A stretch of 64,000 nt of DNA from Deltaproteobacteria bacterium (GTDB lineage Bacteria > Desulfobacterota > Desulfarculia > JACQYL01), in assembly GCA_016208165.1 (NCBI GenBank), contig JACQYL010000098.1, forward strand, positions 28,697 through 92,696, read 5' to 3'. The translations under genes were made by a program, and so were the position numbers. The notes under the pieces are model-generated. The model was not told the origin of the DNA, did not search any database, and saw only the letters and a list, made by a program, of their open reading frames with translations. Below are positions 1-64,000 of this stretch, one piece after another (the first letter of the stretch is position 1; every line of letters starts with the position of its first letter).

Positions 1-908
1 CCGTCCTGATGGATACCTGCCTCGTGTGCAAAAGCGTTTGCGCCCACGATCGCTTTGTTCGGCTGCACGATAATGCCCGTAATCATGCTGACCAACCGGC
101 TTGTCGGGTAGATCAATTGCGTATTGATACCGGTTTCGAACGTCAACAGATCGTTACGGGTGCGGATGGCCATAACGGTCTCTTCCAACGAAGTGTTGCC
201 CGCACGTTCCCCAATGCCGTTCATGGTGACTTCGATTTGCCGTGCTCCGCTCCGGACCCCGGCGAGGGTGTTGGCCGTCGCCATTCCGAGATCGTCGTGA
301 CAGTGAACGCTGATAATGGCTTTGTGTATATTCGGCACGTGGGTGCGGACATACGCCACCGTTTCCGCGAATTCATGCGGCATCGAATATCCAACGGTGT
401 CCGGAATATTGATGGTGGCGGCTCCCGCTTCTATGGCCGCTTCAAATATTTTGCACAAAAAATCCCTGTCGGAGCGAGTCGCGTCTTCAGCGGAAAACTC
501 GACGTTCCCGGTAAAAGACTTGGCATATTTGACGGCTTCCACCGCGTCCTTCAACGCCTGTTCTCGGCTGATCTTCAATTTGTATTTCAGGTGGATATCC
601 GACGTGGCGATGAATGTATGAATCCTGGGGTGGGCCGCACCCTTGATGGCGTTCCAGGCCCGATCCAGATCCGGCTTATTGGCTCGCGCCAAGCCCGCCA
701 CCTGACAGACGCCGAGTTTTTGCGCGATCTGCTCGACCGCGGCAAAATCTCCATCCGAGGCTGCCGGGAAACCCGCTTCAATGATATCCACGCCCATCCG
801 CTCGAGCTGGGAAGCCAGTCTCAGCTTTTCCGCGGTATTCATACTGGCGCCGGGTGACTGCTCTCCGTCGCGGAGAGTGGTATCGAAAATGTATACGCGT
901 TCGGACAT
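1..908 (-). CDS. leuA: 2-isopropylmalate synthase, 3' end beyond the window
   Basis: Catalyses acetyl-CoA + 2-oxoisovalerate to 2-isopropylmalate, the first committed step of leucine synthesis. The minus-strand reading starts with [20 protein letters not shown], the HMGL/LeuA N-terminal signature with its metal and substrate residues, and later shows [18 protein letters not shown] and an [13 protein letters not shown] segment. About 302 codons are visible; the C-terminal regulatory domain is cut off by the window edge. The ATG at 908 follows a clear AGAAGGAG ribosome site. It lies downstream of cimA on the same strand (158-base gap with a strong stem-loop), so it is probably co-transcribed with cimA from the attenuated promoter near 2.89 kb. 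Confidence 0.93.
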
Positions 909-989
909 GATGTGCTCCTTCTATCTCGTCAATAAGTATAGTTTCTTGCTGCAAACGAACGAACATCCGAAAGGAACGGCATCAGTGCC

Positions 990-1025
990 TGCCGCAGGCT
1001 TCTCGTATCGAGTCGCCCTGCGGCA
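990..1025 (-). other. cimA-leuA intergenic stem-loop
   Basis: TGCCGCAGG at 990-998 is the exact reverse complement of CCTGCGGCA at 1017-1025. Inside the loop CTCG/CGAG can pair around a TAT turn. No T-run follows on either strand, so an mRNA processing or stabilising element between the two genes is more likely than a terminator. Confidence 0.5.
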
Positions 1026-1066
1026 GTTCTCCTCCTGCGTACAGTTTCTCTGTCCATGTTGTAGCC

Positions 1067-2644
1067 TCATGTCTGGTTATTTTTGGATTTGCTCAACTTG
1101 TATTGGATGCTGTCTACCAGCGCCTGCCAGCTTGCGTCGATGATGTTGCTCGAGACTCCGATCGTGCTCCAGATGTCCTTGGAATCCCGCGATTCGATGA
1201 GCACCTTGACCCGGGCAGCCGTGCCTTCAGTGCCTTCGATGACCCTTACTTTGTAGTCCACCAGGTACATTTCCTGTAGCTCGGGAAAAAACATGTAGAG
1301 GAGTTTTCTCAATGCATTGTCCAAAGCACTGACCGGCCCGTCGCCTTCCGCGGCGGTGATCTCGTGTTCCTGGCCTACCGAGATTTTAATGGTCGCGTGC
1401 GAAGTAGCTTCCTCGTTTCCGTTCTTTTCAATGGTAACCCTGAAATGTTCGAGGCAAAACGGCTCGATAAACTGGCCGATGGCTTTCTTGACCAGCAACT
1501 CGAACGAGCCTTCCGCCGCATCGAACTGGTATCCCAGATCCTCGAGCTTCTTAACCTCGCGCACGATTTTGGCGCTGTCCATACCGTTTCCACCCAGAGC
1601 GACTCCCATCTCGTTCGCCTTGTAAGCGACGTTGCTTTTCCCGGACAGGTCCGATATGATTACGCGCCGCCGGTTTCCCACTAGAGATGGGTCCAAGTGC
1701 TCGTAGGCGGAAGGGTTCTTCATGACCGCGCTCACATGAACTCCGCCCTTGTGCGCGAACGCGCTTCGTCCGGCATAAGGCCGCTGATTATTGGGCGGTC
1801 GATTGGCCAGGTCGCTCACGTACCTCGAAAGCTCTGTTATCTGGCTCATGCGCTCGGAGGGAATACACGAGTAGTCCATCTTGAGCTGCAAATTCGGTAT
1901 CAGGGTGATCAGATCCGCGTTTCCGCATCGCTCGCCGTATCCATTCAGTGTTCCGTGGACCATCGAGACGCCTTCCCTAACCGCGGCAATACTGTTGGCA
2001 ACGGCCAGGCCGCAATCGTTATGGGCGTGGATTCCCAGCGGAGTCTGCATTCCGGACCGGACGTCTCGCACGATTTCGGAGATCTGGTGGGGCAAGCCGC
2101 CCCCGTTCGTATCGCAGAGAACGATCACGTCCGCCCCGGCTTGGACCGCGGCTTCGAGGGTTCTCATGGCATAATCGGGATTTCGTCGGTATCCGTCGAA
2201 AAAATGCTCCGCATCGTATATGACCTCTCGCCCATGCTCCTTGAAGAAGCTTACCGTATCCGAAATCATGGAACAGTTTTCATTCAGATCGATTTCGAGA
2301 ACCTCGAGCACATGCAGGTCCCAACTCTTGCCGAAAATGGCGACCGCGGACGTTTCGGAAGTGATCAGGGATTGAATGTTATCGTCGTCTTCAACCCGAG
2401 TGCGAGGCCTTCTAGTGCTGCCGAAGGCCGTAAGCTTGGCGCGCTCTAAAGGGATGGATTTTGCCATCTGGAAGAATCGATGGTCCTTCGGATTGGACCC
2501 CGGCCATCCGCCTTCAATGTAATGGAATCCCATCTCGTCCAGACGTCGGACGATTCGGACCTTGTCCTCCGCCGAAAAATTGACCATTTCCCCTTGCGTC
2601 CCGTCACGCAACGTCGTGTCGTAGATGGTGATGCTCGTGCTCAT
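1067..2644 (-). CDS. cimA: (R)-citramalate synthase
   Basis: 525 residues. Condenses pyruvate and acetyl-CoA to citramalate, opening the threonine-independent route to isoleucine. The N-terminal half is a HMGL-like TIM barrel (TTLRDGTQGE near residue 10, IHAHNDCGLAVANS near 205), and the C-terminal part is a LeuA-type allosteric domain. WPGSNPKDHRFF and GGVHVSAVMKN are typical of the long CimA branch rather than LeuA. The ATG at 2644 has a GGAG site 7 bases upstream. It is preceded by a leader peptide and terminator hairpin and followed by leuA. Confidence for CimA over LeuA is high because a separate, better LeuA follows directly. Confidence 0.93.
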   Translation of the reverse strand: MSTSITIYDTTLRDGTQGEMVNFSAEDKVRIVRRLDEMGFHYIEGGWPGSNPKDHRFFQMAKSIPLERAKLTAFGSTRRPRTRVEDDDNIQSLITSETSAVAIFGKSWDLHVLEVLEIDLNENCSMISDTVSFFKEHGREVIYDAEHFFDGYRRNPDYAMRTLEAAVQAGADVIVLCDTNGGGLPHQISEIVRDVRSGMQTPLGIHAHNDCGLAVANSIAAVREGVSMVHGTLNGYGERCGNADLITLIPNLQLKMDYSCIPSERMSQITELSRYVSDLANRPPNNQRPYAGRSAFAHKGGVHVSAVMKNPSAYEHLDPSLVGNRRRVIISDLSGKSNVAYKANEMGVALGGNGMDSAKIVREVKKLEDLGYQFDAAEGSFELLVKKAIGQFIEPFCLEHFRVTIEKNGNEEATSHATIKISVGQEHEITAAEGDGPVSALDNALRKLLYMFFPELQEMYLVDYKVRVIEGTEGTAARVKVLIESRDSKDIWSTIGVSSNIIDASWQALVDSIQYKLSKSKNNQT

Positions 2645-2655
2645 GCTTACTCTCC

Positions 2656-2694
2656 AAAAAAAAATCCGTTATCAGGAGCCTGATAACGGATTTT
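2656..2694 (-). terminator. Attenuator terminator upstream of cimA
   Basis: Bases 2661-2676 and 2679-2694 form a perfect 16-bp inverted repeat (AAAATCCGTTATCAGG arm). On the minus-strand transcript the stem is followed by an uninterrupted U tract (nine U counting the paired end) only 12 bases before the cimA start. A Rho-independent terminator placed before its own gene, after a short ORF rich in Ile/Val/Leu codons, is the layout of a transcription attenuator. Confidence 0.9.
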
Positions 2695-2735
2695 GTTCTT
2701 GAGCTTCTTGAACCAATCTACATTACCAGGCTCCT
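2674..2735 (-). promoter_or_regulatory. Antiterminator pairing segments of the cimA attenuator
   Basis: On the minus-strand RNA, AGGAGCCTGGTAA (2735-2723), the last codons of the leader peptide, can pair over 13 positions (12 Watson-Crick, one G-U) with TTATCAGGCTCCT (2686-2674), the apex of the terminator. The first segment lies directly before the leader stop codon. A ribosome that finishes the leader would therefore mask it and let the terminator form, while one stalled on the Ile/Val/Leu codons would leave it free to pair. Confidence 0.75.
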
Positions 2736-2831
2736 CTGTGTGTTCCGCAGAACAACCAGCAGCAGTAGGCATACTACTACGCCTACTACGGGAATAATGC
2801 CGATAATGTTGATGTTGGTTCGAGCGTTCAT
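2718..2831 (-). CDS. Branched-chain amino-acid leader peptide
   Basis: A 37-codon ORF from ATG (2831) to TAG (2718-2720). Nineteen of 37 residues are Ile, Val or Leu, including IIGIIPVVGVVVC followed by LLLLVVL, encoded by runs such as GTA GTA GGC GTA GTA GTA and CTA CTG CTG CTG. It sits between a promoter-like sequence and the terminator in front of cimA and has no other plausible product. By analogy with ilv/leu leader peptides of enteric bacteria its translation senses charged tRNA-Ile/Val/Leu. The ribosome site is weak. Confidence 0.85.
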   Translation of the reverse strand: MNARTNINIIGIIPVVGVVVCLLLLVVLRNTQRSLVM

Positions 2832-2865
2832 GCTATACTCAATACGTTTCTTAGGAATTTACGCA

Positions 2866-2894
2866 AGGGTAGTTCTTCCCGGACTTGAAGTCAA
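2866..2894 (-). promoter_or_regulatory. Candidate promoter of the cimA leader
   Basis: Minus-strand TTGACT (2894-2889), a 17-base spacer, then TACCCT (2871-2866). The -35 box is good and the -10 is poor. It lies about 35 bases before the leader peptide start, which fits an attenuator leader of normal length. Confidence 0.4.
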
Positions 2895-2949
2895 GCTTTT
2901 TTTTCGACCTCTCCGGTACGGGGGCCGATCGTGCTTCAATAAAGGTGCA

Positions 2950-4278
2950 TCAGTTCGCGGTGGTGATCTTCTTTTTCCTGTTCGATCTGCGGCGGCTCCG
3001 ATGTCCGCTCCGCCTTTTGGGAGGTCCGACGGCGCTACTTTCCATCTCGTTTCTCAAGTCGAGCAGCGGCTCTTCGCTCAAGCCCAGGGCATGCCGGAGG
3101 ACCCACGCTAGATCAAACGCCTCATCGAGGGCCATGCTCTTGAACAACTTCAACCAGCCCTTCCGAAGCCCCGGCTTCTCCGTCTCCGCAGACAAAACGT
3201 ATTGGCCTGCAACAATTCGCTTGACCTGATTCCTGACGGCCTTTGGGATGTTCAGGCGAACCCCGGGAACATTGAGCAAATCATGTACGGCTCCGGAACA
3301 ATCAGCCGTTGGAGCGAGATGTTCCAGTTCCTTCCTCAGGGGCCAGTAAAATACGCCGGCCCATAAAACGGCGTCCGTCAGTTCCCTGTTCCGCGCTCCT
3401 CTGCATACATCCATCGCTCCCAGAGTACGCCAAAAAACATCCGGCAAGCGCCCCTCGCCATCCCGTACCACCGAAAGCTCGGGCAGTATATGGGCCAAAA
3501 CCCCGGTTTCATCGAGGTACCTGTAGCCCTTTTCAATGCCGGACTTGCGCATCAGGCGCAACAAATCCTCCTGAATCCGGGAAGCCGGGCACAGGAGAAT
3601 CTTGTTCGCATGGGCCTTCATCGCATCCCAAGTGGTTTCCTCGATTTGGAAATCCAGATTTGCACCAAATCGAATTCCTCGCAGGATGCGAATGGGGTCT
3701 TCCTGAAATCGGATATCCGGATTCCCGATGCACCGAATCACCCGCTTGCGAATATCCTCCATCCCGCCGACGTAGTCGATGATCGTAAAATCCGACACGT
3801 CATAGTAAAGAGCGTTGATGGTGAAGTCCCGTCGAAGAGCGTCTGCCTCGGGTGTCCCGAACGTATTGTCCCGGCAGAGCATCATGCTGTCGCCCACGGT
3901 CTCTTTGAACTCGGACTCACGGCGAAATGTGGATACCTCTACCGTCTTGCCCCCCTTGAACACAACGTGGACGATTCGGAACCGTTTTCCCACCAGCCAC
4001 GAGTTGGCGAACAGCTTTTTCAACCGTCCGGGGCGGGCGTCCGTGGCTACATCGAAATCTTTGGGTTTGTTTCCCACCATGAGATCCCGTACTCCGCCTC
4101 CGCAGAGATAGGCGAGATGACCCTGTGTCTTAAGGCGATACAGGACCTTAAGTACCTCATTATCCATCATTTTTCTGGATATGGGATGTCTATCCCGGGG
4201 AATGACAAGGGGAATCGATCCGTGCGACGATTCTCGACAAATCTCAGTTTCCAGTTTTTCCGCTTGCATTTCGCTCAT
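2950..4278 (-). CDS. pcnB: Poly(A) polymerase / CCA-adding family nucleotidyltransferase
   Basis: 442 residues, close to the length of E. coli PcnB. Residues 58-80 carry LCGGGVRDLMVGNKPKDFDV, the class II nucleotidyltransferase head with the metal-binding Asp-x-Asp. RRDFTINALYYD and the RILRGIRFGANLDFQIE helix are typical of the family. The C-terminus ends in an Arg/Lys-rich tail (RSGHRSRRRSNRKKK), as in PcnB, which points to RNA 3' polyadenylation rather than tRNA CCA repair, although the two activities cannot be separated by sequence alone. It is divergent from the ArsR gene and convergent with nothing; its 3' end approaches the cimA promoter. Confidence 0.88.
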   Translation of the reverse strand: MSEMQAEKLETEICRESSHGSIPLVIPRDRHPISRKMMDNEVLKVLYRLKTQGHLAYLCGGGVRDLMVGNKPKDFDVATDARPGRLKKLFANSWLVGKRFRIVHVVFKGGKTVEVSTFRRESEFKETVGDSMMLCRDNTFGTPEADALRRDFTINALYYDVSDFTIIDYVGGMEDIRKRVIRCIGNPDIRFQEDPIRILRGIRFGANLDFQIEETTWDAMKAHANKILLCPASRIQEDLLRLMRKSGIEKGYRYLDETGVLAHILPELSVVRDGEGRLPDVFWRTLGAMDVCRGARNRELTDAVLWAGVFYWPLRKELEHLAPTADCSGAVHDLLNVPGVRLNIPKAVRNQVKRIVAGQYVLSAETEKPGLRKGWLKLFKSMALDEAFDLAWVLRHALGLSEEPLLDLRNEMESSAVGPPKRRSGHRSRRRSNRKKKITTAN

Positions 4279-4404
4279 AACCGTTGTTTTTCTGTAGCTA
4301 ACTTACTATTTCTTCAGCACTTTCGTCAAGCCACAAGATCGTGCCGGAGTGGAGTCGGCTTCAGAATCGCTAATTTGGCCTCGGGCAAGGCTCAATATCT
4401 TGTA

Positions 4405-4434
4405 TTGACAGATTCATTTTAGTAATGTTCAAAT
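4405..4434 (+). promoter_or_regulatory. Candidate promoter of the arsR-type gene
   Basis: TTGACA (4405-4410), an 18-base spacer and TCAAAT (4429-4434). A short inverted repeat CATT-N5-AATG (4415-4427) lies in the spacer and could be an operator. It is 20 bases before the TTG start. Confidence 0.35.
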
Positions 4435-4453
4435 TGATTAACTTCATACTTAA

Positions 4454-4942
4454 TTGGATTTATCCGTGAACCTAGTTACATCATTAAAAGCGTTGGCGGA
4501 CGATAAGCGACTGAAGATCTTAAGAATGCTCCTGACCGGCGATCTGTGCGTAGGCGCTTTGGCCAAACATCTGGGAATTTCAAAGCCGGCCGTTTCTCAG
4601 CATCTACGGATATTGCGAAAGACGGGATTGGTCAAAGGGGAAAAACGCGGTTACTGGACCCATTACATAGTGGATAGACAGGCCTTAACCCGGATTGCGG
4701 CGGAACTGAACGAGATGTCCGCGAGAATCCAACCTTTCCAAACCATTTGCCTGCGGACTAGCGAAACGCCGGCAAAGGAACCGAAAGCGGAAGAGGCCGA
4801 CCTGTGTCAAAATTGTTGTCGGGAGCCCCATAACTTCGAGGACCAGCCCAAAAACCGCAGCCCTGAACAGATCGGCGGATGTCACGACGAAACAAAATCG
4901 GAACCCTGCACACAAATGGATTCCGCTCCTGAACAGGAGTAA
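4454..4942 (+). CDS. ArsR-family winged-helix regulator with a Cys-rich tail
   Basis: 162 residues. Residues 5-75 form an ArsR/SmtB DNA-binding domain (LKALADDKRLKILRMLL, then GISKPAVSQHLRILRKTGLV as the recognition helix). The usual ELCVCDL metal-binding motif reads GDLCVGAL, with one Cys. After residue 95 an unusual charged tail carries CQNCC and later GGCHDE and one more Cys, a possible added metal or thiol sensor. The TTG start at 4454 is weak; a GTG at 4466 is an alternative. No metal-resistance gene follows directly, so the target is unclear. Confidence 0.8.
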   Translation: MDLSVNLVTSLKALADDKRLKILRMLLTGDLCVGALAKHLGISKPAVSQHLRILRKTGLVKGEKRGYWTHYIVDRQALTRIAAELNEMSARIQPFQTICLRTSETPAKEPKAEEADLCQNCCREPHNFEDQPKNRSPEQIGGCHDETKSEPCTQMDSAPEQE

Positions 4943-5186
4943 TCGACAATCGGCATAACGGTCCCGGTGCGACCGAGGAAGGTCATTGGGACTCATGCCG
5001 TCGCTACGCCCATGGGCGCCAATCAGATTCCGGAAATCTTGCTCATGCAGGGACTATTTTGTCGTGACGTTGATTCCGGGCCTCACTCCGGCGTCCAACC
5101 CGGCTGCAGGGTTTATCGCAGGGATGGCAATCGCCCGGCTTCTAAGGCGGCAAAAACTTTCGGTATAGGTTTTGGGGAATTGTTGT
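4943..5186 (+). other. Intergenic region with a doubtful small ORF
   Basis: A 60-codon reading (4986-5168) has a hydrophobic C-terminal half (PGLTPASNPAAGFIAGMAIA) ending in Arg/Lys residues. It lacks a good ribosome site and I do not recognise it. It may be a remnant of a membrane protein gene once controlled by the upstream regulator. Confidence 0.2.
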
Positions 5187-6179
5187 ATGGAGAAACACCA
5201 CGAAATGACTGAAGCCCTGGTTGTTGAAAATATTGCCAAACGATTCGAAACCGTGGAAGCGGTCGCGGGGATCTCCTTCAGCGTCCAACAGGGCGAACTC
5301 TTCGGCTTTCTCGGCCCCAACGGCGCTGGCAAAACCACGACCATCAGCATACTCACCGGTTTGGCGCGACCGGATTCGGGGAAATTTCGGATTTGCGGCA
5401 TCGACTGCACGTCCAATCCCAGGAAGGCCCAGCACCTCATCGGAGTGGTTCCGGACGAAAGCAACCTCTACCCGGAGCTCACCGGTTTCGACAATCTCTG
5501 TTTCTGCGCGGCGCTTTACGGAATGGGCAAAGCCGAGCGACAAACCCGGGCCCGGGAGCTTCTGGACGCATTCGGTTTGACCAAAGCAGCGGACCGAAAA
5601 TTCGGCGGCTATTCCAAGGGCATGAAACGGAAACTCACCATCGCCGCGGGTATCATTCATAAACCCGAAGTTTTGTTTCTGGACGAACCTACCACGGGTA
5701 TAGACGTATCCGGCGCTCGACACCTGCGGCAACTCATCGCCGACCTCCACAAGGCCGGGACCACCATTTTCCTGACCAGCCACTACATCGAAGAGGCGGA
5801 GCGGCTCTGCGACCGCATCGCCTTCATCGTGTCCGGCCGCATCGTGCGAATCGACACGGTCGAGAATCTGCTCCAGCCGTTCCAGGAAAAACATATCGTG
5901 CAAATCTCATGCGCCAACCGCTCAGGCGGTTTACACATCCGGCTTTCCGAATCATTTCCCGGCCTTGATTTTACGATCACAGAGCATGATGTGATTCGGG
6001 TGGAAGCCGGGCAGCCCATTCGTGTGGGACCATTGATTCGCTTTCTGGAAGATCATGGGGCCGAGGTCTCCGAAGCCCGCAGGATGCGGCCGACCCTCGA
6101 GGACATCTTCGTAAGAATCACCGGGATCGAGACGGACGACATGCATAGAGAAAAAGAAAAAGTGGGAGGGGGGCAATGA
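5187..6179 (+). CDS. ABC transporter ATP-binding protein (ABC-2 exporter type)
   Basis: 330 residues. Walker A GPNGAGKTT at 43-51, signature YSKGMKRKLTIA, Walker B VLFLDEPTTGID and the H-loop TSHYIEEAE belong to the CcmA/NodI/DrrA class of exporters. After the nucleotide-binding domain comes a C-terminal segment of about 100 residues ending RMRPTLEDIFVRITG. The ATG at 5187 is preferred over the upstream in-frame TTG at 5172 because GGGGAAT lies just ahead of it. It overlaps the permease gene by 4 bases (ATGA), so the two are translationally coupled. The substrate is unknown. Confidence 0.88.
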   Translation: MEKHHEMTEALVVENIAKRFETVEAVAGISFSVQQGELFGFLGPNGAGKTTTISILTGLARPDSGKFRICGIDCTSNPRKAQHLIGVVPDESNLYPELTGFDNLCFCAALYGMGKAERQTRARELLDAFGLTKAADRKFGGYSKGMKRKLTIAAGIIHKPEVLFLDEPTTGIDVSGARHLRQLIADLHKAGTTIFLTSHYIEEAERLCDRIAFIVSGRIVRIDTVENLLQPFQEKHIVQISCANRSGGLHIRLSESFPGLDFTITEHDVIRVEAGQPIRVGPLIRFLEDHGAEVSEARRMRPTLEDIFVRITGIETDDMHREKEKVGGGQ

Positions 6180-6913
6180 AGCTCTGGATCGCTTTTTGGA
6201 ATATTCTGGTCAAGGACATGCGCACCTATTACCTGAAGCCTCCGAACGTCAGCTGGGGCCTGATCTTCCCGCTGGCATGGACGGGAATGTTTTTTATCAA
6301 GTCGGGAAGCGGCCTGGGGAGTATACCGTCATTGCTTCCTGGAGTGGTGTCGATCTCCATTCTGTTCGGCGCCACATCGATGCTGGCTGTCACGGTGACC
6401 TTCGAGAAAAAGAATCGGTCCTTCGAGCGACTCCTGTTGGCCCCCATTCCACTGGAACTGCTGATGCTGGCCAAGACCGGCGGCGCCATCCTGTTTGGCG
6501 TGGCCAACGCCTTCGTTCCGATCGTCATGGCTGCATTTGTCACCGATTTGTCTCGGCTGGCATGGGGAGCGTTCGTTCCGGCGGTTTTCCTGATCGCTGT
6601 ATCTTCGACCTTTCTGGGCCTGTTCATCGCCGTGGCGGTGAGTGAAGTGTTCGAAGCCCAAACCTTCTCCAACTTTTTTCGTTTCCCTATGATTTTTCTT
6701 TGCGGGCTTTTTTTCCCCTTAGAAAAGCTGCCGATATTTTTGAAGCCCATCTCCTATGTGCTTCCCTTGACGTATGGGGCCGACGTGCTCCATGGGGCCG
6801 TTCATGGCGGACACGCCATGCCCTTTTCCCTCGACCTGGCCATCCTCGCAGCATTCTGCATTGGTCTATTTGGGGTAAGCCTCCGCAATATCAGGGGGCG
6901 CTGGATTGCCTGA
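6176..6913 (+). CDS. ABC-2 type permease
   Basis: 245 residues with about six hydrophobic segments and the ABC-2 pattern near the middle (ETFEKKNRSFERLL-like cytoplasmic loop at residues 82-95, then LELLMLAKTGGAILFG). FRFPMIFLCGLFFPLEKLPIFL is the typical conserved loop before the last helices. It is the membrane half of the transporter formed with the preceding ATPase. The stop codon overlaps the start of the sigma factor gene. Confidence 0.85.
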   Translation: MKLWIAFWNILVKDMRTYYLKPPNVSWGLIFPLAWTGMFFIKSGSGLGSIPSLLPGVVSISILFGATSMLAVTVTFEKKNRSFERLLLAPIPLELLMLAKTGGAILFGVANAFVPIVMAAFVTDLSRLAWGAFVPAVFLIAVSSTFLGLFIAVAVSEVFEAQTFSNFFRFPMIFLCGLFFPLEKLPIFLKPISYVLPLTYGADVLHGAVHGGHAMPFSLDLAILAAFCIGLFGVSLRNIRGRWIA

Positions 6914-7463
6914 TCCCGCGGCCCGTGACGAATTTTTGATGCAGGCCGCGGGAAAAGGCGATCTTGAAGCTTTCGGGGAGATCGTCCAACGGCATCATTC
7001 CTGGGCCTGGAGGATCGCGTATCGCTTCCTCGGGGATGAACCGGAAGCCGCGGACATCGTCCAGGAAGCGTTTCTCCGGCTCCTGGACGCATCGAGGCGT
7101 TATCGACCTACTGCAAAATTCAGAACCTATTTCTATCGGATCATCACCCGTCTTTGCCTGGACCGTACGAAAAAGAAACAGCCATTGTACCTCGAAACGA
7201 TTCCTGACGCTCCCGATCCTCGCCCCGACGCGGCGGACGCGATGGTTTTGCAAGAAGCGGCCGTCGCCGTGCGCGCCGCGCTCGACGTCCTGCCTCCCAA
7301 CCAACGTATGGCCATCGTGCTTCGCTATTATGAAGAGCTGAACTACGAAGATATCGCTTCGGCCCTCGAGACGACACCCAAAGCCGTGGAACGCCTTTTG
7401 GCGCATGGCCGGGAGCGCCTCCGAGCTATTCTCGGCGGCCGGGATGAATTTTTTTGTTCCTGA
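6906..7463 (+). CDS. ECF RNA polymerase sigma factor
   Basis: 185 residues. Region 2 reads DIVQEAFLRLLDASRRYRPT, followed by FRTYFYRIITRLCLDRTKK. Region 4 (LNYEDIASALETTPKAVERL) is a helix-turn-helix for -35 recognition. The TTG start at 6906 overlaps the permease stop and has a GGGGG-rich site; an ATG at 6939 would remove only the N-terminal tip. It is followed by a zinc-binding anti-sigma factor and a periplasmic metal-sensor-like protein, so it probably controls the efflux operon that follows. Confidence 0.88.
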   Translation: MPDPAARDEFLMQAAGKGDLEAFGEIVQRHHSWAWRIAYRFLGDEPEAADIVQEAFLRLLDASRRYRPTAKFRTYFYRIITRLCLDRTKKKQPLYLETIPDAPDPRPDAADAMVLQEAAVAVRAALDVLPPNQRMAIVLRYYEELNYEDIASALETTPKAVERLLAHGRERLRAILGGRDEFFCS

Positions 7464-7514
7464 GCGGGGGGTTTTCGGCCGTCGTTCGTTTAATCTCCAT
7501 GAGAGGTGAATAGA

Positions 7515-8027
7515 ATGCTGTCGTGTTTCGGATACCGAAAACGTCTGGGGGCTTACCTGGATGATGAGCTGAAATCGAGACGGCGCAGGGCGGTGTCGGC
7601 TCATTTGGCGAAGTGCCCGGCTTGCCGCGCCGCCTTGGCGGAGATGCGCGGATTGGAATCAGCCTTGCTTTCCCTCGACGCTCCCGCGCCGCCTTCCAAT
7701 CTCACATCGAGGATAATGGCCGAAGCGAGCTCACGTTATCGACGCGCCGATGTTCGTCCGGAAATTGATCGTCCCCGATACAAACCATCTCTGCCTTGGA
7801 CATGGGCGTTCAGAGCCGCAACGGTTGCGGCGCTCATCGTCGGGCTGGCCACGGGGGCGTTTCTGGGGTGGGATGTCGGGCGAGAGGATCGCGTCTTTTT
7901 CGCGGATCCCTCGAAGGCCCAAACCACTCGGATGCAACGAGACGTCTATGGCCTTGACGCCTTCAGCGGGACACCCGACGGCTCGATCGAGGCCGCGACG
8001 CTTGCCCTGTTACAGGATGCCAAATGA
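7515..8027 (+). CDS. Membrane-anchored anti-sigma factor (ZAS type)
   Basis: 170 residues. Residues 30-45 carry HLAKCPACRAAL, the H-x3-C-x2-C zinc motif of anti-sigma factors, preceded by YLDDELKSRRRRAVSAH. One membrane segment lies near residues 100-120 (AATVAALIVGLATGAFLGW), leaving a short periplasmic tail. The ATG at 7515 has GAGAGG at a suitable distance; an in-frame GTG at 7506 is less likely. It should hold the preceding ECF factor inactive until a periplasmic signal arrives. It overlaps the next gene by 4 bases. Confidence 0.85.
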   Translation: MLSCFGYRKRLGAYLDDELKSRRRRAVSAHLAKCPACRAALAEMRGLESALLSLDAPAPPSNLTSRIMAEASSRYRRADVRPEIDRPRYKPSLPWTWAFRAATVAALIVGLATGAFLGWDVGREDRVFFADPSKAQTTRMQRDVYGLDAFSGTPDGSIEAATLALLQDAK

Positions 8028-8584
8028 GGGGAGCCATGTTCAGTAAAATACGTGGAGCGATTCTGGCGCTGTCGATCGGTCTCAATCTCGCTTTTGTCGG
8101 TACCTGGTCGATTCAAGCCTTTCCCGGCTGGATGACGCCGCTGATCGGAGTCCGCGAGCGGATCGAGGGAACGGTCGCGCAATCCTCCCTCCACCGGGAG
8201 TTGGGCGTCACCCCCGAGCAGTGGGAGCACATCGAGCCTCTGATCCTCCAGTTTCGCAAGACGGCGGAAAACCATGGAAAGGAGATCAGGCGCCTTCGAA
8301 GAGAGCTCCTGGATCTTCTGGCGGCGGCGCCCGTGGATGAAAAGGCCATCAGAACGAAACAAGACGAAATCCTCGCCGGGCAAGGCCGCATGCAAAATCT
8401 TGTCGTGGATCATTTACTCAAGGAAAAGGAGATTCTGTCTCCCAATCAATCCATAAAACTGATTCAAGCACTCTGCGAGCAGTGCCGCTACGACGGGGAC
8501 ATGCTCACCGGGAGTGGTTTGGGGCGAGCGCCGGACAAACAACATGTTCTCGATGGATCGATGGACAAAGAAAAGATGGAATAA
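8024..8584 (+). CDS. Periplasmic metal-sensor/Spy-like protein
   Basis: 186 residues. An N-terminal anchor or signal (FSKIRGAILALSIGLNLAFV) is followed by a helical periplasmic domain with the layout of the heavy-metal-sensor (CnrX/ZraP/Spy) group: LGVTPEQWEHIEPL, then long amphipathic helices and DEIRLKQ-like charged stretches. The C-terminal part has ALCEQCRYDG, a CxxC near the end that could bind metal. The position between anti-sigma factor and efflux genes resembles cnrYXH logic. The ATG at 8036 is an alternative start with a closer AGGGG site. Confidence 0.7.
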   Translation: MRGAMFSKIRGAILALSIGLNLAFVGTWSIQAFPGWMTPLIGVRERIEGTVAQSSLHRELGVTPEQWEHIEPLILQFRKTAENHGKEIRRLRRELLDLLAAAPVDEKAIRTKQDEILAGQGRMQNLVVDHLLKEKEILSPNQSIKLIQALCEQCRYDGDMLTGSGLGRAPDKQHVLDGSMDKEKME

Positions 8585-8586
8585 GG

Positions 8587-9975
8587 ATGAAGATACTACC
8601 TGCCTTGATGGTTCTTGCCTTGCTTGCAGGATGCGCCTCGACGCGTCCAACCGATCCGTACGGACCTATTGACTTACGAGGTCGCGCCGCTTCGCCGACC
8701 CCGCCGGCGGCATCGCCGCTCAAGGCGCCGGAAGGACCGATGACCCTGAAGCAGGCTGTCGAGATCGCGCTGGCCAATAACCCCGAAATCGCTGCGCGGG
8801 GCTGGGACACCACAGCGGCCGAGGCACGGCGAGGCCAGGCTGTCGGAGCGCGACTGCCCAGCCTTGGCCTGGCGGGCGGATATACCCATCACCTTGATAG
8901 ACAAAGGCTGATCGCCGCCGGCAAGGAGGGGGAGCCTGGGCTCTTCAGCCGGGATATCGTTTCCGGCGATCTCGTCCTTTCCCTGCCGCTTTTCACCGGT
9001 GGGCGGTTGGTTAGCCAAGTAAGCGCCGCCGAACTTCTCCGGGACGCGGCTGATCATCGACTCGCTCGCAGCCGGGAAGAGCTTGTCTTTAATGTGTCCA
9101 GTGTGTTTTTCAGCATTCTAGCTCAACGGCGCGTCATCGAATCTCTGGAGTTTTCAAGGCGCACACTGGCGGAGCATCTGAAACGAATTGATGAGCTGAT
9201 TGCGGCGCAAAAGGCCGCCAAGGTCGACCGGATGCGGACAGAGGTCCGGTTGGCGGACGTCGATCAACAACTGGTACGGGAAGCGAATCTCATGGCCATT
9301 CAGCGCCGTGCCCTGGCCAGTCTCTTAGGTATTGGAGGTCACATCGAAGAAATAACTCCGGTGGGGGAATTGGAACCCCAGGAAACCGCTCCGGCCCCCC
9401 AATTGGAGACAGCTCTCGCGACAGCTTGGAGAGGACGCGGAGACTACCTGGCGGCAAGGTCGGCGACAGAGGCCCAGGCCCGCAACGTGGACGTGGCCGA
9501 GTCCGGTCATTGGCCGACCATTTCCCTTCAAGGCGCCTATGGGGGGCGCTGGGCCGCGGGACCGTCAACTGGCTCAGGAGACGAAGGTGATGTGGGCCGT
9601 GTCGGCCTGGTCCTGGATGTGCCGCTTTTCGTGGGCGGCCAGGTGGATGCGAGAATCCACGAACAGCGCGCCAATCTCGCCGCTGCGCAGGAGCGGCTCC
9701 ACACCCTCGATCTCCAAGTGCGGCTCGAGGTCGAAACCGCTCTTCTCAACGTGGAATCTTCCGGTGAACGGGCGGCGGCCATTCGAAAATCAATTGCACA
9801 GGCCCGGGAAAGTCTTCGAATCGAGCGGCAGAAATATGATCTCGGTAAGGGGGCCATTGTGGATGTACTCGACGCCCAGGCCGCTTTGTTGGAGTCAGAG
9901 ACCAACTTCTATCGGGTGCTGGCCGAGCTTCAGATCGCTCAGGCCCAACTTAAACTGGCGATGGGTGAAGAATGA
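8587..9975 (+). CDS. TolC-family outer membrane efflux lipoprotein
   Basis: 462 residues. MKILPALMVLALLAGCAST is a lipoprotein signal with Cys at the LLAGC lipobox. Two OEP repeats follow: MTLKQAVEIALANNPEI near residue 50, and in the second half long helices with the conserved YDLGKGAIVDVLDAQAALL. This is the outer-membrane channel for the MFP and RND proteins encoded next. The ATG at 8587 has GGAATAAGGA just upstream. It overlaps the adaptor gene by 4 bases. Confidence 0.9.
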   Translation: MKILPALMVLALLAGCASTRPTDPYGPIDLRGRAASPTPPAASPLKAPEGPMTLKQAVEIALANNPEIAARGWDTTAAEARRGQAVGARLPSLGLAGGYTHHLDRQRLIAAGKEGEPGLFSRDIVSGDLVLSLPLFTGGRLVSQVSAAELLRDAADHRLARSREELVFNVSSVFFSILAQRRVIESLEFSRRTLAEHLKRIDELIAAQKAAKVDRMRTEVRLADVDQQLVREANLMAIQRRALASLLGIGGHIEEITPVGELEPQETAPAPQLETALATAWRGRGDYLAARSATEAQARNVDVAESGHWPTISLQGAYGGRWAAGPSTGSGDEGDVGRVGLVLDVPLFVGGQVDARIHEQRANLAAAQERLHTLDLQVRLEVETALLNVESSGERAAAIRKSIAQARESLRIERQKYDLGKGAIVDVLDAQAALLESETNFYRVLAELQIAQAQLKLAMGEE

Positions 9976-11114
9976 AAAATCGAACTGTCTTGATAACGCT
10001 GATCGTGAGCATGCTTGCCGTGTCCGGGACCTTCCTTGCTCGCGGCGTCACGTCCGACAAGCCGGAAGCCGGCCAACCGTCAAAACAGAAGCAGCCGCCG
10101 GTGGTCGAGGTGGTTTCAGCGTCAAAGGCAACCCTGTCCCTTGGGCTGGCGCTTACCGGCTCGGTGGATCCTTATCGTGTCGCCCGATTGGCTTCGCCCG
10201 CCGAGGGGCCGGTTCTCGGTATTCGTGTCCGTGAAGGCGACCACGTGAAGACCGGCGATGAGTTGCTTTCCGTTGGGCGAAAGAAAGGAATCGATGCGCT
10301 GATTGCCTCGCTGCGGGAGGAGCTCAAGAAGGAAGAGTACAACCTGAGCAGAACCCGCCAACTGGTGGACGGTGAAGCCCTCCCCGGGGAACAGCTCGAT
10401 CAGGCCAGAGCCGCCTGCGAAAATGTGCGCGCACAACTGATCCACGCGGAGGAAACGGCCCAGGACCATACCATCACTGCTCCTTGGGAAGGGGTGGTCT
10501 CCGGCTTACTTGTCAAGGAGGGTGAGTTCGTCGCGCCTCGTGCTGCATTGCTGGAAATGTACGATCCGTCCAGCCTCGTGATACGCGCGGCGGTCCCTGA
10601 GAAATACACGGCCGACATCGCGGCCGACATGCCGGTCGATGTCCGGTTGGACGCATACCCTGATGGCGTTCTCAAAGGGAGAGTCGAGCGGGTTTATCCC
10701 TATCTCGACCCACGGTTGCGCACTCGGACCATGGAAATCGTCCTGGACAAGTCCGTTCATCTTCTCCCGGGAATGTTCGCCCGATTGAGGGTGCTGCTGA
10801 AAACAGTGAGTGAAGCGGTTGTCGTGCCGTCGGAAGCCCTCGTTTTAACGCCGAAGGGCCGGGTGGTTTTCGTGGTGGAGGACGGGAAGGCCATCGGGCG
10901 CCCCGTCGAAACCGGCATCGAAGAAGGTAACCGCATTCAGATTATCGCCGGAGTCGTTCCCGGGGACAAGGTCGTCGTCGCCGGGAACGAAAAACTCAAA
11001 GACGGCGCCGCGGTGAGTCTTTCGGGAAGCGAGAAGTCGGGCAAGGGGAAGCTCCGAAACATGGCTGAACCGCCCGCCGGTGAAAAGATCAAGGCGGGGG
11101 GCGACGCGAAATGA
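9972..11114 (+). CDS. RND efflux periplasmic adaptor (MFP)
   Basis: 380 residues. It has an N-terminal signal/anchor, a biotinyl-lipoyl-like domain split by a helical hairpin (VLGIRVREGDHVKTGDELL near 80, and GVVSGLLVKEGEFVAP near 175), then a beta-barrel and a membrane-proximal domain (VPSEALVLTPKGRVVFVVEDG). It links the inner-membrane RND pump to the TolC-type channel. ATGA overlaps on both sides indicate a tightly coupled operon. Confidence 0.9.
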   Translation: MKNRTVLITLIVSMLAVSGTFLARGVTSDKPEAGQPSKQKQPPVVEVVSASKATLSLGLALTGSVDPYRVARLASPAEGPVLGIRVREGDHVKTGDELLSVGRKKGIDALIASLREELKKEEYNLSRTRQLVDGEALPGEQLDQARAACENVRAQLIHAEETAQDHTITAPWEGVVSGLLVKEGEFVAPRAALLEMYDPSSLVIRAAVPEKYTADIAADMPVDVRLDAYPDGVLKGRVERVYPYLDPRLRTRTMEIVLDKSVHLLPGMFARLRVLLKTVSEAVVVPSEALVLTPKGRVVFVVEDGKAIGRPVETGIEEGNRIQIIAGVVPGDKVVVAGNEKLKDGAAVSLSGSEKSGKGKLRNMAEPPAGEKIKAGGDAK

Positions 11115-14100
11115 AGATCACTCGCTACGCCATACATCGCAGGCTGGCCACCAGCGCCATCGTTGTCGCGCTTGTAGTTCTTGGACTCTATGGTCTCTGG
11201 CGGCTTCCGGTGGATTATCTGCCCAATATCACCTACCCGCTGGTCAAGGTTCAAATCAAATGGCAGGGGGCCACACCGGAGGAAATCGACACGGATATCG
11301 CCGATCCCATCGAACGACTCATGTCCACGGTGGATCGTTTGGATTATCTCGAATCTTCTTCGATCGAGGGGCTGTACGCCCTGAACGTGTACTTCGAGTA
11401 TGGCGCGGATGTCGACATCGCATTTCAGGATGTCCTCGCCGCCCTTACTCGCGCCCAACAGCAACTCCCCAGGGACATTGAAGCTCCATATGTATTCAAG
11501 GCCGATCCGTCCCAGCTTCCGGTGATGCAACTGACGGTCAGCTCCGACCGATGGAGTCCGGTGAAGCTGAGGGATTGGGCCGACAACTGGTTGCAGGATC
11601 GCATCCTGGCCGTCCGGGGCGTGGCCGGGACGGAAATCGTCGGCGGACTCGAGCGCGAGATTCGGATCCTGCTCGATCCGGCAGCCATGGAAAAGCACAA
11701 GCTTTCTCTGGACGCAGTCATCAAGCGGGTCGCAGCCGAGAATATCGAGCAGACGGGCGGCCGTGTCACGGTCGGTTCCAAGGAAATCATTGCCCGCACC
11801 ACGGGCGAGTTCGCAAGTCTCGACGACATTCGAACGGTTGTGGTGGCAAGGGATGGCCACCAAAAAGTCTACCTGCGAGACATTGCGGAAGTCATCGACG
11901 GCCATGAGGAGGCTCGGGTAATAACCCGCTTCAATGGGCGGGAATGCGTCAAGCTTTCGGTGTTGAAAGAAGCTGAAGCCAACACCGTTCAGGTGGCCGA
12001 GGCGGTGAGACGGCTTTTGGGCGACTTGAAAGCGGGATTGCCCAAGGGGCTCGAGCTTGACTATGTGGAAGATCAAGCCGTTTACGTGAAGCAGGCGCTC
12101 ACGGGCGTGCGCAATGCCGCGGTAGCGGCGGCGGCGTTATTGATTGTCGTGGTCTACCTGTTTCTGGGAAGCATAAGACAAGTCGTGGTAATGGTCATCG
12201 CCCTGCCACTGACTTTGGTGCTTAATTTCGGCTTGATGAAGCTCGCCGGTTTCTCTCTCAATATCTTCTCTCTGGGCGGGCTCGTCGTCGCCCTCGGTGT
12301 GGTGTTGGATAATTCCATCGTTGTCGTCGAAAACATTTCGCGCTTGCGGCGCAAGGATCCAGGGAAAGACGCCGACGCGCAAGCCGTGGATGCAACGAGC
12401 GAGGTCGGCTCGGCCCTTGTTGCGGCGACTCTGTCGTTTCTGGCCCTGTTCGTGCCGTTCCTCCTCGTTCCGGGTTTGACGAGCCTGCTCTTTCGCGAAC
12501 TGATCCTCGTCATTGCGGGCATCGTTGTCATCAGCCTCGCGGTGGCCGTGTCGGTGACCCCTATGATCATGGCGACCCTGTTTGGCGGAGGTCGACGGAA
12601 ACGGGGATCCGGCTGGTTTGAAGGTCTATTTGCTCGATTCACCGATGGCTACGGCTGGGTGCTGGAACGAATTATTCACCTGCGATGGGTCGCCGCGCCG
12701 GTTTTTCTCCTTGCGGTTTTCGCGGCCTTCGGGTTGTTGGGGCGGCTCGGCGGCGAATTTCTGCCGTCGATCGATGACGGTCGTATCATGGTCAAGGTTA
12801 AAATGCCGACCGGCGCTTCCGTGAGCGAAACAGACCGGGCGCTTCGGAAAATTGAAGAGCAGATTGCGGGCGATTCGCTGATTCAAAATACCTTCGCGCT
12901 CGCGGGCGGACAAGTGAAGGGACTGACCACTTACGAAATCGCCAATGAAGGAGAGGTTGACATCCAACTCGTTCCTAAGACCGCTCGAAATATCAGCACG
13001 GAAGCATACGTTGCCCAGCTCCGCAAACGCGTAAGCAAGCTTCAGCCCACGGGCGGCAAGGCCATGGTCAAACAGATGCCCATCAAAGGCGTCCACGGCA
13101 TGGGTGCGTCGGATATTGTCGTTCAGGTTCAGGGCCAAGATATGGAAGCCCTGGCCGATCTTTCCAACCGAACCGTACGGACGATCAATGAATTGGGGCG
13201 GTTTCAGAACGTGTATGTCTCCATGGACCTGTCAAAACCCGAATACCAGGTCAAGGTGGATCGGGTAAAGGCCGCTGAGCTAGGCGTGTCGGTCTCGGAT
13301 GTGGCGACATCCCTGCGCTCACTGATCACCGGAACGGTGGCGACCCGGTACCGTGAAGGCGGGGAGTACTACGACGTAAGGCTTTTGGTTCCGGAGAAGC
13401 GCATGACCGCTCGCCAAGATGTGGAGAATCTATCGCTTACCTGCGCCCAAGGCGATGCTCTGCGGCTGCGGGACATAGCCGCCGTGGTTCCCGCATCAGG
13501 ATCGGTGGAGATCGACCGGGAAGACCAGATCAAGCAAATCACCGTCGAAGCGGATATCTCGGGTCCCGATTTGGCCGGCGCGGTTAAAGAACTGAAGAAC
13601 GCCTTGGCCGGGCTGGACCGACCGGCGGGTTATGAATTCGACTTCGGCGGAAGGGCCAAAATGATGGCCGACATGAAAAACACGGTATTCGCGATTCTCG
13701 CTTTCGCGCTGTTCTTTTCCTTCATCGTTCTTACCGTGCAGTTCAATAGTCTCAAGTTGCCGGGATTGATACTGGGCAGCGTGCCGGTCTGTTTGGCCGG
13801 TGTGGTGTTTCTCATGTATTTGACGCATCTGCCGATAGGCGCCACGGTCATCATCGGGGTGCTGGTTGTTGTGGCCGCGACGGTCAACGACGGTGTCTTG
13901 CTCCTGACGTATGCCGGCGACCTTCAGGATCACGAGGGCTTGAAACCGCGCCGGGCCGTTTTGAACGCCGCGAAGATACGCCTGCGCCCCCGGATCATGA
14001 CAACCGTGACGACTATGATAGGATTTCTTCCCCTGGCGCTGAATCTGGAAGAAGGCGGAGACATGCTCCAACCCATGGCCGTCGCAGCCATCGGCGGACT

Positions 14101-14167
14101 GGGGATGGAAATTTTGGTGGCTCTGTTCTTGATGCCGTGTATGTATGTGATGGTCTCGAAGTCGTGA
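11111..14167 (+). CDS. RND efflux transporter permease
   Basis: 1018 residues with the duplicated RND architecture: TM1 near residue 15, a large periplasmic porter domain, TM2-6 from about 335, a second porter domain, and TM8-12 at the end. TM4 reads LGGLVVALGVVLDNSIVVVENI with one Asp in the proton-relay position; TM10 has TVNDGVLLLTYAG. The Gly/Asp pattern does not match the metal-specific CusA signature, so a drug, lipid or organic substrate is as likely as a metal ion. Last gene of the sigma/anti-sigma/efflux operon. Confidence 0.92.
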   Translation: MKITRYAIHRRLATSAIVVALVVLGLYGLWRLPVDYLPNITYPLVKVQIKWQGATPEEIDTDIADPIERLMSTVDRLDYLESSSIEGLYALNVYFEYGADVDIAFQDVLAALTRAQQQLPRDIEAPYVFKADPSQLPVMQLTVSSDRWSPVKLRDWADNWLQDRILAVRGVAGTEIVGGLEREIRILLDPAAMEKHKLSLDAVIKRVAAENIEQTGGRVTVGSKEIIARTTGEFASLDDIRTVVVARDGHQKVYLRDIAEVIDGHEEARVITRFNGRECVKLSVLKEAEANTVQVAEAVRRLLGDLKAGLPKGLELDYVEDQAVYVKQALTGVRNAAVAAAALLIVVVYLFLGSIRQVVVMVIALPLTLVLNFGLMKLAGFSLNIFSLGGLVVALGVVLDNSIVVVENISRLRRKDPGKDADAQAVDATSEVGSALVAATLSFLALFVPFLLVPGLTSLLFRELILVIAGIVVISLAVAVSVTPMIMATLFGGGRRKRGSGWFEGLFARFTDGYGWVLERIIHLRWVAAPVFLLAVFAAFGLLGRLGGEFLPSIDDGRIMVKVKMPTGASVSETDRALRKIEEQIAGDSLIQNTFALAGGQVKGLTTYEIANEGEVDIQLVPKTARNISTEAYVAQLRKRVSKLQPTGGKAMVKQMPIKGVHGMGASDIVVQVQGQDMEALADLSNRTVRTINELGRFQNVYVSMDLSKPEYQVKVDRVKAAELGVSVSDVATSLRSLITGTVATRYREGGEYYDVRLLVPEKRMTARQDVENLSLTCAQGDALRLRDIAAVVPASGSVEIDREDQIKQITVEADISGPDLAGAVKELKNALAGLDRPAGYEFDFGGRAKMMADMKNTVFAILAFALFFSFIVLTVQFNSLKLPGLILGSVPVCLAGVVFLMYLTHLPIGATVIIGVLVVVAATVNDGVLLLTYAGDLQDHEGLKPRRAVLNAAKIRLRPRIMTTVTTMIGFLPLALNLEEGGDMLQPMAVAAIGGLGMEILVALFLMPCMYVMVSKS

Positions 14168-14269
14168 GTTCCAGAACCAACGGGAAACTTGGGATACCTT
14201 TTTGAGGCGCTTCTCGATATCCTGCTTGGCGTTCTTTTCAAAACCTTTGGCAAGAGGACACACGGGATA

Positions 14270-14923
14270 ATGCTTGAGTTAAGAAACGTTACCAAGGCGT
14301 ACCGGGATCAACGGGTCCTGACCGAGGTCAATTTTGAAGTCCGGGAACGGGAGATGGTCAGCATCATGGGAAAATCCGGGGCCGGTAAGAGCACGTTGCT
14401 TGCCATCATAGCCGGCCTCGTCCGGCCGGACACCGGGCAGGTCCTGTATGACGCCGGCAATATCAGCGACCTGAACGAAGAAGAATTGGCAGCCTTCCGA
14501 CTCCATCATGTCGGTTTTATATTTCAGGATTTCAAACTCATTCCCTCGCTCTCCGTGCATGATAATATCCTGCTGGGCATTTACCCCCGCCGGGATATCG
14601 CCACTGCCGAAAAGGAAAAGCGGGTCAGGGAATTTGCCGAACAGGTCGGCTTGGCGGGCAAGCGGAATGAGCCAATCGACAATCTGAGCGGAGGAGAGAA
14701 ACAACGGGTAGCCATCGCCCGAAGCCTGGTTAACCATCCCGGTTTGGTTCTGGCCGATGAACCCACCGGCAACCTGGACTCGGCCACGGCCGCTGAAATC
14801 ATGATCCTTTTCAAAAAGCTGCATGAATCCATGGATACCACCTTTCTAATCATCACCCATGACCGGGACATCGCCGCCCATACCCAAAAAATCTTAACGC
14901 TAAAAGACGGAGCTCTGACGTGA
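14270..14923 (+). CDS. LolD/MacB-type ABC transporter ATPase
   Basis: 217 residues, the usual size of LolD-like ATPases. Walker [13 protein letters not shown]-loop [14 protein letters not shown], signature [13 protein letters not shown] and Walker [13 protein letters not shown] are all present. The ATG at 14270 opens the conserved [10 protein letters not shown] start; the longer upstream frame is not needed. It overlaps the next ORF by 4 bases, and the operon ends with two FtsX-like permeases, which together should form an envelope mechanotransmission or lipoprotein-handling ABC complex. Confidence 0.9.
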
Positions 14924-15342
14924 TGAATCGAATTATGAAGACGCCGGCCGGTCTGCTTGCTCTGATATGCCTCCTTCTTTCTTTTGAGAACGTATCTGCG
15001 CGGGCCGCTGAAATCGAAATGGAGATCTTCTATCTTCCCCACCGGCCGGCCATGACTGTGGTCGGCAAAGTGTTGCAGATTGCAGGAGAATTTGCCGGCG
15101 TGACCGTGCACAAATACAGCTTCGATGATCCGAACAGTCGTAAAATGGTAGCCAAATATCACCTGACTGAACACGTGCCGGTTGTCGTTTTTATCAACGG
15201 GAAGGACAGCTTCACGGTTGATGGCCGTGCCTTGCGGTTGCGGAATTTTCCGAAAGGAGACTCTTTCGTCCCTATGTTTACCGGAGAGTGGGACTATGCC
15301 GACCTGCGGACGATTCTTGCCGGTCTTGCCGGAGAAAAGTGA
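14920..15342 (+). CDS. Secreted thioredoxin-fold protein without CxxC
   Basis: 140 residues. A signal peptide (about 1-30, ending SARAAEIE) is followed by a thioredoxin-like core: [17 protein letters not shown] where CxxC would be, then [18 protein letters not shown] with the cis-Pro loop. The redox Cys pair is replaced by His-Arg-Pro-Ala and the mature protein has no Cys, so it cannot act as a disulfide reductase. Its place between an ABC ATPase and two FtsX permeases (overlaps of 4 and 1 bases) suggests a structural or binding partner of that transporter in the periplasm. Confidence 0.65.
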
Positions 15343-16409
15343 TGAAACTGCCGGGCATCGTGCTGCGGAACCTGGTTTTCAACCGGAAAAAAACCCTGCC
15401 GGTTGTGTTTCTATGCGGCCTGATCATCCTGATTCCGGCGGCTTCGTATCTCCTGGTCCGCCACATTACCATTCTTGCCGACCGGCCCCTGGCGGCCCTG
15501 GACACCGAATTGATCATGCAGCGAGACACCGGCGCCAAGGAGTCGGCCTCGGTCAAAACCAGGGGACTGGTTGAACCCTTCAATCTGCACCATTTCAACA
15601 CGGAAAGTGCCGGCGGGCGTTTAAAGGAGATCAGCGGCATTTATCAATATTCCACTGCTCTCGTTCTCTGGCAATTCGATCCACAGAACACCTTGACCGT
15701 GGTTGGCCTCGACCCGGCTGACCCCCCGGTGGGACTCAGGAAAATCGAAAGCCTTCTCATGGAAGGCAGCCGCTTTTTCTCAAATAGCAGCGCCGATGAA
15801 GTGATCCTGGAACGTCATTTCGCCATACTCTTCGGCTATAAACCTGGTGGGCGCTTTCCGTTGGCCGGTCGCAACCTCGCCATTGTCGGCCTGGTTGATT
15901 TTATGGAGCAGAGCAACCTGAGCAACGCCGCCGTCTTTGTCCCCTACGAGACCGCACTCAATCTCTCCCAACAGAAAGAGCGGGTTGCCAACCAGGTCTT
16001 CATCGCCCTCGGCTCCTCCGCCAATATCGGTGGGATAAGCAATGAACTTAACCGCGTCTTTCCCGGTTTTTCCCTGATCAGCCGCGACAGTCTCTATAAA
16101 AACTTGTCTGCATTCAATCGCCTGATTTATCAGGGAGGCCGCCTGCTTGTGCTGCTGGTCATGCCCCTGGCGCTCCTGCTTCTTCTCTGGTTGTTGAAAA
16201 TGCACCGGCTGGAATTTGCGGGGCAGACCAACATACTCAAAACCCTGGGATGGCCCAAAGGCGATCTGCGTTATTGGCATGCTTTGGACATGGGCTATCT
16301 CCTGGCTGGAGGACTGCTGATCGCCGGAATCTTTTGCGTGATTCTCTATTTTCTCGTTTTGCCCCATTTGCAGATAGCGCCATTGCTTGACCAGGGATTT
16401 CAATTATGA
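15342..16409 (+). CDS. FtsX/MacB-like ABC permease
   Basis: 355 residues. TM1 lies near residue 20 ([18 protein letters not shown]), followed by a periplasmic domain of about 220 residues and three C-terminal TM segments ([18 protein letters not shown], then two more), the four-TM FtsX plan. The ATG at 15342 overlaps the previous stop by one base (TGATG). It pairs with the next permease as a heterodimer served by the LolD-like ATPase. The substrate is unknown. Confidence 0.8.
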
Positions 16410-17650
16410 TGACTGAATATTTTCTCGCGTTTTTGCGGGCAAACAAGATCAAGACCATGGCGCTTTGCCTGAGCATCGCTTTTTATTTTGCTCTGGTGGT
16501 CATAGCCGCCACGTTGCACCGCGCCATCCCGGAAATCGCCCGGTTGCCGCTCAAGCAAATCGGCGTGCAGACGATAGTCCAGAAAACCGGTGAAATACCC
16601 GGCCGGATGGTCGGCGCCGTTTTTCCCCATTCCAACGCCCCGGTTTCAAAGGAACAATTCAGCCGGCTCGTCGGCCTGCCTTTTGTGGAAGAAGCGGATC
16701 TGGGCCTTTACTTCTGGTACTTCGATACCGCCTTTTTCAAGGCGGTCCTGGGTGTCGATCAAAAAAATCAACTATTCTTCTCTATCCTTGAGAAAAACAT
16801 CGACCGGGGCGCCCTTCAGCTCGGACAAAAAAGAATAGTCATAACCGCATCCTTCGGCGAGAAGCATGGACTGACCGTCGGGGATACCGTAGCCCTCGGA
16901 GATAAGGCCTACGTGGTCAGCGCTATTCTACGACCGAACATAAGCGGTAATATCATTCCGGCCGACGTTTACATGGACCTAGCCGATGCCCTGGAGGTGG
17001 TCAGAGATTCAGTGGAGATGCAGAACATCTATCGACTCGATGACGGTGATTTCGGCAATGTCGTGCTGCTCAGGGGCAACCCCGACTGGCGGGGCGCCAA
17101 GGAAACGCTGATCATGGAAGTGGATGACAAGTTCCTCGTATTCAGCGAAAAAACGTTTACTCGGGAAATCAGCGAACAGCTCGGCATCGTTTCGACGGCG
17201 GGCCGACTGCTCTTCATTATTCTGGGGGGTGTACTGGCGGTGGCCTTCGGCTTGTTGACCATCTTCAACGTGAAATCAAGGGAACGGGAAATCGCGATTT
17301 TACGGATGCTCGGTTGGCGTATTCTTGATCTCAAGAAACAGTTCATCGGTGAAAATATGATTCTGCTCTGTGTATCCATTCTTTCAGGCAGCGCACTCAG
17401 CCTGGCAGGGCTCTTCCTGCTTGGTCTCCAGACGGTCAAGATGGAAATTCCTTGGGATATCTCGGCCCGGCCCCATTTCCTGCCCGCGGAAAACAGTATT
17501 GAAAGGGTGGTATCGGCTCCTTTGCCCGTGCATTTCGATATCTTCATCTATATCGCCGCCATCATCGGCTTCCTACTGCTGTTCCTGGCCGTGAGTCTTC
17601 TATGTTTCCGCCGGATAAATAGGATTAAGCCATCGGAATGTTCATCGTGA
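16406..17650 (+). CDS. FtsX/MacB-like ABC permease
   Basis: 414 residues with an N-terminal TM (near 20), a periplasmic domain of about 230 residues and three TM segments in the last 150 residues. The cytoplasmic loop VKSREREIAILRMLGW is the diagnostic FtsX/LolC motif. It overlaps the previous permease gene by 4 bases. The C-terminal loop before the last TM is longer than usual. Confidence 0.85.
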   Translation: MMTEYFLAFLRANKIKTMALCLSIAFYFALVVIAATLHRAIPEIARLPLKQIGVQTIVQKTGEIPGRMVGAVFPHSNAPVSKEQFSRLVGLPFVEEADLGLYFWYFDTAFFKAVLGVDQKNQLFFSILEKNIDRGALQLGQKRIVITASFGEKHGLTVGDTVALGDKAYVVSAILRPNISGNIIPADVYMDLADALEVVRDSVEMQNIYRLDDGDFGNVVLLRGNPDWRGAKETLIMEVDDKFLVFSEKTFTREISEQLGIVSTAGRLLFIILGGVLAVAFGLLTIFNVKSREREIAILRMLGWRILDLKKQFIGENMILLCVSILSGSALSLAGLFLLGLQTVKMEIPWDISARPHFLPAENSIERVVSAPLPVHFDIFIYIAAIIGFLLLFLAVSLLCFRRINRIKPSECSS

Positions 17651-17939
17651 CCTGAAGCGTTTCCGGATCCTCGTCGTGGTTTCGTGGTTCGGGTAGCCCA
17701 TCCGGAAGCCCTTACAGAACCCATCGAGCCTACACGCCTGCGGGTCAAAGGCTTTTTCCCGGACATCTCGCCCATTGCAGGCCCAACGCCGGCCGCTTGC
17801 TTTCCACCCGGCAATGATATAAAGAAGGGGTTCGGTTCGGACACACGGCGCCTGGTGGCGCTCGGGTTTGTCCAACTCCACAGGCCGAGATGGGAGCCTC
17901 ATACCCCGCTGTCTAAAGCGTAACATCAGGAGCATTGAT

Positions 17940-19145
17940 ATGTTTGTCGCTCGTTTAGAGGAAGCGCTGGAAGATATTAGAAACGGCAAGATGGTAATCC
18001 TTGTGGACGCGCCTAACCCCAAGAACGAGGGCGAACTCGTCATGGCGGCGGAAAAGGTGACGCCGCAGGCGATCAACTTCATGACTCTGCACGGCAGAGG
18101 CCTTGTGACCATGCCTTGTACTTCGGAGCTGCTCGAAAAACTCGGGCTGCCTTTGATGACCGCAAAACGGTCTGACTCGGAGCCCGCCTTCACCGTGTCC
18201 ATCGAGGCCCGGAAAGGAGTGACCACGGGGATTTCCGCGGCGGACCGAGCCACGACCATTTTGACGGCGGTTTCTGAACACGCCGGGCCGGATGATCTGG
18301 TGAAACCGGGGCATGTGTTTCCCATTCGGGCTCGTCGCGGGGGTGTGCTCTTCCGGACAGGTCACACCGAGGGAGCCGTGGATCTGATTCGCGTCGCCGG
18401 TCTTAAACCCGCGGCCGCCATGTGCAGCATCATGAATGACGAAGGAGAAATGGCCCGGTTCGAAGAGCTGGAAAAACTGGCCCGGGAATACGAGATGCGC
18501 ATCGTATCCATAGCGGATATTATTCACTATCGCCTGCGCAGGGAATCCTTTGTGTTTCAGGCCGCGCGCACCATTCTCCCGACGCTGTATGGAGAGTTCG
18601 AGGCCATCGCCTATGAAAACCAACTGGACCAGCAGCAACACGTCGCCCTGGTCAAGGGTGAAATCAAGTCGGATCAGGAGACCCTCGTTCGAGTCCATTC
18701 AGAATGCATCCCCGGAAACGTTTTCAGAAGCTATCGCTGCGATTGCGGAGAGCAACTGGAAGCAGCCATGCGCAAAGTCCAAGAGGAAGGCCGGGGTGTT
18801 ATCCTTTACCTCCACAAAGAAGGCCGTTACCAGAACCTGATCTCCAAACTGAAAGCCTATGAGATGGAGGACCAAGGCAAGAATTGGGAAGAGAAACACC
18901 AACTGGAGAGCGAAGCTATTTTCAGAGAGTTCGGGATCGGCGCCCAGATCCTCGTGGATTTGGGTATCCGGAAAATGCGGCTGTTGACGAACAGCACCAA
19001 AGAGATAGCGGGTCTGGAAGGGTTCGGTCTGTCCATCACGGAGCGGGTTCCGCTGAAAGTCGAACCCTCCCCTGACGATGAGTTTCAGCGGAGAAGCTGC
19101 GGTTATCTGAGTAAGATGATGGACGCCGTCATGCGGCACCAGTAG
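17940..19145 (+). CDS. RibBA-like bifunctional protein with altered active sites
   Basis: 401 residues arranged as RibB (DHBP synthase, 1-205) then RibA (GTP cyclohydrolase II, 206-401). The fold signatures are clear (AAEKVTPQAINFM, RTGHTEGAVDLIRVAG; HSECIPGNVFRSYRCDCG). The catalytic loop normally DDEDRENEGD reads DAPNPKNEGE, replacing Arg37, Glu38 and Asp42 (E. coli RibB numbers), and the Glu of CELTNDDG is Ser. In the RibA half the three zinc Cys and the catalytic Arg remain, but EGRNIGL became EGRYQNL and the Asp two residues before the Arg is Ile. The ATG at 17940 has a CAGGAG site. It may be a paralogue with a new role rather than the riboflavin enzyme. Confidence 0.8.
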   Translation: MFVARLEEALEDIRNGKMVILVDAPNPKNEGELVMAAEKVTPQAINFMTLHGRGLVTMPCTSELLEKLGLPLMTAKRSDSEPAFTVSIEARKGVTTGISAADRATTILTAVSEHAGPDDLVKPGHVFPIRARRGGVLFRTGHTEGAVDLIRVAGLKPAAAMCSIMNDEGEMARFEELEKLAREYEMRIVSIADIIHYRLRRESFVFQAARTILPTLYGEFEAIAYENQLDQQQHVALVKGEIKSDQETLVRVHSECIPGNVFRSYRCDCGEQLEAAMRKVQEEGRGVILYLHKEGRYQNLISKLKAYEMEDQGKNWEEKHQLESEAIFREFGIGAQILVDLGIRKMRLLTNSTKEIAGLEGFGLSITERVPLKVEPSPDDEFQRRSCGYLSKMMDAVMRHQ

Positions 19146-19309
19146 CATCCGTTGAATAAACGTCCCCACATATGCACACCCGCGGCGTTGCGGTGCATTC
19201 CTCTGCAACCGGAGACCCGTCGGTAACGGAGGGCCGAGACGGAGAGCGGCGCAACCCGATCAAACGACTTGAAAATGGGATGGGGTTGACGGATTACCCA
19301 TGATGAATC

Positions 19310-20955
19310 TCACTCGGACGCCTCTGCGTGGGCGTCACGTCCGCCCTCGTTCGGACCTCCGGCCCGCGCCTCCAGGCGCGCCAACTTAGCAGCGGCTGCC
19401 TGCAGTTTCAACAATGATCGAGTGACGTCTTCTTCAAACTCTGCGATCACGGATTCCAACGCTTTTTCGTATCGATGCCGGACCTGTTCATAGAAATCAT
19501 CAATCCTGGCGTCAAGACAATCCAAGACTCGGCGCGCCAGAATCACCACCAGCAGCGCCTCGATGAGGAACAGGCTGAACATGGCCACCAGGCCTTTGCT
19601 TTGGAAGAAGGCAAAGAGTACGCCTGACACGATCCTGGATGCAATCGCGAACGAGGGATGCTCTCTAAACACGGCCAACAGACTCGGGTCCGCCAGATAA
19701 AAGAGCATTGCCGGCACCGGCAAAGCGAGTATTACTCGATACTTGAACCTGCGGTACCCGGAAACGACGTTGGGAAGCTTTCCTTCCGCAAACCAGGCTC
19801 GAATCTCCCCGATCCATTCCCTTCTCGTAGCGGAGATTCTATCATGCACCCGAGCAAATTCGGGTTTGGTGCTCCACACGAACTCGGCTTTGGGAAAGCG
19901 CGCCAAGGAAGCGTTCACCCGGTTCGAGAGGGAATCCATCCTATGAACCATGGATTCCACAGCCTCTTTGTCCGCGGGGAGAAGCCGTTCAAAACCATCC
20001 TGCCTCTTCGAGCCGAGGAGATTCTGGACAGCTACGGTCCACCGCAAAAGGCTCAGGACCACCCCGCCGCGTTTCTCTCGCTTGAGCCACAGAGGTCGCA
20101 TGACCATGCGACTGGAGTCGTCCAGGTCGGATCGTATCATTTGGGAGCAAATGGTTCGAGTCTGATCGAATTCCTTCTTGACCTGACTCAGCAGCGCTTC
20201 GATTGTACGCGTCAACCCTTCCAGATCGGGATAATGGCTCATGGCGCTAATCAGCCCGTTCAATTCGTGCTCGATATTGGCTAATTTTATCGACCGAATC
20301 TCTTTTTCCCGTCGCTTTCGATACAATAAATCCCGAAAATTCTGAAAATCCCCGGCGCTGGGGAGGTTCGTTCCGCCCGTCATCGCAGAAAGCGCATATA
20401 GCTTCGGCGACAGGACACCCACCTCACCCAATTTGTGTCGGAAGTCATCCAGGACACCCGTTGTTTTCTCCAAATCGAACCGGCCCTCATAGTCCACATA
20501 CTGATCGATCTTGTTTAAGATGAATATGAAGCTTTCGGGATGCTGAGGGCTGATCCGCAGCATGTCATAAAGAGCCTGGTCCGCATATTTCTCGGGGCTC
20601 ACCACCCAGCACGCCACGTCCAGGCGTTCGAGAAACCGAAGTACGCGCACACGGTTCTCAGGCAGGACACTGTCAAAGTCGGGAAGATCGTAGATCACCA
20701 GGTCACGGATCGCCTCGTTTTGATGAGTCTGATGGGGTTGGATCACCAGCTCCGGAAGCGCTTCCTCTATCGATTGAGCTTTGTGGCGGTAGACCACAAT
20801 CCGGTCCGTATGGGGTCGTCGGTCCGAGGCTCGCGAAACCTCTTGGGGCACTTAAATCCGGCAATGCGTTTTCTGGTGTGGAGCAATTCCGCAACGGCGC
20901 GAAGCGCCTGCCGAGTGCTTTCGATTCGCTCCGCCACCACCGAGCGCACGCTCAT
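19310..20955 (-). pseudogene. Dynamin-like GTPase, P-loop region lost and frame broken
   Basis: The gene opens at the ATG at 20955, overlapping the previous stop (ATGA), and reads MSVRSVVAERIESTRQALR to HTRKRIAGFK. The rest continues in another frame from a GTG at 20851 (EVSRASDRRPHTDRIVVY) for 513 codons. Compared with the neighbouring GTPase, roughly 20 residues holding the G1 P-loop are missing at the junction. G3 (YDLPDFDS) and G4 (ILNKID) remain, as do two membrane segments around residues 350-420 of the long frame. Without G1 it cannot bind nucleotide normally. It may be decayed, or expressed from the internal GTG as a P-loop-less partner. Confidence 0.65.
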
Positions 20956-22688
20956 GATTCGAACTCCATCTCTTCTATCCGGGCTCGAATCCACTCGCCG
21001 GCGCGTTTCAAATCGCTCGAGTCGGAGCCTTTTGGAAATCGATCCATCAAGAAGTCCATCACCCTCTGGCGCTGTTCCGCCAACACTGTCTTATAGGCCC
21101 GTTTGTATCTTTCGTCCAAATCGCGCCCGATCTGCTTGATCTCATCGTATACCACTACCTCCAATACCCCCTTTGGGATCAAGGGCACGATGGCCGTATC
21201 CAGAAGGAGTTCGAGAAGAGTGATCCCTCCGCCAACGACCGTTTCAAGAAGCAGCAGCATACATCCGGAAAGTATGGACGCGGAAACAATACCCGCCTTT
21301 TTGGTCCTTGAGAGTCCATGCCTGACCTGTTCAAAACGCTCCTGAATCCAAACGTCAATAGCGCCGAGTTCGCGGGCGCAGTGCACTTGAAACTCTTCCC
21401 TCGAAAGGAATGTGCCGGCCTCGAACATTTCGGCATACATGGCCGAAGACGGCGCCTCGCGCCGTATCACTGTCGCTATCCCCTGCTGGAAAAACGCCTG
21501 GGCGTCGTGCAGCGGTTCCAGAGGAAGCCGGTGCAGGATCCGTTCAAACGGCTGCTCTTCATCATCCGCATCGCGTCTTTTGAATCCGATGAAGTCGAGT
21601 GGAAAGAGGATGAGGTTTCGGATCCATTTCCTCGGACTGCGCAAGTAATCGTACTTGCGGAGCAACTGCCGTACGTGATTCTTGATCTTGGATTTGGTTT
21701 CTTCGCCAAGCTGGAACTTCAGCGATTTCAGTAAACGCTCCTCCGTCTCGTTCGAGACGGACTCGATACCCCTGAAAAGTCCGGCGGCTATGCTCAGTTC
21801 ATCGTCGACCATCGAAACCAGAGCATCCAGCCGCTCCCTTGCCGCTTTCATCAACGAACGTCTTCCGGCTCGAAGTAGTTTCCCCTTGTCAAACGATTCG
21901 AGCAAGGCGGCAAAAGGAGCCAGCTCACGCGTCTGAAAAAGGCTTGCATCGTCTCGCCCAACCCTTGGGAGCGCCACGATTTTTCCTGAAGGATGAAGCC
22001 CTTTCGAACGAAGTTTGGCTTCAAGGTCCTCCAATCCTCCATCCGACTCGAGCTTGTTCAAGATCAAAACATAGGGTTTTCCGGTGCGTTCCGCCTGTTT
22101 GATCCATTCAAAAGGAAGTCTGTCGGCGTATTTCTCCTGGCTGGTGACAAAAACAACCAGGTCAGCCAGACCGTAAAGGTCTTCAGCCATTGTCCTGTTG
22201 GTCGACACCACGCTGTCTACATCAGGGCTGTCCACCAGAATCATGTCCTGCCACGCGGCGAAATCGTGAAGAATGAAAAGCAAATCCTGGGGTTGCTCAT
22301 CCTTGTCCTGAGGCGCCTGCATGAGGTTGCGCCACCTGCACAGCACATCCGGGAACAGGTCCGCTTCTTGAAACACGGTTTCCATTCGCCGCGGCAACAG
22401 GATGATCGGATTCAATGTCTGGGGGCGTCGGACCCCGGTTCGGCTGACCGGGAAGCCCAACAAAGAATTGAAAATGGTAGATTTGCCGGTGCCCGTACCG
22501 CCCTCGAAAACGGCCACAGGCGCCAAAACATCCTCGTAATCGATCTTGAAAAGAAGCGCTCTGACCTGCGGTATGAATCGATCCCGTTCGCGTACGAATC
22601 GAGCATGGAGTTGGGAACCCCCGGAAAAGCGCACGCTTGGCAGTAATTCCAGGAGACTACGAATTGGTTCGTTCTCGTCGTTCACCAA
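20952..22688 (-). CDS. Membrane-associated dynamin-like GTPase
   Basis: 578 residues. The G domain occupies about residues 50-300: G1 FEGGTGTGKSTIFNSLLG, a switch region RTGVRRPQT, G3 ILVDSPDVDS and G4 ILNKLE (Glu in place of the usual Asp). Long helices follow and a hydrophobic hairpin lies near residues 470-510 (IVSASILSGCMLLLLE and GITLLELLLDTAIVPL), as in membrane-remodelling bacterial dynamins. It starts at TTG 22688 or GTG 22685, 13 bases after the upstream GTPase gene. Part of a four-gene minus-strand unit of three GTPases and a membrane HTH protein. Confidence 0.78.
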   Translation of the reverse strand: MVNDENEPIRSLLELLPSVRFSGGSQLHARFVRERDRFIPQVRALLFKIDYEDVLAPVAVFEGGTGTGKSTIFNSLLGFPVSRTGVRRPQTLNPIILLPRRMETVFQEADLFPDVLCRWRNLMQAPQDKDEQPQDLLFILHDFAAWQDMILVDSPDVDSVVSTNRTMAEDLYGLADLVVFVTSQEKYADRLPFEWIKQAERTGKPYVLILNKLESDGGLEDLEAKLRSKGLHPSGKIVALPRVGRDDASLFQTRELAPFAALLESFDKGKLLRAGRRSLMKAARERLDALVSMVDDELSIAAGLFRGIESVSNETEERLLKSLKFQLGEETKSKIKNHVRQLLRKYDYLRSPRKWIRNLILFPLDFIGFKRRDADDEEQPFERILHRLPLEPLHDAQAFFQQGIATVIRREAPSSAMYAEMFEAGTFLSREEFQVHCARELGAIDVWIQERFEQVRHGLSRTKKAGIVSASILSGCMLLLLETVVGGGITLLELLLDTAIVPLIPKGVLEVVVYDEIKQIGRDLDERYKRAYKTVLAEQRQRVMDFLMDRFPKGSDSSDLKRAGEWIRARIEEMEFES

Positions 22689-22701
22689 AGTCAGACCCGT
22701 A

Positions 22702-24939
22702 TCAGACCGTACTCAGGTCATCGATTTGCCGCCGGAAAGACCGCACCTGTTCCAGCAGACGTTCAACCTCAAGCCTTTCCTTGACCCGTTGCTGTTCCTC
22801 CGCTCGCCCTATCCTGCTCATATTGGACAGATCCACCAGATGATCGTTGACATATCCTTCAAGTTCGGAAAAGAGGCGATCTGAAATCATCTGGTTTATT
22901 TTGAGAAAATAGGTGTACTTAAGATTCTCCCGATAATCCATGATCTGTTCAATCAGCTCGTCGGATATGCATTTCCGGATGACGCTCTGACTTTCGAGCG
23001 TCGTTTTTGCATGTTCTTGAGCTGCAGATGATTCTTCTTTCCCCATCAAACGCTGAGCCACCTTCTTCACTCCCTCGACCGTCTTGCCCAAGCCCATTTT
23101 CAAAAGCACCAAGGCCTTGGCGCGCACGTGGTAGTGAAAGGAAGGGCTGAACAACTTCGGCTTCCACTTGACCGCGGAATTCGGAGACAGCGCTTGAACC
23201 GTTCGCCTGGGCGCGGCCGGGATCAAGTCCTGCATGCTCTTTTCGTAGTTCTCGAATAACTGCTGAAGCAGTTGCACATAAGAGTCGACCTGCCGGACAT
23301 AATAATTTCGCAGTTCCTTTTCTTTACGATTGGTGAATTCTATAATTCTTAGATTGAATTCCTCCTGGATACGACGCAGGAGCCCTTCACTCAGGCTGTG
23401 GTAGAAACGCGCCAGTTCCGTCAACGATCCGCCGGCGGCCTCGGAAGCATCGGACGCTCTTCCGAAGTCCTCCACGAAAGACAGCGTACTCGAGACGGAT
23501 TTCCCGATCCTTGGATCGAAGAAACGATCCACCTCGAGCTTCAATTCGCCGTCAAGCTTGATTCGCACGCCGTCGAGCGCGTTACGCACCACCTTGAGAG
23601 TGTCACCGATGGTCTTCTGCTTCTCCTCGAGATCCGATGTGGCTTGATTGATTTCGTCTCTGTTTTTTGAAGCGATCGCGCTGCGGAATTCGAGAAACTC
23701 CTCGATCCTGTCGGACAGTCGCGACATGACGGAGATCCCCCTCTGCACCTTGAGACCATACCGTTCTCTTTCCAGAACCCTCCTGAAGTCTTGCTCGAAG
23801 CGGTCTCTCTCTTCCTCCGAAAATCGAGTCAGCTCCTCGTCCTGCTCCCACAGCGCCAGTCTGAGTTGATCTTTCTTGTCGAGCGCATCATCCCCCACGC
23901 GCACCAGAAGGTGATATAAAGTCGAAAAGGTGTATAATTTAGGTTCCACCCCCAACTGCCGCATCTCGGACTTGGTTCGTTCCACCTGTTCGAGTACGGA
24001 TGACTTTCCATCATGTTCACCGAGATCCAGGTTGAACACGATGAACATCTGATCCAACATCCTGAGGGTCTTCAGGACCTGAATCAGGTGAACGTCCGCT
24101 TCCCGGATTCCCGTTCGCGTACTCACGAGATAGATGACAAAATGGCTTTCCATCAAATATTCCAGGACGGCAGCCATGTGCGCGGGGTTGGGAGAGTCGC
24201 TGCCCTGGCAGTCTCCGATCTCGAGACCGGCCGGCAGGCTTCGGGCGGGAACCGTCAACAGGGCTTGCTTCAAATATACGGCCTTTGACTCACGCCCCAC
24301 GTATTCCCGATGTGCGGCCGCTTCGTCTTCCAACAGATAGATGGAACTCTCTTCCGGCTTCAGGTATTGAGCAATATCTTCATATCCGTCAAGATACGCT
24401 TTGAGTAGATTGGTCTGTTTTACAAAGTCCTCCGAAGCGTCCGCCTCCCGATTCAGGCTAGTCAGAAATCGATCGAGCAGACGTCGGTCTTCTGAGTTGT
24501 CGATTCGAAATTTTCCGGGTGAGACCGTTTCGCCGGCCGGGGCCAGGAACTCGAGTGCATCCCTGATTTCCGTTTGGATTTCATTCAATCCTTTCAGGGT
24601 TAGATCCGCCCGAAGGCTGTTGCCGAACCGAACTCTGGTCACAATAGCGGTTATTATCCCCGCGCCTCGCTTGAGAAGGTCTTCTCCAAGAAGGTAATTG
24701 CCGAAGGTGCTCTTCCCCGACTTCACCGGTCCCACGATGGATATCCGCGTGTCTCTCTCCTCGAGTTCCCTGGCGGCGCCCGACAAGGATTCCCGCCATG
24801 AGTTGATCTGCCGATCGTCGGAACCGAACGTCCTCTCTATTTGGCCCGTCAGGTCCAAAAGCTGCTTCTGAAGCTCGGTTATCCGCTCGAAAGACGACTC
24901 ATCACGCGTTACGACCGTGTTTGTTTTGGAAGCTTGCAA
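22702..24939 (-). CDS. Large dynamin-like GTPase
   Basis: 745 residues. G1 is IVGPVKSGKSTFGNYLLG near residue 68, followed by RGAGIITAIVTRVRFG with the switch Thr. G3 is EIGDCQGSDS and G4 is VFNLDLGEHDG. This matches bacterial dynamin-like proteins (the GPxxSGKST subtype). About 450 residues of coiled-coil-rich helices follow; no strong transmembrane segment is visible, so membrane contact may be by an amphipathic paddle. Start TTG at 24939 with AGGGAGAAGGG ahead. It lies upstream of the two other GTPase genes and is probably their partner; paired bacterial dynamins often work as hetero-oligomers. Confidence 0.78.
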   Translation of the reverse strand: MQASKTNTVVTRDESSFERITELQKQLLDLTGQIERTFGSDDRQINSWRESLSGAARELEERDTRISIVGPVKSGKSTFGNYLLGEDLLKRGAGIITAIVTRVRFGNSLRADLTLKGLNEIQTEIRDALEFLAPAGETVSPGKFRIDNSEDRRLLDRFLTSLNREADASEDFVKQTNLLKAYLDGYEDIAQYLKPEESSIYLLEDEAAAHREYVGRESKAVYLKQALLTVPARSLPAGLEIGDCQGSDSPNPAHMAAVLEYLMESHFVIYLVSTRTGIREADVHLIQVLKTLRMLDQMFIVFNLDLGEHDGKSSVLEQVERTKSEMRQLGVEPKLYTFSTLYHLLVRVGDDALDKKDQLRLALWEQDEELTRFSEEERDRFEQDFRRVLERERYGLKVQRGISVMSRLSDRIEEFLEFRSAIASKNRDEINQATSDLEEKQKTIGDTLKVVRNALDGVRIKLDGELKLEVDRFFDPRIGKSVSSTLSFVEDFGRASDASEAAGGSLTELARFYHSLSEGLLRRIQEEFNLRIIEFTNRKEKELRNYYVRQVDSYVQLLQQLFENYEKSMQDLIPAAPRRTVQALSPNSAVKWKPKLFSPSFHYHVRAKALVLLKMGLGKTVEGVKKVAQRLMGKEESSAAQEHAKTTLESQSVIRKCISDELIEQIMDYRENLKYTYFLKINQMISDRLFSELEGYVNDHLVDLSNMSRIGRAEEQQRVKERLEVERLLEQVRSFRRQIDDLSTV

Positions 24940-25038
24940 ACCCTTCTCCCTTTACACATCAGTGCATGCAGACAGACGAACGAGCATTCCGATGGTTTCG
25001 TCTGAAAACCGACCCGCTTGAAATCCAACAAATAAAAT

Positions 25039-25069
25039 TAGCCACAGGAACGCACGGATCCAGTGGCTA
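25039..25069 (-). other. Stem-loop between HTH protein and GTPase genes
   Basis: TAGCCAC (25039-25045) and GTGGCTA (25063-25069) are exact inverted repeats with a 17-base loop, inside a 246-base gap between two same-strand genes. There is no T-run. It may be an mRNA end or processing site; otherwise I see no gene in the gap. Confidence 0.3.
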
Positions 25070-25185
25070 GTAGGGGATACCTCTCCCGGCACTCAAAACG
25101 CATGTCGAGCCCGCGCCGTGTGTCGAGGGAAGCGAGATCCATCTCGATGGGCCGGTGTGCGACTTTCTACCGTCGATTTACCGTT

Positions 25186-26496
25186 CTAGTCGGTACCCTC
25201 TTTGCTTTCGGGGCCAACTTTGGTTGCCGCCGGCTCCTCGGTCGGAGGTTGGGCCGGGCTGGTCTTTTGAGCCGTTTCGGCGGAAGCGCCGGGGGAAATC
25301 CAGCCCTCCAACTCGACGGCTCTGGCGGTCGATTCGTTGATCATCTGTTCGATATTGCCCGGTATGGGCACGTTTTGCACTTTCAAATCGGACAAAACCC
25401 CTGTCAAATCTCGATACATAGCCGCAAGCGACTTTTCCATGTGAGAGATGCGCTTTTGCAGAAGCCGGTACTTGAAGGAAAGGCTCCTTCGATTCGGCTC
25501 GGCTCCCGGTTCTCCGCCGTTGGCGAGTTCCTCGGCCAGGCCAAGAAACGGACCGGGGCTCCCGACACCAGAAGCATCGGCCTCTTCCATGGAAAGCTCA
25601 GCCTGATTCATGATGTGACTGAAAAGCGCATTCACCGCTTCCCATTCCCCGTAATACCGGTGATTCAACACGGGGGAAACGTCTATGGATCCTACATCCA
25701 GCCTCTTGAATCCGGACACTTCCATTGTTCCAAAGGGTGCGAACTTACCCTTCCACAGCGTGAGCGTACCGTCAGAAGATTTGAAAAAGTACCCGCTTGC
25801 GTTATACATGCTGATGGTGATCACAACACCCGCGATAACCGCGATGATCACCAGCAATGTGAAAAATGTCGAGCGCCGTTTGCTACCGCCCAAATCACTG
25901 GGAGGGGATTTAGGAGTTTGCGGTTTGATGGTTTTCTCAGCCAACTTGGGTTCCTCCTTTTTCGGTTCAACTCGAGACTCCATCCGGCGAGTTCCGGATT
26001 TCGGAACTTTGGCGGCATCCATTTCAGGCTTTGTGGCTTCGGGCGCTCGGACTGTGGGTTCCGGAGCCTTCCACCTCGGCGTTTCCTGCATTTTAGGAGC
26101 AATGGTATCCGAATACGGCGACGAGCCGCGCACCTGTTCCCGTTGGGTTACTTCGGCGATCTCAGGGGGTTTCGTCTCTGCTTCAGGACGAGTGGGCTTA
26201 TCTTCTTCTAATTCGCCCGCGCCGGTTGTTACCTCTTCGGCCTCGGGTATCGGTGTTTCCTCAGCAGACAACGGTTTCTCGGAATCCCGTTTGTCCTTCA
26301 GGCCCTCCAGACCCTCTTCCTCGTACCTGGATAGCCAGTTGTAATACGTCGACCTCGAAAGACCCAGTTCGCGCAAAATCTGCGCCACCGGTTTTTCAGA
26401 TTGGGAAACGGTGTCCAAAATGGCCTTTTTCTCATGTTCATCCAGGCTTACGTTCTTTCTTCCTTTTCCTCTTCCTGAGCCTGACTGTTCAGCCAT
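25186..26496 (-). CDS. Single-pass membrane protein with transposase-like HTH
   Basis: 436 residues. Residues 15-70 form a helix-turn-helix of the transposase/Fis-like type (VAQILRELGLSRSTYYNWLS with RYEEEGLEGL). A Pro/Glu/Lys-rich linker covers about 75-205, then one membrane segment (STFFTLLVIIAVIAGVVITI) and an extracytoplasmic helical domain of about 200 residues ending in a disordered tail. A DNA-binding fold tethered to the membrane by a long linker suggests either a membrane-bound regulator or a scaffold. It is the first gene of the unit that encodes three dynamin-like GTPases. I do not recognise the family. Confidence 0.7.
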   Translation of the reverse strand: MAEQSGSGRGKGRKNVSLDEHEKKAILDTVSQSEKPVAQILRELGLSRSTYYNWLSRYEEEGLEGLKDKRDSEKPLSAEETPIPEAEEVTTGAGELEEDKPTRPEAETKPPEIAEVTQREQVRGSSPYSDTIAPKMQETPRWKAPEPTVRAPEATKPEMDAAKVPKSGTRRMESRVEPKKEEPKLAEKTIKPQTPKSPPSDLGGSKRRSTFFTLLVIIAVIAGVVITISMYNASGYFFKSSDGTLTLWKGKFAPFGTMEVSGFKRLDVGSIDVSPVLNHRYYGEWEAVNALFSHIMNQAELSMEEADASGVGSPGPFLGLAEELANGGEPGAEPNRRSLSFKYRLLQKRISHMEKSLAAMYRDLTGVLSDLKVQNVPIPGNIEQMINESTARAVELEGWISPGASAETAQKTSPAQPPTEEPAATKVGPESKEGTD

Positions 26497-26620
26497 GAGT
26501 CCGTCCTCGTTGTCTTATGGTGATTGAAATACGTATACCCGAGATGCAGGATTGTGTAAAGAACAATATGGACTGAGCCGTTTTCGCTCCCATGGCATGT
26601 GCTCGGCCGTCTCCCGCGAC

Positions 26621-27274
26621 TCAGATCTCCGGTTTCGCAACTCTACAGTGTATAAGTGCGAACCGCGCACATGTCGGCCAACTCCGAAAAGGTGTCGCTC
26701 CAACAGGATGAATCTCCATATCCACTACTCTCAAGAACGAGATATCACTCAGAAATGAGCATAGTCGCCTTGCGCTTCCGAGAAACCTGCCCTGTTCCAA
26801 AAAGCTGTAAAAATGGACGACAGGTTTGTCGGTCGGCTCTGGAAGTAGAGGCTCCAGAATGATCACATCTGTTCCGTCTTTCGAAAGGCTCTGGGAGGCG
26901 GCAAGTAAAGAAAGGCAAGTGGCGGCGTCGTTGTGATGGAGTACTCCACAATAGAGAATGTAGTCAAAGACCGCGCCGGACTTCGCAAACAGCTCCACGG
27001 CTTCGCATATAAATCGAATGTTCGATCGTCGGCCGTATCTTCTATTTGCCACGAATATGGCCCCGCAATCGATGTCGATACCCGTATAGGAAACGGACGG
27101 ATCGGAAAAGAAGGCTTTAGCCACGTTCCCCGTAGCACAACCGATTTCAAGGACGTGTCTATGTTGCGTTGTCCATTTTCTCTTGGCCAGCTTCCGTTTG
27201 TCCACTGTTCCACCCATCCAGAACTGGAATATGTCCCATAATCGGGGAAAGCGGCTTTCGGAAAAGAAAGGCAT
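26621..27274 (-). CDS. SAM-dependent methyltransferase (class I)
   Basis: 217 residues from the ATG at 27274, which overlaps the preceding stop by one base (TAATG) and has GGAGAAG upstream. Motif I is HVLEIGCATGNVAK, motif II-like YTGIDID, and the post-motif region YILYCGVLHHND is characteristic of class I methyltransferases acting on small molecules or sugars. Last gene of the surface-polysaccharide cluster; the acceptor is unknown. Confidence 0.75.
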   Translation of the reverse strand: MPFFSESRFPRLWDIFQFWMGGTVDKRKLAKRKWTTQHRHVLEIGCATGNVAKAFFSDPSVSYTGIDIDCGAIFVANRRYGRRSNIRFICEAVELFAKSGAVFDYILYCGVLHHNDAATCLSLLAASQSLSKDGTDVIILEPLLPEPTDKPVVHFYSFLEQGRFLGSARRLCSFLSDISFLRVVDMEIHPVGATPFRSWPTCARFALIHCRVAKPEI

Positions 27275-28104
27275 TATCTTCTCCGGCGGACTTTGAATAC
27301 AAATTGCGCGCAACACATCTTCCGCAAACCAGGTGTTCGTTCCAGGAAGGGCTCCAGCTTTTTCAGAAACCGTGCGACGGGCTCAGGACAGAAGACCGGC
27401 ACCAGGCCGCAATATAACGACGATTCCAATAGGCCGTTGTGTCTCTCAAACAGACGTACAAGAAATCGGGGTGAAAAAGACCTCTCCTCGTGTTGCCGGT
27501 GATAAGGAGATACCTTTTCCAAAATCTTGAGAATTGGGCTGTACCCGTTCGGTTCCACCACAACCACCTCGTTCGCGATGCTCATGATCTCCCCAACCGC
27601 CCGCTCCACGTCGTATAGGTGGTGCAGTACGCCACGGACAACGGCGACATCAAAACACGCACCCAGGCTCGAGAGCTCGTAGATACTAAGAACCTGGAAC
27701 GAAATCTTGCCTCGGCCCTCGGACTTTTCAGAAGCCGACCGGATCGCGTTTTGCGCTGCGTCCACTCCGACCACCTCGGCCGGTGATTCAGCCAATAACT
27801 CCAAGCTGTATTTGCCATCCCCACAGCCGACGTCGATGAGCCGCTTTCCTTTGATATCCGTCAAGGCCAGCACAGCCCTGGACATTCTCTGGTTGGCCGT
27901 TAACGCCGAGAATTTGTCGTTTCGAGTGTAGAGGTATCCCCCGCTCGTGGCGACATCTCGGTTGAACCTATCGATATTGGCTTCTTTAGGCATCTGTATT
28001 TGTTTTTTGAACATCCGTTGTTTGCAGCCTGTTCCCGGCCCGCTTCTTCGAGAATGCAGTCCGAAGTGGAACATTGACAAGCACGCTCCGTACCTAATGT
28101 TCAC
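27274..28104 (-). CDS. SAM-dependent methyltransferase (class I)
   Basis: 276 residues. Motif I RLIDVGCGDGKYSLEL, then VVGVDAAQNAI and VAVVRGVLHHLYD, typical of class I enzymes. The GTG at 28104 overlaps the previous stop (GTGA); ATG codons at 28014 or 27993 would give a more usual N-terminus and either may be real. The C-terminal part (VEPNGYSPILKILEKVSPYH) resembles methyltransferases found in glycan and lipid clusters. Substrate not known. Confidence 0.72.
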   Translation of the reverse strand: MNIRYGACLSMFHFGLHSRRSGPGTGCKQRMFKKQIQMPKEANIDRFNRDVATSGGYLYTRNDKFSALTANQRMSRAVLALTDIKGKRLIDVGCGDGKYSLELLAESPAEVVGVDAAQNAIRSASEKSEGRGKISFQVLSIYELSSLGACFDVAVVRGVLHHLYDVERAVGEIMSIANEVVVVEPNGYSPILKILEKVSPYHRQHEERSFSPRFLVRLFERHNGLLESSLYCGLVPVFCPEPVARFLKKLEPFLERTPGLRKMCCAQFVFKVRRRR

Positions 28105-30137
28105 GAATGCGCCCGGACGCTTCCGGAGCCGGCGGCCTCTTCGCCCCTATCCGATTTTCTGCGAAGCGCTTCAACGGAGTCATACTCATTTCCGCCGAAG
28201 ACTACCTTCCTCCGGATGTACCGTGGCCTATTCTTTACCTCTTCCGTGATTTTCCCTATGTAATCACCCAGTACGCTAAGCGAGATAAGCTGAACGCTCC
28301 CCAGGCCTAACACCAGCAAAACCACCGTGGTTACGCCCTTTACGCTCGGCGGATCAATGAAATACGCTGTCAGATAGAACAGCGAGAGTCCGACCGATAC
28401 GAAAAACATCGCCAGACCCAGACCCTGAATGAGATGAAGAGGCTTCATACTGAAAGAAAAGATTCCCTTTTTGGCCCACCAGATGTTTTTCAGAAACCTG
28501 TTTGTACTTCTCCCGAAGAGGCGTTCCGGACGTACATATGGAATCCCGACTTGACGGAATCCCACCCATGCGCGCAATCCGCGGATAAAGGCATCCTTCT
28601 CGGGAAATTTCAGCATCTGATCGACCGCTTTTCTGTCCATCAAAGAAAAGTCGCCGGCGTCCACAGGAACGGGGATATCGGACAGAAGCTTGAAGGCGCG
28701 ATAAAAGAGCTTGTAGAAAACGCGCATATGCAAAGGAGCCACACGGTTGGTTCTTTGTCCGTAGATGATGTTGTATCCCGCTTCCCATTTCTTAATGAAA
28801 TCCGGGATGACCTCCGGCGGATCCTGCAGGTCTCCGTCGAGAAGCACCACGGCGTCTCCGGAGGCGACTTCCATGCCGCTTAAAAAGGCGGATTGAGAGC
28901 CGAAATTCCGGGAGTGCGATATTCCGATGGTATGTCTGTCTTTGGCAGTGATATCCTTGATTGCCGTTTCGTCGCCGAAGGGGCTGCCGTCATTCACGAA
29001 TATAATTTCGTAGTCGTAATCCGATGACTCGAACACATCCGTCAGCCGTTGATGCATGACCGGGATGGCCTGCTCGTCTTTATAACAGGCGATGACGGCC
29101 GAAATCTTCTTCCTCTTGTTTGGGCCCTCATCGAAACGGAGCCGGTCCGAAGCCCCCTGCTCCCACCTGGCGCATAGGTGCAGGCCTTCGCGAAAGCCGA
29201 TCTTGCTTTGCCACCCCATCTTCTCGAGAGCCAGCCTTGGATTACCGTACCAGTCCGGGAGGTCCCATTTTCGGACAGGCATGGAATCGAATTGCGGCTC
29301 CGAAGGAAGTGCAAAGACTTCTTTTGCCGTTTCAGCCACTTCCTCCAAGGTGGTTTTGATTCCGGACGCTATGTTGACGGATAGGCCCGGGTCCGTTTTG
29401 CATATGGTGACCGCCGCCTTGGTGAATGCCCTCGTGCAGTCATCCACATACACAAAGTCGCGCGAAATGTTTCGTTCGGCGAGGGGAGGCCACTGTCCCT
29501 TCAAAGCAGAGGAAACCAGCGTCGGCACCAGCCGGTTCCTTTCTTCCCACGGTCCGTACACGGAGTAGAGCCGAAGATGTACGCACGGCAGTTCGAGAAC
29601 CTGTCCGTAGTATTTGATAAGGAACGAGCAGGAAACCTTGGACACCGCGTAGTCGCTATTGGGAATCAATTCGCTCGACTCATCCGGACGCATACAGTTG
29701 AGACCGTATTCCGAAGAAGACCCCGCATGAACCATGGCCGTGCAGCCGATATCACGGAGGGTCTGAAGGACATTGAACAAACCTATGTAGTTGGTCTCGT
29801 GGATGGAACGCGCATCGGCCTGCCAGGAATAGGCGCCGTACGCGGACAGATGGAACAGCGTCTCCGGACGAATTCTTCGTAACGCCTGATCCACCGAGCC
29901 GCTATCGGTCACATCCACGCATACCAGATCTTCGTCACGGGCATAGCGAAGCCGCCGGCTCGTTCCCGGATTCCTCGAGGACGCGAAAACATCCTCTCTA
30001 ATTCGGCGCAGGCTATGAAAAAGATTGGCGCCTACAAAGCCGGAAGCGCCGATTATGAGAATGGGCCCCGCCAGCTGTTCCGCATCCCTGACATCATTAT
30101 CATCCCAGGTGTCCATCAGCAGTTTCGAATTCAACAT
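28101..30137 (-). CDS. NAD-dependent epimerase/dehydratase fused to GT2 glycosyltransferase
   Basis: About 678 residues. Residues 25-325 form a short-chain epimerase/dehydratase domain: nucleotide motif IIGASGFVGANLF, GSSSEYG and the catalytic YAVSK. Residues 345-590 form a GT2 domain of the DPM1/GtrB type (ISAVIACYKDEQAIPVM, FVNDGSPFGD, LLDGDLQDPPE). Two C-terminal TM segments (LGLAMFFVSVGLSLFYLTAY and VVLLVLGLGSVQLISL) complete the GtrB plan. The fusion implies that one polypeptide makes or modifies a sugar nucleotide and transfers the sugar to a lipid carrier. ATG 30137 is preferred to TTG 30143. Confidence 0.82.
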   Translation of the reverse strand: MLNSKLLMDTWDDNDVRDAEQLAGPILIIGASGFVGANLFHSLRRIREDVFASSRNPGTSRRLRYARDEDLVCVDVTDSGSVDQALRRIRPETLFHLSAYGAYSWQADARSIHETNYIGLFNVLQTLRDIGCTAMVHAGSSSEYGLNCMRPDESSELIPNSDYAVSKVSCSFLIKYYGQVLELPCVHLRLYSVYGPWEERNRLVPTLVSSALKGQWPPLAERNISRDFVYVDDCTRAFTKAAVTICKTDPGLSVNIASGIKTTLEEVAETAKEVFALPSEPQFDSMPVRKWDLPDWYGNPRLALEKMGWQSKIGFREGLHLCARWEQGASDRLRFDEGPNKRKKISAVIACYKDEQAIPVMHQRLTDVFESSDYDYEIIFVNDGSPFGDETAIKDITAKDRHTIGISHSRNFGSQSAFLSGMEVASGDAVVLLDGDLQDPPEVIPDFIKKWEAGYNIIYGQRTNRVAPLHMRVFYKLFYRAFKLLSDIPVPVDAGDFSLMDRKAVDQMLKFPEKDAFIRGLRAWVGFRQVGIPYVRPERLFGRSTNRFLKNIWWAKKGIFSFSMKPLHLIQGLGLAMFFVSVGLSLFYLTAYFIDPPSVKGVTTVVLLVLGLGSVQLISLSVLGDYIGKITEEVKNRPRYIRRKVVFGGNEYDSVEALRRKSDRGEEAAGSGSVRAHS

Positions 30138-30147
30138 GACCAAGCGC

Positions 30148-31104
30148 TCAGGTTTTGGTTTCTGAAGAAACCTTCTTGCCTTTCTTGCGACCCAACTCGC
30201 TCAATACGACGTCCTTGAGAACATCAGCGGATATCCCGTTCAGCTTCTCCATAAAACGTTTGCCGCCCGTTAATCCGGGCGGTATTTTTCCGGCCCCGCA
30301 CCGGACAATCCTACACGGAATCGATTCCTCGGCAACGATTTCGGACACCAGCGAACCCGCCCCGCCCACCACGCTATGCGCCTCGATAACGACTCCAAGA
30401 TTGAATTGAGAAAGCGTCTCGATGATCCGCTCTTTCGGAGGCGGGGATATGCATGAAAGGAGCATAACGGCCGCCTGGACATGTTCCTGCGTCAACATCT
30501 CGGCAGCCTTCAGTCCCTCGAGCACGGACGGGCCCATGCCGATGAAGATGACATCACAGCCTGGTCTGACGACCTGGGCATCCCCCAACATAAAGCGTCC
30601 GTCCAATCCGGGGACGACCGTGGTGTCATCCTTGCTCAGCCTGTAATACGTCGGACCCTCAAGATTCCAGGTCGTTTCCAGGGAGGACACGGCCTGGGCG
30701 TGGTCACCGGGCGTCACTATCCTGATGCCCGGCAGAGTCCGCAAGATTCCCACATCCTCGAGCCCGTAGTGAGTCACCCCGGCGCTCCCGTATTCGAAGC
30801 CTCCTCCAACGCCTATCATCCGAACCGGAAGGCCGTGAAGAACAGGGCCATTTCGGATGAATTCAAAAGCGCGCATCGTCAGGAAGGTTGCCATGGAGTA
30901 AACGAACGGGATGAACCCGGCTTCCGCCATTCCGGTCGCAATACCCACCATGTTCTGCTCGGCAACGCCCACGTTAAAAAAACGGTCGGGATGGCGCTCC
31001 GCAAACGTCTCGAGCACGGTATAGCCGACATCCGCGGAGAGAAGAACAAGTCTACGGTCCTTTTCCGCCAGAGACACCAGGAGTTGTACGAAAGGCCGTC
31101 TCAT
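30148..31104 (-). CDS. Transketolase, C-terminal subunit
   Basis: 318 residues containing the pyrimidine-binding and C-terminal domains. FFNVGVAEQNMVGIATGMAE holds the catalytic Glu, and the GSAGVTHYGLEDVGILR loop follows. Together with the next gene it forms a split transketolase. The ATG at 31104 overlaps the N-subunit stop by 4 bases. In a glycan cluster such pairs often make branched or deoxy sugars by two-carbon transfer; a housekeeping pentose-phosphate role is also possible. Confidence 0.85.
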   Translation of the reverse strand: MRRPFVQLLVSLAEKDRRLVLLSADVGYTVLETFAERHPDRFFNVGVAEQNMVGIATGMAEAGFIPFVYSMATFLTMRAFEFIRNGPVLHGLPVRMIGVGGGFEYGSAGVTHYGLEDVGILRTLPGIRIVTPGDHAQAVSSLETTWNLEGPTYYRLSKDDTTVVPGLDGRFMLGDAQVVRPGCDVIFIGMGPSVLEGLKAAEMLTQEHVQAAVMLLSCISPPPKERIIETLSQFNLGVVIEAHSVVGGAGSLVSEIVAEESIPCRIVRCGAGKIPPGLTGGKRFMEKLNGISADVLKDVVLSELGRKKGKKVSSETKT

Positions 31105-31904
31105 TCAAAGAACGCCAGTTCTTTCTTGGCGATATCGAATTCATTGTCGGACATGGGCCAATAGTGCCACTTTATCAGCCCTTCCATGTACGAAACCCCC
31201 TTGCCGGAGATCGTATGCGCTATAATGATCTTGGGTCTGTCTTGAATCTCCTCGATGCGCTCAAAACAATGAATCAATTCCTCGGTGCTGTGACCGTCGA
31301 CTTCCTCGACGCGCCACCCAAATGCTCTCCATTTGTCGCATATCGGCATTAAGGACAGCACCTCGTCCGTATAACCGAAAGCCTGCTGACCGTTATAGTC
31401 AACGATGGTTATCAAATTCGAAAGCTTATGGTGCGCAGCAAACAGCGCTGCTTCCCATACCGATCCTTCGTTGCATTCGGCGTCACTGATAAGAACAAAA
31501 GCGCGGCGCGACGACCCTTGCAGCCTGGCGGCCAAGGCGGATCCTACACCATAGCTCAAGCCGTGCCCCAGGGATCCGGTTGAAAAGTCGATCGATTCCA
31601 GTACATGGTCCGGGTGAACGCCAAGCATGCTTTCGTCGCTGCAGTATCTTCTCAACTCATCTATCGAAATAGACCCTATCATATAGAGAATAGCATACAA
31701 TGTTATGGCCGCATGACCTTTAGAAAGAATGAACCGATCTCGATCGTTGTCTGCAAACGATTTGATCCGCAATATGTGGCTATAGAGGACACTCATAATT
31801 TCTACAACCGACAATGCAGACCCTATGTGCCCAACATTAGATAGCTTGCATTGTTCAACAATCAATTCCCGTAAATGGCGAGGCTCTAAGTATTTTGCAT
31901 TCAT
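31101..31904 (-). CDS. Transketolase, N-terminal (ThDP-binding) subunit
   Basis: 267 residues. The thiamine diphosphate motif reads LISDAECNEGSVWEAALFA..NLITIVDYNGQQ (GDG-type motif with Asp and Asn). FILSKGHAAITLYAIL and STGSLGHGLSYGVG are the substrate-channel His motifs. The domain stops after about 265 residues, with the rest in the following gene. The start ATG at 31904 lies in an AT-richer stretch downstream of the membrane-protein gene. Confidence 0.87.
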   Translation of the reverse strand: MNAKYLEPRHLRELIVEQCKLSNVGHIGSALSVVEIMSVLYSHILRIKSFADNDRDRFILSKGHAAITLYAILYMIGSISIDELRRYCSDESMLGVHPDHVLESIDFSTGSLGHGLSYGVGSALAARLQGSSRRAFVLISDAECNEGSVWEAALFAAHHKLSNLITIVDYNGQQAFGYTDEVLSLMPICDKWRAFGWRVEEVDGHSTEELIHCFERIEEIQDRPKIIIAHTISGKGVSYMEGLIKWHYWPMSDNEFDIAKKELAFFE

Positions 31905-32010
31905 ATCAAATGCCGCCCGAATATGGTCTGCAACGTATCAAAATCTGTCCAGAACATGGATAGAACATACAGGTAACAACAAACTGAAGTAGACTTCTTC
32001 GTTCGGTTCG

Positions 32011-33303
32011 TTAGTCCTTCTTTGCCTCTAACTTGGCATTTTTGTGCCTTAATATAACCGGAAGGAAATGATCCAAATTAAATTCACTATTATCTAAACG
32101 TAGATCTTCCGATCTGTTGCTGCTCAAAGAGGTTACCACCGATTCCAGAGGATAAGCGATGGCGTACGCTCGCAATTGCACGATCGAGTAGCAGAAAGCG
32201 ACGAGTGTGGCAACAACTACAAAGATCCCCGTCTGCTTCGTAATCCGCTCCAGATAGGAAGGGAGAAAGGCCAACAAGGAAAGAATGAAAGGAATCACCA
32301 GGTGCACAAGGTATCCCATCGACATCAGACCACTCATAAAAAAATACTTCCAGTTGCCGATTCCTGAAACGAGAAACCTCCTCTTGTCAAACAGCAGTCC
32401 AAAGTGGTCGCCGACATATTTCGTGGAGCCGTCAAGCCCGGTTCGGAAAAGCCAACCACTACCTACCAACTCAACTTCCGGATAGGTCAGCTTTACATAG
32501 TACAGTTGTCCCAAATACAGAAGTATACCCGCCAATCCGGGTATAATGATCGTAAGTATATGCCTCTGACCCTTTATTACCGACGGGTGCATAACGATAG
32601 CGATCAAATAATAGGTTACCAGAAAAAAGAAAGCCGTAAAAGGTTCCGTATAAAACATTCCAAAGACGATCACGACACGGAGTACGTGGTGAAAACCGGA
32701 CGGGGTCTCTTGACGCAGGGACCTCTCCACCAAAATTAGATAACCGATAGCAAATATGCATATCACTGCTGATGGGTATATTTCCCAATAATACCTTAAA
32801 TTGTAAGGAAACGTCTGGTATACCGATTGGCAGGAAACGCCTAAAAGCAAGGCGCTAACAAGGCGACCATCATATTGAAGGACCATCGTGAAAGCCAAGA
32901 AACCGAGCAGCGCCGAACTGATCCAGACTATAGCCTGATTGTGAAAACACATTAAACGCTGACTGAATCCACCATTCCATGCATAGGATATCCTCTCGAG
33001 CAGGTGTGCAGCTTGTAGGAATCCCATGGAAGAGGAACGCCATATCTTCTGCCGTTGATTCTCGTCCACGGGCCGGCAGAAGGCCAAACCCCCGTGCTTA
33101 AAGTAGCCATGTTCAATCCATACTTTTATCGTATCATTGTATTTCTGGCGAAATTCTAATTTGCCGACATCCCTGTTGTGGACGGATAAGAATAGAAAGA
33201 CATAAATCACCATTCCAAACAGCAAAAAAAACAGGAAACACGCAAAACGTCCGCGAAGGAGTGCGCGGGGAATCCATGGGACGGCCGTTGGTTTCATAGG
33301 CAC
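32011..33303 (-). CDS. Polytopic membrane protein of unknown function
   Basis: 430 residues with roughly nine hydrophobic segments, an N-terminal TM near residues 20-42 and a periplasmic loop of about 80 residues after it. The general plan resembles GT-C glycosyltransferases or O-unit membrane proteins of surface-glycan clusters, but no diagnostic motif is visible. The coding sequence is richer in A and T than its neighbours, common for laterally acquired glycan genes. The start is GTG 33303 or ATG 33297. Confidence 0.55.
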   Translation of the reverse strand: MPMKPTAVPWIPRALLRGRFACFLFFLLFGMVIYVFLFLSVHNRDVGKLEFRQKYNDTIKVWIEHGYFKHGGLAFCRPVDENQRQKIWRSSSMGFLQAAHLLERISYAWNGGFSQRLMCFHNQAIVWISSALLGFLAFTMVLQYDGRLVSALLLGVSCQSVYQTFPYNLRYYWEIYPSAVICIFAIGYLILVERSLRQETPSGFHHVLRVVIVFGMFYTEPFTAFFFLVTYYLIAIVMHPSVIKGQRHILTIIIPGLAGILLYLGQLYYVKLTYPEVELVGSGWLFRTGLDGSTKYVGDHFGLLFDKRRFLVSGIGNWKYFFMSGLMSMGYLVHLVIPFILSLLAFLPSYLERITKQTGIFVVVATLVAFCYSIVQLRAYAIAYPLESVVTSLSSNRSEDLRLDNSEFNLDHFLPVILRHKNAKLEAKKD

Positions 33304-33835
33304 TGCACGAATCCCTCAATATCATTTCGCATTGAATGCTCCAAAGAAACCGACCGCCGGCAGATCGGTCAGGAAAGATCAGACCGCGTGGGTATCACAC
33401 GACTGTTCCCGGATCGGTCATGGGCGCCGCAATTTTGTTCAACATAGCATCTTCCCCGGAAATATTAAAGCCTTCTCATGACCCTGACGCAGCCCTCCGA
33501 TGCATCCTCTCACGGTTGAAAATACCGTTCACCGATGCTGGGAAGTCCGTACTTTCAGTCATTGTACGCTTCTATCGGTTTCCAAAGGACGGAGGCCGGC
33601 GACCGTCCAAACACTGTTTGGCTCCGACCCGCGGTTCGACTATCCTGCCACCGCCTCATCGATGTCCCCCGGTAGGGCGCTGGGAGAGGCGGCTAGCGCC
33701 GGACGGCAAAATTAGGCTTGGAGGCATACGATCTTGAAAAAAACGCCGATCCATCGTAGTCTTGATTTGCTCGGATAAGGCCGCTCTCGGCAACATTGCT
33801 CACTCGGATGACTGAGTCAGGAGATCCCAAAAACT
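33304..33835. other. 532-base gap between divergent genes, no gene seen
   Basis: The region separates the minus-strand glycan cluster from selB. Short plus-strand frames have no ribosome sites and no recognisable product. I searched for a selenocysteine tRNA because selB follows; GGTTCGACT near 33646 looks like a T-loop but the flanking stems do not pair. Confidence 0.5.
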
Positions 33836-35740
33836 ATGAAACACATTATTCTCGGCACCGCCGGGCACATCGACCACGGTAAGACCGCTCTGATCAAAGA
33901 GCTTACCGGCACGGACACCGACCGGCTCAAGGAGGAGAAACTTCGAGGCATTACCATCGAACTCGGTTTTGCCAGCCTTACTCTTCCCTCCGGCCAGAGC
34001 CTCGGCATCATAGATGTTCCCGGGCACGAGCGATTCGTAAAAAACATGGTCGCGGGAGCCTCGACCATAGACATTGTCGCTCTGGTCATAGCCGCCGATG
34101 AAGGGGTTATGCCTCAAACCAGAGAACATCTGGAAATATGCCAACTGCTTCAAGTAAAAATGGGTCTGGTCGTACTCACCAAGATCGACATGGTGGACAA
34201 GGACTGGCTGGAACTGGTGACGGAAGACGTGAGGGACTTTCTTCAGGGAACGTTTCTGGAAGACGCCCCCATCATGCCGGTCTCGTCCATAACACGAGAA
34301 GGGTACGACCGACTCGTCGATGAATTGGACAGGCTCTCCGCAGCCACGAAGGAAAAAACCCGCGTCGGCGTGTATCGACTTCCCATCGACCGCGTGTTCA
34401 CCATGAAGGGATTCGGCACTGTGGTGACCGGCACCTCCGTCAGCGGCACCATCAGTCTGGGCGACCCGATTACCATCTATCCCGAAGGCGTCGAAACGAA
34501 GATCAGAGGCCTTCAGGTGCATAGCCAGGAAGTGGAGCAAGCCAGTGCGGGGCTGCGCACCGCAATTAACCTGCAGGGTGTTGAGAAGGAAGCCATTTTC
34601 CGGGGCGATGTTTTGGCTTCAGCGGATTCACTGGTGGTGACGAAACGCGTGGATGTCTATCTCAGCCTGCTAAAAAGCATGCCCCGCCCGCTGAAAAACC
34701 GAACCCGAATGCGGTTTCACACGGGCACTGCCGAAATCCTGGCGGAAGTGACGTTGTTGGATCGCGACGAAGCGCGACCCGGAGATACCATCTACGCCCA
34801 ACTGCACCTGGAAAGTCCCACGGCCATCCTGCCTCACGACAGGTATGTGGTTCGATCCTATTCCCCCGTGCATACCATCGGTGGGGGGGAGATCCTCGCT
34901 GTTTCACCACCGAAACACAAACGGGGCCGTCAGGATGTTCTGGCACGGCTTGAAATCTTCAAACAGGGGGCGCCGGCCGAGTTCGTCTCGGCGCTGATCG
35001 AACAGGGCGGCATCGCAGGGCTTTCACGGAGCGATCTGGCTCGAATGACGCCGTTTACAAGGAATGTCCTGGACGCATCTCTCCAGCAGCTTCAGTCCGA
35101 CCGGACGGTGCTGCAATTCACGAAAGAGCCTCCCAGCTATGTCCACGCGAAAGTCTTCAACGAAATGAGGACGAAGGTCGTTGAATTGCTGGAACAATAT
35201 CACCAGCGTTATCCCCTGCGGGTCGGCATGAACAAAGAGGAACTCCGTTCCCAATTACCTTACGCCGACGTCAAGCTTTTCAATTTCTTGCTGGCGGCGC
35301 TGACCAAGGAAGGAGCCATCAGGGGGGAGCAGGAGGAAGTTCATCTTTCCAGCCATAAGGTGCTGCTGAAGGAAGAGGAACAGGAATTTCGACGGAAGCT
35401 CGAGGACACTTACCTGAAGGCAGGTTTGACGCCGCCGTACTTCAAAGACCTGCAGGACAAAATCCCAGCCGACGTGATGAAGGAGGTTCTTAGCCACCTG
35501 CTTGCGGCAAAAGTGCTGATCAAGGTGAAAGAGGGCCTGTATTTCCATCAGAAGCCGCTGGCGGAATTGCAGGACAAGCTGGTGGAATATCTGCAAACGC
35601 ACGGAGAGATGTCTACCCCGGAGTTCAAGGACATGACCGGTGTGTCCCGAAAGTACACCATTCCTCTGTTCGAATATTTCGACAGCCAGCAGGTCACGAT
35701 GAGAGTCGGCGAGAAGCGGGTATTGAGGACGAGAAAGTAG
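33836..35740 (+). CDS. selB: Selenocysteine-specific translation elongation factor
   Basis: 634 residues. The EF-Tu-like G domain reads [20 protein letters not shown] at the start, [25 protein letters not shown] and LTKIDM. Domains II/III ([20 protein letters not shown]) follow, then a C-terminal array of winged helices from about residue 400 that in the family binds the SECIS hairpin of the mRNA. SelB delivers Sec-tRNA to UGA codons. Its presence supports reading the in-frame UGA codons in three other genes of this window as selenocysteine. selA, selD and the tRNA are not in the window. Confidence 0.95.
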
Positions 35741-35897
35741 ACCGTTTCCTCTTCATCGCCTGAATGAAGCGTGGAGCCCCGCTGGGGGACATGCATCTCT
35801 GAAGTCCGGCTCCTCACAACCGCTGCACATCCGAGCGTGTCGATCCAAAATCCGGTATGCGCGTATTCCAACCCTTTGGTTTGTAAGGGCGCACGCC

Positions 35898-35954
35898 GTG
35901 GATAGAATTCGTTTGGGAATCAGCGCCTGCCTGCTTGGAGTCTGTTGCACATGA
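35898..35954 (+). pseudogene. Remnant of a DUF523-type gene start
   Basis: An 18-codon frame reads MDRIRLGISACLLGVCCT and stops. The first 14 residues match the conserved N-terminus of DUF523 proteins (xIRLGISACLLG). The remainder of such a gene is absent. The TGA overlaps the next ATG by 4 bases, so the remnant could still couple translation of the following gene. Confidence 0.45.
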
Positions 35955-37579
35955 AATCGAAAGATATTCTGGTTACCGGCTCGACGGGGTACATCGGAGG
36001 ACGGCTTGTTCCCAGGCTTCTCGAGGCGGGATATCGGGTTCGAGCGTTGGGTCGATCCGCGTCGAAGTTGAAATGCCGGCCCTGGGCTTCTCACCCCAAT
36101 GCAACCATTGTGGTGGGAGACGTCCTGGATAGAGATTCTCTTCGCGATGCGGCCGGCGGCTGTGGAGCCGTATATTATCTGGTCCATTCCATGGTTCGAG
36201 GAACCAAGGATTTCTCGGCATCGGATCGGATCGCGGCAAAAAACATGGTGGCGGCCGCAGAAGCGGGCGGGGTCGAACGCATCATCTATCTGGGGGGACT
36301 GGGCGATGAACGGGCCGGGTTGAGTCCGCACCTCAGATCGCGTCTGGAGGTAGCCCACATTCTCCAATCCGGCCTGGTCCCTACCACGTTCCTTCGGGCC
36401 GCGGTCGTTCTCGGCTCCGGTGGAGCGTCCTTTGAAATCATGCGCTACCTTGTGGACCGGCTGCCGGTCATGATCACTCCGAAATGGCTGGGCACGCCCT
36501 TCCAGCCTATAGCCGTTCGAAACGTGCTCCGTTATCTTGAAGGCTGCCTCGAACATCCTGAGACTGCGGGCCAAACGTACGACATCGGTGGTCCCGAAAT
36601 CCTGACGTACAGGCAACTGATCGGGATCTACACGGAAGAGGCGGGATTGCGAAAGCGTGTCATCATCCCCGTTCCGCTATTCAGCATCAGTCTGAGCTCG
36701 TATTGGATCCATCTCGTCACGCCTGTACACGCCTCACTGGCAAGACCTCTGGCCGAAAGCCTGCGTAATCGAATGGTATGCGGTGAAAACCGCATACGTT
36801 CTATTATACCCCAAGAACTCCTCACCCCCCGGCAGGCCGTACGACTGGCGCTGGATCGCATTCGGCAGGACCAGGTGGAAACGTGCTGGATGGACGCCGG
36901 ACATCTGAATCCTCACGAATGGGTGCAATGCGGGGACGCGCCCTACGCCGGGGGCGCCGCGCTGCGATGCGCCTACCGGATGCGGATCGAAGCCGCACCC
37001 GAGGAAGTCTGGTCCGAGATCAGCGGACTGGGTGGGGATACGGGCTGGCACTATGCGAACCATTTGTACACCCTCGGAAGGTGGATGGACATACTCCTGG
37101 GAGGCCAGGGAAGAGGACGCGTCCGCCGTCATTCGAAGGCCCTGTTTACCGGCGACGTAATGGACTTCTGGCGCGTGTTGGAAACGGATCCTCCGCATCG
37201 ACTGCTGCTTTACGGTGAAATGAACACGCCGGGTGAATCCGTGCTGGAATTCCGCATCACCCCTCACCCGGACGGCGGGATCGAGCTGCAGCAGATCGGA
37301 CGCTTTCGCCCCAAGGGCTTGGCCGGTCTGGCTTATTGGTTCAGCCTCTACCACATCCACCAGCGCATGTTCAGAGGAACCTTGAGGGGCATAGCTCGTC
37401 GCCTGGGCCGGCCCGTCATTTCAGGCCCGGAAGCTTTCGAACCTACGGCGGAGTATTCGTCCCGGACTTCGCCTCCGGGGGAATCCGGTAACGGCAGGCC
37501 TGTTGTCTCCTTCGTGGGGCGAGGACCTCGGCCGTGGCCAGAATGGAGAGAACGCCGAGGAACACCCCCACGCGAGTGA
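35951..37579 (+). CDS. NAD(P)-binding epimerase-like protein with C-terminal DUF2867
   Basis: 542 residues. Residues 1-300 form an atypical short-chain dehydrogenase/NmrA-like domain: DILVTGSTGYIGGRLVPRLL at the start, YYLVHSM and IIYLGGLG. From about residue 330 a second, DUF2867-type START-like region begins (YRMRIEAAPEEVWSEISGLG), ending with FSLYHIHQRMFRGTLRGIARR. Proteins with this pairing are annotated as complex I NDUFA9-like or epimerase/DUF2867. The reaction is unknown. The last 50 residues are Pro/Arg-rich and probably disordered. Confidence 0.75.
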   Translation: MKSKDILVTGSTGYIGGRLVPRLLEAGYRVRALGRSASKLKCRPWASHPNATIVVGDVLDRDSLRDAAGGCGAVYYLVHSMVRGTKDFSASDRIAAKNMVAAAEAGGVERIIYLGGLGDERAGLSPHLRSRLEVAHILQSGLVPTTFLRAAVVLGSGGASFEIMRYLVDRLPVMITPKWLGTPFQPIAVRNVLRYLEGCLEHPETAGQTYDIGGPEILTYRQLIGIYTEEAGLRKRVIIPVPLFSISLSSYWIHLVTPVHASLARPLAESLRNRMVCGENRIRSIIPQELLTPRQAVRLALDRIRQDQVETCWMDAGHLNPHEWVQCGDAPYAGGAALRCAYRMRIEAAPEEVWSEISGLGGDTGWHYANHLYTLGRWMDILLGGQGRGRVRRHSKALFTGDVMDFWRVLETDPPHRLLLYGEMNTPGESVLEFRITPHPDGGIELQQIGRFRPKGLAGLAYWFSLYHIHQRMFRGTLRGIARRLGRPVISGPEAFEPTAEYSSRTSPPGESGNGRPVVSFVGRGPRPWPEWRERRGTPPRE

Positions 37580-37637
37580 GCATTGCAGTTCCATCCGGAG
37601 AATCTCTCCATAGCCTTTCGTTCGAAGCTGCTACCAG

Positions 37638-38336
37638 TTAAACGCTTTCGACTTCTTTTGACGCCCTTGCCATTTTCAGGAACTTGGGAATGAAAAAGGA
37701 AAAAATGAAAAGGGCAAGCGAGAGAAAGATCTTCCAGCTCAATAGCTCCTCCCAGCGGCCGCCTGCCCAAACGTCCCTAATCGTCCCCACAAAGAAAGTA
37801 AAAATAAACGTGCCAACCATAATGCCTAGCGCCGTCCCCGAAATGTAATCCCAAAAACGCACTTTGGTCAGTCCCATGCCGAAATTCATGGGAGTGAAAG
37901 GGAAATAGATCAGCCGCAGGTAAAGAACCGTGGCAAAACCGTTGCGTTCAATGGCGTTATCAAACCGTTTCAGCCTATCGCCGATGAGGGACGCGGCGAA
38001 GTCCCGTCCCAAGTAGCGCCCGATCAGAAAGGCGAGGCCGGTGCCGATCATGGCCCCTATCCAGACGATAAGGAATCCCCAATATGGGCCGAAGACGGCG
38101 GCCCCCATGGCCGTCAGAAGAGTGCCGGGAAGAAAAAGGCACACGCCGGCCGCGTAAATGAACACGAACATCAACGGCGCCCACAGGCCGACTGACTCCA
38201 GAAACAGCCCAAGCTGTTGAGCCGTGAGGTATTGCTTGGCAGGCGAAAAACGGACCAGGTAAATCGCCGCTGCTAGGAAAAGGGTCAGGATGACCACCTT
38301 TACCACGGCTCTCTTTTGATCTTTAGTATCTTGCAT
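37638..38336 (-). CDS. TVP38/TMEM64 (DedA superfamily) membrane protein
   Basis: 232 residues with about six TM segments. The conserved VTT-domain stretch is present: FLPGTLLTAMGAAVFGPYWG, then GRYLGRDFAASLIG and LRLIYFPFTPMNFGMGLTKV. ATG 38336 follows GAGGGGCATC. It ends the operon of redox selenoproteins (46 bases after the small selenoprotein gene). TVP38 proteins have been linked to lipid scrambling and, in some reports, to handling of selenium or metal compounds; here the context only suggests membrane redox or detoxification. Confidence 0.83.
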   Translation of the reverse strand: MQDTKDQKRAVVKVVILTLFLAAAIYLVRFSPAKQYLTAQQLGLFLESVGLWAPLMFVFIYAAGVCLFLPGTLLTAMGAAVFGPYWGFLIVWIGAMIGTGLAFLIGRYLGRDFAASLIGDRLKRFDNAIERNGFATVLYLRLIYFPFTPMNFGMGLTKVRFWDYISGTALGIMVGTFIFTFFVGTIRDVWAGGRWEELLSWKIFLSLALFIFSFFIPKFLKMARASKEVESV

Positions 38337-38382
38337 GATGATGCCCCTCAAATAGTTTCCCGGATGGCCGCAAGTCAAACGT

Positions 38383-38700
38383 TCATTTTCCGAGGAGACG
38401 GTTCAGCATTCCCCTCTTCGACGGCTCGGGCTCGGGCAGCCCGAGGTGGCGGCAGATGCAAACGTCCATCTCGTGGTCGGAGACATCAGTCCCTTCAACA
38501 ACAATCTCGTCGCCCACCATGACCGCCGGGGCCACGGGCAGGTCCAGCTCGAAATACTCATCGGTCTGGTACTCGGCCTTTGGTTTTGAGGTAACGTCGA
38601 TCTCAATCGGATATTCTTCGCCCAACCTGGGCATCAATTGTTTGAAATGCTTTCAAGGTTTGCCGTTGGGCTCGTTGAGAAAAAACCGGACTTTCAGCAT
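38383..38700 (-). CDS. Small thioredoxin-fold selenoprotein (UGA = Sec16)
   Basis: 105 codons from ATG 38700, with a strong GAGGAG site 8 bases upstream, to TGA 38383. Codon 16 is UGA (38655-38653). The protein begins MLKVRFFLNEPNGKP-U-KHF, where a redox Cys is expected after the first beta strand, and continues through LPVAPAVMVGDEIVVEG, a thioredoxin cis-Pro loop, to a C-terminal CIC pair. A hairpin 20 bases after the UGA has GGU in its apical loop. An ORF caller would start at 38637 and lose the active site. Third gene of the redox operon. It is probably a thiol/selenol oxidoreductase; the partner is unknown. Confidence 0.82.
38620..38632 (-). promoter_or_regulatory. bSECIS hairpin of the small selenoprotein gene
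   Basis: GCCCA-GGU-UGGGC on the mRNA, a perfect 5-bp stem. The apical loop starts with G, 25 bases after the UGA, inside the 16-37 base range known for bacterial SECIS elements and similar to the GGU apex of E. coli fdhF. Confidence 0.7.
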
Positions 38701-38756
38701 AATCTTCTCCTCTAATAGTGACGAGATGGTGTTGGTCGTTCGTTTCCCTTATTTGC

Positions 38757-40523
38757 CTATTGCTGGGACGCGGGTTCCTTCGCACCTAGCATACGACCCA
38801 GGAATGGAGCGGGCGGCAGAAAATCCACCAGGCGCAGATCGATGCGTTCATTTCCCCGGACATCCAAAAACACAATAGTGGGCACTCCTTTGACGCCGTA
38901 TTGCTTCAACAATCGTTCGTGATATGGATCGCCGCCCTTGGTCACATCCACTTTGATCATGGTAAAATCGTTTTCCGCCTGCCGGACCACATCGAGGTGG
39001 TGAAAAGTCACCTCTTCGAGTTCCCGGCATGGCGTGCACCAGTCGGCATAGAAATCGATGATCACCGGCTTCTCTTGAACTCTTGACTCCTCAAGAATCT
39101 GCTCCGAATAGGTCTGCCAAGCGATCCCCGGCCCCCGCATGGCCCAGGCGGCTATCCAGAAGGTCGCGAGGACGAGACAGGCCGTGCCCGCAATGGTTTT
39201 CAGCCACGGGAAAGCTCTAAAGCTCGCCTGGTTTTTATCGAGCCACCCCAAGTGTAGGCCGGCAGCCAGGGCCACAGCGACCGGCAGGCCGGTCTTCAAA
39301 ACTTCGGGCAGGACCGGCCGGATGAAGTAGGCCGCCATGCCTACCAGAACCCAGCCCATCAGTTTGCGCACCCACAGCATCCATCCCCCGGCCCGCGGCA
39401 GGCGCTGCAACTGACCGGAAAAGAGCGCCAGCACAAAAAGAGGTAGGCCCAAGCCCAGGCTGAGAATAAAAAAAATCAGAAAGCCAAGCCAGGGGTTGCC
39501 CATGCCGGCCACCCAAGCGAGCAGCCCCAGCACGAAGGGGCCGATGCAGGGGGCGGCCACGACGCCCAGAGTAAGCCCCATAAACAGACTACCGAAGTAA
39601 CCACTGTGGGATTTGCCGGCCATCCGGTTCAAGGCGCCGGGCAGGCGTAGCTCCCAGAGTCCGAAGAGGCTGGTGGCGAACAGAATCAGAACACCGGCGA
39701 CAAGGGCAAGTACGACCGGATTTTGCAGCATGGCGCCCATCAAACCACCGCTGAGCGCGGCCACCACGCCCAGGGTCGAGTTAGTCGTGGCCAGCCCCAT
39801 GACATAGCAGAGCCCATGCAAAACCAGCTTGATCTGCCCGGGCTTATCCTGAGATGTCCGCCCTCCGAAAAACGAGACCGTGATTGGAATCATGGGGTAG
39901 ACGCAAGGCGTCAGGTTTAGAGCCAGGCCGCCGGCGAAAATGCCGAGCAGGGTCCAGAGCATGGCCCAGCCCTGAAGCGATCGGCCGGCCGTCGGCCTGG
40001 CCGACGGATCGGCGGGCGCCGTCAGTCCCGCTGGGCTGCTTTTTATGGGTAGTCCCTGTTCCTGCCATTTCGGAAAACCGTAGGGGTCGCGGTAGACATC
40101 CTTATAACCAAGCGATACGGCCACACGGGCCGCCGAGTCGCTGCGGACTCAGGTCAAACCCGCTCAGTAAAACACGAGAGCGCGATCCTGGTCAGGCCCT
40201 AAAAAGTCCTTGAGTTCGTTCGCCTTACGCCAGCGTGCCCACCAAGTGGGTTCCATGGGAAAATTGACAGCGCCCTCGATATGCCCGGTGCGGTATTCCC
40301 ATTCCTGGCGCGTATCCACCAGCATCAGGCCGGTAGTCTCTTTCCTATACCGGTCGGCGAGATCTTCGGTGGAGATGATGCGGTAGCCGCCCGCTTCGGC
40401 CTCTGCCAGAACGTCATCCCAGGTAGCCTGCTTCGGCGCGAGGGGACGCCGCACGTACCAAACCAAAGCTACCGTTATCAGCACGGCCGCAAGCGCCAGG
40501 AGAAATGATGTCCATTTTTTCAT
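38757..40523 (-). CDS. Rhodanese-DsbD-thioredoxin fusion selenoprotein (Sec120, Sec125)
   Basis: 588 residues when two in-frame UGA codons (40166-40164 and 40151-40149) are read through. It has an N-terminal membrane anchor (3-24); a rhodanese domain (about 35-150) whose active-site loop reads VFY-U-AGLT-U-VRSD where homologues have YC...CxRS; a DsbD transmembrane domain with both intramembrane Cys (LNLTPCVYPMIP and VVAAPCIGPFVLG); and a C-terminal thioredoxin domain with YADWCTPCRELEEV. The frame is continuous on both sides of the UGAs. It probably moves electrons across the membrane and hands them to an outward thiol or persulfide partner. ATG 40523 has a GGAG site; the gene follows the trxB-like ORF by 28 bases. 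Confidence 0.82.
40118..40132 (-). promoter_or_regulatory. bSECIS hairpin of the rhodanese-DsbD gene
   Basis: CGGCC-CGUGU-GGCCG on the mRNA, a perfect 5-bp stem with G as second loop base, 16 bases after the second UGA and 31 after the first. It could serve both Sec codons. A second possible stem, GAGTC/GACTC, overlaps the second UGA. Confidence 0.6.
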
Positions 40524-40551
40524 GTACGGTCTCCGGCTCCTATTTCGATTT

Positions 40552-41190
40552 TTACACTTTCGCGGACAGATCGGTGACGACCGAATTGAATATGAATTCA
40601 ATCCGAGGTTCTGAGAAAACACGCTGCTGGAGGATACGGCTGCCTCGAAAAGCATCACGACGATGGATGAGATAAGCTTTGCGGGTGATCTTTGAAAGGT
40701 AAAGGGCATCTTCTAACGCTGTATCTCCGCCTCCGACGACAGCCACTGTTTTCTCGCGGAAAAAGAAGCCATCGCATGTCGCGCAGTAGGAAACACCCTT
40801 GCCGAAGTTCTCGTTCTCACCGGGGACGTTCAGCCTCCGAGCGGTACCTCCGGCGGCCAGGATGACCGCATGGGCCTTCAATAGGGCGCCATCGGAAAGA
40901 CGCACCGAATGGTATTCGATCCCCGCCTCCGTTGCGATGGCTTCCTTCTCTACAATCTCGAGGTCATACCATTTGGCGTGCTGCAGGAACTTGTCGCAAA
41001 GATCGAGGCCACCGATCTCGATGAAACCGGGGTAATTCTCCACCTCCTTAGTAATGGCCACCTGCCCGCCAGGGACGCCCCTTTCGATCAACACGGTTCT
41101 AAGGGCTGCGCGCATGGCGTAGATCCCCGCCGTTAAACCTGCGGGCCCACCGCCTACAATGATTAAATCGAAAACCTCGTTTTCCGACAT
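40552..41190 (-). CDS. Thioredoxin-reductase-like protein, C-terminally truncated
   Basis: 212 residues against about 310 for TrxB. The FAD motif GGGPAGLTAGIYAMRA, the redox-active YCATCDGFFF and the NADPH motif VVGGGDTALEDALYL are all present. The protein stops at FNSVVTDLSAKV with a genuine TAA. The remaining C-terminal FAD-domain segment (normally holding GxFAAGD) is missing and not found nearby in another frame. It is the first gene of the redox operon, under a promoter with a large palindrome. Either a decayed gene, or a shortened electron donor that needs a partner; as it stands FAD binding should be impaired. Confidence 0.8.
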   Translation of the reverse strand: MSENEVFDLIIVGGGPAGLTAGIYAMRAALRTVLIERGVPGGQVAITKEVENYPGFIEIGGLDLCDKFLQHAKWYDLEIVEKEAIATEAGIEYHSVRLSDGALLKAHAVILAAGGTARRLNVPGENENFGKGVSYCATCDGFFFREKTVAVVGGGDTALEDALYLSKITRKAYLIHRRDAFRGSRILQQRVFSEPRIEFIFNSVVTDLSAKV

Positions 41191-41226
41191 GCCATCCTTT
41201 CCATTGGGTTCAAAGTCCGATGGGGA

Positions 41227-41276
41227 CCATATCAGCGAATAAATAAGTATTTATATGCTGATATGGTGTTTGTCAA
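41227..41276 (-). promoter_or_regulatory. Promoter and 40-bp palindromic operator of the redox operon
   Basis: CCATATCAGC (41227-41236) and GCTGATATGG (41257-41266) are exact inverted arms. Between them ATAAATA and TATTTAT form a second inverted pair around AG, giving a near-perfect 40-bp palindrome. On the minus strand TTGACA (41276-41271) lies just outside, and TAAATA (17-base spacer) or TATAAA (15-base spacer) lies inside, so a protein bound to the palindrome would block RNA polymerase. The shape suits a dimeric repressor, possibly ArsR-type, but the regulator is not identified. Confidence 0.7.
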
Positions 41277-41356
41277 TACGTTTTTTTACGGGAGAGTACA
41301 AAGTATTTTGAAAAGGCGTTTAAGGGTCGGTACTGTGAAGACTATCATCCGATTCA

Positions 41357-41632
41357 ATGTGCAGCAAAATCCGCCTTCGTGCAAGGGTGCGAGAATTCTA
41401 TCATCAAAGAACACGGCAGTGGCAGATCGGATTTCACGCTGTGGTCGAACATCACGTCACCTTCGGCGTCGGATTCGACATCACCGAGCGTTTCGGCGTT
41501 CATCTCGGGTTCATGCACGCCTTTAAAAACACGATCTCCGAAAAAGGCACGGACATCACCGGTCAGCCGGTGGAACTCGAGTCCTCACTCAGCGAAAGTA
41601 GTTTTGACTTCGGCCTCACGTGGCGGTTCTAA
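41357..41632 (+). pseudogene. C-terminal fragment of a FadL/OmpP1-type outer membrane protein
   Basis: About 70 residues from GFHAVVEHHVTFGVGFDI to a terminal LTWRF. The alternating beta-strand pattern, TERFGVHLGFMHAFKN and the C-terminal aromatic residue fit the end of an outer-membrane long-chain transporter barrel. Sequence before about 41420 is not recognisable and there is no signal peptide, so this is a gene remnant. Confidence 0.5.
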
Positions 41633-41662
41633 CTCGCTATCCGTACAGAGCGGAGCAGCACA

Positions 41663-41689
41663 GGGAACCCCGCCTCCGGCGGGGTTCCC
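41663..41689. terminator. Strong hairpin between converging genes
   Basis: GGGAACCCCGCC and GGCGGGGTTCCC form a perfect 12-bp stem with loop TCC. It sits between the FadL remnant (plus) and the hydrolase gene (minus), 13 bases past the hydrolase stop. No long T-run on either side; a bidirectional terminator is the best reading. Confidence 0.6.
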
Positions 41690-41701
41690 CTCGATCAAAC
41701 C

Positions 41702-42595
41702 CTAGATCAATCCGGATTCATCGAGAAACGATAGGATGGCTTCGGCCGTTTCGTCCGGTCGTTCCATGGGCACAAAATGGCCCACTCCTTCGACTCGCCG
41801 CAAAATCGCTTCAGGGACCTTCTTCTCGAAACGTTTGACCGCCGGAGCCCCAAAAACGTCCGATTCGGCCCCATAGATGACCAGGGTGGGCTGCTTAATG
41901 CGCTTTGCAAATCCCCAGAGGTCATGGGGATAGGTCGAGAAACATCGGGATTCCCACGCCGGCGCACAGGTCAGATGTATGCCGCCCTTCCCGTTCCGCG
42001 CTGTTCCTCCGCTAATATATCCTTCGAGGAACCCGTTTTCCCATGTGCGGAAGGGGTACTTGCTCCTGTACACGGTCAGGATGGTATCACCGTCGGGCCA
42101 ATCGGCTTTCCTCTGAGCCGCCCGTGCCGCTATGGGAACGAACCTGGTCAGGTGCAACTTTCTGGCCACGTACCACGGCCCCATCCAGGCGAACGGCAGT
42201 AAGGTGGGGTCGATAAGGATCAGGGCCCGGATCAGCTCGGGGCGTTTGACCGCCAAAAGCAGCGAGAGTATGGCGCCCCTGGAATGACCCATGGCGATGA
42301 CCGGCTCGCCAAATCTCTCGATAAACCGCTCCAGGTCTCTGTAAAAAATCCGCCAGTCTTTCAGCTTTCTCGGGTCCGCGGGCGCGGTCGTTCTTCCGTG
42401 TCCCCGATCATCCATGCCGACCATGTGCAAACGGTCCCGAAGCCTTTCCGCCAGCGGCGTATACGTGGAAGCACAAAACCCGGTGGCATGACCGAAATGC
42501 GCCAACGGTCCGGAACCACCCCAATCGATGAAATGGAACTCGCCCCGGCGATCCGATCGTTCTCCCGCTTCCCCCTTGCCATTCTCCGTATCCAT
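41702..42595 (-). CDS. Alpha/beta-fold hydrolase
   Basis: 297 residues. The nucleophile elbow MGHSRGAIL holds the catalytic Ser; the acid is likely Asp in YGAESDVFG and the His lies in EGVGHFVPMERP. FHFIDWGGSGPLAHFGHATGF and GMDDRGHGRTTAP form the oxyanion and early strands. The length and loops resemble haloalkane-dehalogenase or esterase-type members, but substrate cannot be assigned. It stands alone on the minus strand. Confidence 0.82.
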   Translation of the reverse strand: MDTENGKGEAGERSDRRGEFHFIDWGGSGPLAHFGHATGFCASTYTPLAERLRDRLHMVGMDDRGHGRTTAPADPRKLKDWRIFYRDLERFIERFGEPVIAMGHSRGAILSLLLAVKRPELIRALILIDPTLLPFAWMGPWYVARKLHLTRFVPIAARAAQRKADWPDGDTILTVYRSKYPFRTWENGFLEGYISGGTARNGKGGIHLTCAPAWESRCFSTYPHDLWGFAKRIKQPTLVIYGAESDVFGAPAVKRFEKKVPEAILRRVEGVGHFVPMERPDETAEAILSFLDESGLI

Positions 42596-42935
42596 TCAAA
42601 ATCCCTCGTAGAGCGCAAATGCCCCATCGTCCCCGGCTACCCGGAAGCGACGGGCTCGCACCGTCAATTCAATTCATTCACAGAGCATTGACTCACGCGG
42701 CGGGTGAATTTACAATCCAACCTTAACGCTCCGCTTGTATTCGAATCCGAAAAAAGACGTCATAGCGTTCTTTCCGGCGCAAAGGCATGCGACCGGCTAA
42801 AACGCGCTCCGGAAGATCGCGTTGCCGCACAGCCCGATGTTTGGACGATTTTCCTATGGACGTCCCTTCGGTAATTGTCAAACGAACCATATCGACGAAT
42901 CCTATCATACCATCGTCGCGCGGGGGCCTCAAACC
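42596..42935. other. 340-base intergenic gap, nothing recognised
   Basis: Between divergent genes; it should hold both promoters. The plus-strand frame of the next gene is open back to 42822 but without a convincing start. No repeat or hairpin stands out. Confidence 0.4.
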
Positions 42936-43604
42936 ATGTGGAGCCTGTTCATCCTGCCGGCAGCGCTCGTATTGCTCGCAGGCGTCCTTCATTTCGAAAA
43001 CACGGAACATCGCGTGGGACTTGTAGCCGCCAAGACCTCCCTGTCATTGCTCTTCATCGTGACGGCAATCCTGCAACCCCACCCCGTGCCGGACTATTAC
43101 CATGTTCTCCTTTTCGGACTGGCGTTCTGCCTCATTGGCGATGTATTTCTGGCCCTGCCGCAAAAACGGATGTTTCTCCCGGGCCTCGTTTCGTTCCTGA
43201 TCGGGCACGTATGCTATATTCTGGCGTTCTTGTATGTTGCTCACATCAACGCCTTCACCTACCTAGGGGCCATCATCACCTTTCCTGTCAGCGCCGGCAT
43301 CTACCTGTATCTGCGTCCTCACCTGAACTCCATGAATCGCCCTGTCCTCGCATACGTGATCGTCATCTCCATCATGCTGTGCGGCGCCTGGTCCATTCTG
43401 GGAGACAGCGGCATCCTTCTTATGGGAAGAATCTCCATATTCATTGCAGCCGTGTGTTTCTATCTGTCCGATGTCTTTGTGGCCCGAGACCGTTTCGTAA
43501 AAAAGGAATACTTCAATCGAGTCGTGGGATTGCCTACCTACTACGTGGCTCAGTTCTTATTGGCGTTTTCAGTCGCCTGGATCGAACCCACGGCAATGGC
43601 GTGA
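42936..43604 (+). CDS. YhhN/TMEM86 family membrane protein (lysoplasmalogenase-like)
   Basis: 222 residues with about eight TM segments. LLFGLAFCLIGDVFLALPQ and FYLSDVFVARDRF contain the two conserved Asp of the YhhN/TMEM86 family, whose animal members hydrolyse the vinyl-ether bond of lysoplasmalogens. ATG 42936 begins directly with a hydrophobic helix; longer in-frame starts are unsupported. Plasmalogens occur in many anaerobes, so a lipid role is reasonable. Confidence 0.75.
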   Translation: MWSLFILPAALVLLAGVLHFENTEHRVGLVAAKTSLSLLFIVTAILQPHPVPDYYHVLLFGLAFCLIGDVFLALPQKRMFLPGLVSFLIGHVCYILAFLYVAHINAFTYLGAIITFPVSAGIYLYLRPHLNSMNRPVLAYVIVISIMLCGAWSILGDSGILLMGRISIFIAAVCFYLSDVFVARDRFVKKEYFNRVVGLPTYYVAQFLLAFSVAWIEPTAMA

Positions 43605-43809
43605 ATCGGCAGCGGTATGGGTAAGCCCCGGTCCATAGTGTGTCGAAAGAAGTCTTCACCTCGACCAGGCGTCTGCAATCGAGCGCGGGCGAACCTCCAT
43701 ATCGCTGTTCTTTTCATTGAAAATCAGTCTTACGCACGCTATATGTAATCGGAATAGGCGATCTGCAATCAGCCTGACAACCGAACCCGGAGAAGTGAGA
43801 GGGCATCAG

Positions 43810-45288
43810 ATGCGTTCCAAGCTTTTCTTATCATGGATTGCGGCGGCATGGACCGTATGGCTTTTCCAAACGGCCCCGGTTTGGGCAACGGATGCGTTTA
43901 CGCTGGGCCTCGAGGCCCAGGATCACATTACCCAAAAACAGTACGACAAAGCGGTCCCGCTGCTGGTGGACGCCCTTAAAGAGGATCCACTGAACACCTG
44001 GCTCCGGGGAATGCTGGCTAGTTCATACTACCAGCTCAGGCAGTTCGGCGAAGCAAAGACGCAGTTCGAACTGGTCGTGCAGATGGAGCCTCAGAACGAT
44101 CTGGCCCAGTTTATGATCGGAGTACTTGAGCCGTTGGCGGGGCTGGACCGGAGCGTCGAGACCCCGCAGGAGCGGAAAGAGCTGAGGCCCTTCGAAATCG
44201 AACAACGCTACGGAAAAGAGGTCGTCCTTTTTTCCGTGGCAGACAAGGACAAGAAGCCCTTCAAACAGGGTAGCGGTTTCATCATTCGGGAAGACGGATG
44301 GATCGTCACCAACCATCATGTGGTCGTCAACGGCAAGTACATTGTGGCCAAACTTCCCGATGGCGAACAGTATGCCGTAGAGAACGTGATCAGCTACGAA
44401 CCCCGGTACGATCTGGCTGTGGTGAAGATCAAAGCGCCGACCCCATTGCCCGCGGTAACCATGGGCGATTCATCCACAATCATTCTCGGCGAACAGGCTG
44501 TAGCCATCGGCAGCCCCGAGGGACTCGAGCATACCATTTCCGACGGCCTCGTCAGCGCCTGGAGGGATCTCGGAGACGGCGTGAAGTTCATCCAAATCAG
44601 CGTTCCCATTTCGCACGGAAGCAGCGGGGGGGCCCTGTTCAACATGCGGGGCGAAGTCATCGGAGTCACTTCCGCCGGCCTCGAGCGCGGGCAGAATCTA
44701 AACTTCGCCGTTCCCATCAACCGGGTGAAGGAAATTCTTCAGAGCCCGAAACCCATCACCTTGGCGGAACTGCCCGAAGAGAAGCAAGAAGAGAAACCCG
44801 AGCCTGCCAAGGAGGGCCAGACCGATGCGGAACTGATCCGGAGTCCCGATGGAGACATCGTATGCGTGAATCGAAAAATGGGCTTCGGATTCCAACTCAC
44901 GGAAAACACCTGGAGCGCCAACGAAGAGGTCCAGGAAGGCAACTACCTCCTCAAGTGCAACGCTCCGAACCTCCAGGTGCAACTCCACACGTTTCTCGGC
45001 AAAGAAGGCCTTACAGACCAGAAACTGGTGGACCACTACCGTAGTTATCTGACCCAGAACGGGTTTACAATGATCGCGGATTTCGTACCCAGCACGATCC
45101 AGGGCAACCGGGTGAACGTGGGCGTGCTGGATAAGGAAGCAAAAGGAACGGTGCGTACTTCCATGCTCCTAATGCTGGATCGGGGACGCGTCTTTGTGTT
45201 CTCCTTGTGGTACACGGTTGAGGACGAGCCCCAGGTCATCAAGGACGTTCAAACCATACGGAACAGCTTAAAGGTCGGAGACGTCTAG
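43810..45288 (+). CDS. Secreted TPR plus trypsin-like (DegP-type) serine protease
   Basis: 492 residues. Signal peptide 1-26 (ends APVWA). Two TPR-like repeats lie at about 30-110 (AVPLLVDALKEDPLNTWLR). The S1C protease domain covers about 140-320 with the triad His in WIVTNHHVVV, Asp in EPRYDLAVVKI and Ser in SHGSSGGALFN. A Glu/Lys-rich linker leads to a C-terminal domain of about 150 residues without a PDZ signature. ATG 43810 has a GAGAGG site; the open frame reaches back to 43717. It probably acts in periplasmic protein quality control. Confidence 0.85.
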   Translation: MRSKLFLSWIAAAWTVWLFQTAPVWATDAFTLGLEAQDHITQKQYDKAVPLLVDALKEDPLNTWLRGMLASSYYQLRQFGEAKTQFELVVQMEPQNDLAQFMIGVLEPLAGLDRSVETPQERKELRPFEIEQRYGKEVVLFSVADKDKKPFKQGSGFIIREDGWIVTNHHVVVNGKYIVAKLPDGEQYAVENVISYEPRYDLAVVKIKAPTPLPAVTMGDSSTIILGEQAVAIGSPEGLEHTISDGLVSAWRDLGDGVKFIQISVPISHGSSGGALFNMRGEVIGVTSAGLERGQNLNFAVPINRVKEILQSPKPITLAELPEEKQEEKPEPAKEGQTDAELIRSPDGDIVCVNRKMGFGFQLTENTWSANEEVQEGNYLLKCNAPNLQVQLHTFLGKEGLTDQKLVDHYRSYLTQNGFTMIADFVPSTIQGNRVNVGVLDKEAKGTVRTSMLLMLDRGRVFVFSLWYTVEDEPQVIKDVQTIRNSLKVGDV

Positions 45289-45331
45289 ACCGCTCGCAGG
45301 GCGTGTCGCATGACTCCGGAAGCTCCCCTAT

Positions 45332-45467
45332 CAGGCCGTTGAAAAAAAGCGATCTGCGGTCACGCCAACGGCGTGACGCTTCATCCCTCGTCACTGCGAC
45401 GTACTCTATGTACGCCTCATTTCTCGGTATTTGCGCGCCTTGCATGTCATCGTTTTTCAACGGCCTG
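45332..45467. repeat. 136-bp MITE-like inverted-repeat element
   Basis: Terminal arms CAGGCCGTTGAAAAA (45332-45346) and TTTTTCAACGGCCTG (45453-45467) are exact inverted repeats of 15 bases. Inside is a hairpin TCACGCC-aac-GGCGTGA (45360-45376). There is no coding capacity. The structure suits a small non-autonomous transposable or REP-like element. The rest of 45289-45666 holds no gene. Confidence 0.65.
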
Positions 45468-45666
45468 TAGCAACCCGACCTATTCAACGGGCTGTTATGC
45501 GACAATTGGTAGTTGGTGGATGGGGGGGGCGCCTCCCGCTGGCGCCTGCCCTGGGCTTGCTGAAAGCCGTGAGCCTCTCGAACCGGTCGAAGGGTGGCGC
45601 CATGCTGAGGAGTTTTGAAAGAGCGTGCGGGGGATAACGTTGGAAAAAGTTTTCCCCCGCGAATCT

Positions 45667-45975
45667 TTACCTCGAATGATGCGGGCGGGGCGGCTCCGGC
45701 TCGATGACACAACAGCAGGACGAGGCGTCCCTTCCCAGGGCCGTGTTGATGACCGCATTGGCGCATCCTACTCCGGCCCGCACCCATATCGCCTCCACCG
45801 GGCAATTCTTGGAGCAGGCCCCGCATTCCATGCACGAATCCCGATCATCCACACGCGCCTTGCCATTGTCCATCGCCATGACCGCGTGCGGACACACGAT
45901 GGCGCACATGCCGCAGCCCACACATTTCTCGGGATAGTACTCGAGGGTCACTACGTTTCTGAGATACTCGGACAT
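45667..45975 (-). CDS. hgcB: Mercury methylation ferredoxin HgcB
   Basis: 102 residues. Two [4Fe-4S] motifs, KCVGCGMCAIVCPHAV and SCMECGACSKNCPVEA, are followed by a C-terminal tail with SSCCCVIEPEP. The vicinal Cys near the C-terminus is diagnostic of HgcB among small ferredoxins and is thought to carry Hg(II) to the corrinoid partner; three consecutive Cys is one more than the usual pair. It starts 10 bases after the hgcA stop on the same strand. HgcB reduces the HgcA corrinoid for methyl transfer to Hg(II). Confidence 0.93.
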   Translation of the reverse strand: MSEYLRNVVTLEYYPEKCVGCGMCAIVCPHAVMAMDNGKARVDDRDSCMECGACSKNCPVEAIWVRAGVGCANAVINTALGRDASSCCCVIEPEPPRPHHSR

Positions 45976-45985
45976 TCTTGGCTCC

Positions 45986-47170
45986 CTACATAAATCTCGA
46001 ACCGATCCACAGGCTCAGCCCTACCGCTGCTGCACCGATCTGCAGGGGCAAGGCCCACCGCATTTCCTTTTGTACGCCGGAAAGTGACGTGTACGTGGAA
46101 GCTCCGGTGAAATTCATCCCCAGAAACGACGCCAGGGCCGGAACCATCAGCAACCATCCCCCCAATTCGAGCACCGGGACCGCCGCCGCCAGGTGTCGGC
46201 GAAGGACCACCAATAGAACCGCCGCCGCCAGACCCACGATCATTCCCTTGGTGGAAAAGGCCCGGCCGGGCAGCCAGGGCAGCAGCAACGGCGTCAAAAC
46301 GGCGCCGGCCGCAACCGCTCCCAGAATGGCCCAAACCGCAAACAGACCGAACTCGAGCGCATTGGCCCAGTACGACCCCGGCCCGCCCAGACCGCCCAAA
46401 AAGAACATAACCGCGGCAGCCATGGCTCCGTATTTCACGGCATCCACCAGTTCCACCGGGATCAACACCGCGCGCTCCCGCAAGCCGAACGTCTTACGCC
46501 GCATCTCGGGCGTGGCTTTCATTCCCGCATCGAGAAACGCCTTGATGTCTTCGGCCCGGATAGGCCCGTAATGCGCCTTGAACCCGGTCTTCTTTTTCAA
46601 TGTATAAGCCGCCGTTCCGGGGCCCGCAAGCTGAGGCAGAATCAGGTCTCTGTGGTTGACCACGCTCGCCAGGGAAGAGGCTTCGATGCGAACCGCGATC
46701 TCTTCTTCGCAGAACGCGCCCTTGCCCGCCGCGCACCACACATTGATCCCGTCGGTGTCCAACACCAGCAGCCAGGCGTCTAACGACGGCAACGCCTTAC
46801 GCAGCCGATCGAAAGTCAATTTGTAATTCGCCGTGACCAGGACGGGCGACGAGGCGTCCGGTTCGTTCAATGCGTACAGCCCGGGATCCACTTTGTAGTG
46901 CATCCGTCCGACGCCCCATCGCGCCTTGAACGCACCCCACCAATCCGCCGACGCCCACTCGGAAACCACTTTGGGCGCCGTTCCCGCGCCGGTTCGGATG
47001 GTTCCAATCACAAAAGGTTGATCTACCCGAGGCGGACTCGACCGAGCCCGATTTCGGGTGGGTCAACACGACGAGCCGCCAGGAGCGGACGGCGCCGTGC
47101 TCCCCAGGCTTCCCAGCGGCTGCAACGGTACGGTCTGGAATCCTCCCGCTGCTTCATCCGGCTTGTTCAT
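45986..47170 (-). CDS. hgcA: Mercury methylation corrinoid protein HgcA, with in-frame UGA (Sec36)
   Basis: 394 residues if UGA at 47065-47063 is read as selenocysteine. The cap-helix motif NVWCAAGK (Cys146), unique to HgcA and the lower axial ligand of cobalt, is intact, followed by CdhD-like sequence and about five TM segments in the C-terminal 160 residues. The frame is open from ATG 47170, which has AAGGAGAT 8 bases upstream, through a Gly/Pro/Ser-rich leader to GGSSC-U-PTRN, then PPRVDQPFVIGTIRT, which belongs to the conserved HgcA N-terminus. The only in-frame alternative start, GTG 47011, lies inside that conserved part and lacks a ribosome site. It makes CH3Hg+ together with HgcB. Confidence 0.9.
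47033..47050 (-). promoter_or_regulatory. Candidate bSECIS hairpin in hgcA
   Basis: CGGGCUC-GGUC-GAGUCCG on the mRNA, a 7-bp stem with one G-U pair and a loop that starts GGU. It begins 12 bases after the UGA, with the apex at 19 bases, inside the bacterial SECIS range. A tighter CCCGA/TCGGG stem lies just upstream, too close to the UGA to serve. Confidence 0.6.
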
Positions 47171-47219
47171 TTGAGATGATCTCCTTGTAAGGTCGATCAC
47201 TATTGAAGAAGTGTTCTCC

Positions 47220-47296
47220 GGGGGAACGATGTTCCCCCGACCCCCATCCGCGGCGGCGGGACCGCTTCGCCGCGCGAAACGATCCCGCCGCGTGGG
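47220..47296 (-). repeat. Two GC-rich hairpins in the hgcA 5' leader
   Basis: GGGGGAAC-GAT-GTTCCCCC (47220-47238) is a perfect 8-bp hairpin. Next to it CGGCGGGA (47254-47261) pairs with TCCCGCCG (47283-47290) within CCCCC/GGGGG outer arms (47241-47245 and 47294-47298). The second unit resembles the hairpin at 47753-47815. A repeat family is likely, and the hairpins could also affect hgcA expression. Confidence 0.55.
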
Positions 47297-47409
47297 GGAG
47301 AAACAAGTCTTAACAATCTATCAGACGACACAGCCGTATGTTCGGTTACACCCACACCTTCAAAAACGGCTTTTCACTTGACTTGCCTATCAGGTTCCGG
47401 CTACTTTTT

Positions 47410-47437
47410 ATACTAGAATATATTTCAATGCAATCAA
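47410..47437 (-). promoter_or_regulatory. Candidate hgcA promoter
   Basis: Minus-strand TTGATT (47437-47432), 16-base spacer, TAGTAT (47415-47410), in an AT-rich patch within GC-rich surroundings. It would give an untranslated leader of more than 200 bases containing the hairpins at 47220-47296. No gene is supported between 47440 and 47750. Confidence 0.35.
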
Positions 47438-47752
47438 GGCCCCGACACGACTAGGGGATTACTTTTAATGCCGCCGTTGAAGCGGAAAGGAGTAGTCCCT
47501 TGTTTTTTTGGGAAACCGGTCGGTACTCAACCGGCATTGCGATCGAGATTTTTCGCCTCGGTCCCATAATTACCGATGATGCAGGTTCGGGTGCGTTGAG
47601 ACCGCTTTCTCGTGTCGCTCCCTTATCTTCAATGGCTACTTCACCAAGAAACCCGGTAAGTCCCGGTCATCATCCAAGCACTCCATGTTCTTGGCGTTCC
47701 ATAAGAACTCGAATGGTGTATAATGCGTCCGTCGAGGATGTACACGCTTTTC

Positions 47753-47815
47753 CCCCTCCGCGTCGGGACCGTTTCGCGCAGCGACACGGTCCCGACGCCA
47801 CACAAGGGGGTCCGG
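47753..47815. repeat. REP-like hairpin element
   Basis: CGTCGGGACCGT (47761-47772) and ACGGTCCCGACG (47786-47797) are exact 12-base inverted repeats, flanked by CCCCC (47752-47756) and GGGGG (47806-47810). It shares the GGGACCG-x-TTCGC core with the element at 47244-47290. It stands 90 bases before the next gene. Confidence 0.5.
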
Positions 47816-47885
47816 GGGATCTGCGATCCCGCGGCCGCCGGAGGCCCTATTTGACCTTGTGAATAGATCCCATGGAGGACCGTTC

Positions 47886-48683
47886 ATGCAGCGCTCATAC
47901 GATCATCTGGACACATTGAATCGACCCGAGATCACCATGTATTTGTTTTATCCGAGGCCGGACTCCGGCATGGAGCCCCCTCCCAAGTCCGAGGACCGCA
48001 TGATCCCCGTGGCGCCGGGCGTCGAGCTTTGGGCCCGCCGGCACGTATTGGACGCACCCAAAGCATATATACTGTTTTTTCATGGAAACGGCGAAATCGC
48101 CAGTGACTACGACGATCTGGGGCCCATCTTCAACCGGTTTGGACTGGATTTCACCGTTGTGGACTACAGGGGATACGGCCGGAGCAGCGGCCGTCCCACG
48201 CCCAGGGCCTTGGTGGAAGACGCCCTTCCCGCCTTCGAAGCCTGGTTGCAATGGATCGGCGGCGACGCCCGGCGGGCGCCGGCCATTGTCATGGGCCGGA
48301 GTCTGGGCAGCGCACCGGCGTTGGAGCTGGCGGACGCGGCGCCGGACCGGTTCGACGGCCTGATAATCGAAAGCGGCATGGCCTATACCGTGCCCTTGGT
48401 CAAGGCCCTGGGCGTGCCGGCGGATCGGTTGGGCATCACCGAAGCTCACGGCTTTCAGAACGCGGACAAGATCTCCCGATTTAGGAAACCCACCCTGGTC
48501 ATGCACGCGGAGTACGATCAACTGCTGCCTCTCAAGGTGGGACAGATCCTGCACGGCAAATGCGCCGCGGAAAACAAACGGCTCTACGTGGTGCCCGGAG
48601 CGGACCATAACGACATCTTTCTTCGTGCGGGTGCGGACTATTTTAAAAATATCGTAGAATTCATCGAGGAATTGCAGGAATAG
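47886..48683 (+). CDS. Alpha/beta hydrolase (ABHD-type serine hydrolase)
   Basis: 265 residues. YILFFHGNGEIASDYDDLG is the oxyanion strand, DYRGYGRSSGRPT the following loop, and VMGRSLGSAPALEL holds the nucleophile Ser in a GRSLG elbow. The acid is Asp in MHAEYDQLLPL and the His lies in VVPGADHNDIF. The family resembles FrsA/ABHD13-like hydrolases with no signal peptide, hence cytoplasmic. ATG 47886 has a GGAGG site. The substrate is unknown. Confidence 0.83.
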   Translation: MQRSYDHLDTLNRPEITMYLFYPRPDSGMEPPPKSEDRMIPVAPGVELWARRHVLDAPKAYILFFHGNGEIASDYDDLGPIFNRFGLDFTVVDYRGYGRSSGRPTPRALVEDALPAFEAWLQWIGGDARRAPAIVMGRSLGSAPALELADAAPDRFDGLIIESGMAYTVPLVKALGVPADRLGITEAHGFQNADKISRFRKPTLVMHAEYDQLLPLKVGQILHGKCAAENKRLYVVPGADHNDIFLRAGADYFKNIVEFIEELQE

Positions 48684-48734
48684 AGGATGCTGGAAAAAGC
48701 AGGTCTCCTGATTCTAATGAAAAGAATATGGCCT

Positions 48735-49280
48735 TTATTCAGGTTCGATCGCTTCATGAAAGGGGTACAGATACAATGAGAGCATCATCCGCGCGTGGTC
48801 TCCGATGGTGATGAAGTCACACCCGAATTCACGGTGATTTCTCCCAACCTGGTTCGTCCAAACCACGCTCGCTCTGACGCGAATGAGCGGACACACCATC
48901 CGTTCGATGCCGACGTTTTGTTCCTTCAGGAGGGCATCACGTTCTTGGGCGGGTATCTCGGAACTATCGATGTCAAGTCTAAACTCGAGATCCAACCACG
49001 CTCCTCTTATGGGTGTGTTTATTTCCGTTCGTACCCGGCATCCGGTCATGGAAAGGTCGGAAAGCCATCCAATATAAGGCAGGTCGTCGGAACCGGCCGG
49101 ACCGTAGAACACCCAGGGTAGTGGTATTTTTCTGTAGGAAAAGCGACGATCGACATGTTGTTCGAAAACGTTTCCACAGCGGGGACACTTAACGGACAGC
49201 CTTCCCCCCACTTCGGGGGACACCCGGAGAATTCCGGTCTTTTGGCAATTCGGGCATTCAAGGGTTACTCTGTCGGTCAT
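48735..49280 (-). CDS. PilZ-domain protein with N-terminal zinc ribbon
   Basis: 181 residues. Residues 9-37 carry CPNCQ and CPRCG, a zinc-ribbon/MJ0042-like knuckle. A PilZ domain follows: the RRFSYRK c-di-GMP-binding Arg motif near residue 46 and the DLSMTGCRV (D-x-S-x-x-G) box near 75. The protein should bind cyclic di-GMP and act in motility, envelope or biofilm control; the partner is not indicated by the neighbours. Confidence 0.82.
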   Translation of the reverse strand: MTDRVTLECPNCQKTGILRVSPEVGGRLSVKCPRCGNVFEQHVDRRFSYRKIPLPWVFYGPAGSDDLPYIGWLSDLSMTGCRVRTEINTPIRGAWLDLEFRLDIDSSEIPAQERDALLKEQNVGIERMVCPLIRVRASVVWTNQVGRNHREFGCDFITIGDHARMMLSLYLYPFHEAIEPE

Positions 49281-49360
49281 ACGGTCCTATTCCTCATCAC
49301 AGGCGCATTGGACGCAGGTCCGGCTCCCACGGTCCGACGTTTTGTCCGCGATATCAAGAA

Positions 49361-50533
49361 TCAATCTCCTTCATTCCCTCGATCCGCATCCATCGTGAAC
49401 ACGAGTTCCAAATGAAGTCCTTGCCTATCAATACGCAAGTGATGCGCCTCTCCGAAACCCGCGTCCAGGATTGCCCTGGCCACGTCTCCCGCTGTTCGGA
49501 GCTTCACTCCGTTCAGGGATTCGAGTATATCTCCCACTTCGATGCCAATCTCCCGGGCCTTGCTGTTTTCCATCACTTCCACGACTTTGAGGCGGCCTTG
49601 CGCCAGAGCCGCTTCATCTAGCCGGACACCCAAGCGGGGATGGTCTAATTTGGAGGGTCGCGCCACCCAAATGTAATCGGCGATGCGATCGCGGACCGCT
49701 TCCCCGGCATAGCCGGGCTCGACCGGAATGATGGTTACATAGGGCAGGCCCGTACGGCGCTTGAACGAATCCGGTATTCCGTATCCTTTGTAAATGTGCC
49801 CTGCGCCGGCGAACACCAGGATCTTCGCCGTTCGCTCGATTTCAAGCAAGTGTTTGGCCAGGGTATCGGCCATGGTTTCGTCCCATGCCCGCTGAGCCTG
49901 GAAGAAGAACTCGAAATTCTCGAGATCCTTCTGATCGTGCTCGGTATATTGTTTTCGAATGTACTTCCGATAATCCGGCAAATCCAGAACGATATCTTCA
50001 GCCACCTTGGACCGGTCTTCCGGAGAAAGACCTTTCAGACCTCCTCGGGCGATGCGTTGAATCACATCGTGGGGAGCATTCAGCCCCAACACCTTGAGGG
50101 ACCAAATTCGGGCTTCGTCCAGAATATCCCGATAAAGGATGTACGGATAGCCCCATATCGCATCCCAATCCACTTCGCGGAGAAACGTTTCTTCATCCAG
50201 TTCGCCGAGGGTCCATGCATCCAGAACCGGTTGAACTTCGTAGGTAAACATCTCCATACCCAGGACTACGTCCGCTTGAACCTCGAGCAGTGCGCGTATG
50301 ATCTTCAATTGGATTTCGTGGTGACTGACCTGATCGTGAGTTTCCCCGATGAACGCCACCTGCACTTCCGTCAGCGCCGCCAGAAGGTCATCGAAGGCAA
50401 CCACCCGTCCGGTCTTGGTGTCAACGATGTCATCCACATTGTATTCCGGTGTTGGAGATTTCAGTTGTCCGGCGCATCCGGAGACGATCACCGCGGCGAC
50501 GGCGATCAGAACGGTAAGAACGGTTCGATTCAT
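49361..50533 (-). CDS. ChaN-family lipoprotein with C-terminal PDZ domain
   Basis: 390 residues. The signal ends in VIVSGCAGQ with a lipobox Cys at about 20. Residues 45-280 match the ChaN/DUF399 fold: VAFIGETHDQVSHHEIQ, VVLGMEMFTYEVQPVLD and FAGAGHIYKGYGIP with the conserved His residues. A PDZ domain follows (RLGVRLDE to IGIEVGDILESLNG, about 305-380). ChaN homologues bind haem-like ligands and are often linked to iron uptake; the PDZ extension suggests recognition of a protein C-terminus. Confidence 0.83.
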   Translation of the reverse strand: MNRTVLTVLIAVAAVIVSGCAGQLKSPTPEYNVDDIVDTKTGRVVAFDDLLAALTEVQVAFIGETHDQVSHHEIQLKIIRALLEVQADVVLGMEMFTYEVQPVLDAWTLGELDEETFLREVDWDAIWGYPYILYRDILDEARIWSLKVLGLNAPHDVIQRIARGGLKGLSPEDRSKVAEDIVLDLPDYRKYIRKQYTEHDQKDLENFEFFFQAQRAWDETMADTLAKHLLEIERTAKILVFAGAGHIYKGYGIPDSFKRRTGLPYVTIIPVEPGYAGEAVRDRIADYIWVARPSKLDHPRLGVRLDEAALAQGRLKVVEVMENSKAREIGIEVGDILESLNGVKLRTAGDVARAILDAGFGEAHHLRIDRQGLHLELVFTMDADRGNEGD

Positions 50534-50958
50534 TGTATTGCACCAATTTCATGCACGCTGCAGGTATTCCCCCAAGAGATCGAAGGCTCGGTTTCCCTCG
50601 CCCCCGTAAAACTACACCTCCTCAACTCCCGCGACAAGCGAAAACAGCCCGAGGCGTATTGGGTTCCGAGACCTCAAGAGCCGGCCCGCGAAGATCCCAA
50701 TGGCATTACAGCCGTAATGTGCCTGAAATCTATACAAAACGGAATGCCTGGCCCAATACTTGTCCAACACCCCCTCACCGATCGTCATTCCAAGACTCTA
50801 CTTAAGCCCGTGCGCCTCTTCACTACGGTTGACAACCACGGCAAGGCCCTTTAAAAAGGGAGAAGATTCGAGACCGGAGCGCGTTTTTCACGACATCCGC
50901 CTCTCCTATCGGCAGTCGTGTTCGAAAACCTTAGGTCGGAGAAAAGGAGGTAAACATC
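50534..50958. other. 425-base gap with one small palindrome
   Basis: Between divergent genes. The only structure noticed is CATTAC-agcc-GTAATG (50704-50719), an operator-sized inverted repeat. No gene is recognised. Confidence 0.35.
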
Positions 50959-51393
50959 ATTCGGTACACAACGATCCTGTTATTGGTGTTTTCGCTATGT
51001 TCCACTGCTTTCGCCGAGACATACGTCGTGCGCGTCGGCAAGGCAAACATTCGCCATGGACCCGGATCCGCTTTTCCTGTCGCCTGGCAGGTAGAAAAAG
51101 GGTACGTCTACGAGAAGGTCAAGCAGGAAGGCGACTGGATTCAGGTGAAAGACATGGACGGTGACGGGGGCTGGGTCATGTCTGAGTTGCTCCGCCAACA
51201 GCCGGTGGTGGTCGTGACTTCCGAAATCGCCAACGTTCGCAAGGAGCCTAAAGCCGATTCGCCGATTGTGTTCAAGGCGCAGCATGGCGTTGTATTGAAC
51301 TACTTGGAGCGCAAGGGGGAGTGGCTGAAAGTCAGCTATACCGGCCAAGGAACCGGTTGGATCTTTTCTAACCTGGTTTGGGGAAATCCCTGA
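50959..51393 (+). CDS. Secreted protein with two SH3-like domains, probable ATT start
   Basis: 144 residues. A perfect AGGAGG (50945-50950) is followed 8 bases later by ATT, which opens [M]RYTTILLLVFSLCSTAFAE, a complete signal peptide. No ATG, GTG or TTG is available before the hydrophobic core; TTG 50983 would cut the signal in half. Two bacterial SH3 repeats follow: VVRVGKANIRHGPGSAFPVA with WIQVKDMDGDGGWV, and VVTSEIANVRKEPKADSPIV with TGWIFSNLV. Such proteins bind cell-wall peptides or partner proteins in the periplasm. Confidence 0.8.
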   Translation: MRYTTILLLVFSLCSTAFAETYVVRVGKANIRHGPGSAFPVAWQVEKGYVYEKVKQEGDWIQVKDMDGDGGWVMSELLRQQPVVVVTSEIANVRKEPKADSPIVFKAQHGVVLNYLERKGEWLKVSYTGQGTGWIFSNLVWGNP

Positions 51394-51598
51394 TCGAAAG
51401 CCCATCCGAAGGTTCGAGTATCGCTCAGAAAACAGGTGCGATCCTGTTCCGTCGGGGTGAAGGTTGCAGAGGGCCTTCCCGCAACCGCCCTCGGCTGGAC
51501 CGAGGTTCCGGGAATGGGCCCTCGGGCGTTCCGAAGCGGCCTTTCATAAACGTGCTCCCTTATGCTCTGTTCACGCGGGCGCCCATGACGGTCGCCTG

Positions 51599-52957
51599 TT
51601 ACTCGGCGGGCAGATTGACGGGAGATCGACCCACGCTGATGTAGATAAACCCGAGACGGGCCATTAATTCGGGATCGTATTGATTTCTGCCGTCGAAGAT
51701 CAACGGGGTCTTCATCCGCCGTTTTATCTTCTCGAAATCCGGATTTCGAAACAGGTTCCATTCCGTGATCAGAACCAGGGCGTCGGCTCCATCGAGCGCG
51801 TCGTAGTGGTCTTCAGAGTATCGGATCGGAAGTCGATCCCCGAATACTTTTCGAGCCTCTTCCATGGCCTCGGGGTCAAAAGCCTGAATGCGGGCTCCTT
51901 TGTCCAGCAATCGGCGGATAATCGCCGCCGAAGGCGCCTCGCGCATGTCGTTCGTGTTGGGTTTGAACGATAGCCCCCACACGGCCAGACACCGGGCTTC
52001 GATGCCGCCCCTGACGGCAAAATAATCAATAATCTTATCCGAGAAGAACAGTTTCTGGGACAAGTTGACGTGTTCCACGGCTTCGAGAACACGCGGCTGG
52101 ACCCCACCTTCCCGCGCCATGGAAATGATCGCACGCAGATCCTTCGGAAAGCAGGAGCCTCCGAATCCCACACCCGGGTATATGAACTGATAGCCGATAC
52201 GCGGGTCCGAGCCAATCCCTCTGCGAACATGGGCTACATCCGCCCCGAGTTTCTCACAGACCTTGGCCATTTCATTCATGAAGGAAATCTTGGTAGCCAG
52301 CATGGCATTGGCTGCGTACTTCGTCATTTCAGCAGAGCGAACGTCCATAATCATCAGTTTTTCGCGAACCCGGGCAAAGGGGGCGTACAACGCCTTCACA
52401 AGCTCGGCGGTCCGTGGATCGTTGCACCCTACGATAATGCGATCCGGTTTCATGAAATCCTGCACCGCATCGCCTTCCTTGAGGAACTCCGGATTCGAGA
52501 CTACGTCGAATTCCATCTTCAACCCGCGCGCGGACAACGCTCCTTCGACGGTGGCCCTGACGGCGTCCGAGGTTCCCACCGGTACCGTTGACTTGACTAT
52601 AACTACCCGGTACTCCTCGATGAGTTCCCCAATATTGCGCGCCACGTCCAGCACGTGCTGCAAATCCGCTGAACCGTCCTCGTCCGCCGGCGTCGGCACC
52701 GCGACGACTAGAAACAAATACGAACGAATTCCTTCCTTGATATCGAGACCGAACTGGAGCCGCCCGGAGTGAAGGTTCCTCTGGATCATTCCTTCCAGGC
52801 CCACTTCATAGATGGGGCATTCCCCGCGGTTCAATCGAGCGATCCGGTCATCGTCCAGTCCGGGCTTACCCACGCAAAGGACATCGTTTCCCATTTCCGC
52901 GAAACATGCGGCCGTGACCAGCCCCACATATCCCGGACCAATTACACATACTCTCAT
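51599..52957 (-). CDS. ugd: UDP-glucose 6-dehydrogenase
   Basis: 452 residues. The NAD motif CVIGPGYVGLVTAACFAEMG opens the protein, FDVVSNPEFLKEGDAV and the active-site Cys in GVGFGGSCFPKDLRAI follow, and LSFKPNTNDMREAPS marks the C-terminal UDP-binding domain. It makes UDP-glucuronate for surface polysaccharides and can feed the glycan genes at 27-33 kb. The N-terminal loop after the first strand (GKPGLDDDR) deviates slightly from the usual DVD pattern. Single-gene unit. Confidence 0.93.
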   Translation of the reverse strand: MRVCVIGPGYVGLVTAACFAEMGNDVLCVGKPGLDDDRIARLNRGECPIYEVGLEGMIQRNLHSGRLQFGLDIKEGIRSYLFLVVAVPTPADEDGSADLQHVLDVARNIGELIEEYRVVIVKSTVPVGTSDAVRATVEGALSARGLKMEFDVVSNPEFLKEGDAVQDFMKPDRIIVGCNDPRTAELVKALYAPFARVREKLMIMDVRSAEMTKYAANAMLATKISFMNEMAKVCEKLGADVAHVRRGIGSDPRIGYQFIYPGVGFGGSCFPKDLRAIISMAREGGVQPRVLEAVEHVNLSQKLFFSDKIIDYFAVRGGIEARCLAVWGLSFKPNTNDMREAPSAAIIRRLLDKGARIQAFDPEAMEEARKVFGDRLPIRYSEDHYDALDGADALVLITEWNLFRNPDFEKIKRRMKTPLIFDGRNQYDPELMARLGFIYISVGRSPVNLPAE

Positions 52958-53129
52958 GCAGTCTCCGCTCCTTTCCCCGAATCCGTGGTGAGCATCCCCT
53001 CCGGCGCGTGATCCGTGCTGTCCAATGTCCGGCTTCGATTGTTAGTGGTGTTCGAGAAACCCGGCCCGGACCCGATCCTTCAAGGACTCCACCAAGGACG
53101 GATTCGCGTCTCTGTCCGCGGCTCGGCGG

Positions 53130-54248
53130 TTACCCTCGGAGCAATTCTCCCAGAGGAGTATACTCGAGATCCAGGGACGCGGCCACTCCCTCGTGTGTCA
53201 CCTTGCCCTTGTATACATTCACCCCTCCAGCAAGGGTGGGATCGGACGCTACGGCCTCGGAGAACCCCTGGTCCGCCAACGTCAGCGCATAGGGCAGGGT
53301 CGTGTTGCCGAGGGCGAACGTCGAAGTACGCGCCACAATGCCGGGCATATTGGGAACGCAATAATGGATAACGTCGTCGACCACATAGGTGGGGTTGCGG
53401 TGGGAAGTGGGCTTGGACGTCTCGAAGGTGCCGCCCTGATCGATGGACACATCCACGACCACCGAACCCTGCTTCATTTCCGAGACCATCGACCGCGTGA
53501 CCAATCGCGGAGCCCGAGCGCCGGGTATCAACACAGCCCCGATCACCAGGTGTGAATGCATCACCGAATACCGGATGTTGTCCGCGTGAGAAAATAGGGT
53601 GGTCACCCGGCTGCCGAAGACGTCGTCCATATAGATGAGGCGTCTCTGATCCACGTCCAGAATGTGGACTTCCGCGCCCATACCCACAGCGATCTTGGCC
53701 GCGGCGCGGCCGACCACACCCGCGCCGAGAATGGTGATGCGCCCGCGGCTCACACCCGGCACACCGCCCAAAAGCACCCCTCGGCCCCCTTGCGTTTTTT
53801 CCAGATAATGCGCGCCTATTTGAACCGCCATACGGCCCGCGACTTCGCTCATGGGGGTGAGTAACGGCAGGGAACCGTCACTGAGCTGCATCGTTTCGTA
53901 AGCGACGCCTATGACGCCGCGCTCCAGAAGGGCCGCCGTCAGTTCGGGGGCCGGGGCAAGGTGCAGGTACGCATATAGGATGAGACCTTCTCGAAGATAC
54001 GGGTACTCTTCCTCGAGGGGCTCCTTGACTTTCATCACCATATCCGACTTCAGGTACAAATCCTTGGCCGATTCCACGATTTCGGCGCCCGCATCCCGAT
54101 ACTCGCTGTCCGGAATGCGGCATCCCTCTCCGGCGTCTGTCTGGATCAGCACCCGGTGCCCTTTTTCCGTCATCATGCGCACTCCGGCGGGCACGATGCC
54201 GACGCGGTATTCTTCCTCTTTGATCTCTTTCGGCACACCGATGATCAT
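53130..54248 (-). CDS. ald: Alanine dehydrogenase
   Basis: 372 residues, the usual length. MIIGVPKEIKEEEYRVGIVP begins the AlaDH/PNT N-terminal domain, EPLEEEYPYLREGLILYAYLH follows, and ITILGAGVVGRAAAKIA is the NAD-binding motif. HRNPTYVVDDVIHYCVPNMP is a family signature. It interconverts L-alanine and pyruvate + NH4+ with NAD. It stands alone between ugd and a J-like protein gene. Confidence 0.94.
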   Translation of the reverse strand: MIIGVPKEIKEEEYRVGIVPAGVRMMTEKGHRVLIQTDAGEGCRIPDSEYRDAGAEIVESAKDLYLKSDMVMKVKEPLEEEYPYLREGLILYAYLHLAPAPELTAALLERGVIGVAYETMQLSDGSLPLLTPMSEVAGRMAVQIGAHYLEKTQGGRGVLLGGVPGVSRGRITILGAGVVGRAAAKIAVGMGAEVHILDVDQRRLIYMDDVFGSRVTTLFSHADNIRYSVMHSHLVIGAVLIPGARAPRLVTRSMVSEMKQGSVVVDVSIDQGGTFETSKPTSHRNPTYVVDDVIHYCVPNMPGIVARTSTFALGNTTLPYALTLADQGFSEAVASDPTLAGGVNVYKGKVTHEGVAASLDLEYTPLGELLRG

Positions 54249-54278
54249 GGCGACTCCTCGAAGTAAAGCGATCGGACG

Positions 54279-55196
54279 TTAGTCGGTTCCGTTCTCCAGA
54301 TCCAGCTTGATAATCTTCCCTTCCAGCCAGACCTCCACAGGTACATGCTTTAACACGGAGCCCCCATTTTCCAGATGGATGGAGAAAAGGTAGGCGTTTT
54401 CTTTGAGATAGGGGGTAAGATTAGGCAAACACACTTCCCGGAAGTTGGAAAGACCGATCGTGTTCAGCTTTTCACCTTCCTGATAGAGCGGATCCGTGCA
54501 GAAAGCGCCGTTTTCGCCGCAACCGGGGCCCCCCTTCTTGTCCAAGTGAGGAATCAGGTCTACCCGGTCCGCGTCAACGCTTCCGAGCAGCCGGATGTAA
54601 CGCACCTCGGCAAAACTACCTCGACTCAACAGCCTGTAATGCATTTTGCCTTCTTCGTCGAATCGCATTTCCTTGTAGTTGCGACCCAAGTTCCAGGCGC
54701 TGTGACGCAGGTTGTAGCCCACAGCCACATCGTACAAGCCGATGCGAAGATTCCTCAGATCGAACACATGGGGTCGTTTGCCATTGGAAAGAGCGCCCCA
54801 TCGTCCGGGTCCGTGATCCAGAAAGTGATACAAGAAGTCGAGAAACCGATAGGAGAGTTGTTCATTTACAACATCGAGCCTTTCCGCCCTTTCGCGCGTC
54901 TGGTCCAATTCCTTCCGCAGTCCTCTCGTGGGGCGCGGAACGTATCGCTCCCGACAAACCTGGAACGATTCCGGGTTCCTGGCCAGGTCCAGCTGTTCGA
55001 AAGCTGCATTGACTTCCACGGCCTGCCTGTGGATCCTCTCGGATCGACAAGCCTTTTTCCCGATGTTTGCATCCGGATGCAACACCTTCTGAAGAACTCG
55101 ATAGTTCGAGCGCACCAGGGCAAACAAATGGTCGTCGTCCAGCTTCTTGACCATCTCAGGGGTAATGCCCAAGATTTCGAAAGGGTTCTTCCTCAT
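54279..55196 (-). CDS. Protein with N-terminal J-domain-like segment
   Basis: 305 residues. Residues 4-70 resemble a DnaJ J-domain: NPFEILGITPEMV, then YRVLQKVLHPDAN with the HPD tripeptide, and a final helix AFEQLDLARN. The rest (about 90-305) is not recognised and shows alternating strands and charged loops; no Gly/Phe region or zinc fingers are present. It may be a J-protein that recruits DnaK to a specific client, but the HPD could be coincidental as the helix before it is long. Confidence 0.6.
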   Translation of the reverse strand: MRKNPFEILGITPEMVKKLDDDHLFALVRSNYRVLQKVLHPDANIGKKACRSERIHRQAVEVNAAFEQLDLARNPESFQVCRERYVPRPTRGLRKELDQTRERAERLDVVNEQLSYRFLDFLYHFLDHGPGRWGALSNGKRPHVFDLRNLRIGLYDVAVGYNLRHSAWNLGRNYKEMRFDEEGKMHYRLLSRGSFAEVRYIRLLGSVDADRVDLIPHLDKKGGPGCGENGAFCTDPLYQEGEKLNTIGLSNFREVCLPNLTPYLKENAYLFSIHLENGGSVLKHVPVEVWLEGKIIKLDLENGTD

Positions 55197-55506
55197 GCCT
55201 CAATCTATAAACCAGTCCGGCGTCAAAATCAACCGCACCATGGGACGCCTGTGCTTGCCCACAGGGGATCCCGGCCTTTACGCCCTTCCGATCTACGAAA
55301 TGGCGCCGTAAGATACGGAGCATCACACCTTCCGGAGCCGCCGGCAAAAAGGACCCGCCTTGGCCGGCTCGATATTGCACATCCGTTCTCCGACAGGGAT
55401 GTTTTTCATTGAACTACGGCGCTTCCTGGGTTAACCTAACCCGGTTATCCAACAGCGTATCCGGGACGGATCGCAACGCCTTTCCCAGTCGCCGCACAGG
55501 TCGAGA
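55197..55506. other. 310-base gap between divergent genes
   Basis: No gene is recognised. A small hairpin GGGTTA-acc-TAACCC (55428-55442) is 65 bases before the prepilin peptidase start and could be an operator. Confidence 0.35.
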
Positions 55507-56163
55507 ATGGATCCACACTTCATGATTTCGGTACTCGTCTTCGCGCTCGCCATCTGCATTGGCAGTTTCCTGAACGTGTGCATTTATCGAATACCCCTTC
55601 GGGAATCCATTGTATCGCCCCCGTCGCATTGTCCGGCCTGCGCCCACCGGATCCCATGGTATCACAACCTTCCGTTGGCAAGCTATGTCTTGCTCAGGGG
55701 GCGATGCGAATTCTGCGGCGCCAGGATCTCTCCCGTATATCCACTGGTCGAGTTCGGAACCGGGGTCGTGGCCCTGCTGCTGTTCCTCGATTTCGGACTT
55801 TCGATCCTGTTCCCGGTCTATTTTGTTCTCGCCCCCATGAACGCGCTTATTGGAGCGCTGCTGGGTGGAGGGCTTCTGTTGGCCGTTGTCATAGGCTATT
55901 ACCTCTTGACGAAACGCGAAGGCATGGGATTGGGGGACGTGAAATTGCTGGCCATGATCGGCGCTTTTCTGGGTTGGAAAGGCGTGCTATTCACCCTGTT
56001 CTCGAGTTCCGTGGTGGGCGCCCTATCCGGCATGGCGGTTATGGTCGTCAAAAAGGGAGACATGAAACTGGCGATCCCCTTCGGCCCCTTTCTGTCCCTT
56101 GGGGCCGTGCTCTACATATTCGTTGGCGAGCGACTGATCGGCTGGTATCTCAACATGTTTTGA
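55507..56163 (+). CDS. Prepilin peptidase-like protein lacking the first catalytic Asp
   Basis: 218 residues against about 250-280 for PilD. GSFLNVCIYRIPLRESIVSP, the methylase-domain Cys pairs HCPACAHRIPWYHNLP and RCEFCGARI, and the second catalytic motif EGMGLGDVKLLAMIGAFLGW are intact. Between YFVLAP and MNALIGALLGGG, about 50 residues are missing in frame, including the TM segment with the first catalytic Asp (the IDLDH-type motif). Aspartic prepilin peptidases need both Asp, so leader cleavage is doubtful while N-methylation might remain. No pilus genes adjoin. Confidence 0.8.
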   Translation: MDPHFMISVLVFALAICIGSFLNVCIYRIPLRESIVSPPSHCPACAHRIPWYHNLPLASYVLLRGRCEFCGARISPVYPLVEFGTGVVALLLFLDFGLSILFPVYFVLAPMNALIGALLGGGLLLAVVIGYYLLTKREGMGLGDVKLLAMIGAFLGWKGVLFTLFSSSVVGALSGMAVMVVKKGDMKLAIPFGPFLSLGAVLYIFVGERLIGWYLNMF

Positions 56164-56244
56164 TCCGGGCTAAGAAAGTATGATTCGCCGCTTATCGACC
56201 ACAACTCGATGTATGAACCCCTTACGCTCGCTACTATTGATCCC

Positions 56245-57060
56245 ATGAACATATTCCACGCCCTGGCTTTGGGCCTTATTCAAGGATTGACGGAGTTCCT
56301 GCCCGTGAGCAGTTCGGGCCATCTGGTGATTTTCCAGCACCTTTTCGGCATGAACGAACCCGAACTCTTTTTCGACGTATGCCTCCACCTCGGAACCCTG
56401 CTCGCGGTGTGCGTATTCGTGCGCCGAGAACTCGTGCGGATTGTTAGATCGTTGCTCGGCCTACGGCTCGCGGAACGGCCGTTCTCCGTCCGGAGAATCG
56501 GCGAGGACCCGGATCTCCGCCTCCTCTTTCTCGTCGCAATTGCCACCGTGGCCACCGCGGTTATCGCGCTGACCTTCAGACACCCGTTCGAACGTCTCTT
56601 CGGATCCCCTCAGGCCGTGGGAATCGCCCTGATGATCACCGGAGCCGTATTGTTCCTCAGCCGATTCGCCAACCCATGGAAGGACAACGTAAAGTCGGTT
56701 CGAGTTCTCGACGCTTTGGCGATCGGCATCGGTCAAGGCCTGGCCGTGATGCCCGGACTGTCCAGATCGGGCACGACCATCACCCTCGGTCTCCTTCTGA
56801 AACTGGACCGGGAACTGGCGGCCCGTTTTTCCTTTCTGCTTTTCATTCCCGCCATTCTAGGCGCAACCATATTGCAGTTCGATGCCCGCCAGCTGACCGG
56901 GCGGCCCTTTCCCATTCTGCTCGGAACCGCCTCCGCCGCGGTCGCAGGCTACCTATCTTTACAGCTTCTCATGAATCTGGTGAAGAAGGGCCGGCTCTGG
57001 ATGTTCGCACCCTACTGCTTCGCAGTGGGCGTTTTCGCCTTGGCCTGGCGTTGGAGCTAG
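56245..57060 (+). CDS. uppP: Undecaprenyl-diphosphatase
   Basis: 272 residues with about eight TM segments. The two signature motifs are present: QGLTEFLPVSSSGHLVIFQ near the N-terminus and MPGLSRSGTTITLGL near 175. It recycles the undecaprenyl carrier by removing one phosphate and confers basal bacitracin tolerance. ATG 56245 aligns with the usual family start; an in-frame ATG at 56209 would add 12 residues. Confidence 0.93.
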   Translation: MNIFHALALGLIQGLTEFLPVSSSGHLVIFQHLFGMNEPELFFDVCLHLGTLLAVCVFVRRELVRIVRSLLGLRLAERPFSVRRIGEDPDLRLLFLVAIATVATAVIALTFRHPFERLFGSPQAVGIALMITGAVLFLSRFANPWKDNVKSVRVLDALAIGIGQGLAVMPGLSRSGTTITLGLLLKLDRELAARFSFLLFIPAILGATILQFDARQLTGRPFPILLGTASAAVAGYLSLQLLMNLVKKGRLWMFAPYCFAVGVFALAWRWS

Positions 57061-57340
57061 GGCCGAATTACCGCACCGCTGACTGCGGAGTGATGATGGG
57101 AGAAGGCCCTGATGCGTTCGGTATCAGCCATCCGACACAGACTGGTTCGCCGGCTCCGCATAGAATTTGTCTTTGCTTTTCTCGTTCGCCATGGGGGGTC
57201 CGGGGGCGTGCTCGGACACTCGCAATGGGGTTGCCGCGCTGGGCGCTTCGTGGTAGAGGAGGCACACGCGAAACGATCTTCCCGGACCCTTTGGAAGATC
57301 GAGAAGATTTTGACATCGCAGGGAGGCTGAAGGGCGCGGA

Positions 57341-57952
57341 ATGATCGAGTGGATTCATGATCTGGGTCAATGGGTGCTCCATTGGGCGGAAACGCCTTAC
57401 TCCGTGTATGCCCTGTTCCTCATCGCCTTTGCGGAATCTTCTTTTTTCCCCATTCCACCCGACGTCCTGCTCATCGCCATGTCCATCCTGGATCCTCCCG
57501 GCGCGTTTACCTATGCTCTGGTCTGCACCCTGGGATCCCTTGCGGGGGCAGTGTTCGGATTCCTTTTGGGTGTCAAGGGCGGCAGGCCGCTTTTGCTGAA
57601 GCTCTTTCGTTTGGAAAAAATCCTTATGGTGGAAAGGTACTACCAGAAATGGGACGTCTGGGCCGTGGCCATCGCCGCCTTTACTCCCATACCTTACAAA
57701 GTATTCACCATATCGGCCGGTGTTTTCGAGCTGAACTTCAAACGTTTTCTCCTGGCCTCCGCCGTGGGACGAAGCGGCCGGTTCTTTCTCGTCGCCCTGG
57801 CCATCTACTTTTTCGGACCCGCGATCAAAGAGCTTCTGACGAAGTACTTGAACCTGTTTACCGTCGTGTTCATCGTTCTGCTGTTTCTGGGCTTCTGGGT
57901 CGTCCGCCATCTGGCCCGGAGATCGGCGAAAAATGAAGAAACGCACCCCTGA
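57341..57952 (+). CDS. DedA/YqaA family membrane protein
   Basis: 203 residues with about five hydrophobic segments. FAESSFFPIPPDVLLIAMSI and GSLAGAVFGFLLGVKGG are typical of the VTT/DedA fold, and IAAFTPIPYKVFTISAGVF carries the conserved Pro pair with a Lys where YqaA members often have Arg. DedA-fold proteins are implicated in flipping of phospholipids or undecaprenyl phosphate, which would suit the uppP gene upstream. The 280-base gap before it (57061-57340) shows nothing. Confidence 0.85.
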   Translation: MIEWIHDLGQWVLHWAETPYSVYALFLIAFAESSFFPIPPDVLLIAMSILDPPGAFTYALVCTLGSLAGAVFGFLLGVKGGRPLLLKLFRLEKILMVERYYQKWDVWAVAIAAFTPIPYKVFTISAGVFELNFKRFLLASAVGRSGRFFLVALAIYFFGPAIKELLTKYLNLFTVVFIVLLFLGFWVVRHLARRSAKNEETHP

Positions 57953-57997
57953 GGCCCCGGCCGACGATACTCGAAATCAACCTACGAACCGTGTCAC

Positions 57998-58759
57998 ATG
58001 GCAACAAAGGGGGAGTATACGGATATCAGCATGGGAAAAAGGCAGCTATTAGACGCTTCCAACAAGCGCATACTGATCAAGCTGAGCGGCGAAGCGCTGG
58101 CGGGAGATAAAGGTTCCGGCTTCGACACAGCGGCTATTTTGGACATCGTCGAAGAAATCGTCGATGTTCGGGAAATGGGATTCCAACCGTGCATCGTCAT
58201 TGGCGGAGGCAACCTGTTTCGGGGAAACATGCGTCCGCCCCAGGTCGAGCGGGCCACCGGAGACTCCATGGGGATGCTTTCCACCATAATGAACGCTCTG
58301 GCGCTCCGAGACTTTTTTGAATCCGGGGGAACGTCCGCGGAAGTATACTCGAACCTGCCCATACCCGGAGTTGTTCGGCCGTTCGTAAGGAGAGAGGCCA
58401 GACAAGACATGGACCGGGGGACCGTCGTGATCTTCGCGGGCGGTCTGGGCAAGCCCTATTTCACCACGGACACAACCGCGGCTTGGGCCGCCCTCGAGAT
58501 GCAATGCGGCCTCGTGGTAAAAGCCACCAATGTGGACGGCGTGTACAGCGGGCACCCCGCCAAAGATCCCGATGCCCGCTTATACGACACCCTGACGTAC
58601 GCCGAGGTCCTTGAAAAGGAACTCAGGGTGATGGATCTCACCGCCATGACATTGCTGAAGGATTACGCCATGCCTTTGGTGGTGCTCAACGTCCGGAAGA
58701 AAGGCAATCTGAAACGAATGGTCGCCGGCGGCGATGTGGGGACTCTGGTCACCGTTTGA
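57998..58759 (+). CDS. pyrH: Uridylate kinase
   Basis: 253 residues. RILIKLSGEALAGDKGSGFD is the UMP kinase N-terminus, IGGGNLFRG the phosphate loop, GDSMGMLSTIMNALAL and GGLGKPYFTTDTTAAWAALE the UMP-binding segments. It phosphorylates UMP to UDP. An in-frame ATG at 58031 would give the more usual N-terminal length. Its usual neighbours (tsf, frr) are not here. Confidence 0.93.
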   Translation: MATKGEYTDISMGKRQLLDASNKRILIKLSGEALAGDKGSGFDTAAILDIVEEIVDVREMGFQPCIVIGGGNLFRGNMRPPQVERATGDSMGMLSTIMNALALRDFFESGGTSAEVYSNLPIPGVVRPFVRREARQDMDRGTVVIFAGGLGKPYFTTDTTAAWAALEMQCGLVVKATNVDGVYSGHPAKDPDARLYDTLTYAEVLEKELRVMDLTAMTLLKDYAMPLVVLNVRKKGNLKRMVAGGDVGTLVTV

Positions 58760-58783
58760 CGTTTCGGGGCGCAAGAAGACGTC

Positions 58784-58860
58784 AAGGGGCGGGTTTGTCG
58801 CAGATCCCGAGCCTGCCCGCTGTGAGCCGGTCGAACCGGTCGATGGAAAACCCGCCCCTT
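58784..58860. repeat. Long inverted repeat downstream of pyrH
   Basis: AAGGGGCGGGTTT (58784-58796) and AAACCCGCCCCTT (58848-58860) are exact 13-base inverted arms separated by 51 bases, with GAGCCGGTCGAACCGG in between. Non-coding; a REP/MITE-like element or terminator for converging pyrH and ppdK. Confidence 0.55.
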
Positions 58861-58906
58861 CGCTGAATCCGCGCCTTCCGCGGTCGTGCAATCCGGTCTC
58901 ACGCGT

Positions 58907-58937
58907 CCCGTAGGGGCGTATTGCACGCCCCTACGGG
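58907..58937. terminator. Strong 13-bp hairpin between pyrH and ppdK
   Basis: CCCGTAGGGGCGT (58907-58919) and ACGCCCCTACGGG (58925-58937) pair perfectly around ATTGC. The GTAGGGGCG type of hairpin is a common dispersed repeat in bacterial genomes; placed between converging genes it may also stop transcription, though no T-run follows. Confidence 0.5.
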
Positions 58938-59004
58938 TTCATTGTCCGTTGTCCGCATGAAGGAAAACCTTCACGAACGTTTTTCCCCCGTCATCGATTG
59001 CAAT

Positions 59005-61797
59005 TTACGCCATAGGCACCCGGGTACCCTGCTTGAGGGCTGCGTGCGCCGCGGCCAACCGGGCGATGGGAACCCTGGGCGGCGAACAGGAAACGTGGTT
59101 TACTCCGATATCGTGGCAAAACTCGATGGCTGCCGGATGTCCCGCCTGTTCCCCGCAGATGCCCACCACCAGATCCTTTCGAGTCCTCCTCCCCCATTCG
59201 ATCGTAATCATCATCAACCGCCCGACTCCCTTGACATCCAGGATTTCGAACGGGTTGTCCTGGAGGATTTCATTCTCCTTGTACAATGGCAAGAATTTAT
59301 TCTCCGCATCCTCACGCGAAAAGGAGAAGGTCGCCTGAGTGAGATCGTTGGTGCCGAACGAGAAGAACTCCGCCAGTTCGGCCAGTCGCCCAGCGCGCAT
59401 GCACGCTCGAACCACCTCGATCATGGTGCCGAATTTCATATGGACGTCCACGCCGTACTTTGCCTTCACCTCGTCGTGCACCTCGCGGACGATCTTGTGC
59501 ACCCAGAGCAGCTCCTGCAGGGTGCAGACTTGGGGAACCATGATCTCGGGCTGCAGATCGACGCCTTCTTTCACCACCTCCGCCGCGGCTTCCATGATCG
59601 CGCGTATTTGCATCTCGTAGATCTCGGGATACGAGATGCCCAAGCGAACGCCCCGGTGTCCCAGCATGGGGTTCACTTCGGACAGCTTCTTTACCCTTTC
59701 GAGCAGTTCTTCCTTGCTCTTCCAGAGTTCCTCGTCCAGTTTCTTGACGCGTATTTTTTCGATTTCCCCGACCGCCGTTTCCACGGCCGGAATGTATTCT
59801 TCGAGGGATTTCCCCAAAATACGCATGGTATAGGGCAGGCTTTCAATGGCCTCGATGGAATTACTGAACGCCTTGAGCTGGTTGATTTCGAAAACCAAGT
59901 CCTCGCTCGTGGGCAAGAATTCGTGCAGGGGCGGATCCAACAGCCTCACCGTCACGGGAAGTCCGTCCATGATCCTGAAAATCGACTTGAAATCCTCGAG
60001 CTGAAACGGGAGTAACTGATTGATGGCTTTTCGCCGTTCCTCCGGAGTCTCGGCCAGGATGAGCTCGCGCATAATCGGGAGGCGTTCCGGCTGATTGAAC
60101 ATGCGCTCCGTCCGGCAAAGACCGATGCCCCGGGCCCCATACTCCCGTGCTTTCTGTGCCGCTTCCGGCGTGTCCGCATTGGCCCAAACCCGGATTTTGG
60201 CGTATTCGTCCGCCCACTCGAGCAGGGTGAGAAGGTCTTCCACGAACTCGGGATCCACTAGTGGAACTTCGCCCTGAAACACATGGCCTCCCGTGCCGTC
60301 GATCGTAATGACGTCGCCATCCCTGAGGAGCATTTCACCCACACGCATTTCGCCTATGGTGGAATCGATCAGCAGTTCCTCACAACCGGATACGCACGGC
60401 TTTCCCATGCCTCGAGCTACAACGGCGGCGTGAGACGTTCTGCCTCCGCGACTGGTCAATATGGCCTGGGCCGCAAAGAAGCCGTGGATGTCTTCGGGCT
60501 TGGTCTCCTCCCGAACCAGAATCACCCTGTCTCCCATGCGACCGAGACGCTCGGCGCGGTCCGCCGTGAATACGATTTTTCCGGATGCGGCGCCGGGAGA
60601 AGCCGCCAACCCACTGGCCAGGGGAACCCCATCGAAGTTCGGATCCACGCGGCGATGCAGCAGTTGCTCGAGCATGGCGGGAGGTATTCGGAGGATCGCT
60701 TCCTCCTCCGAAATCAGGCCTTCGTTCACCAGATCGTTCGAAGTGCGAATCAGCGCCCACGCGTTCATCTTTCCGGTTCGGGTCTGAAGGCAGTACAATT
60801 TCCCCTTCTCGATGGTAAACTCGAAGTCCTGCACCTCTCGATAGTGAGTTTCGAGAGTGTGCCTCAGTTCCTCCAATTCACGATATACCTCGGGCATGTG
60901 GGCTCGAAGCTCTTTCAGCGGTTGAGGAGTCCGCACTCCGGCGACCACATCCTCGCCCTGGGCGTTGATCAGATATTCGCCGTACAATCGGTTTTCGCCG
61001 GTTCCCGGATTCCGGGTAAACCCGACGCCGGTGCCCGAATCCTCGCCCATGTTTCCGAATACCATGGTGCAGATGTTCACCGCCGTGCCATTGGCCATTT
61101 CGGGCGTAATGTGGAACTGCTTGCGGTAGTCCATTGCCCGTTTTCCCATCCAGGAAGCGAACACCGCCTCGATGGCGATACGGAGCTGTTCTCTCGGCTC
61201 TTCCGGAAACTTGTGACCGCTCTTATCTTTGATGATCTTCTTAAATTCCTTGCAGATTCGTTTCAGGCTGTCCGGATCCAGATCCGAATCCTGGGTCACT
61301 CCCATGCGCTCTTTTTCGGCATCGAACACGCGGTCGAAGTGTTCATCTTCCACCTTGAGGCCGACCTTTCCGAACAGCTGAAGCAGTCGCCGGTAAGCAT
61401 CGTACGCAAACCGTTCGTTTTTCGTCAGTTTGGCCAATCCCTGCACGCTCTGGTCGTTCAGCCCGAGGTTCAATATGGTATCCATCATGCCGGGCATGCT
61501 CATCGCCGCTCCACTTCGCACGGACACCAACAGCGGATTCTCCGGATCTCCGAATTGCTTACTCGTCTTTTTCTCGAGATCCGCCATGGCCTTATCCACC
61601 TGTTCCATAAGGCCGTCGGGCAGTTTCTTCTTTTGTTGATAAAATTCCCTGCACGCGCTGGTGGTAATCACAAAACCGGGCGGAACGGGCAGGCCGATCT
61701 GAGTCATCTCGCACAGATTCGCACCCTTGCCCCCCAACAGTTGTTTGTTTTTTCCATCACCTTTTTCAAACGGATATACAAAGGTCTCATCGCTCAT
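59005..61797 (-). CDS. ppdK: Pyruvate, phosphate dikinase
   Basis: 930 residues, slightly longer than usual. The ATP-grasp N-terminal domain shows GGKGANLCEM and NICTMVFGNMGEDSGTGVGF; the phosphohistidine domain has TSRGGRTSHAAVVARGMGKP with the catalytic His; the PEP domain ends with FFSFGTNDLTQATF and GICGEQAGHPAAI. It interconverts pyruvate + ATP + Pi and PEP + AMP + PPi, linking glycolysis and gluconeogenesis in anaerobes. ATG 61797 with GGGAGG upstream is preferred to the longer frame from 61866. Confidence 0.95.
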   Translation of the reverse strand: MSDETFVYPFEKGDGKNKQLLGGKGANLCEMTQIGLPVPPGFVITTSACREFYQQKKKLPDGLMEQVDKAMADLEKKTSKQFGDPENPLLVSVRSGAAMSMPGMMDTILNLGLNDQSVQGLAKLTKNERFAYDAYRRLLQLFGKVGLKVEDEHFDRVFDAEKERMGVTQDSDLDPDSLKRICKEFKKIIKDKSGHKFPEEPREQLRIAIEAVFASWMGKRAMDYRKQFHITPEMANGTAVNICTMVFGNMGEDSGTGVGFTRNPGTGENRLYGEYLINAQGEDVVAGVRTPQPLKELRAHMPEVYRELEELRHTLETHYREVQDFEFTIEKGKLYCLQTRTGKMNAWALIRTSNDLVNEGLISEEEAILRIPPAMLEQLLHRRVDPNFDGVPLASGLAASPGAASGKIVFTADRAERLGRMGDRVILVREETKPEDIHGFFAAQAILTSRGGRTSHAAVVARGMGKPCVSGCEELLIDSTIGEMRVGEMLLRDGDVITIDGTGGHVFQGEVPLVDPEFVEDLLTLLEWADEYAKIRVWANADTPEAAQKAREYGARGIGLCRTERMFNQPERLPIMRELILAETPEERRKAINQLLPFQLEDFKSIFRIMDGLPVTVRLLDPPLHEFLPTSEDLVFEINQLKAFSNSIEAIESLPYTMRILGKSLEEYIPAVETAVGEIEKIRVKKLDEELWKSKEELLERVKKLSEVNPMLGHRGVRLGISYPEIYEMQIRAIMEAAAEVVKEGVDLQPEIMVPQVCTLQELLWVHKIVREVHDEVKAKYGVDVHMKFGTMIEVVRACMRAGRLAELAEFFSFGTNDLTQATFSFSREDAENKFLPLYKENEILQDNPFEILDVKGVGRLMMITIEWGRRTRKDLVVGICGEQAGHPAAIEFCHDIGVNHVSCSPPRVPIARLAAAHAALKQGTRVPMA

Positions 61798-62105
61798 GAC
61801 GGGGAAAGCCTCCCTTCGCGTGAACCCTCGCCCGATTCGACGCGCCCGGGCAGGGCAGGATAACAACGGTTTGATTGAAGTAAAAAGGCACTAAGTGGAA
61901 TCACGTTCCAACGCTGGGGAACGGAACCCCTTGCGTGCGACCGGCTTCTCGGAAAGATCGTCCTTCTTCGAAGGAAATGCACTCCTTCCCTGACGTCTAT
62001 AAAGGAACTTATCATGAACCAAAGGTCCGGAGAAAGCCTTTTGCTGTACTACACCGCGCTCGTATGGCCGTATTGCTTGGTAATCGGCCGAAAAAACCGC
62101 TTTCT
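61798..62105 (-). other. 308-base gap between uvrC and ppdK, no gene seen
   Basis: Both flanking genes read leftward. The region should contain the uvrC end and the ppdK promoter; a TATAGA hexamer at 61997-62002 on the minus strand lies 15 bases after TTGGTT, a weak candidate only. Confidence 0.3.
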
Positions 62106-63956
62106 TTAGCCTTTTGCGTCCAAGGAGTCGAAATACGATTTTACCGCGGCGGCTTTGCGTTTGTCCGTGGCGCGAACCAGGTCCTCGAGGGTCGCCCTGC
62201 GTAAGGCTTCCATGTCGCCAAATTCACTCAGCAGCTTTTGAGCCGTCTTCCCACCGATGCCGGGAATGTCTTCGAGGGCGGAGCGGATGTTCTTTTTCCG
62301 CTTGAGACGCCGGTGATACGTGACCGCGAACCGGTGGGCCTCGTCCCGAAGTCGCTGAAACAGGAGCAGCAGCTCCGAGTGGTCGGGCAGCCGGACGGGA
62401 TCCTTGCGAAGGGGAAGGAAAAAACGCTCGTACGATTGAGCCTCCCCTTTTTCTGCGTGTATTTTCGCCATGCCGACGGCGTCCACCCGGTCCACCCCTA
62501 AATCCTTGAAGACTCTCAACGCCACGTTGAGCTGTCCTTTGCCGCCGTCCACCACCAGCAGGTCCGGGAGATCCTCCTCCTCGATCCCCCGCTCGAATCG
62601 CCGCTTCAGCACTTCATACATCATGCCGTAATCATCGATACCCTCCACGGTTCGAACACGGTAACGGCGATAGCCGTTTTTGTCCGGAACCCCGTCGCGA
62701 AAAAGCACCTTGGATCCAACGGCCTGGCGACCTTGCAGATTGGAGATGTCAAAGCATTCCACGAGCCTCGGCGCGTTCTTCAGCTTCAAACGCCGCTGCG
62801 CTTCCTCGAACATCTCGTCAGCGCTCCCGCGCTCCTTTCGCTTCTCCTCGTGATACGTCCGGGCGTTGGCCTCCGCCATGCTCACCAGGGCCTTTTTGTC
62901 GCCGCGCGCGGGAACCAGAACTCGCACCTTTGCGCCCCGCCGTTCTCCCAGGACCTGTTCGAGGAGGGATTCGTCGTTGGTACTGAAAGGCAACAGCAGC
63001 TCCTTGGGAACGAGCTTTTCTTCGCTGTAGAACTGCACCAGAAAAGAGCCCAGCGTTTCTTCATCCGTCAGGTCCGTCCGGCGCAGATAGAACCCCTGCC
63101 GCCCCACAAGACGGCCGCCCCGCACGAACAGCACCATGACGGTCACCGGTCCGGTTCCCTCCCGGAACCATCCCACAATGTCCCGGTCCTCGAAATCGAG
63201 CGAAATGGTTTTCTGCTTCTCGAGAACGCCTTCGAGATACCGCAACTGGTCCCGCAAACGGGCGGCGTGCTCGAATTCGAGCTTCTCGGACGCGGCCTGC
63301 ATCCGCGCCTTCAGGTCGGCCGGCAGACCCCGGTCCCGGCCCTCGAGAAAGAGCTTCACGTCCCGGACCACGCTCTTGTATTCCTCGGGGTCCGTGATGT
63401 CGCCGCACGAACAGGTTCCGATCTGATAGTACAGGCACGGCCTGCCGCCGGCCCTGTCGGAACGGCATCGGCGGAGCGGAAAATAGCGGTGCAAGAGACG
63501 GCGGGTCTCCCGTACGCCCTTGGCGGACGTGTATGGTCCGAAATACAGGCCCTTGTCCCGCGTCACCTTGCGCACCAGCGTCAACCTGGGAAAGGCCTCG
63601 GACAGGTTGAACTTGAGATACAGATAGTTCTTGTCATCCCTCAGATCCACGTTGAACCGGGGCCGGTGCTTCTTGATCAGCGTGTTCTCGAGGATCAGCG
63701 CTTCCTTTTCGGAATCCGTGATCAGGGTCTCGATGTCCCGAATCCGGGACACCAGAAGCTGAATCCGGGGACCCCGGTCGTTATGACCCGAACGAAAATA
63801 GGACGTGACCCGGGCTTTGAGATTCTTGGCCTTGCCCACGTACAGGATCGTGCCGCTCTCCCCTTTCATGAGATACACGCCGGGCAAGGCGGGAAGGTTC
63901 GCAAGTAGTTCGTCCAGCGGTTGCTGAACGTTTGTTGGTTCAGTGTTGTCCGACAA
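62106..63956 (-). CDS. uvrC: Excinuclease ABC subunit C
   Basis: About 616 residues. The GIY-YIG nuclease domain (LPGVYLMKGESGTILYVGKA) is at the N-terminus, the UVR helical hairpin KLEFEHAARLRDQLRYLEG near 240, the RNase H-like nuclease domain with ECFDISNLQGRQAVGS and DLLVVDGGKGQLNVAL, and two helix-hairpin-helix motifs at the end (DIPGIGGKTAQKLLSEF). It makes both incisions in nucleotide excision repair. Start TTG 63956 has AGAGGA at a good distance; the frame can extend to TTG 63983. Confidence 0.94.
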   Translation of the reverse strand: MSDNTEPTNVQQPLDELLANLPALPGVYLMKGESGTILYVGKAKNLKARVTSYFRSGHNDRGPRIQLLVSRIRDIETLITDSEKEALILENTLIKKHRPRFNVDLRDDKNYLYLKFNLSEAFPRLTLVRKVTRDKGLYFGPYTSAKGVRETRRLLHRYFPLRRCRSDRAGGRPCLYYQIGTCSCGDITDPEEYKSVVRDVKLFLEGRDRGLPADLKARMQAASEKLEFEHAARLRDQLRYLEGVLEKQKTISLDFEDRDIVGWFREGTGPVTVMVLFVRGGRLVGRQGFYLRRTDLTDEETLGSFLVQFYSEEKLVPKELLLPFSTNDESLLEQVLGERRGAKVRVLVPARGDKKALVSMAEANARTYHEEKRKERGSADEMFEEAQRRLKLKNAPRLVECFDISNLQGRQAVGSKVLFRDGVPDKNGYRRYRVRTVEGIDDYGMMYEVLKRRFERGIEEEDLPDLLVVDGGKGQLNVALRVFKDLGVDRVDAVGMAKIHAEKGEAQSYERFFLPLRKDPVRLPDHSELLLLFQRLRDEAHRFAVTYHRRLKRKKNIRSALEDIPGIGGKTAQKLLSEFGDMEALRRATLEDLVRATDKRKAAAVKSYFDSLDAKG

Positions 63957-64000
63957 TGCCGTCCTCTGAATGCATGCAAGCAATCATTCATGGGGTATGC

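Follow-up and report, generated by a model that had tools for sequence, protein, structure and literature searches.

A predicted Cys-selenocysteine tail in the mercury-methylation protein HgcA and its distribution among related loci

Methylmercury is produced by HgcA. In the window analysed here (a 64,000-nucleotide stretch of contig JACQYL010000098.1 from a Deltaproteobacteria bacterium), hgcA carries an in-frame UGA close to its start, which raises the question of whether this codon is read as selenocysteine (Sec) and, if so, what a Cys-Sec pair would do in a mercury methylator. A 2026 review (PMC13188914) includes HgcA among the selenoproteins, giving it one Sec and the motif CU and referring to Zhang et al. 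2008 (its ref. 61) and to Haft and Gwadz 2023 (its ref. 63), and PMC11588087 cites the latter, whose title concerns methylmercury biosynthesis, for possible selenoprotein homologues of hgcA and hgcB. Since a CU-motif HgcA is already in print, the statement in the first-pass annotation of this DNA that no Sec-containing HgcA had been described does not stand, and the window locus is a well-supported new example rather than a discovery. Compared by the review's listing, the window protein shares the HgcA profile and the CU motif with this selenoprotein (NF040863; Haft and Gwadz 2023, as given in PMC13188914) and showed no demonstrable difference from it. A word search of the main text of Zhang et al. 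2008 (PMC2398784) for corrinoid and acetyl-CoA terms gave no occurrence.

The hgcA reading frame and its UGA site among relatives

The hgcA gene occupied positions 45986-47170 of the minus strand (394 residues with the UGA read through). Behind an AAGGAG ribosome-binding site (47181-47186, minus strand, 10 nt ahead of the start), the frame opened with an ATG at 47170, ran for 35 codons to TGT (Cys35; 47066-47068, minus strand), reached TGA as codon 36 (47065-47063, minus strand) and continued with 358 HgcA residues, translated past the UGA as PTRNRARSSPPRVDQPFVIGTIRT and with the NVWCAAGK motif further on, all as the first-pass annotation had described. Its view that a start past the UGA would truncate the conserved domain also held: the first in-frame ATG, GTG or TTG behind the UGA was a GTG at codon 54 (47009-47011, minus strand), which interrupted the conserved core within the QPFV motif and lacked a purine-rich ribosome site within 18 nt upstream. 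Third-position GC fell from 0.71 in the tail to 0.47 over the 15 codons following the UGA and stood at 0.75 in the core. Between 47181 and 47860, approximately 0.7 kb 5' of hgcA and up to a divergent hydrolase-like gene (47859-48683), no gene was assigned.

The protein scored 444 bits against NF040863 (cut-off 275), matched PF03599 at residues 92-212, had an intact core past the tail in the HgcA alignment, carried the cap-helix cysteine that is invariant in this alignment (Cys146 in NVWCAAGK; 46733-46735, minus strand) and a predicted C-terminal membrane domain of five helices, and was adjoined by hgcB; on these family criteria it was assigned as a putative Hg(II) methylator. The NF040863 match began only at residue 66, and the NCBI HgcA model therefore leaves the tail uncovered. 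The hgcB gene, directly behind hgcA (45667-45975, minus strand; NF040864, 124.6 bits vs. a cut-off of 99), was the all-Cys form, with GVGC and a C-terminal CCC; the Sec-type GVGU form, under which HgcB is also listed as a selenoprotein in PMC13188914, was not encountered in the window.

N-terminal regions were compared across hgcA loci from genomes of the same class and phylum (395 genomes drawn) and from named genomes (the best 80 of 570 matches). After removal of 22 loci without a readable HgcA core, including five tRNA or selA loci and CODH-type matches, the 224 loci collected were reduced to 202, and removal of 13 near-copies left 189, window included; this sample is centred on the window HgcA, so the class shares below are not population frequencies. 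The first in-frame stop 5' of the core, exactly 60 codons before PGLY, was TGA in 56 of the 189 loci, TAA in one and TAG in none. By our own rule 71 loci were Sec-type: 57 with Cys directly before U (CU), 5 with the order UC and 9 with U but without an adjacent Cys. The other tails comprised 61 CC, 12 CxC, 12 with other Cys, 29 without tail Cys (a class set by a window rule, whose member L018 has CC closer to the core) and 4 cut or startless. Cys-Cys stood at or near the site in relatives, and the homologues lacking Cys or UGA there, which the first-pass annotation had named as evidence against a Sec residue, were present as well (the class of 29); they mean that the tail is not universal in the family, not that it is unreal in the window.

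Three loci (L110, L176 and L195) had a TGA near the site in a setting that was not Sec-type and were excluded from the Sec count. L143, in which CU is accompanied by another in-frame TGA, was classed as having no start; this second TGA lies in the linker (RPULDQP) and may indicate a decayed gene, an error or a second Sec. A variant tail, LTUATSC, was seen in L153, with Cys four residues past U.

The genome of the window is a draft of 142 contigs with 4.41% contamination, in which a nonsense mutation or a sequencing error might produce such a codon. This explanation was rejected as exceedingly improbable, because TGA was shared at the same codon by 56 loci, including the near-copies from Desulfacinum infernum DSM 9756 (L171) and D. 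hydrothermale DSM 13146 (L178), and the remainder of hgcA was intact.

The hairpin behind the UGA, the Sec machinery and the annotated starts

A SECIS-like hairpin was predicted at 47033-47050 of the minus strand (7 bp, GGUC loop at 47040-47043, -10.1 kcal/mol), its loop lying 19 nt past the UGA, where the first-pass annotation had placed it. In a bSECIS search downstream of the UGA, this hairpin fell within every limit of the strict rule (loop of 3-9 nt having a G among its first two, stem of 4-16 bp, spacing of 16-37 nt and MFE of -7.5 or below; PMC13188914, section 5). The strict rule was passed by 42 of the 71 Sec-type loci (29 failed), vs. 7 of 114 non-Sec loci scanned at the equivalent position and 318 of 3550 dinucleotide shuffles (9%). 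A relaxed hairpin rule, chosen after the strict-rule results were known, was passed by 67 of the 71 (4 failed), vs. 7 of the 114 non-Sec loci and 458 of 7100 shuffles. Scanned against Rfam at gathering thresholds, the window gave no match, an outcome of little weight.

The G083 family, with matches in 47 of 76 genomes, 30 loci fetched and 28 of them readable, provided the sharpest control for the hairpin. The codon was TGA in 24 of these loci, TGC in 3 and cut off in 1; the strict rule was passed by 21 of the 24 TGA loci, by none of the 3 TGC loci and by 133 of 1200 shuffles. Two loci of this family (L233 and L249) also occur in the main set, as L129 and L127. One of the 24 TGA loci (L227) encoded a protein identical over 328 residues to P0196, which is named by its source as Geobacter chapellei, now Pelotalea chapellei.

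Covariation was analysed in 41 of 51 loci, preselected for a hairpin loop after 18 or 19 nt with ten omitted, and the test is therefore biased towards structure: 80.5% of cells were paired, and 30 cells had changed on both sides, vs. a mean of 14.6 in shuffled alignments (0 of 500 as high). Of five measures on the same 41 loci, two were weaker: the number of pairs with two-sided change (6; 7 of 500 shuffles as high) and of further pair types (15; 68 of 500). Pairing fell to 47.7 and 54.7% when the hairpin alignment was shifted by one base, and a four-pair core was retained by RNAalifold in the 41-locus alignment.

The window genome encodes selA, selB, selD and a tRNA-Sec with UCA anticodon. 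The selB gene claimed nearby by the first-pass annotation was found at 33836-35740 of the plus strand (TIGR00475, 384 bits vs. a cut-off of 242), approximately 10 kb away. Among relatives, SelB scored over the cut-off in all 50 Sec genomes vs. 61 of 68 non-Sec genomes (Fisher p 0.02), a weak separation since nearly all genomes have SelB; one of the genomes scored as lacking it (G039) carried part of SelB where a contig ends (237.8 bits). With a UGA directly behind Cys35 and a SECIS-like hairpin following it, Sec insertion is predicted at the hgcA codon, has strong support from the relatives and is very probable on this sequence evidence; SelB and Sec-tRNA would place selenocysteine at the UGA.

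Two further UGA-containing genes had been claimed nearby, one of which was verified: tsoB (38757-40523, minus strand; NF045694, 990 bits vs. a cut-off of 805), a second selenoprotein gene with UGAs at 40164-40166 and 40149-40151. The other was not found, and a codon-usage scan of the whole window, a weak scan that missed hgcA too, revealed no second such gene. A thioredoxin-reductase-like frame at 40552-41190 of the minus strand covered only positions 2-204 of the 300 of TIGR01292 and terminated at a TAA immediately ahead of tsoB, so that a shortened reductase adjoins a selenoprotein gene. A plasmid search using the hgcA locus gave no match.

In databases the tail is easily missed, as annotation often appears to start the gene within the SECIS. 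Sixty-four of the best 120 database proteins started 52 residues before PGLY, only 34 of the best 120 had any Cys ahead of the core, and the HgcA of the window itself is recorded there with 337 residues. In L034 and L035 the codon at that start was the GTG at the hairpin loop (GGCTCAGGTGAGCC), and from these relatives the database starts appear to fall on GTG or TTG at the loop. Such starts past the UGA, together with the short record of the window protein, could be taken to mean that the UGA genuinely terminates a short leader peptide, with HgcA beginning downstream. However, the window has no GTG at the loop, and its first possible start is the GTG inside QPFV described above. The 12 codons ahead of the UGA were also constrained in frame, with a pN/pS of 0.55 in 13 close pairs vs. 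0.98 and 1.17 when the frame was shifted (0.43 from the UGA to the core and 0.19 in the core, in the same pairs). In addition, the stop codon was hardly ever TAA or TAG, and TGC replaced TGA in relatives. On these grounds the leader peptide was rejected as very improbable.

Mercury holding or redox function of the predicted tail

Hg(II) is bound more tightly by selenolates than by thiolates. In the AlphaFold2 model of the window HgcA, the core was confident and included five long helices (230-258, 267-299, 305-327, 333-357 and 363-393), and residues 1-40 had pLDDT values below 50; with this predicted disorder, the N-terminal tail is likely flexible. Foldseek and VIA-align matches for the model were the HgcAB model 9a0b and CFeSP. 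The CFeSP match spanned only HgcA residues 74-217, so that the tail and the membrane domain lie outside it; the CFeSP large subunit (2ycl, 4djd) is without the cap-helix Cys of HgcA, according to PMC7305189.

The tail resembles a feature of the partner protein. The C-terminal Cys pair of HgcB also consists of adjacent chalcogens on a disordered tail and is a proposed Hg(II) carrier: as given in PMC7305189, mutating both Cys cost 95% of activity, and the pair was proposed to deliver Hg(II). Unlike the HgcA tail, this pair belongs to the partner protein, lies at the opposite end and was Cys only among the HgcBs read. No TGA was present at the GVGC site in the HgcB tails listed for the 157 of 189 loci with a recognised HgcB (L082 reads X, and a few have GEGC or similar). 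That Sec in HgcA goes together with Sec in HgcB was rejected, no such link being visible in these 157 loci.

Given an HgcB-like disordered tail and the affinity of selenolates, the HgcA tail may be taken as a second mercury hand, in which the adjacent thiol and selenol would capture Hg(II) and the tail would pass it to the methyl-corrinoid, by analogy with the proposal for the HgcB pair. The Cys-Cys pairs in the tails of relatives likewise favour Hg(II) binding. We lean slightly towards this function of the Cys-Sec tail in holding mercury, and the reading as a whole, Sec at the UGA with a tail pair that binds Hg(II) and transfers it to the methyl-corrinoid, seems slightly more plausible than otherwise. 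The pair is not essential to the family, since by our rule tail Cys is missing from 29 of the 189 loci, and U stands without a neighbouring Cys in 9 Sec-type loci.

The main rival is a redox role, in which Sec is inserted and the Cys-Sec pair, instead of binding mercury, forms a selenenylsulfide whose task is to protect or reset either the corrinoid or the clusters of HgcB. Neighbouring Cys-Sec and Cys-Cys are widespread among redox selenoproteins, and the exact pairing in HgcA is loose, given the UC order in 5 loci and U alone in 9. The HgcA model, however, has no thioredoxin-like fold, and adjacent pairs on disordered tails recall the MerA C-terminus as well as the tail of HgcB, each of them linked to Hg(II) in PMC7305189. 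A redox function would thus be possible but somewhat doubtful.

The HgcA of Pseudodesulfovibrio mercurii ND132 has its cap-helix cysteine at Cys93, the counterpart of window Cys146, and a functional role of this residue is given in PMC7305189. Its 329-residue model (nine residues omitted) starts at residue 64 of the window protein, and its residue 1 corresponds approximately to residue 55 there; the numbering leaves no room for a tail, and the studied protein appears tail-less. ND132 HgcA methylates mercury in lysates (PMC11588087), which implies that the chemistry does not need the tail, whose part would be to tune capture.

Gain and loss of the site in the family

On a FastTree phylogeny of 183 HgcA cores, in which 57 of 180 inner branches were drawn open, the Sec label required 19 changes (10 of them forced by well-supported branches) vs. 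a mean of 56 for shuffled labels. The Sec codon was replaced by AGA behind Cys in L036 and L067, and by CGA in L168. None of the three passed the relaxed hairpin rule, stem remnants were present, and they look like possible recent losses of Sec; SelB over the cut-off was present in the L036 genome and absent from that of L067.

Hairpin-internal starts, repeated switching of the site and the apparent absence of the tail from ND132 HgcA were not found in the literature searched, to which the text of Haft and Gwadz 2023 did not belong. The family-level fact is already published, and the counts given here concern the frequency of the site within the sample and how often annotation starts past it. 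A broader reading would be that a mobile Cys-Sec hand is common in mercury-methylating Thermodesulfobacteriota, repeatedly lost and regained, hidden by SECIS-internal starts and absent from the ND132 protein that underlies HgcA biochemistry, so that selenium supply would help to set their methylmercury formation; taken as a whole, we consider this unlikely. Should many wild HgcAs carry a Cys-Sec tail that is cut off in databases, the profiles, structural models and expression constructs of HgcA are missing what is likely a mercury-binding element, and methylmercury formation may come partly under the control of selenium status.

The nearest HgcA to that of the window by tree path was L147, from a Desulfomonilaceae bacterium. 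The hgcA of G216, a genome from the phylum of the window genome, was a near-copy of that of Desulfacinum infernum. The cultured Desulfacinum differ at the site, with GGUCP in D. infernum (L171, a near-copy of L044) and RGUSP in D. hydrothermale (L178, a near-copy of L047).
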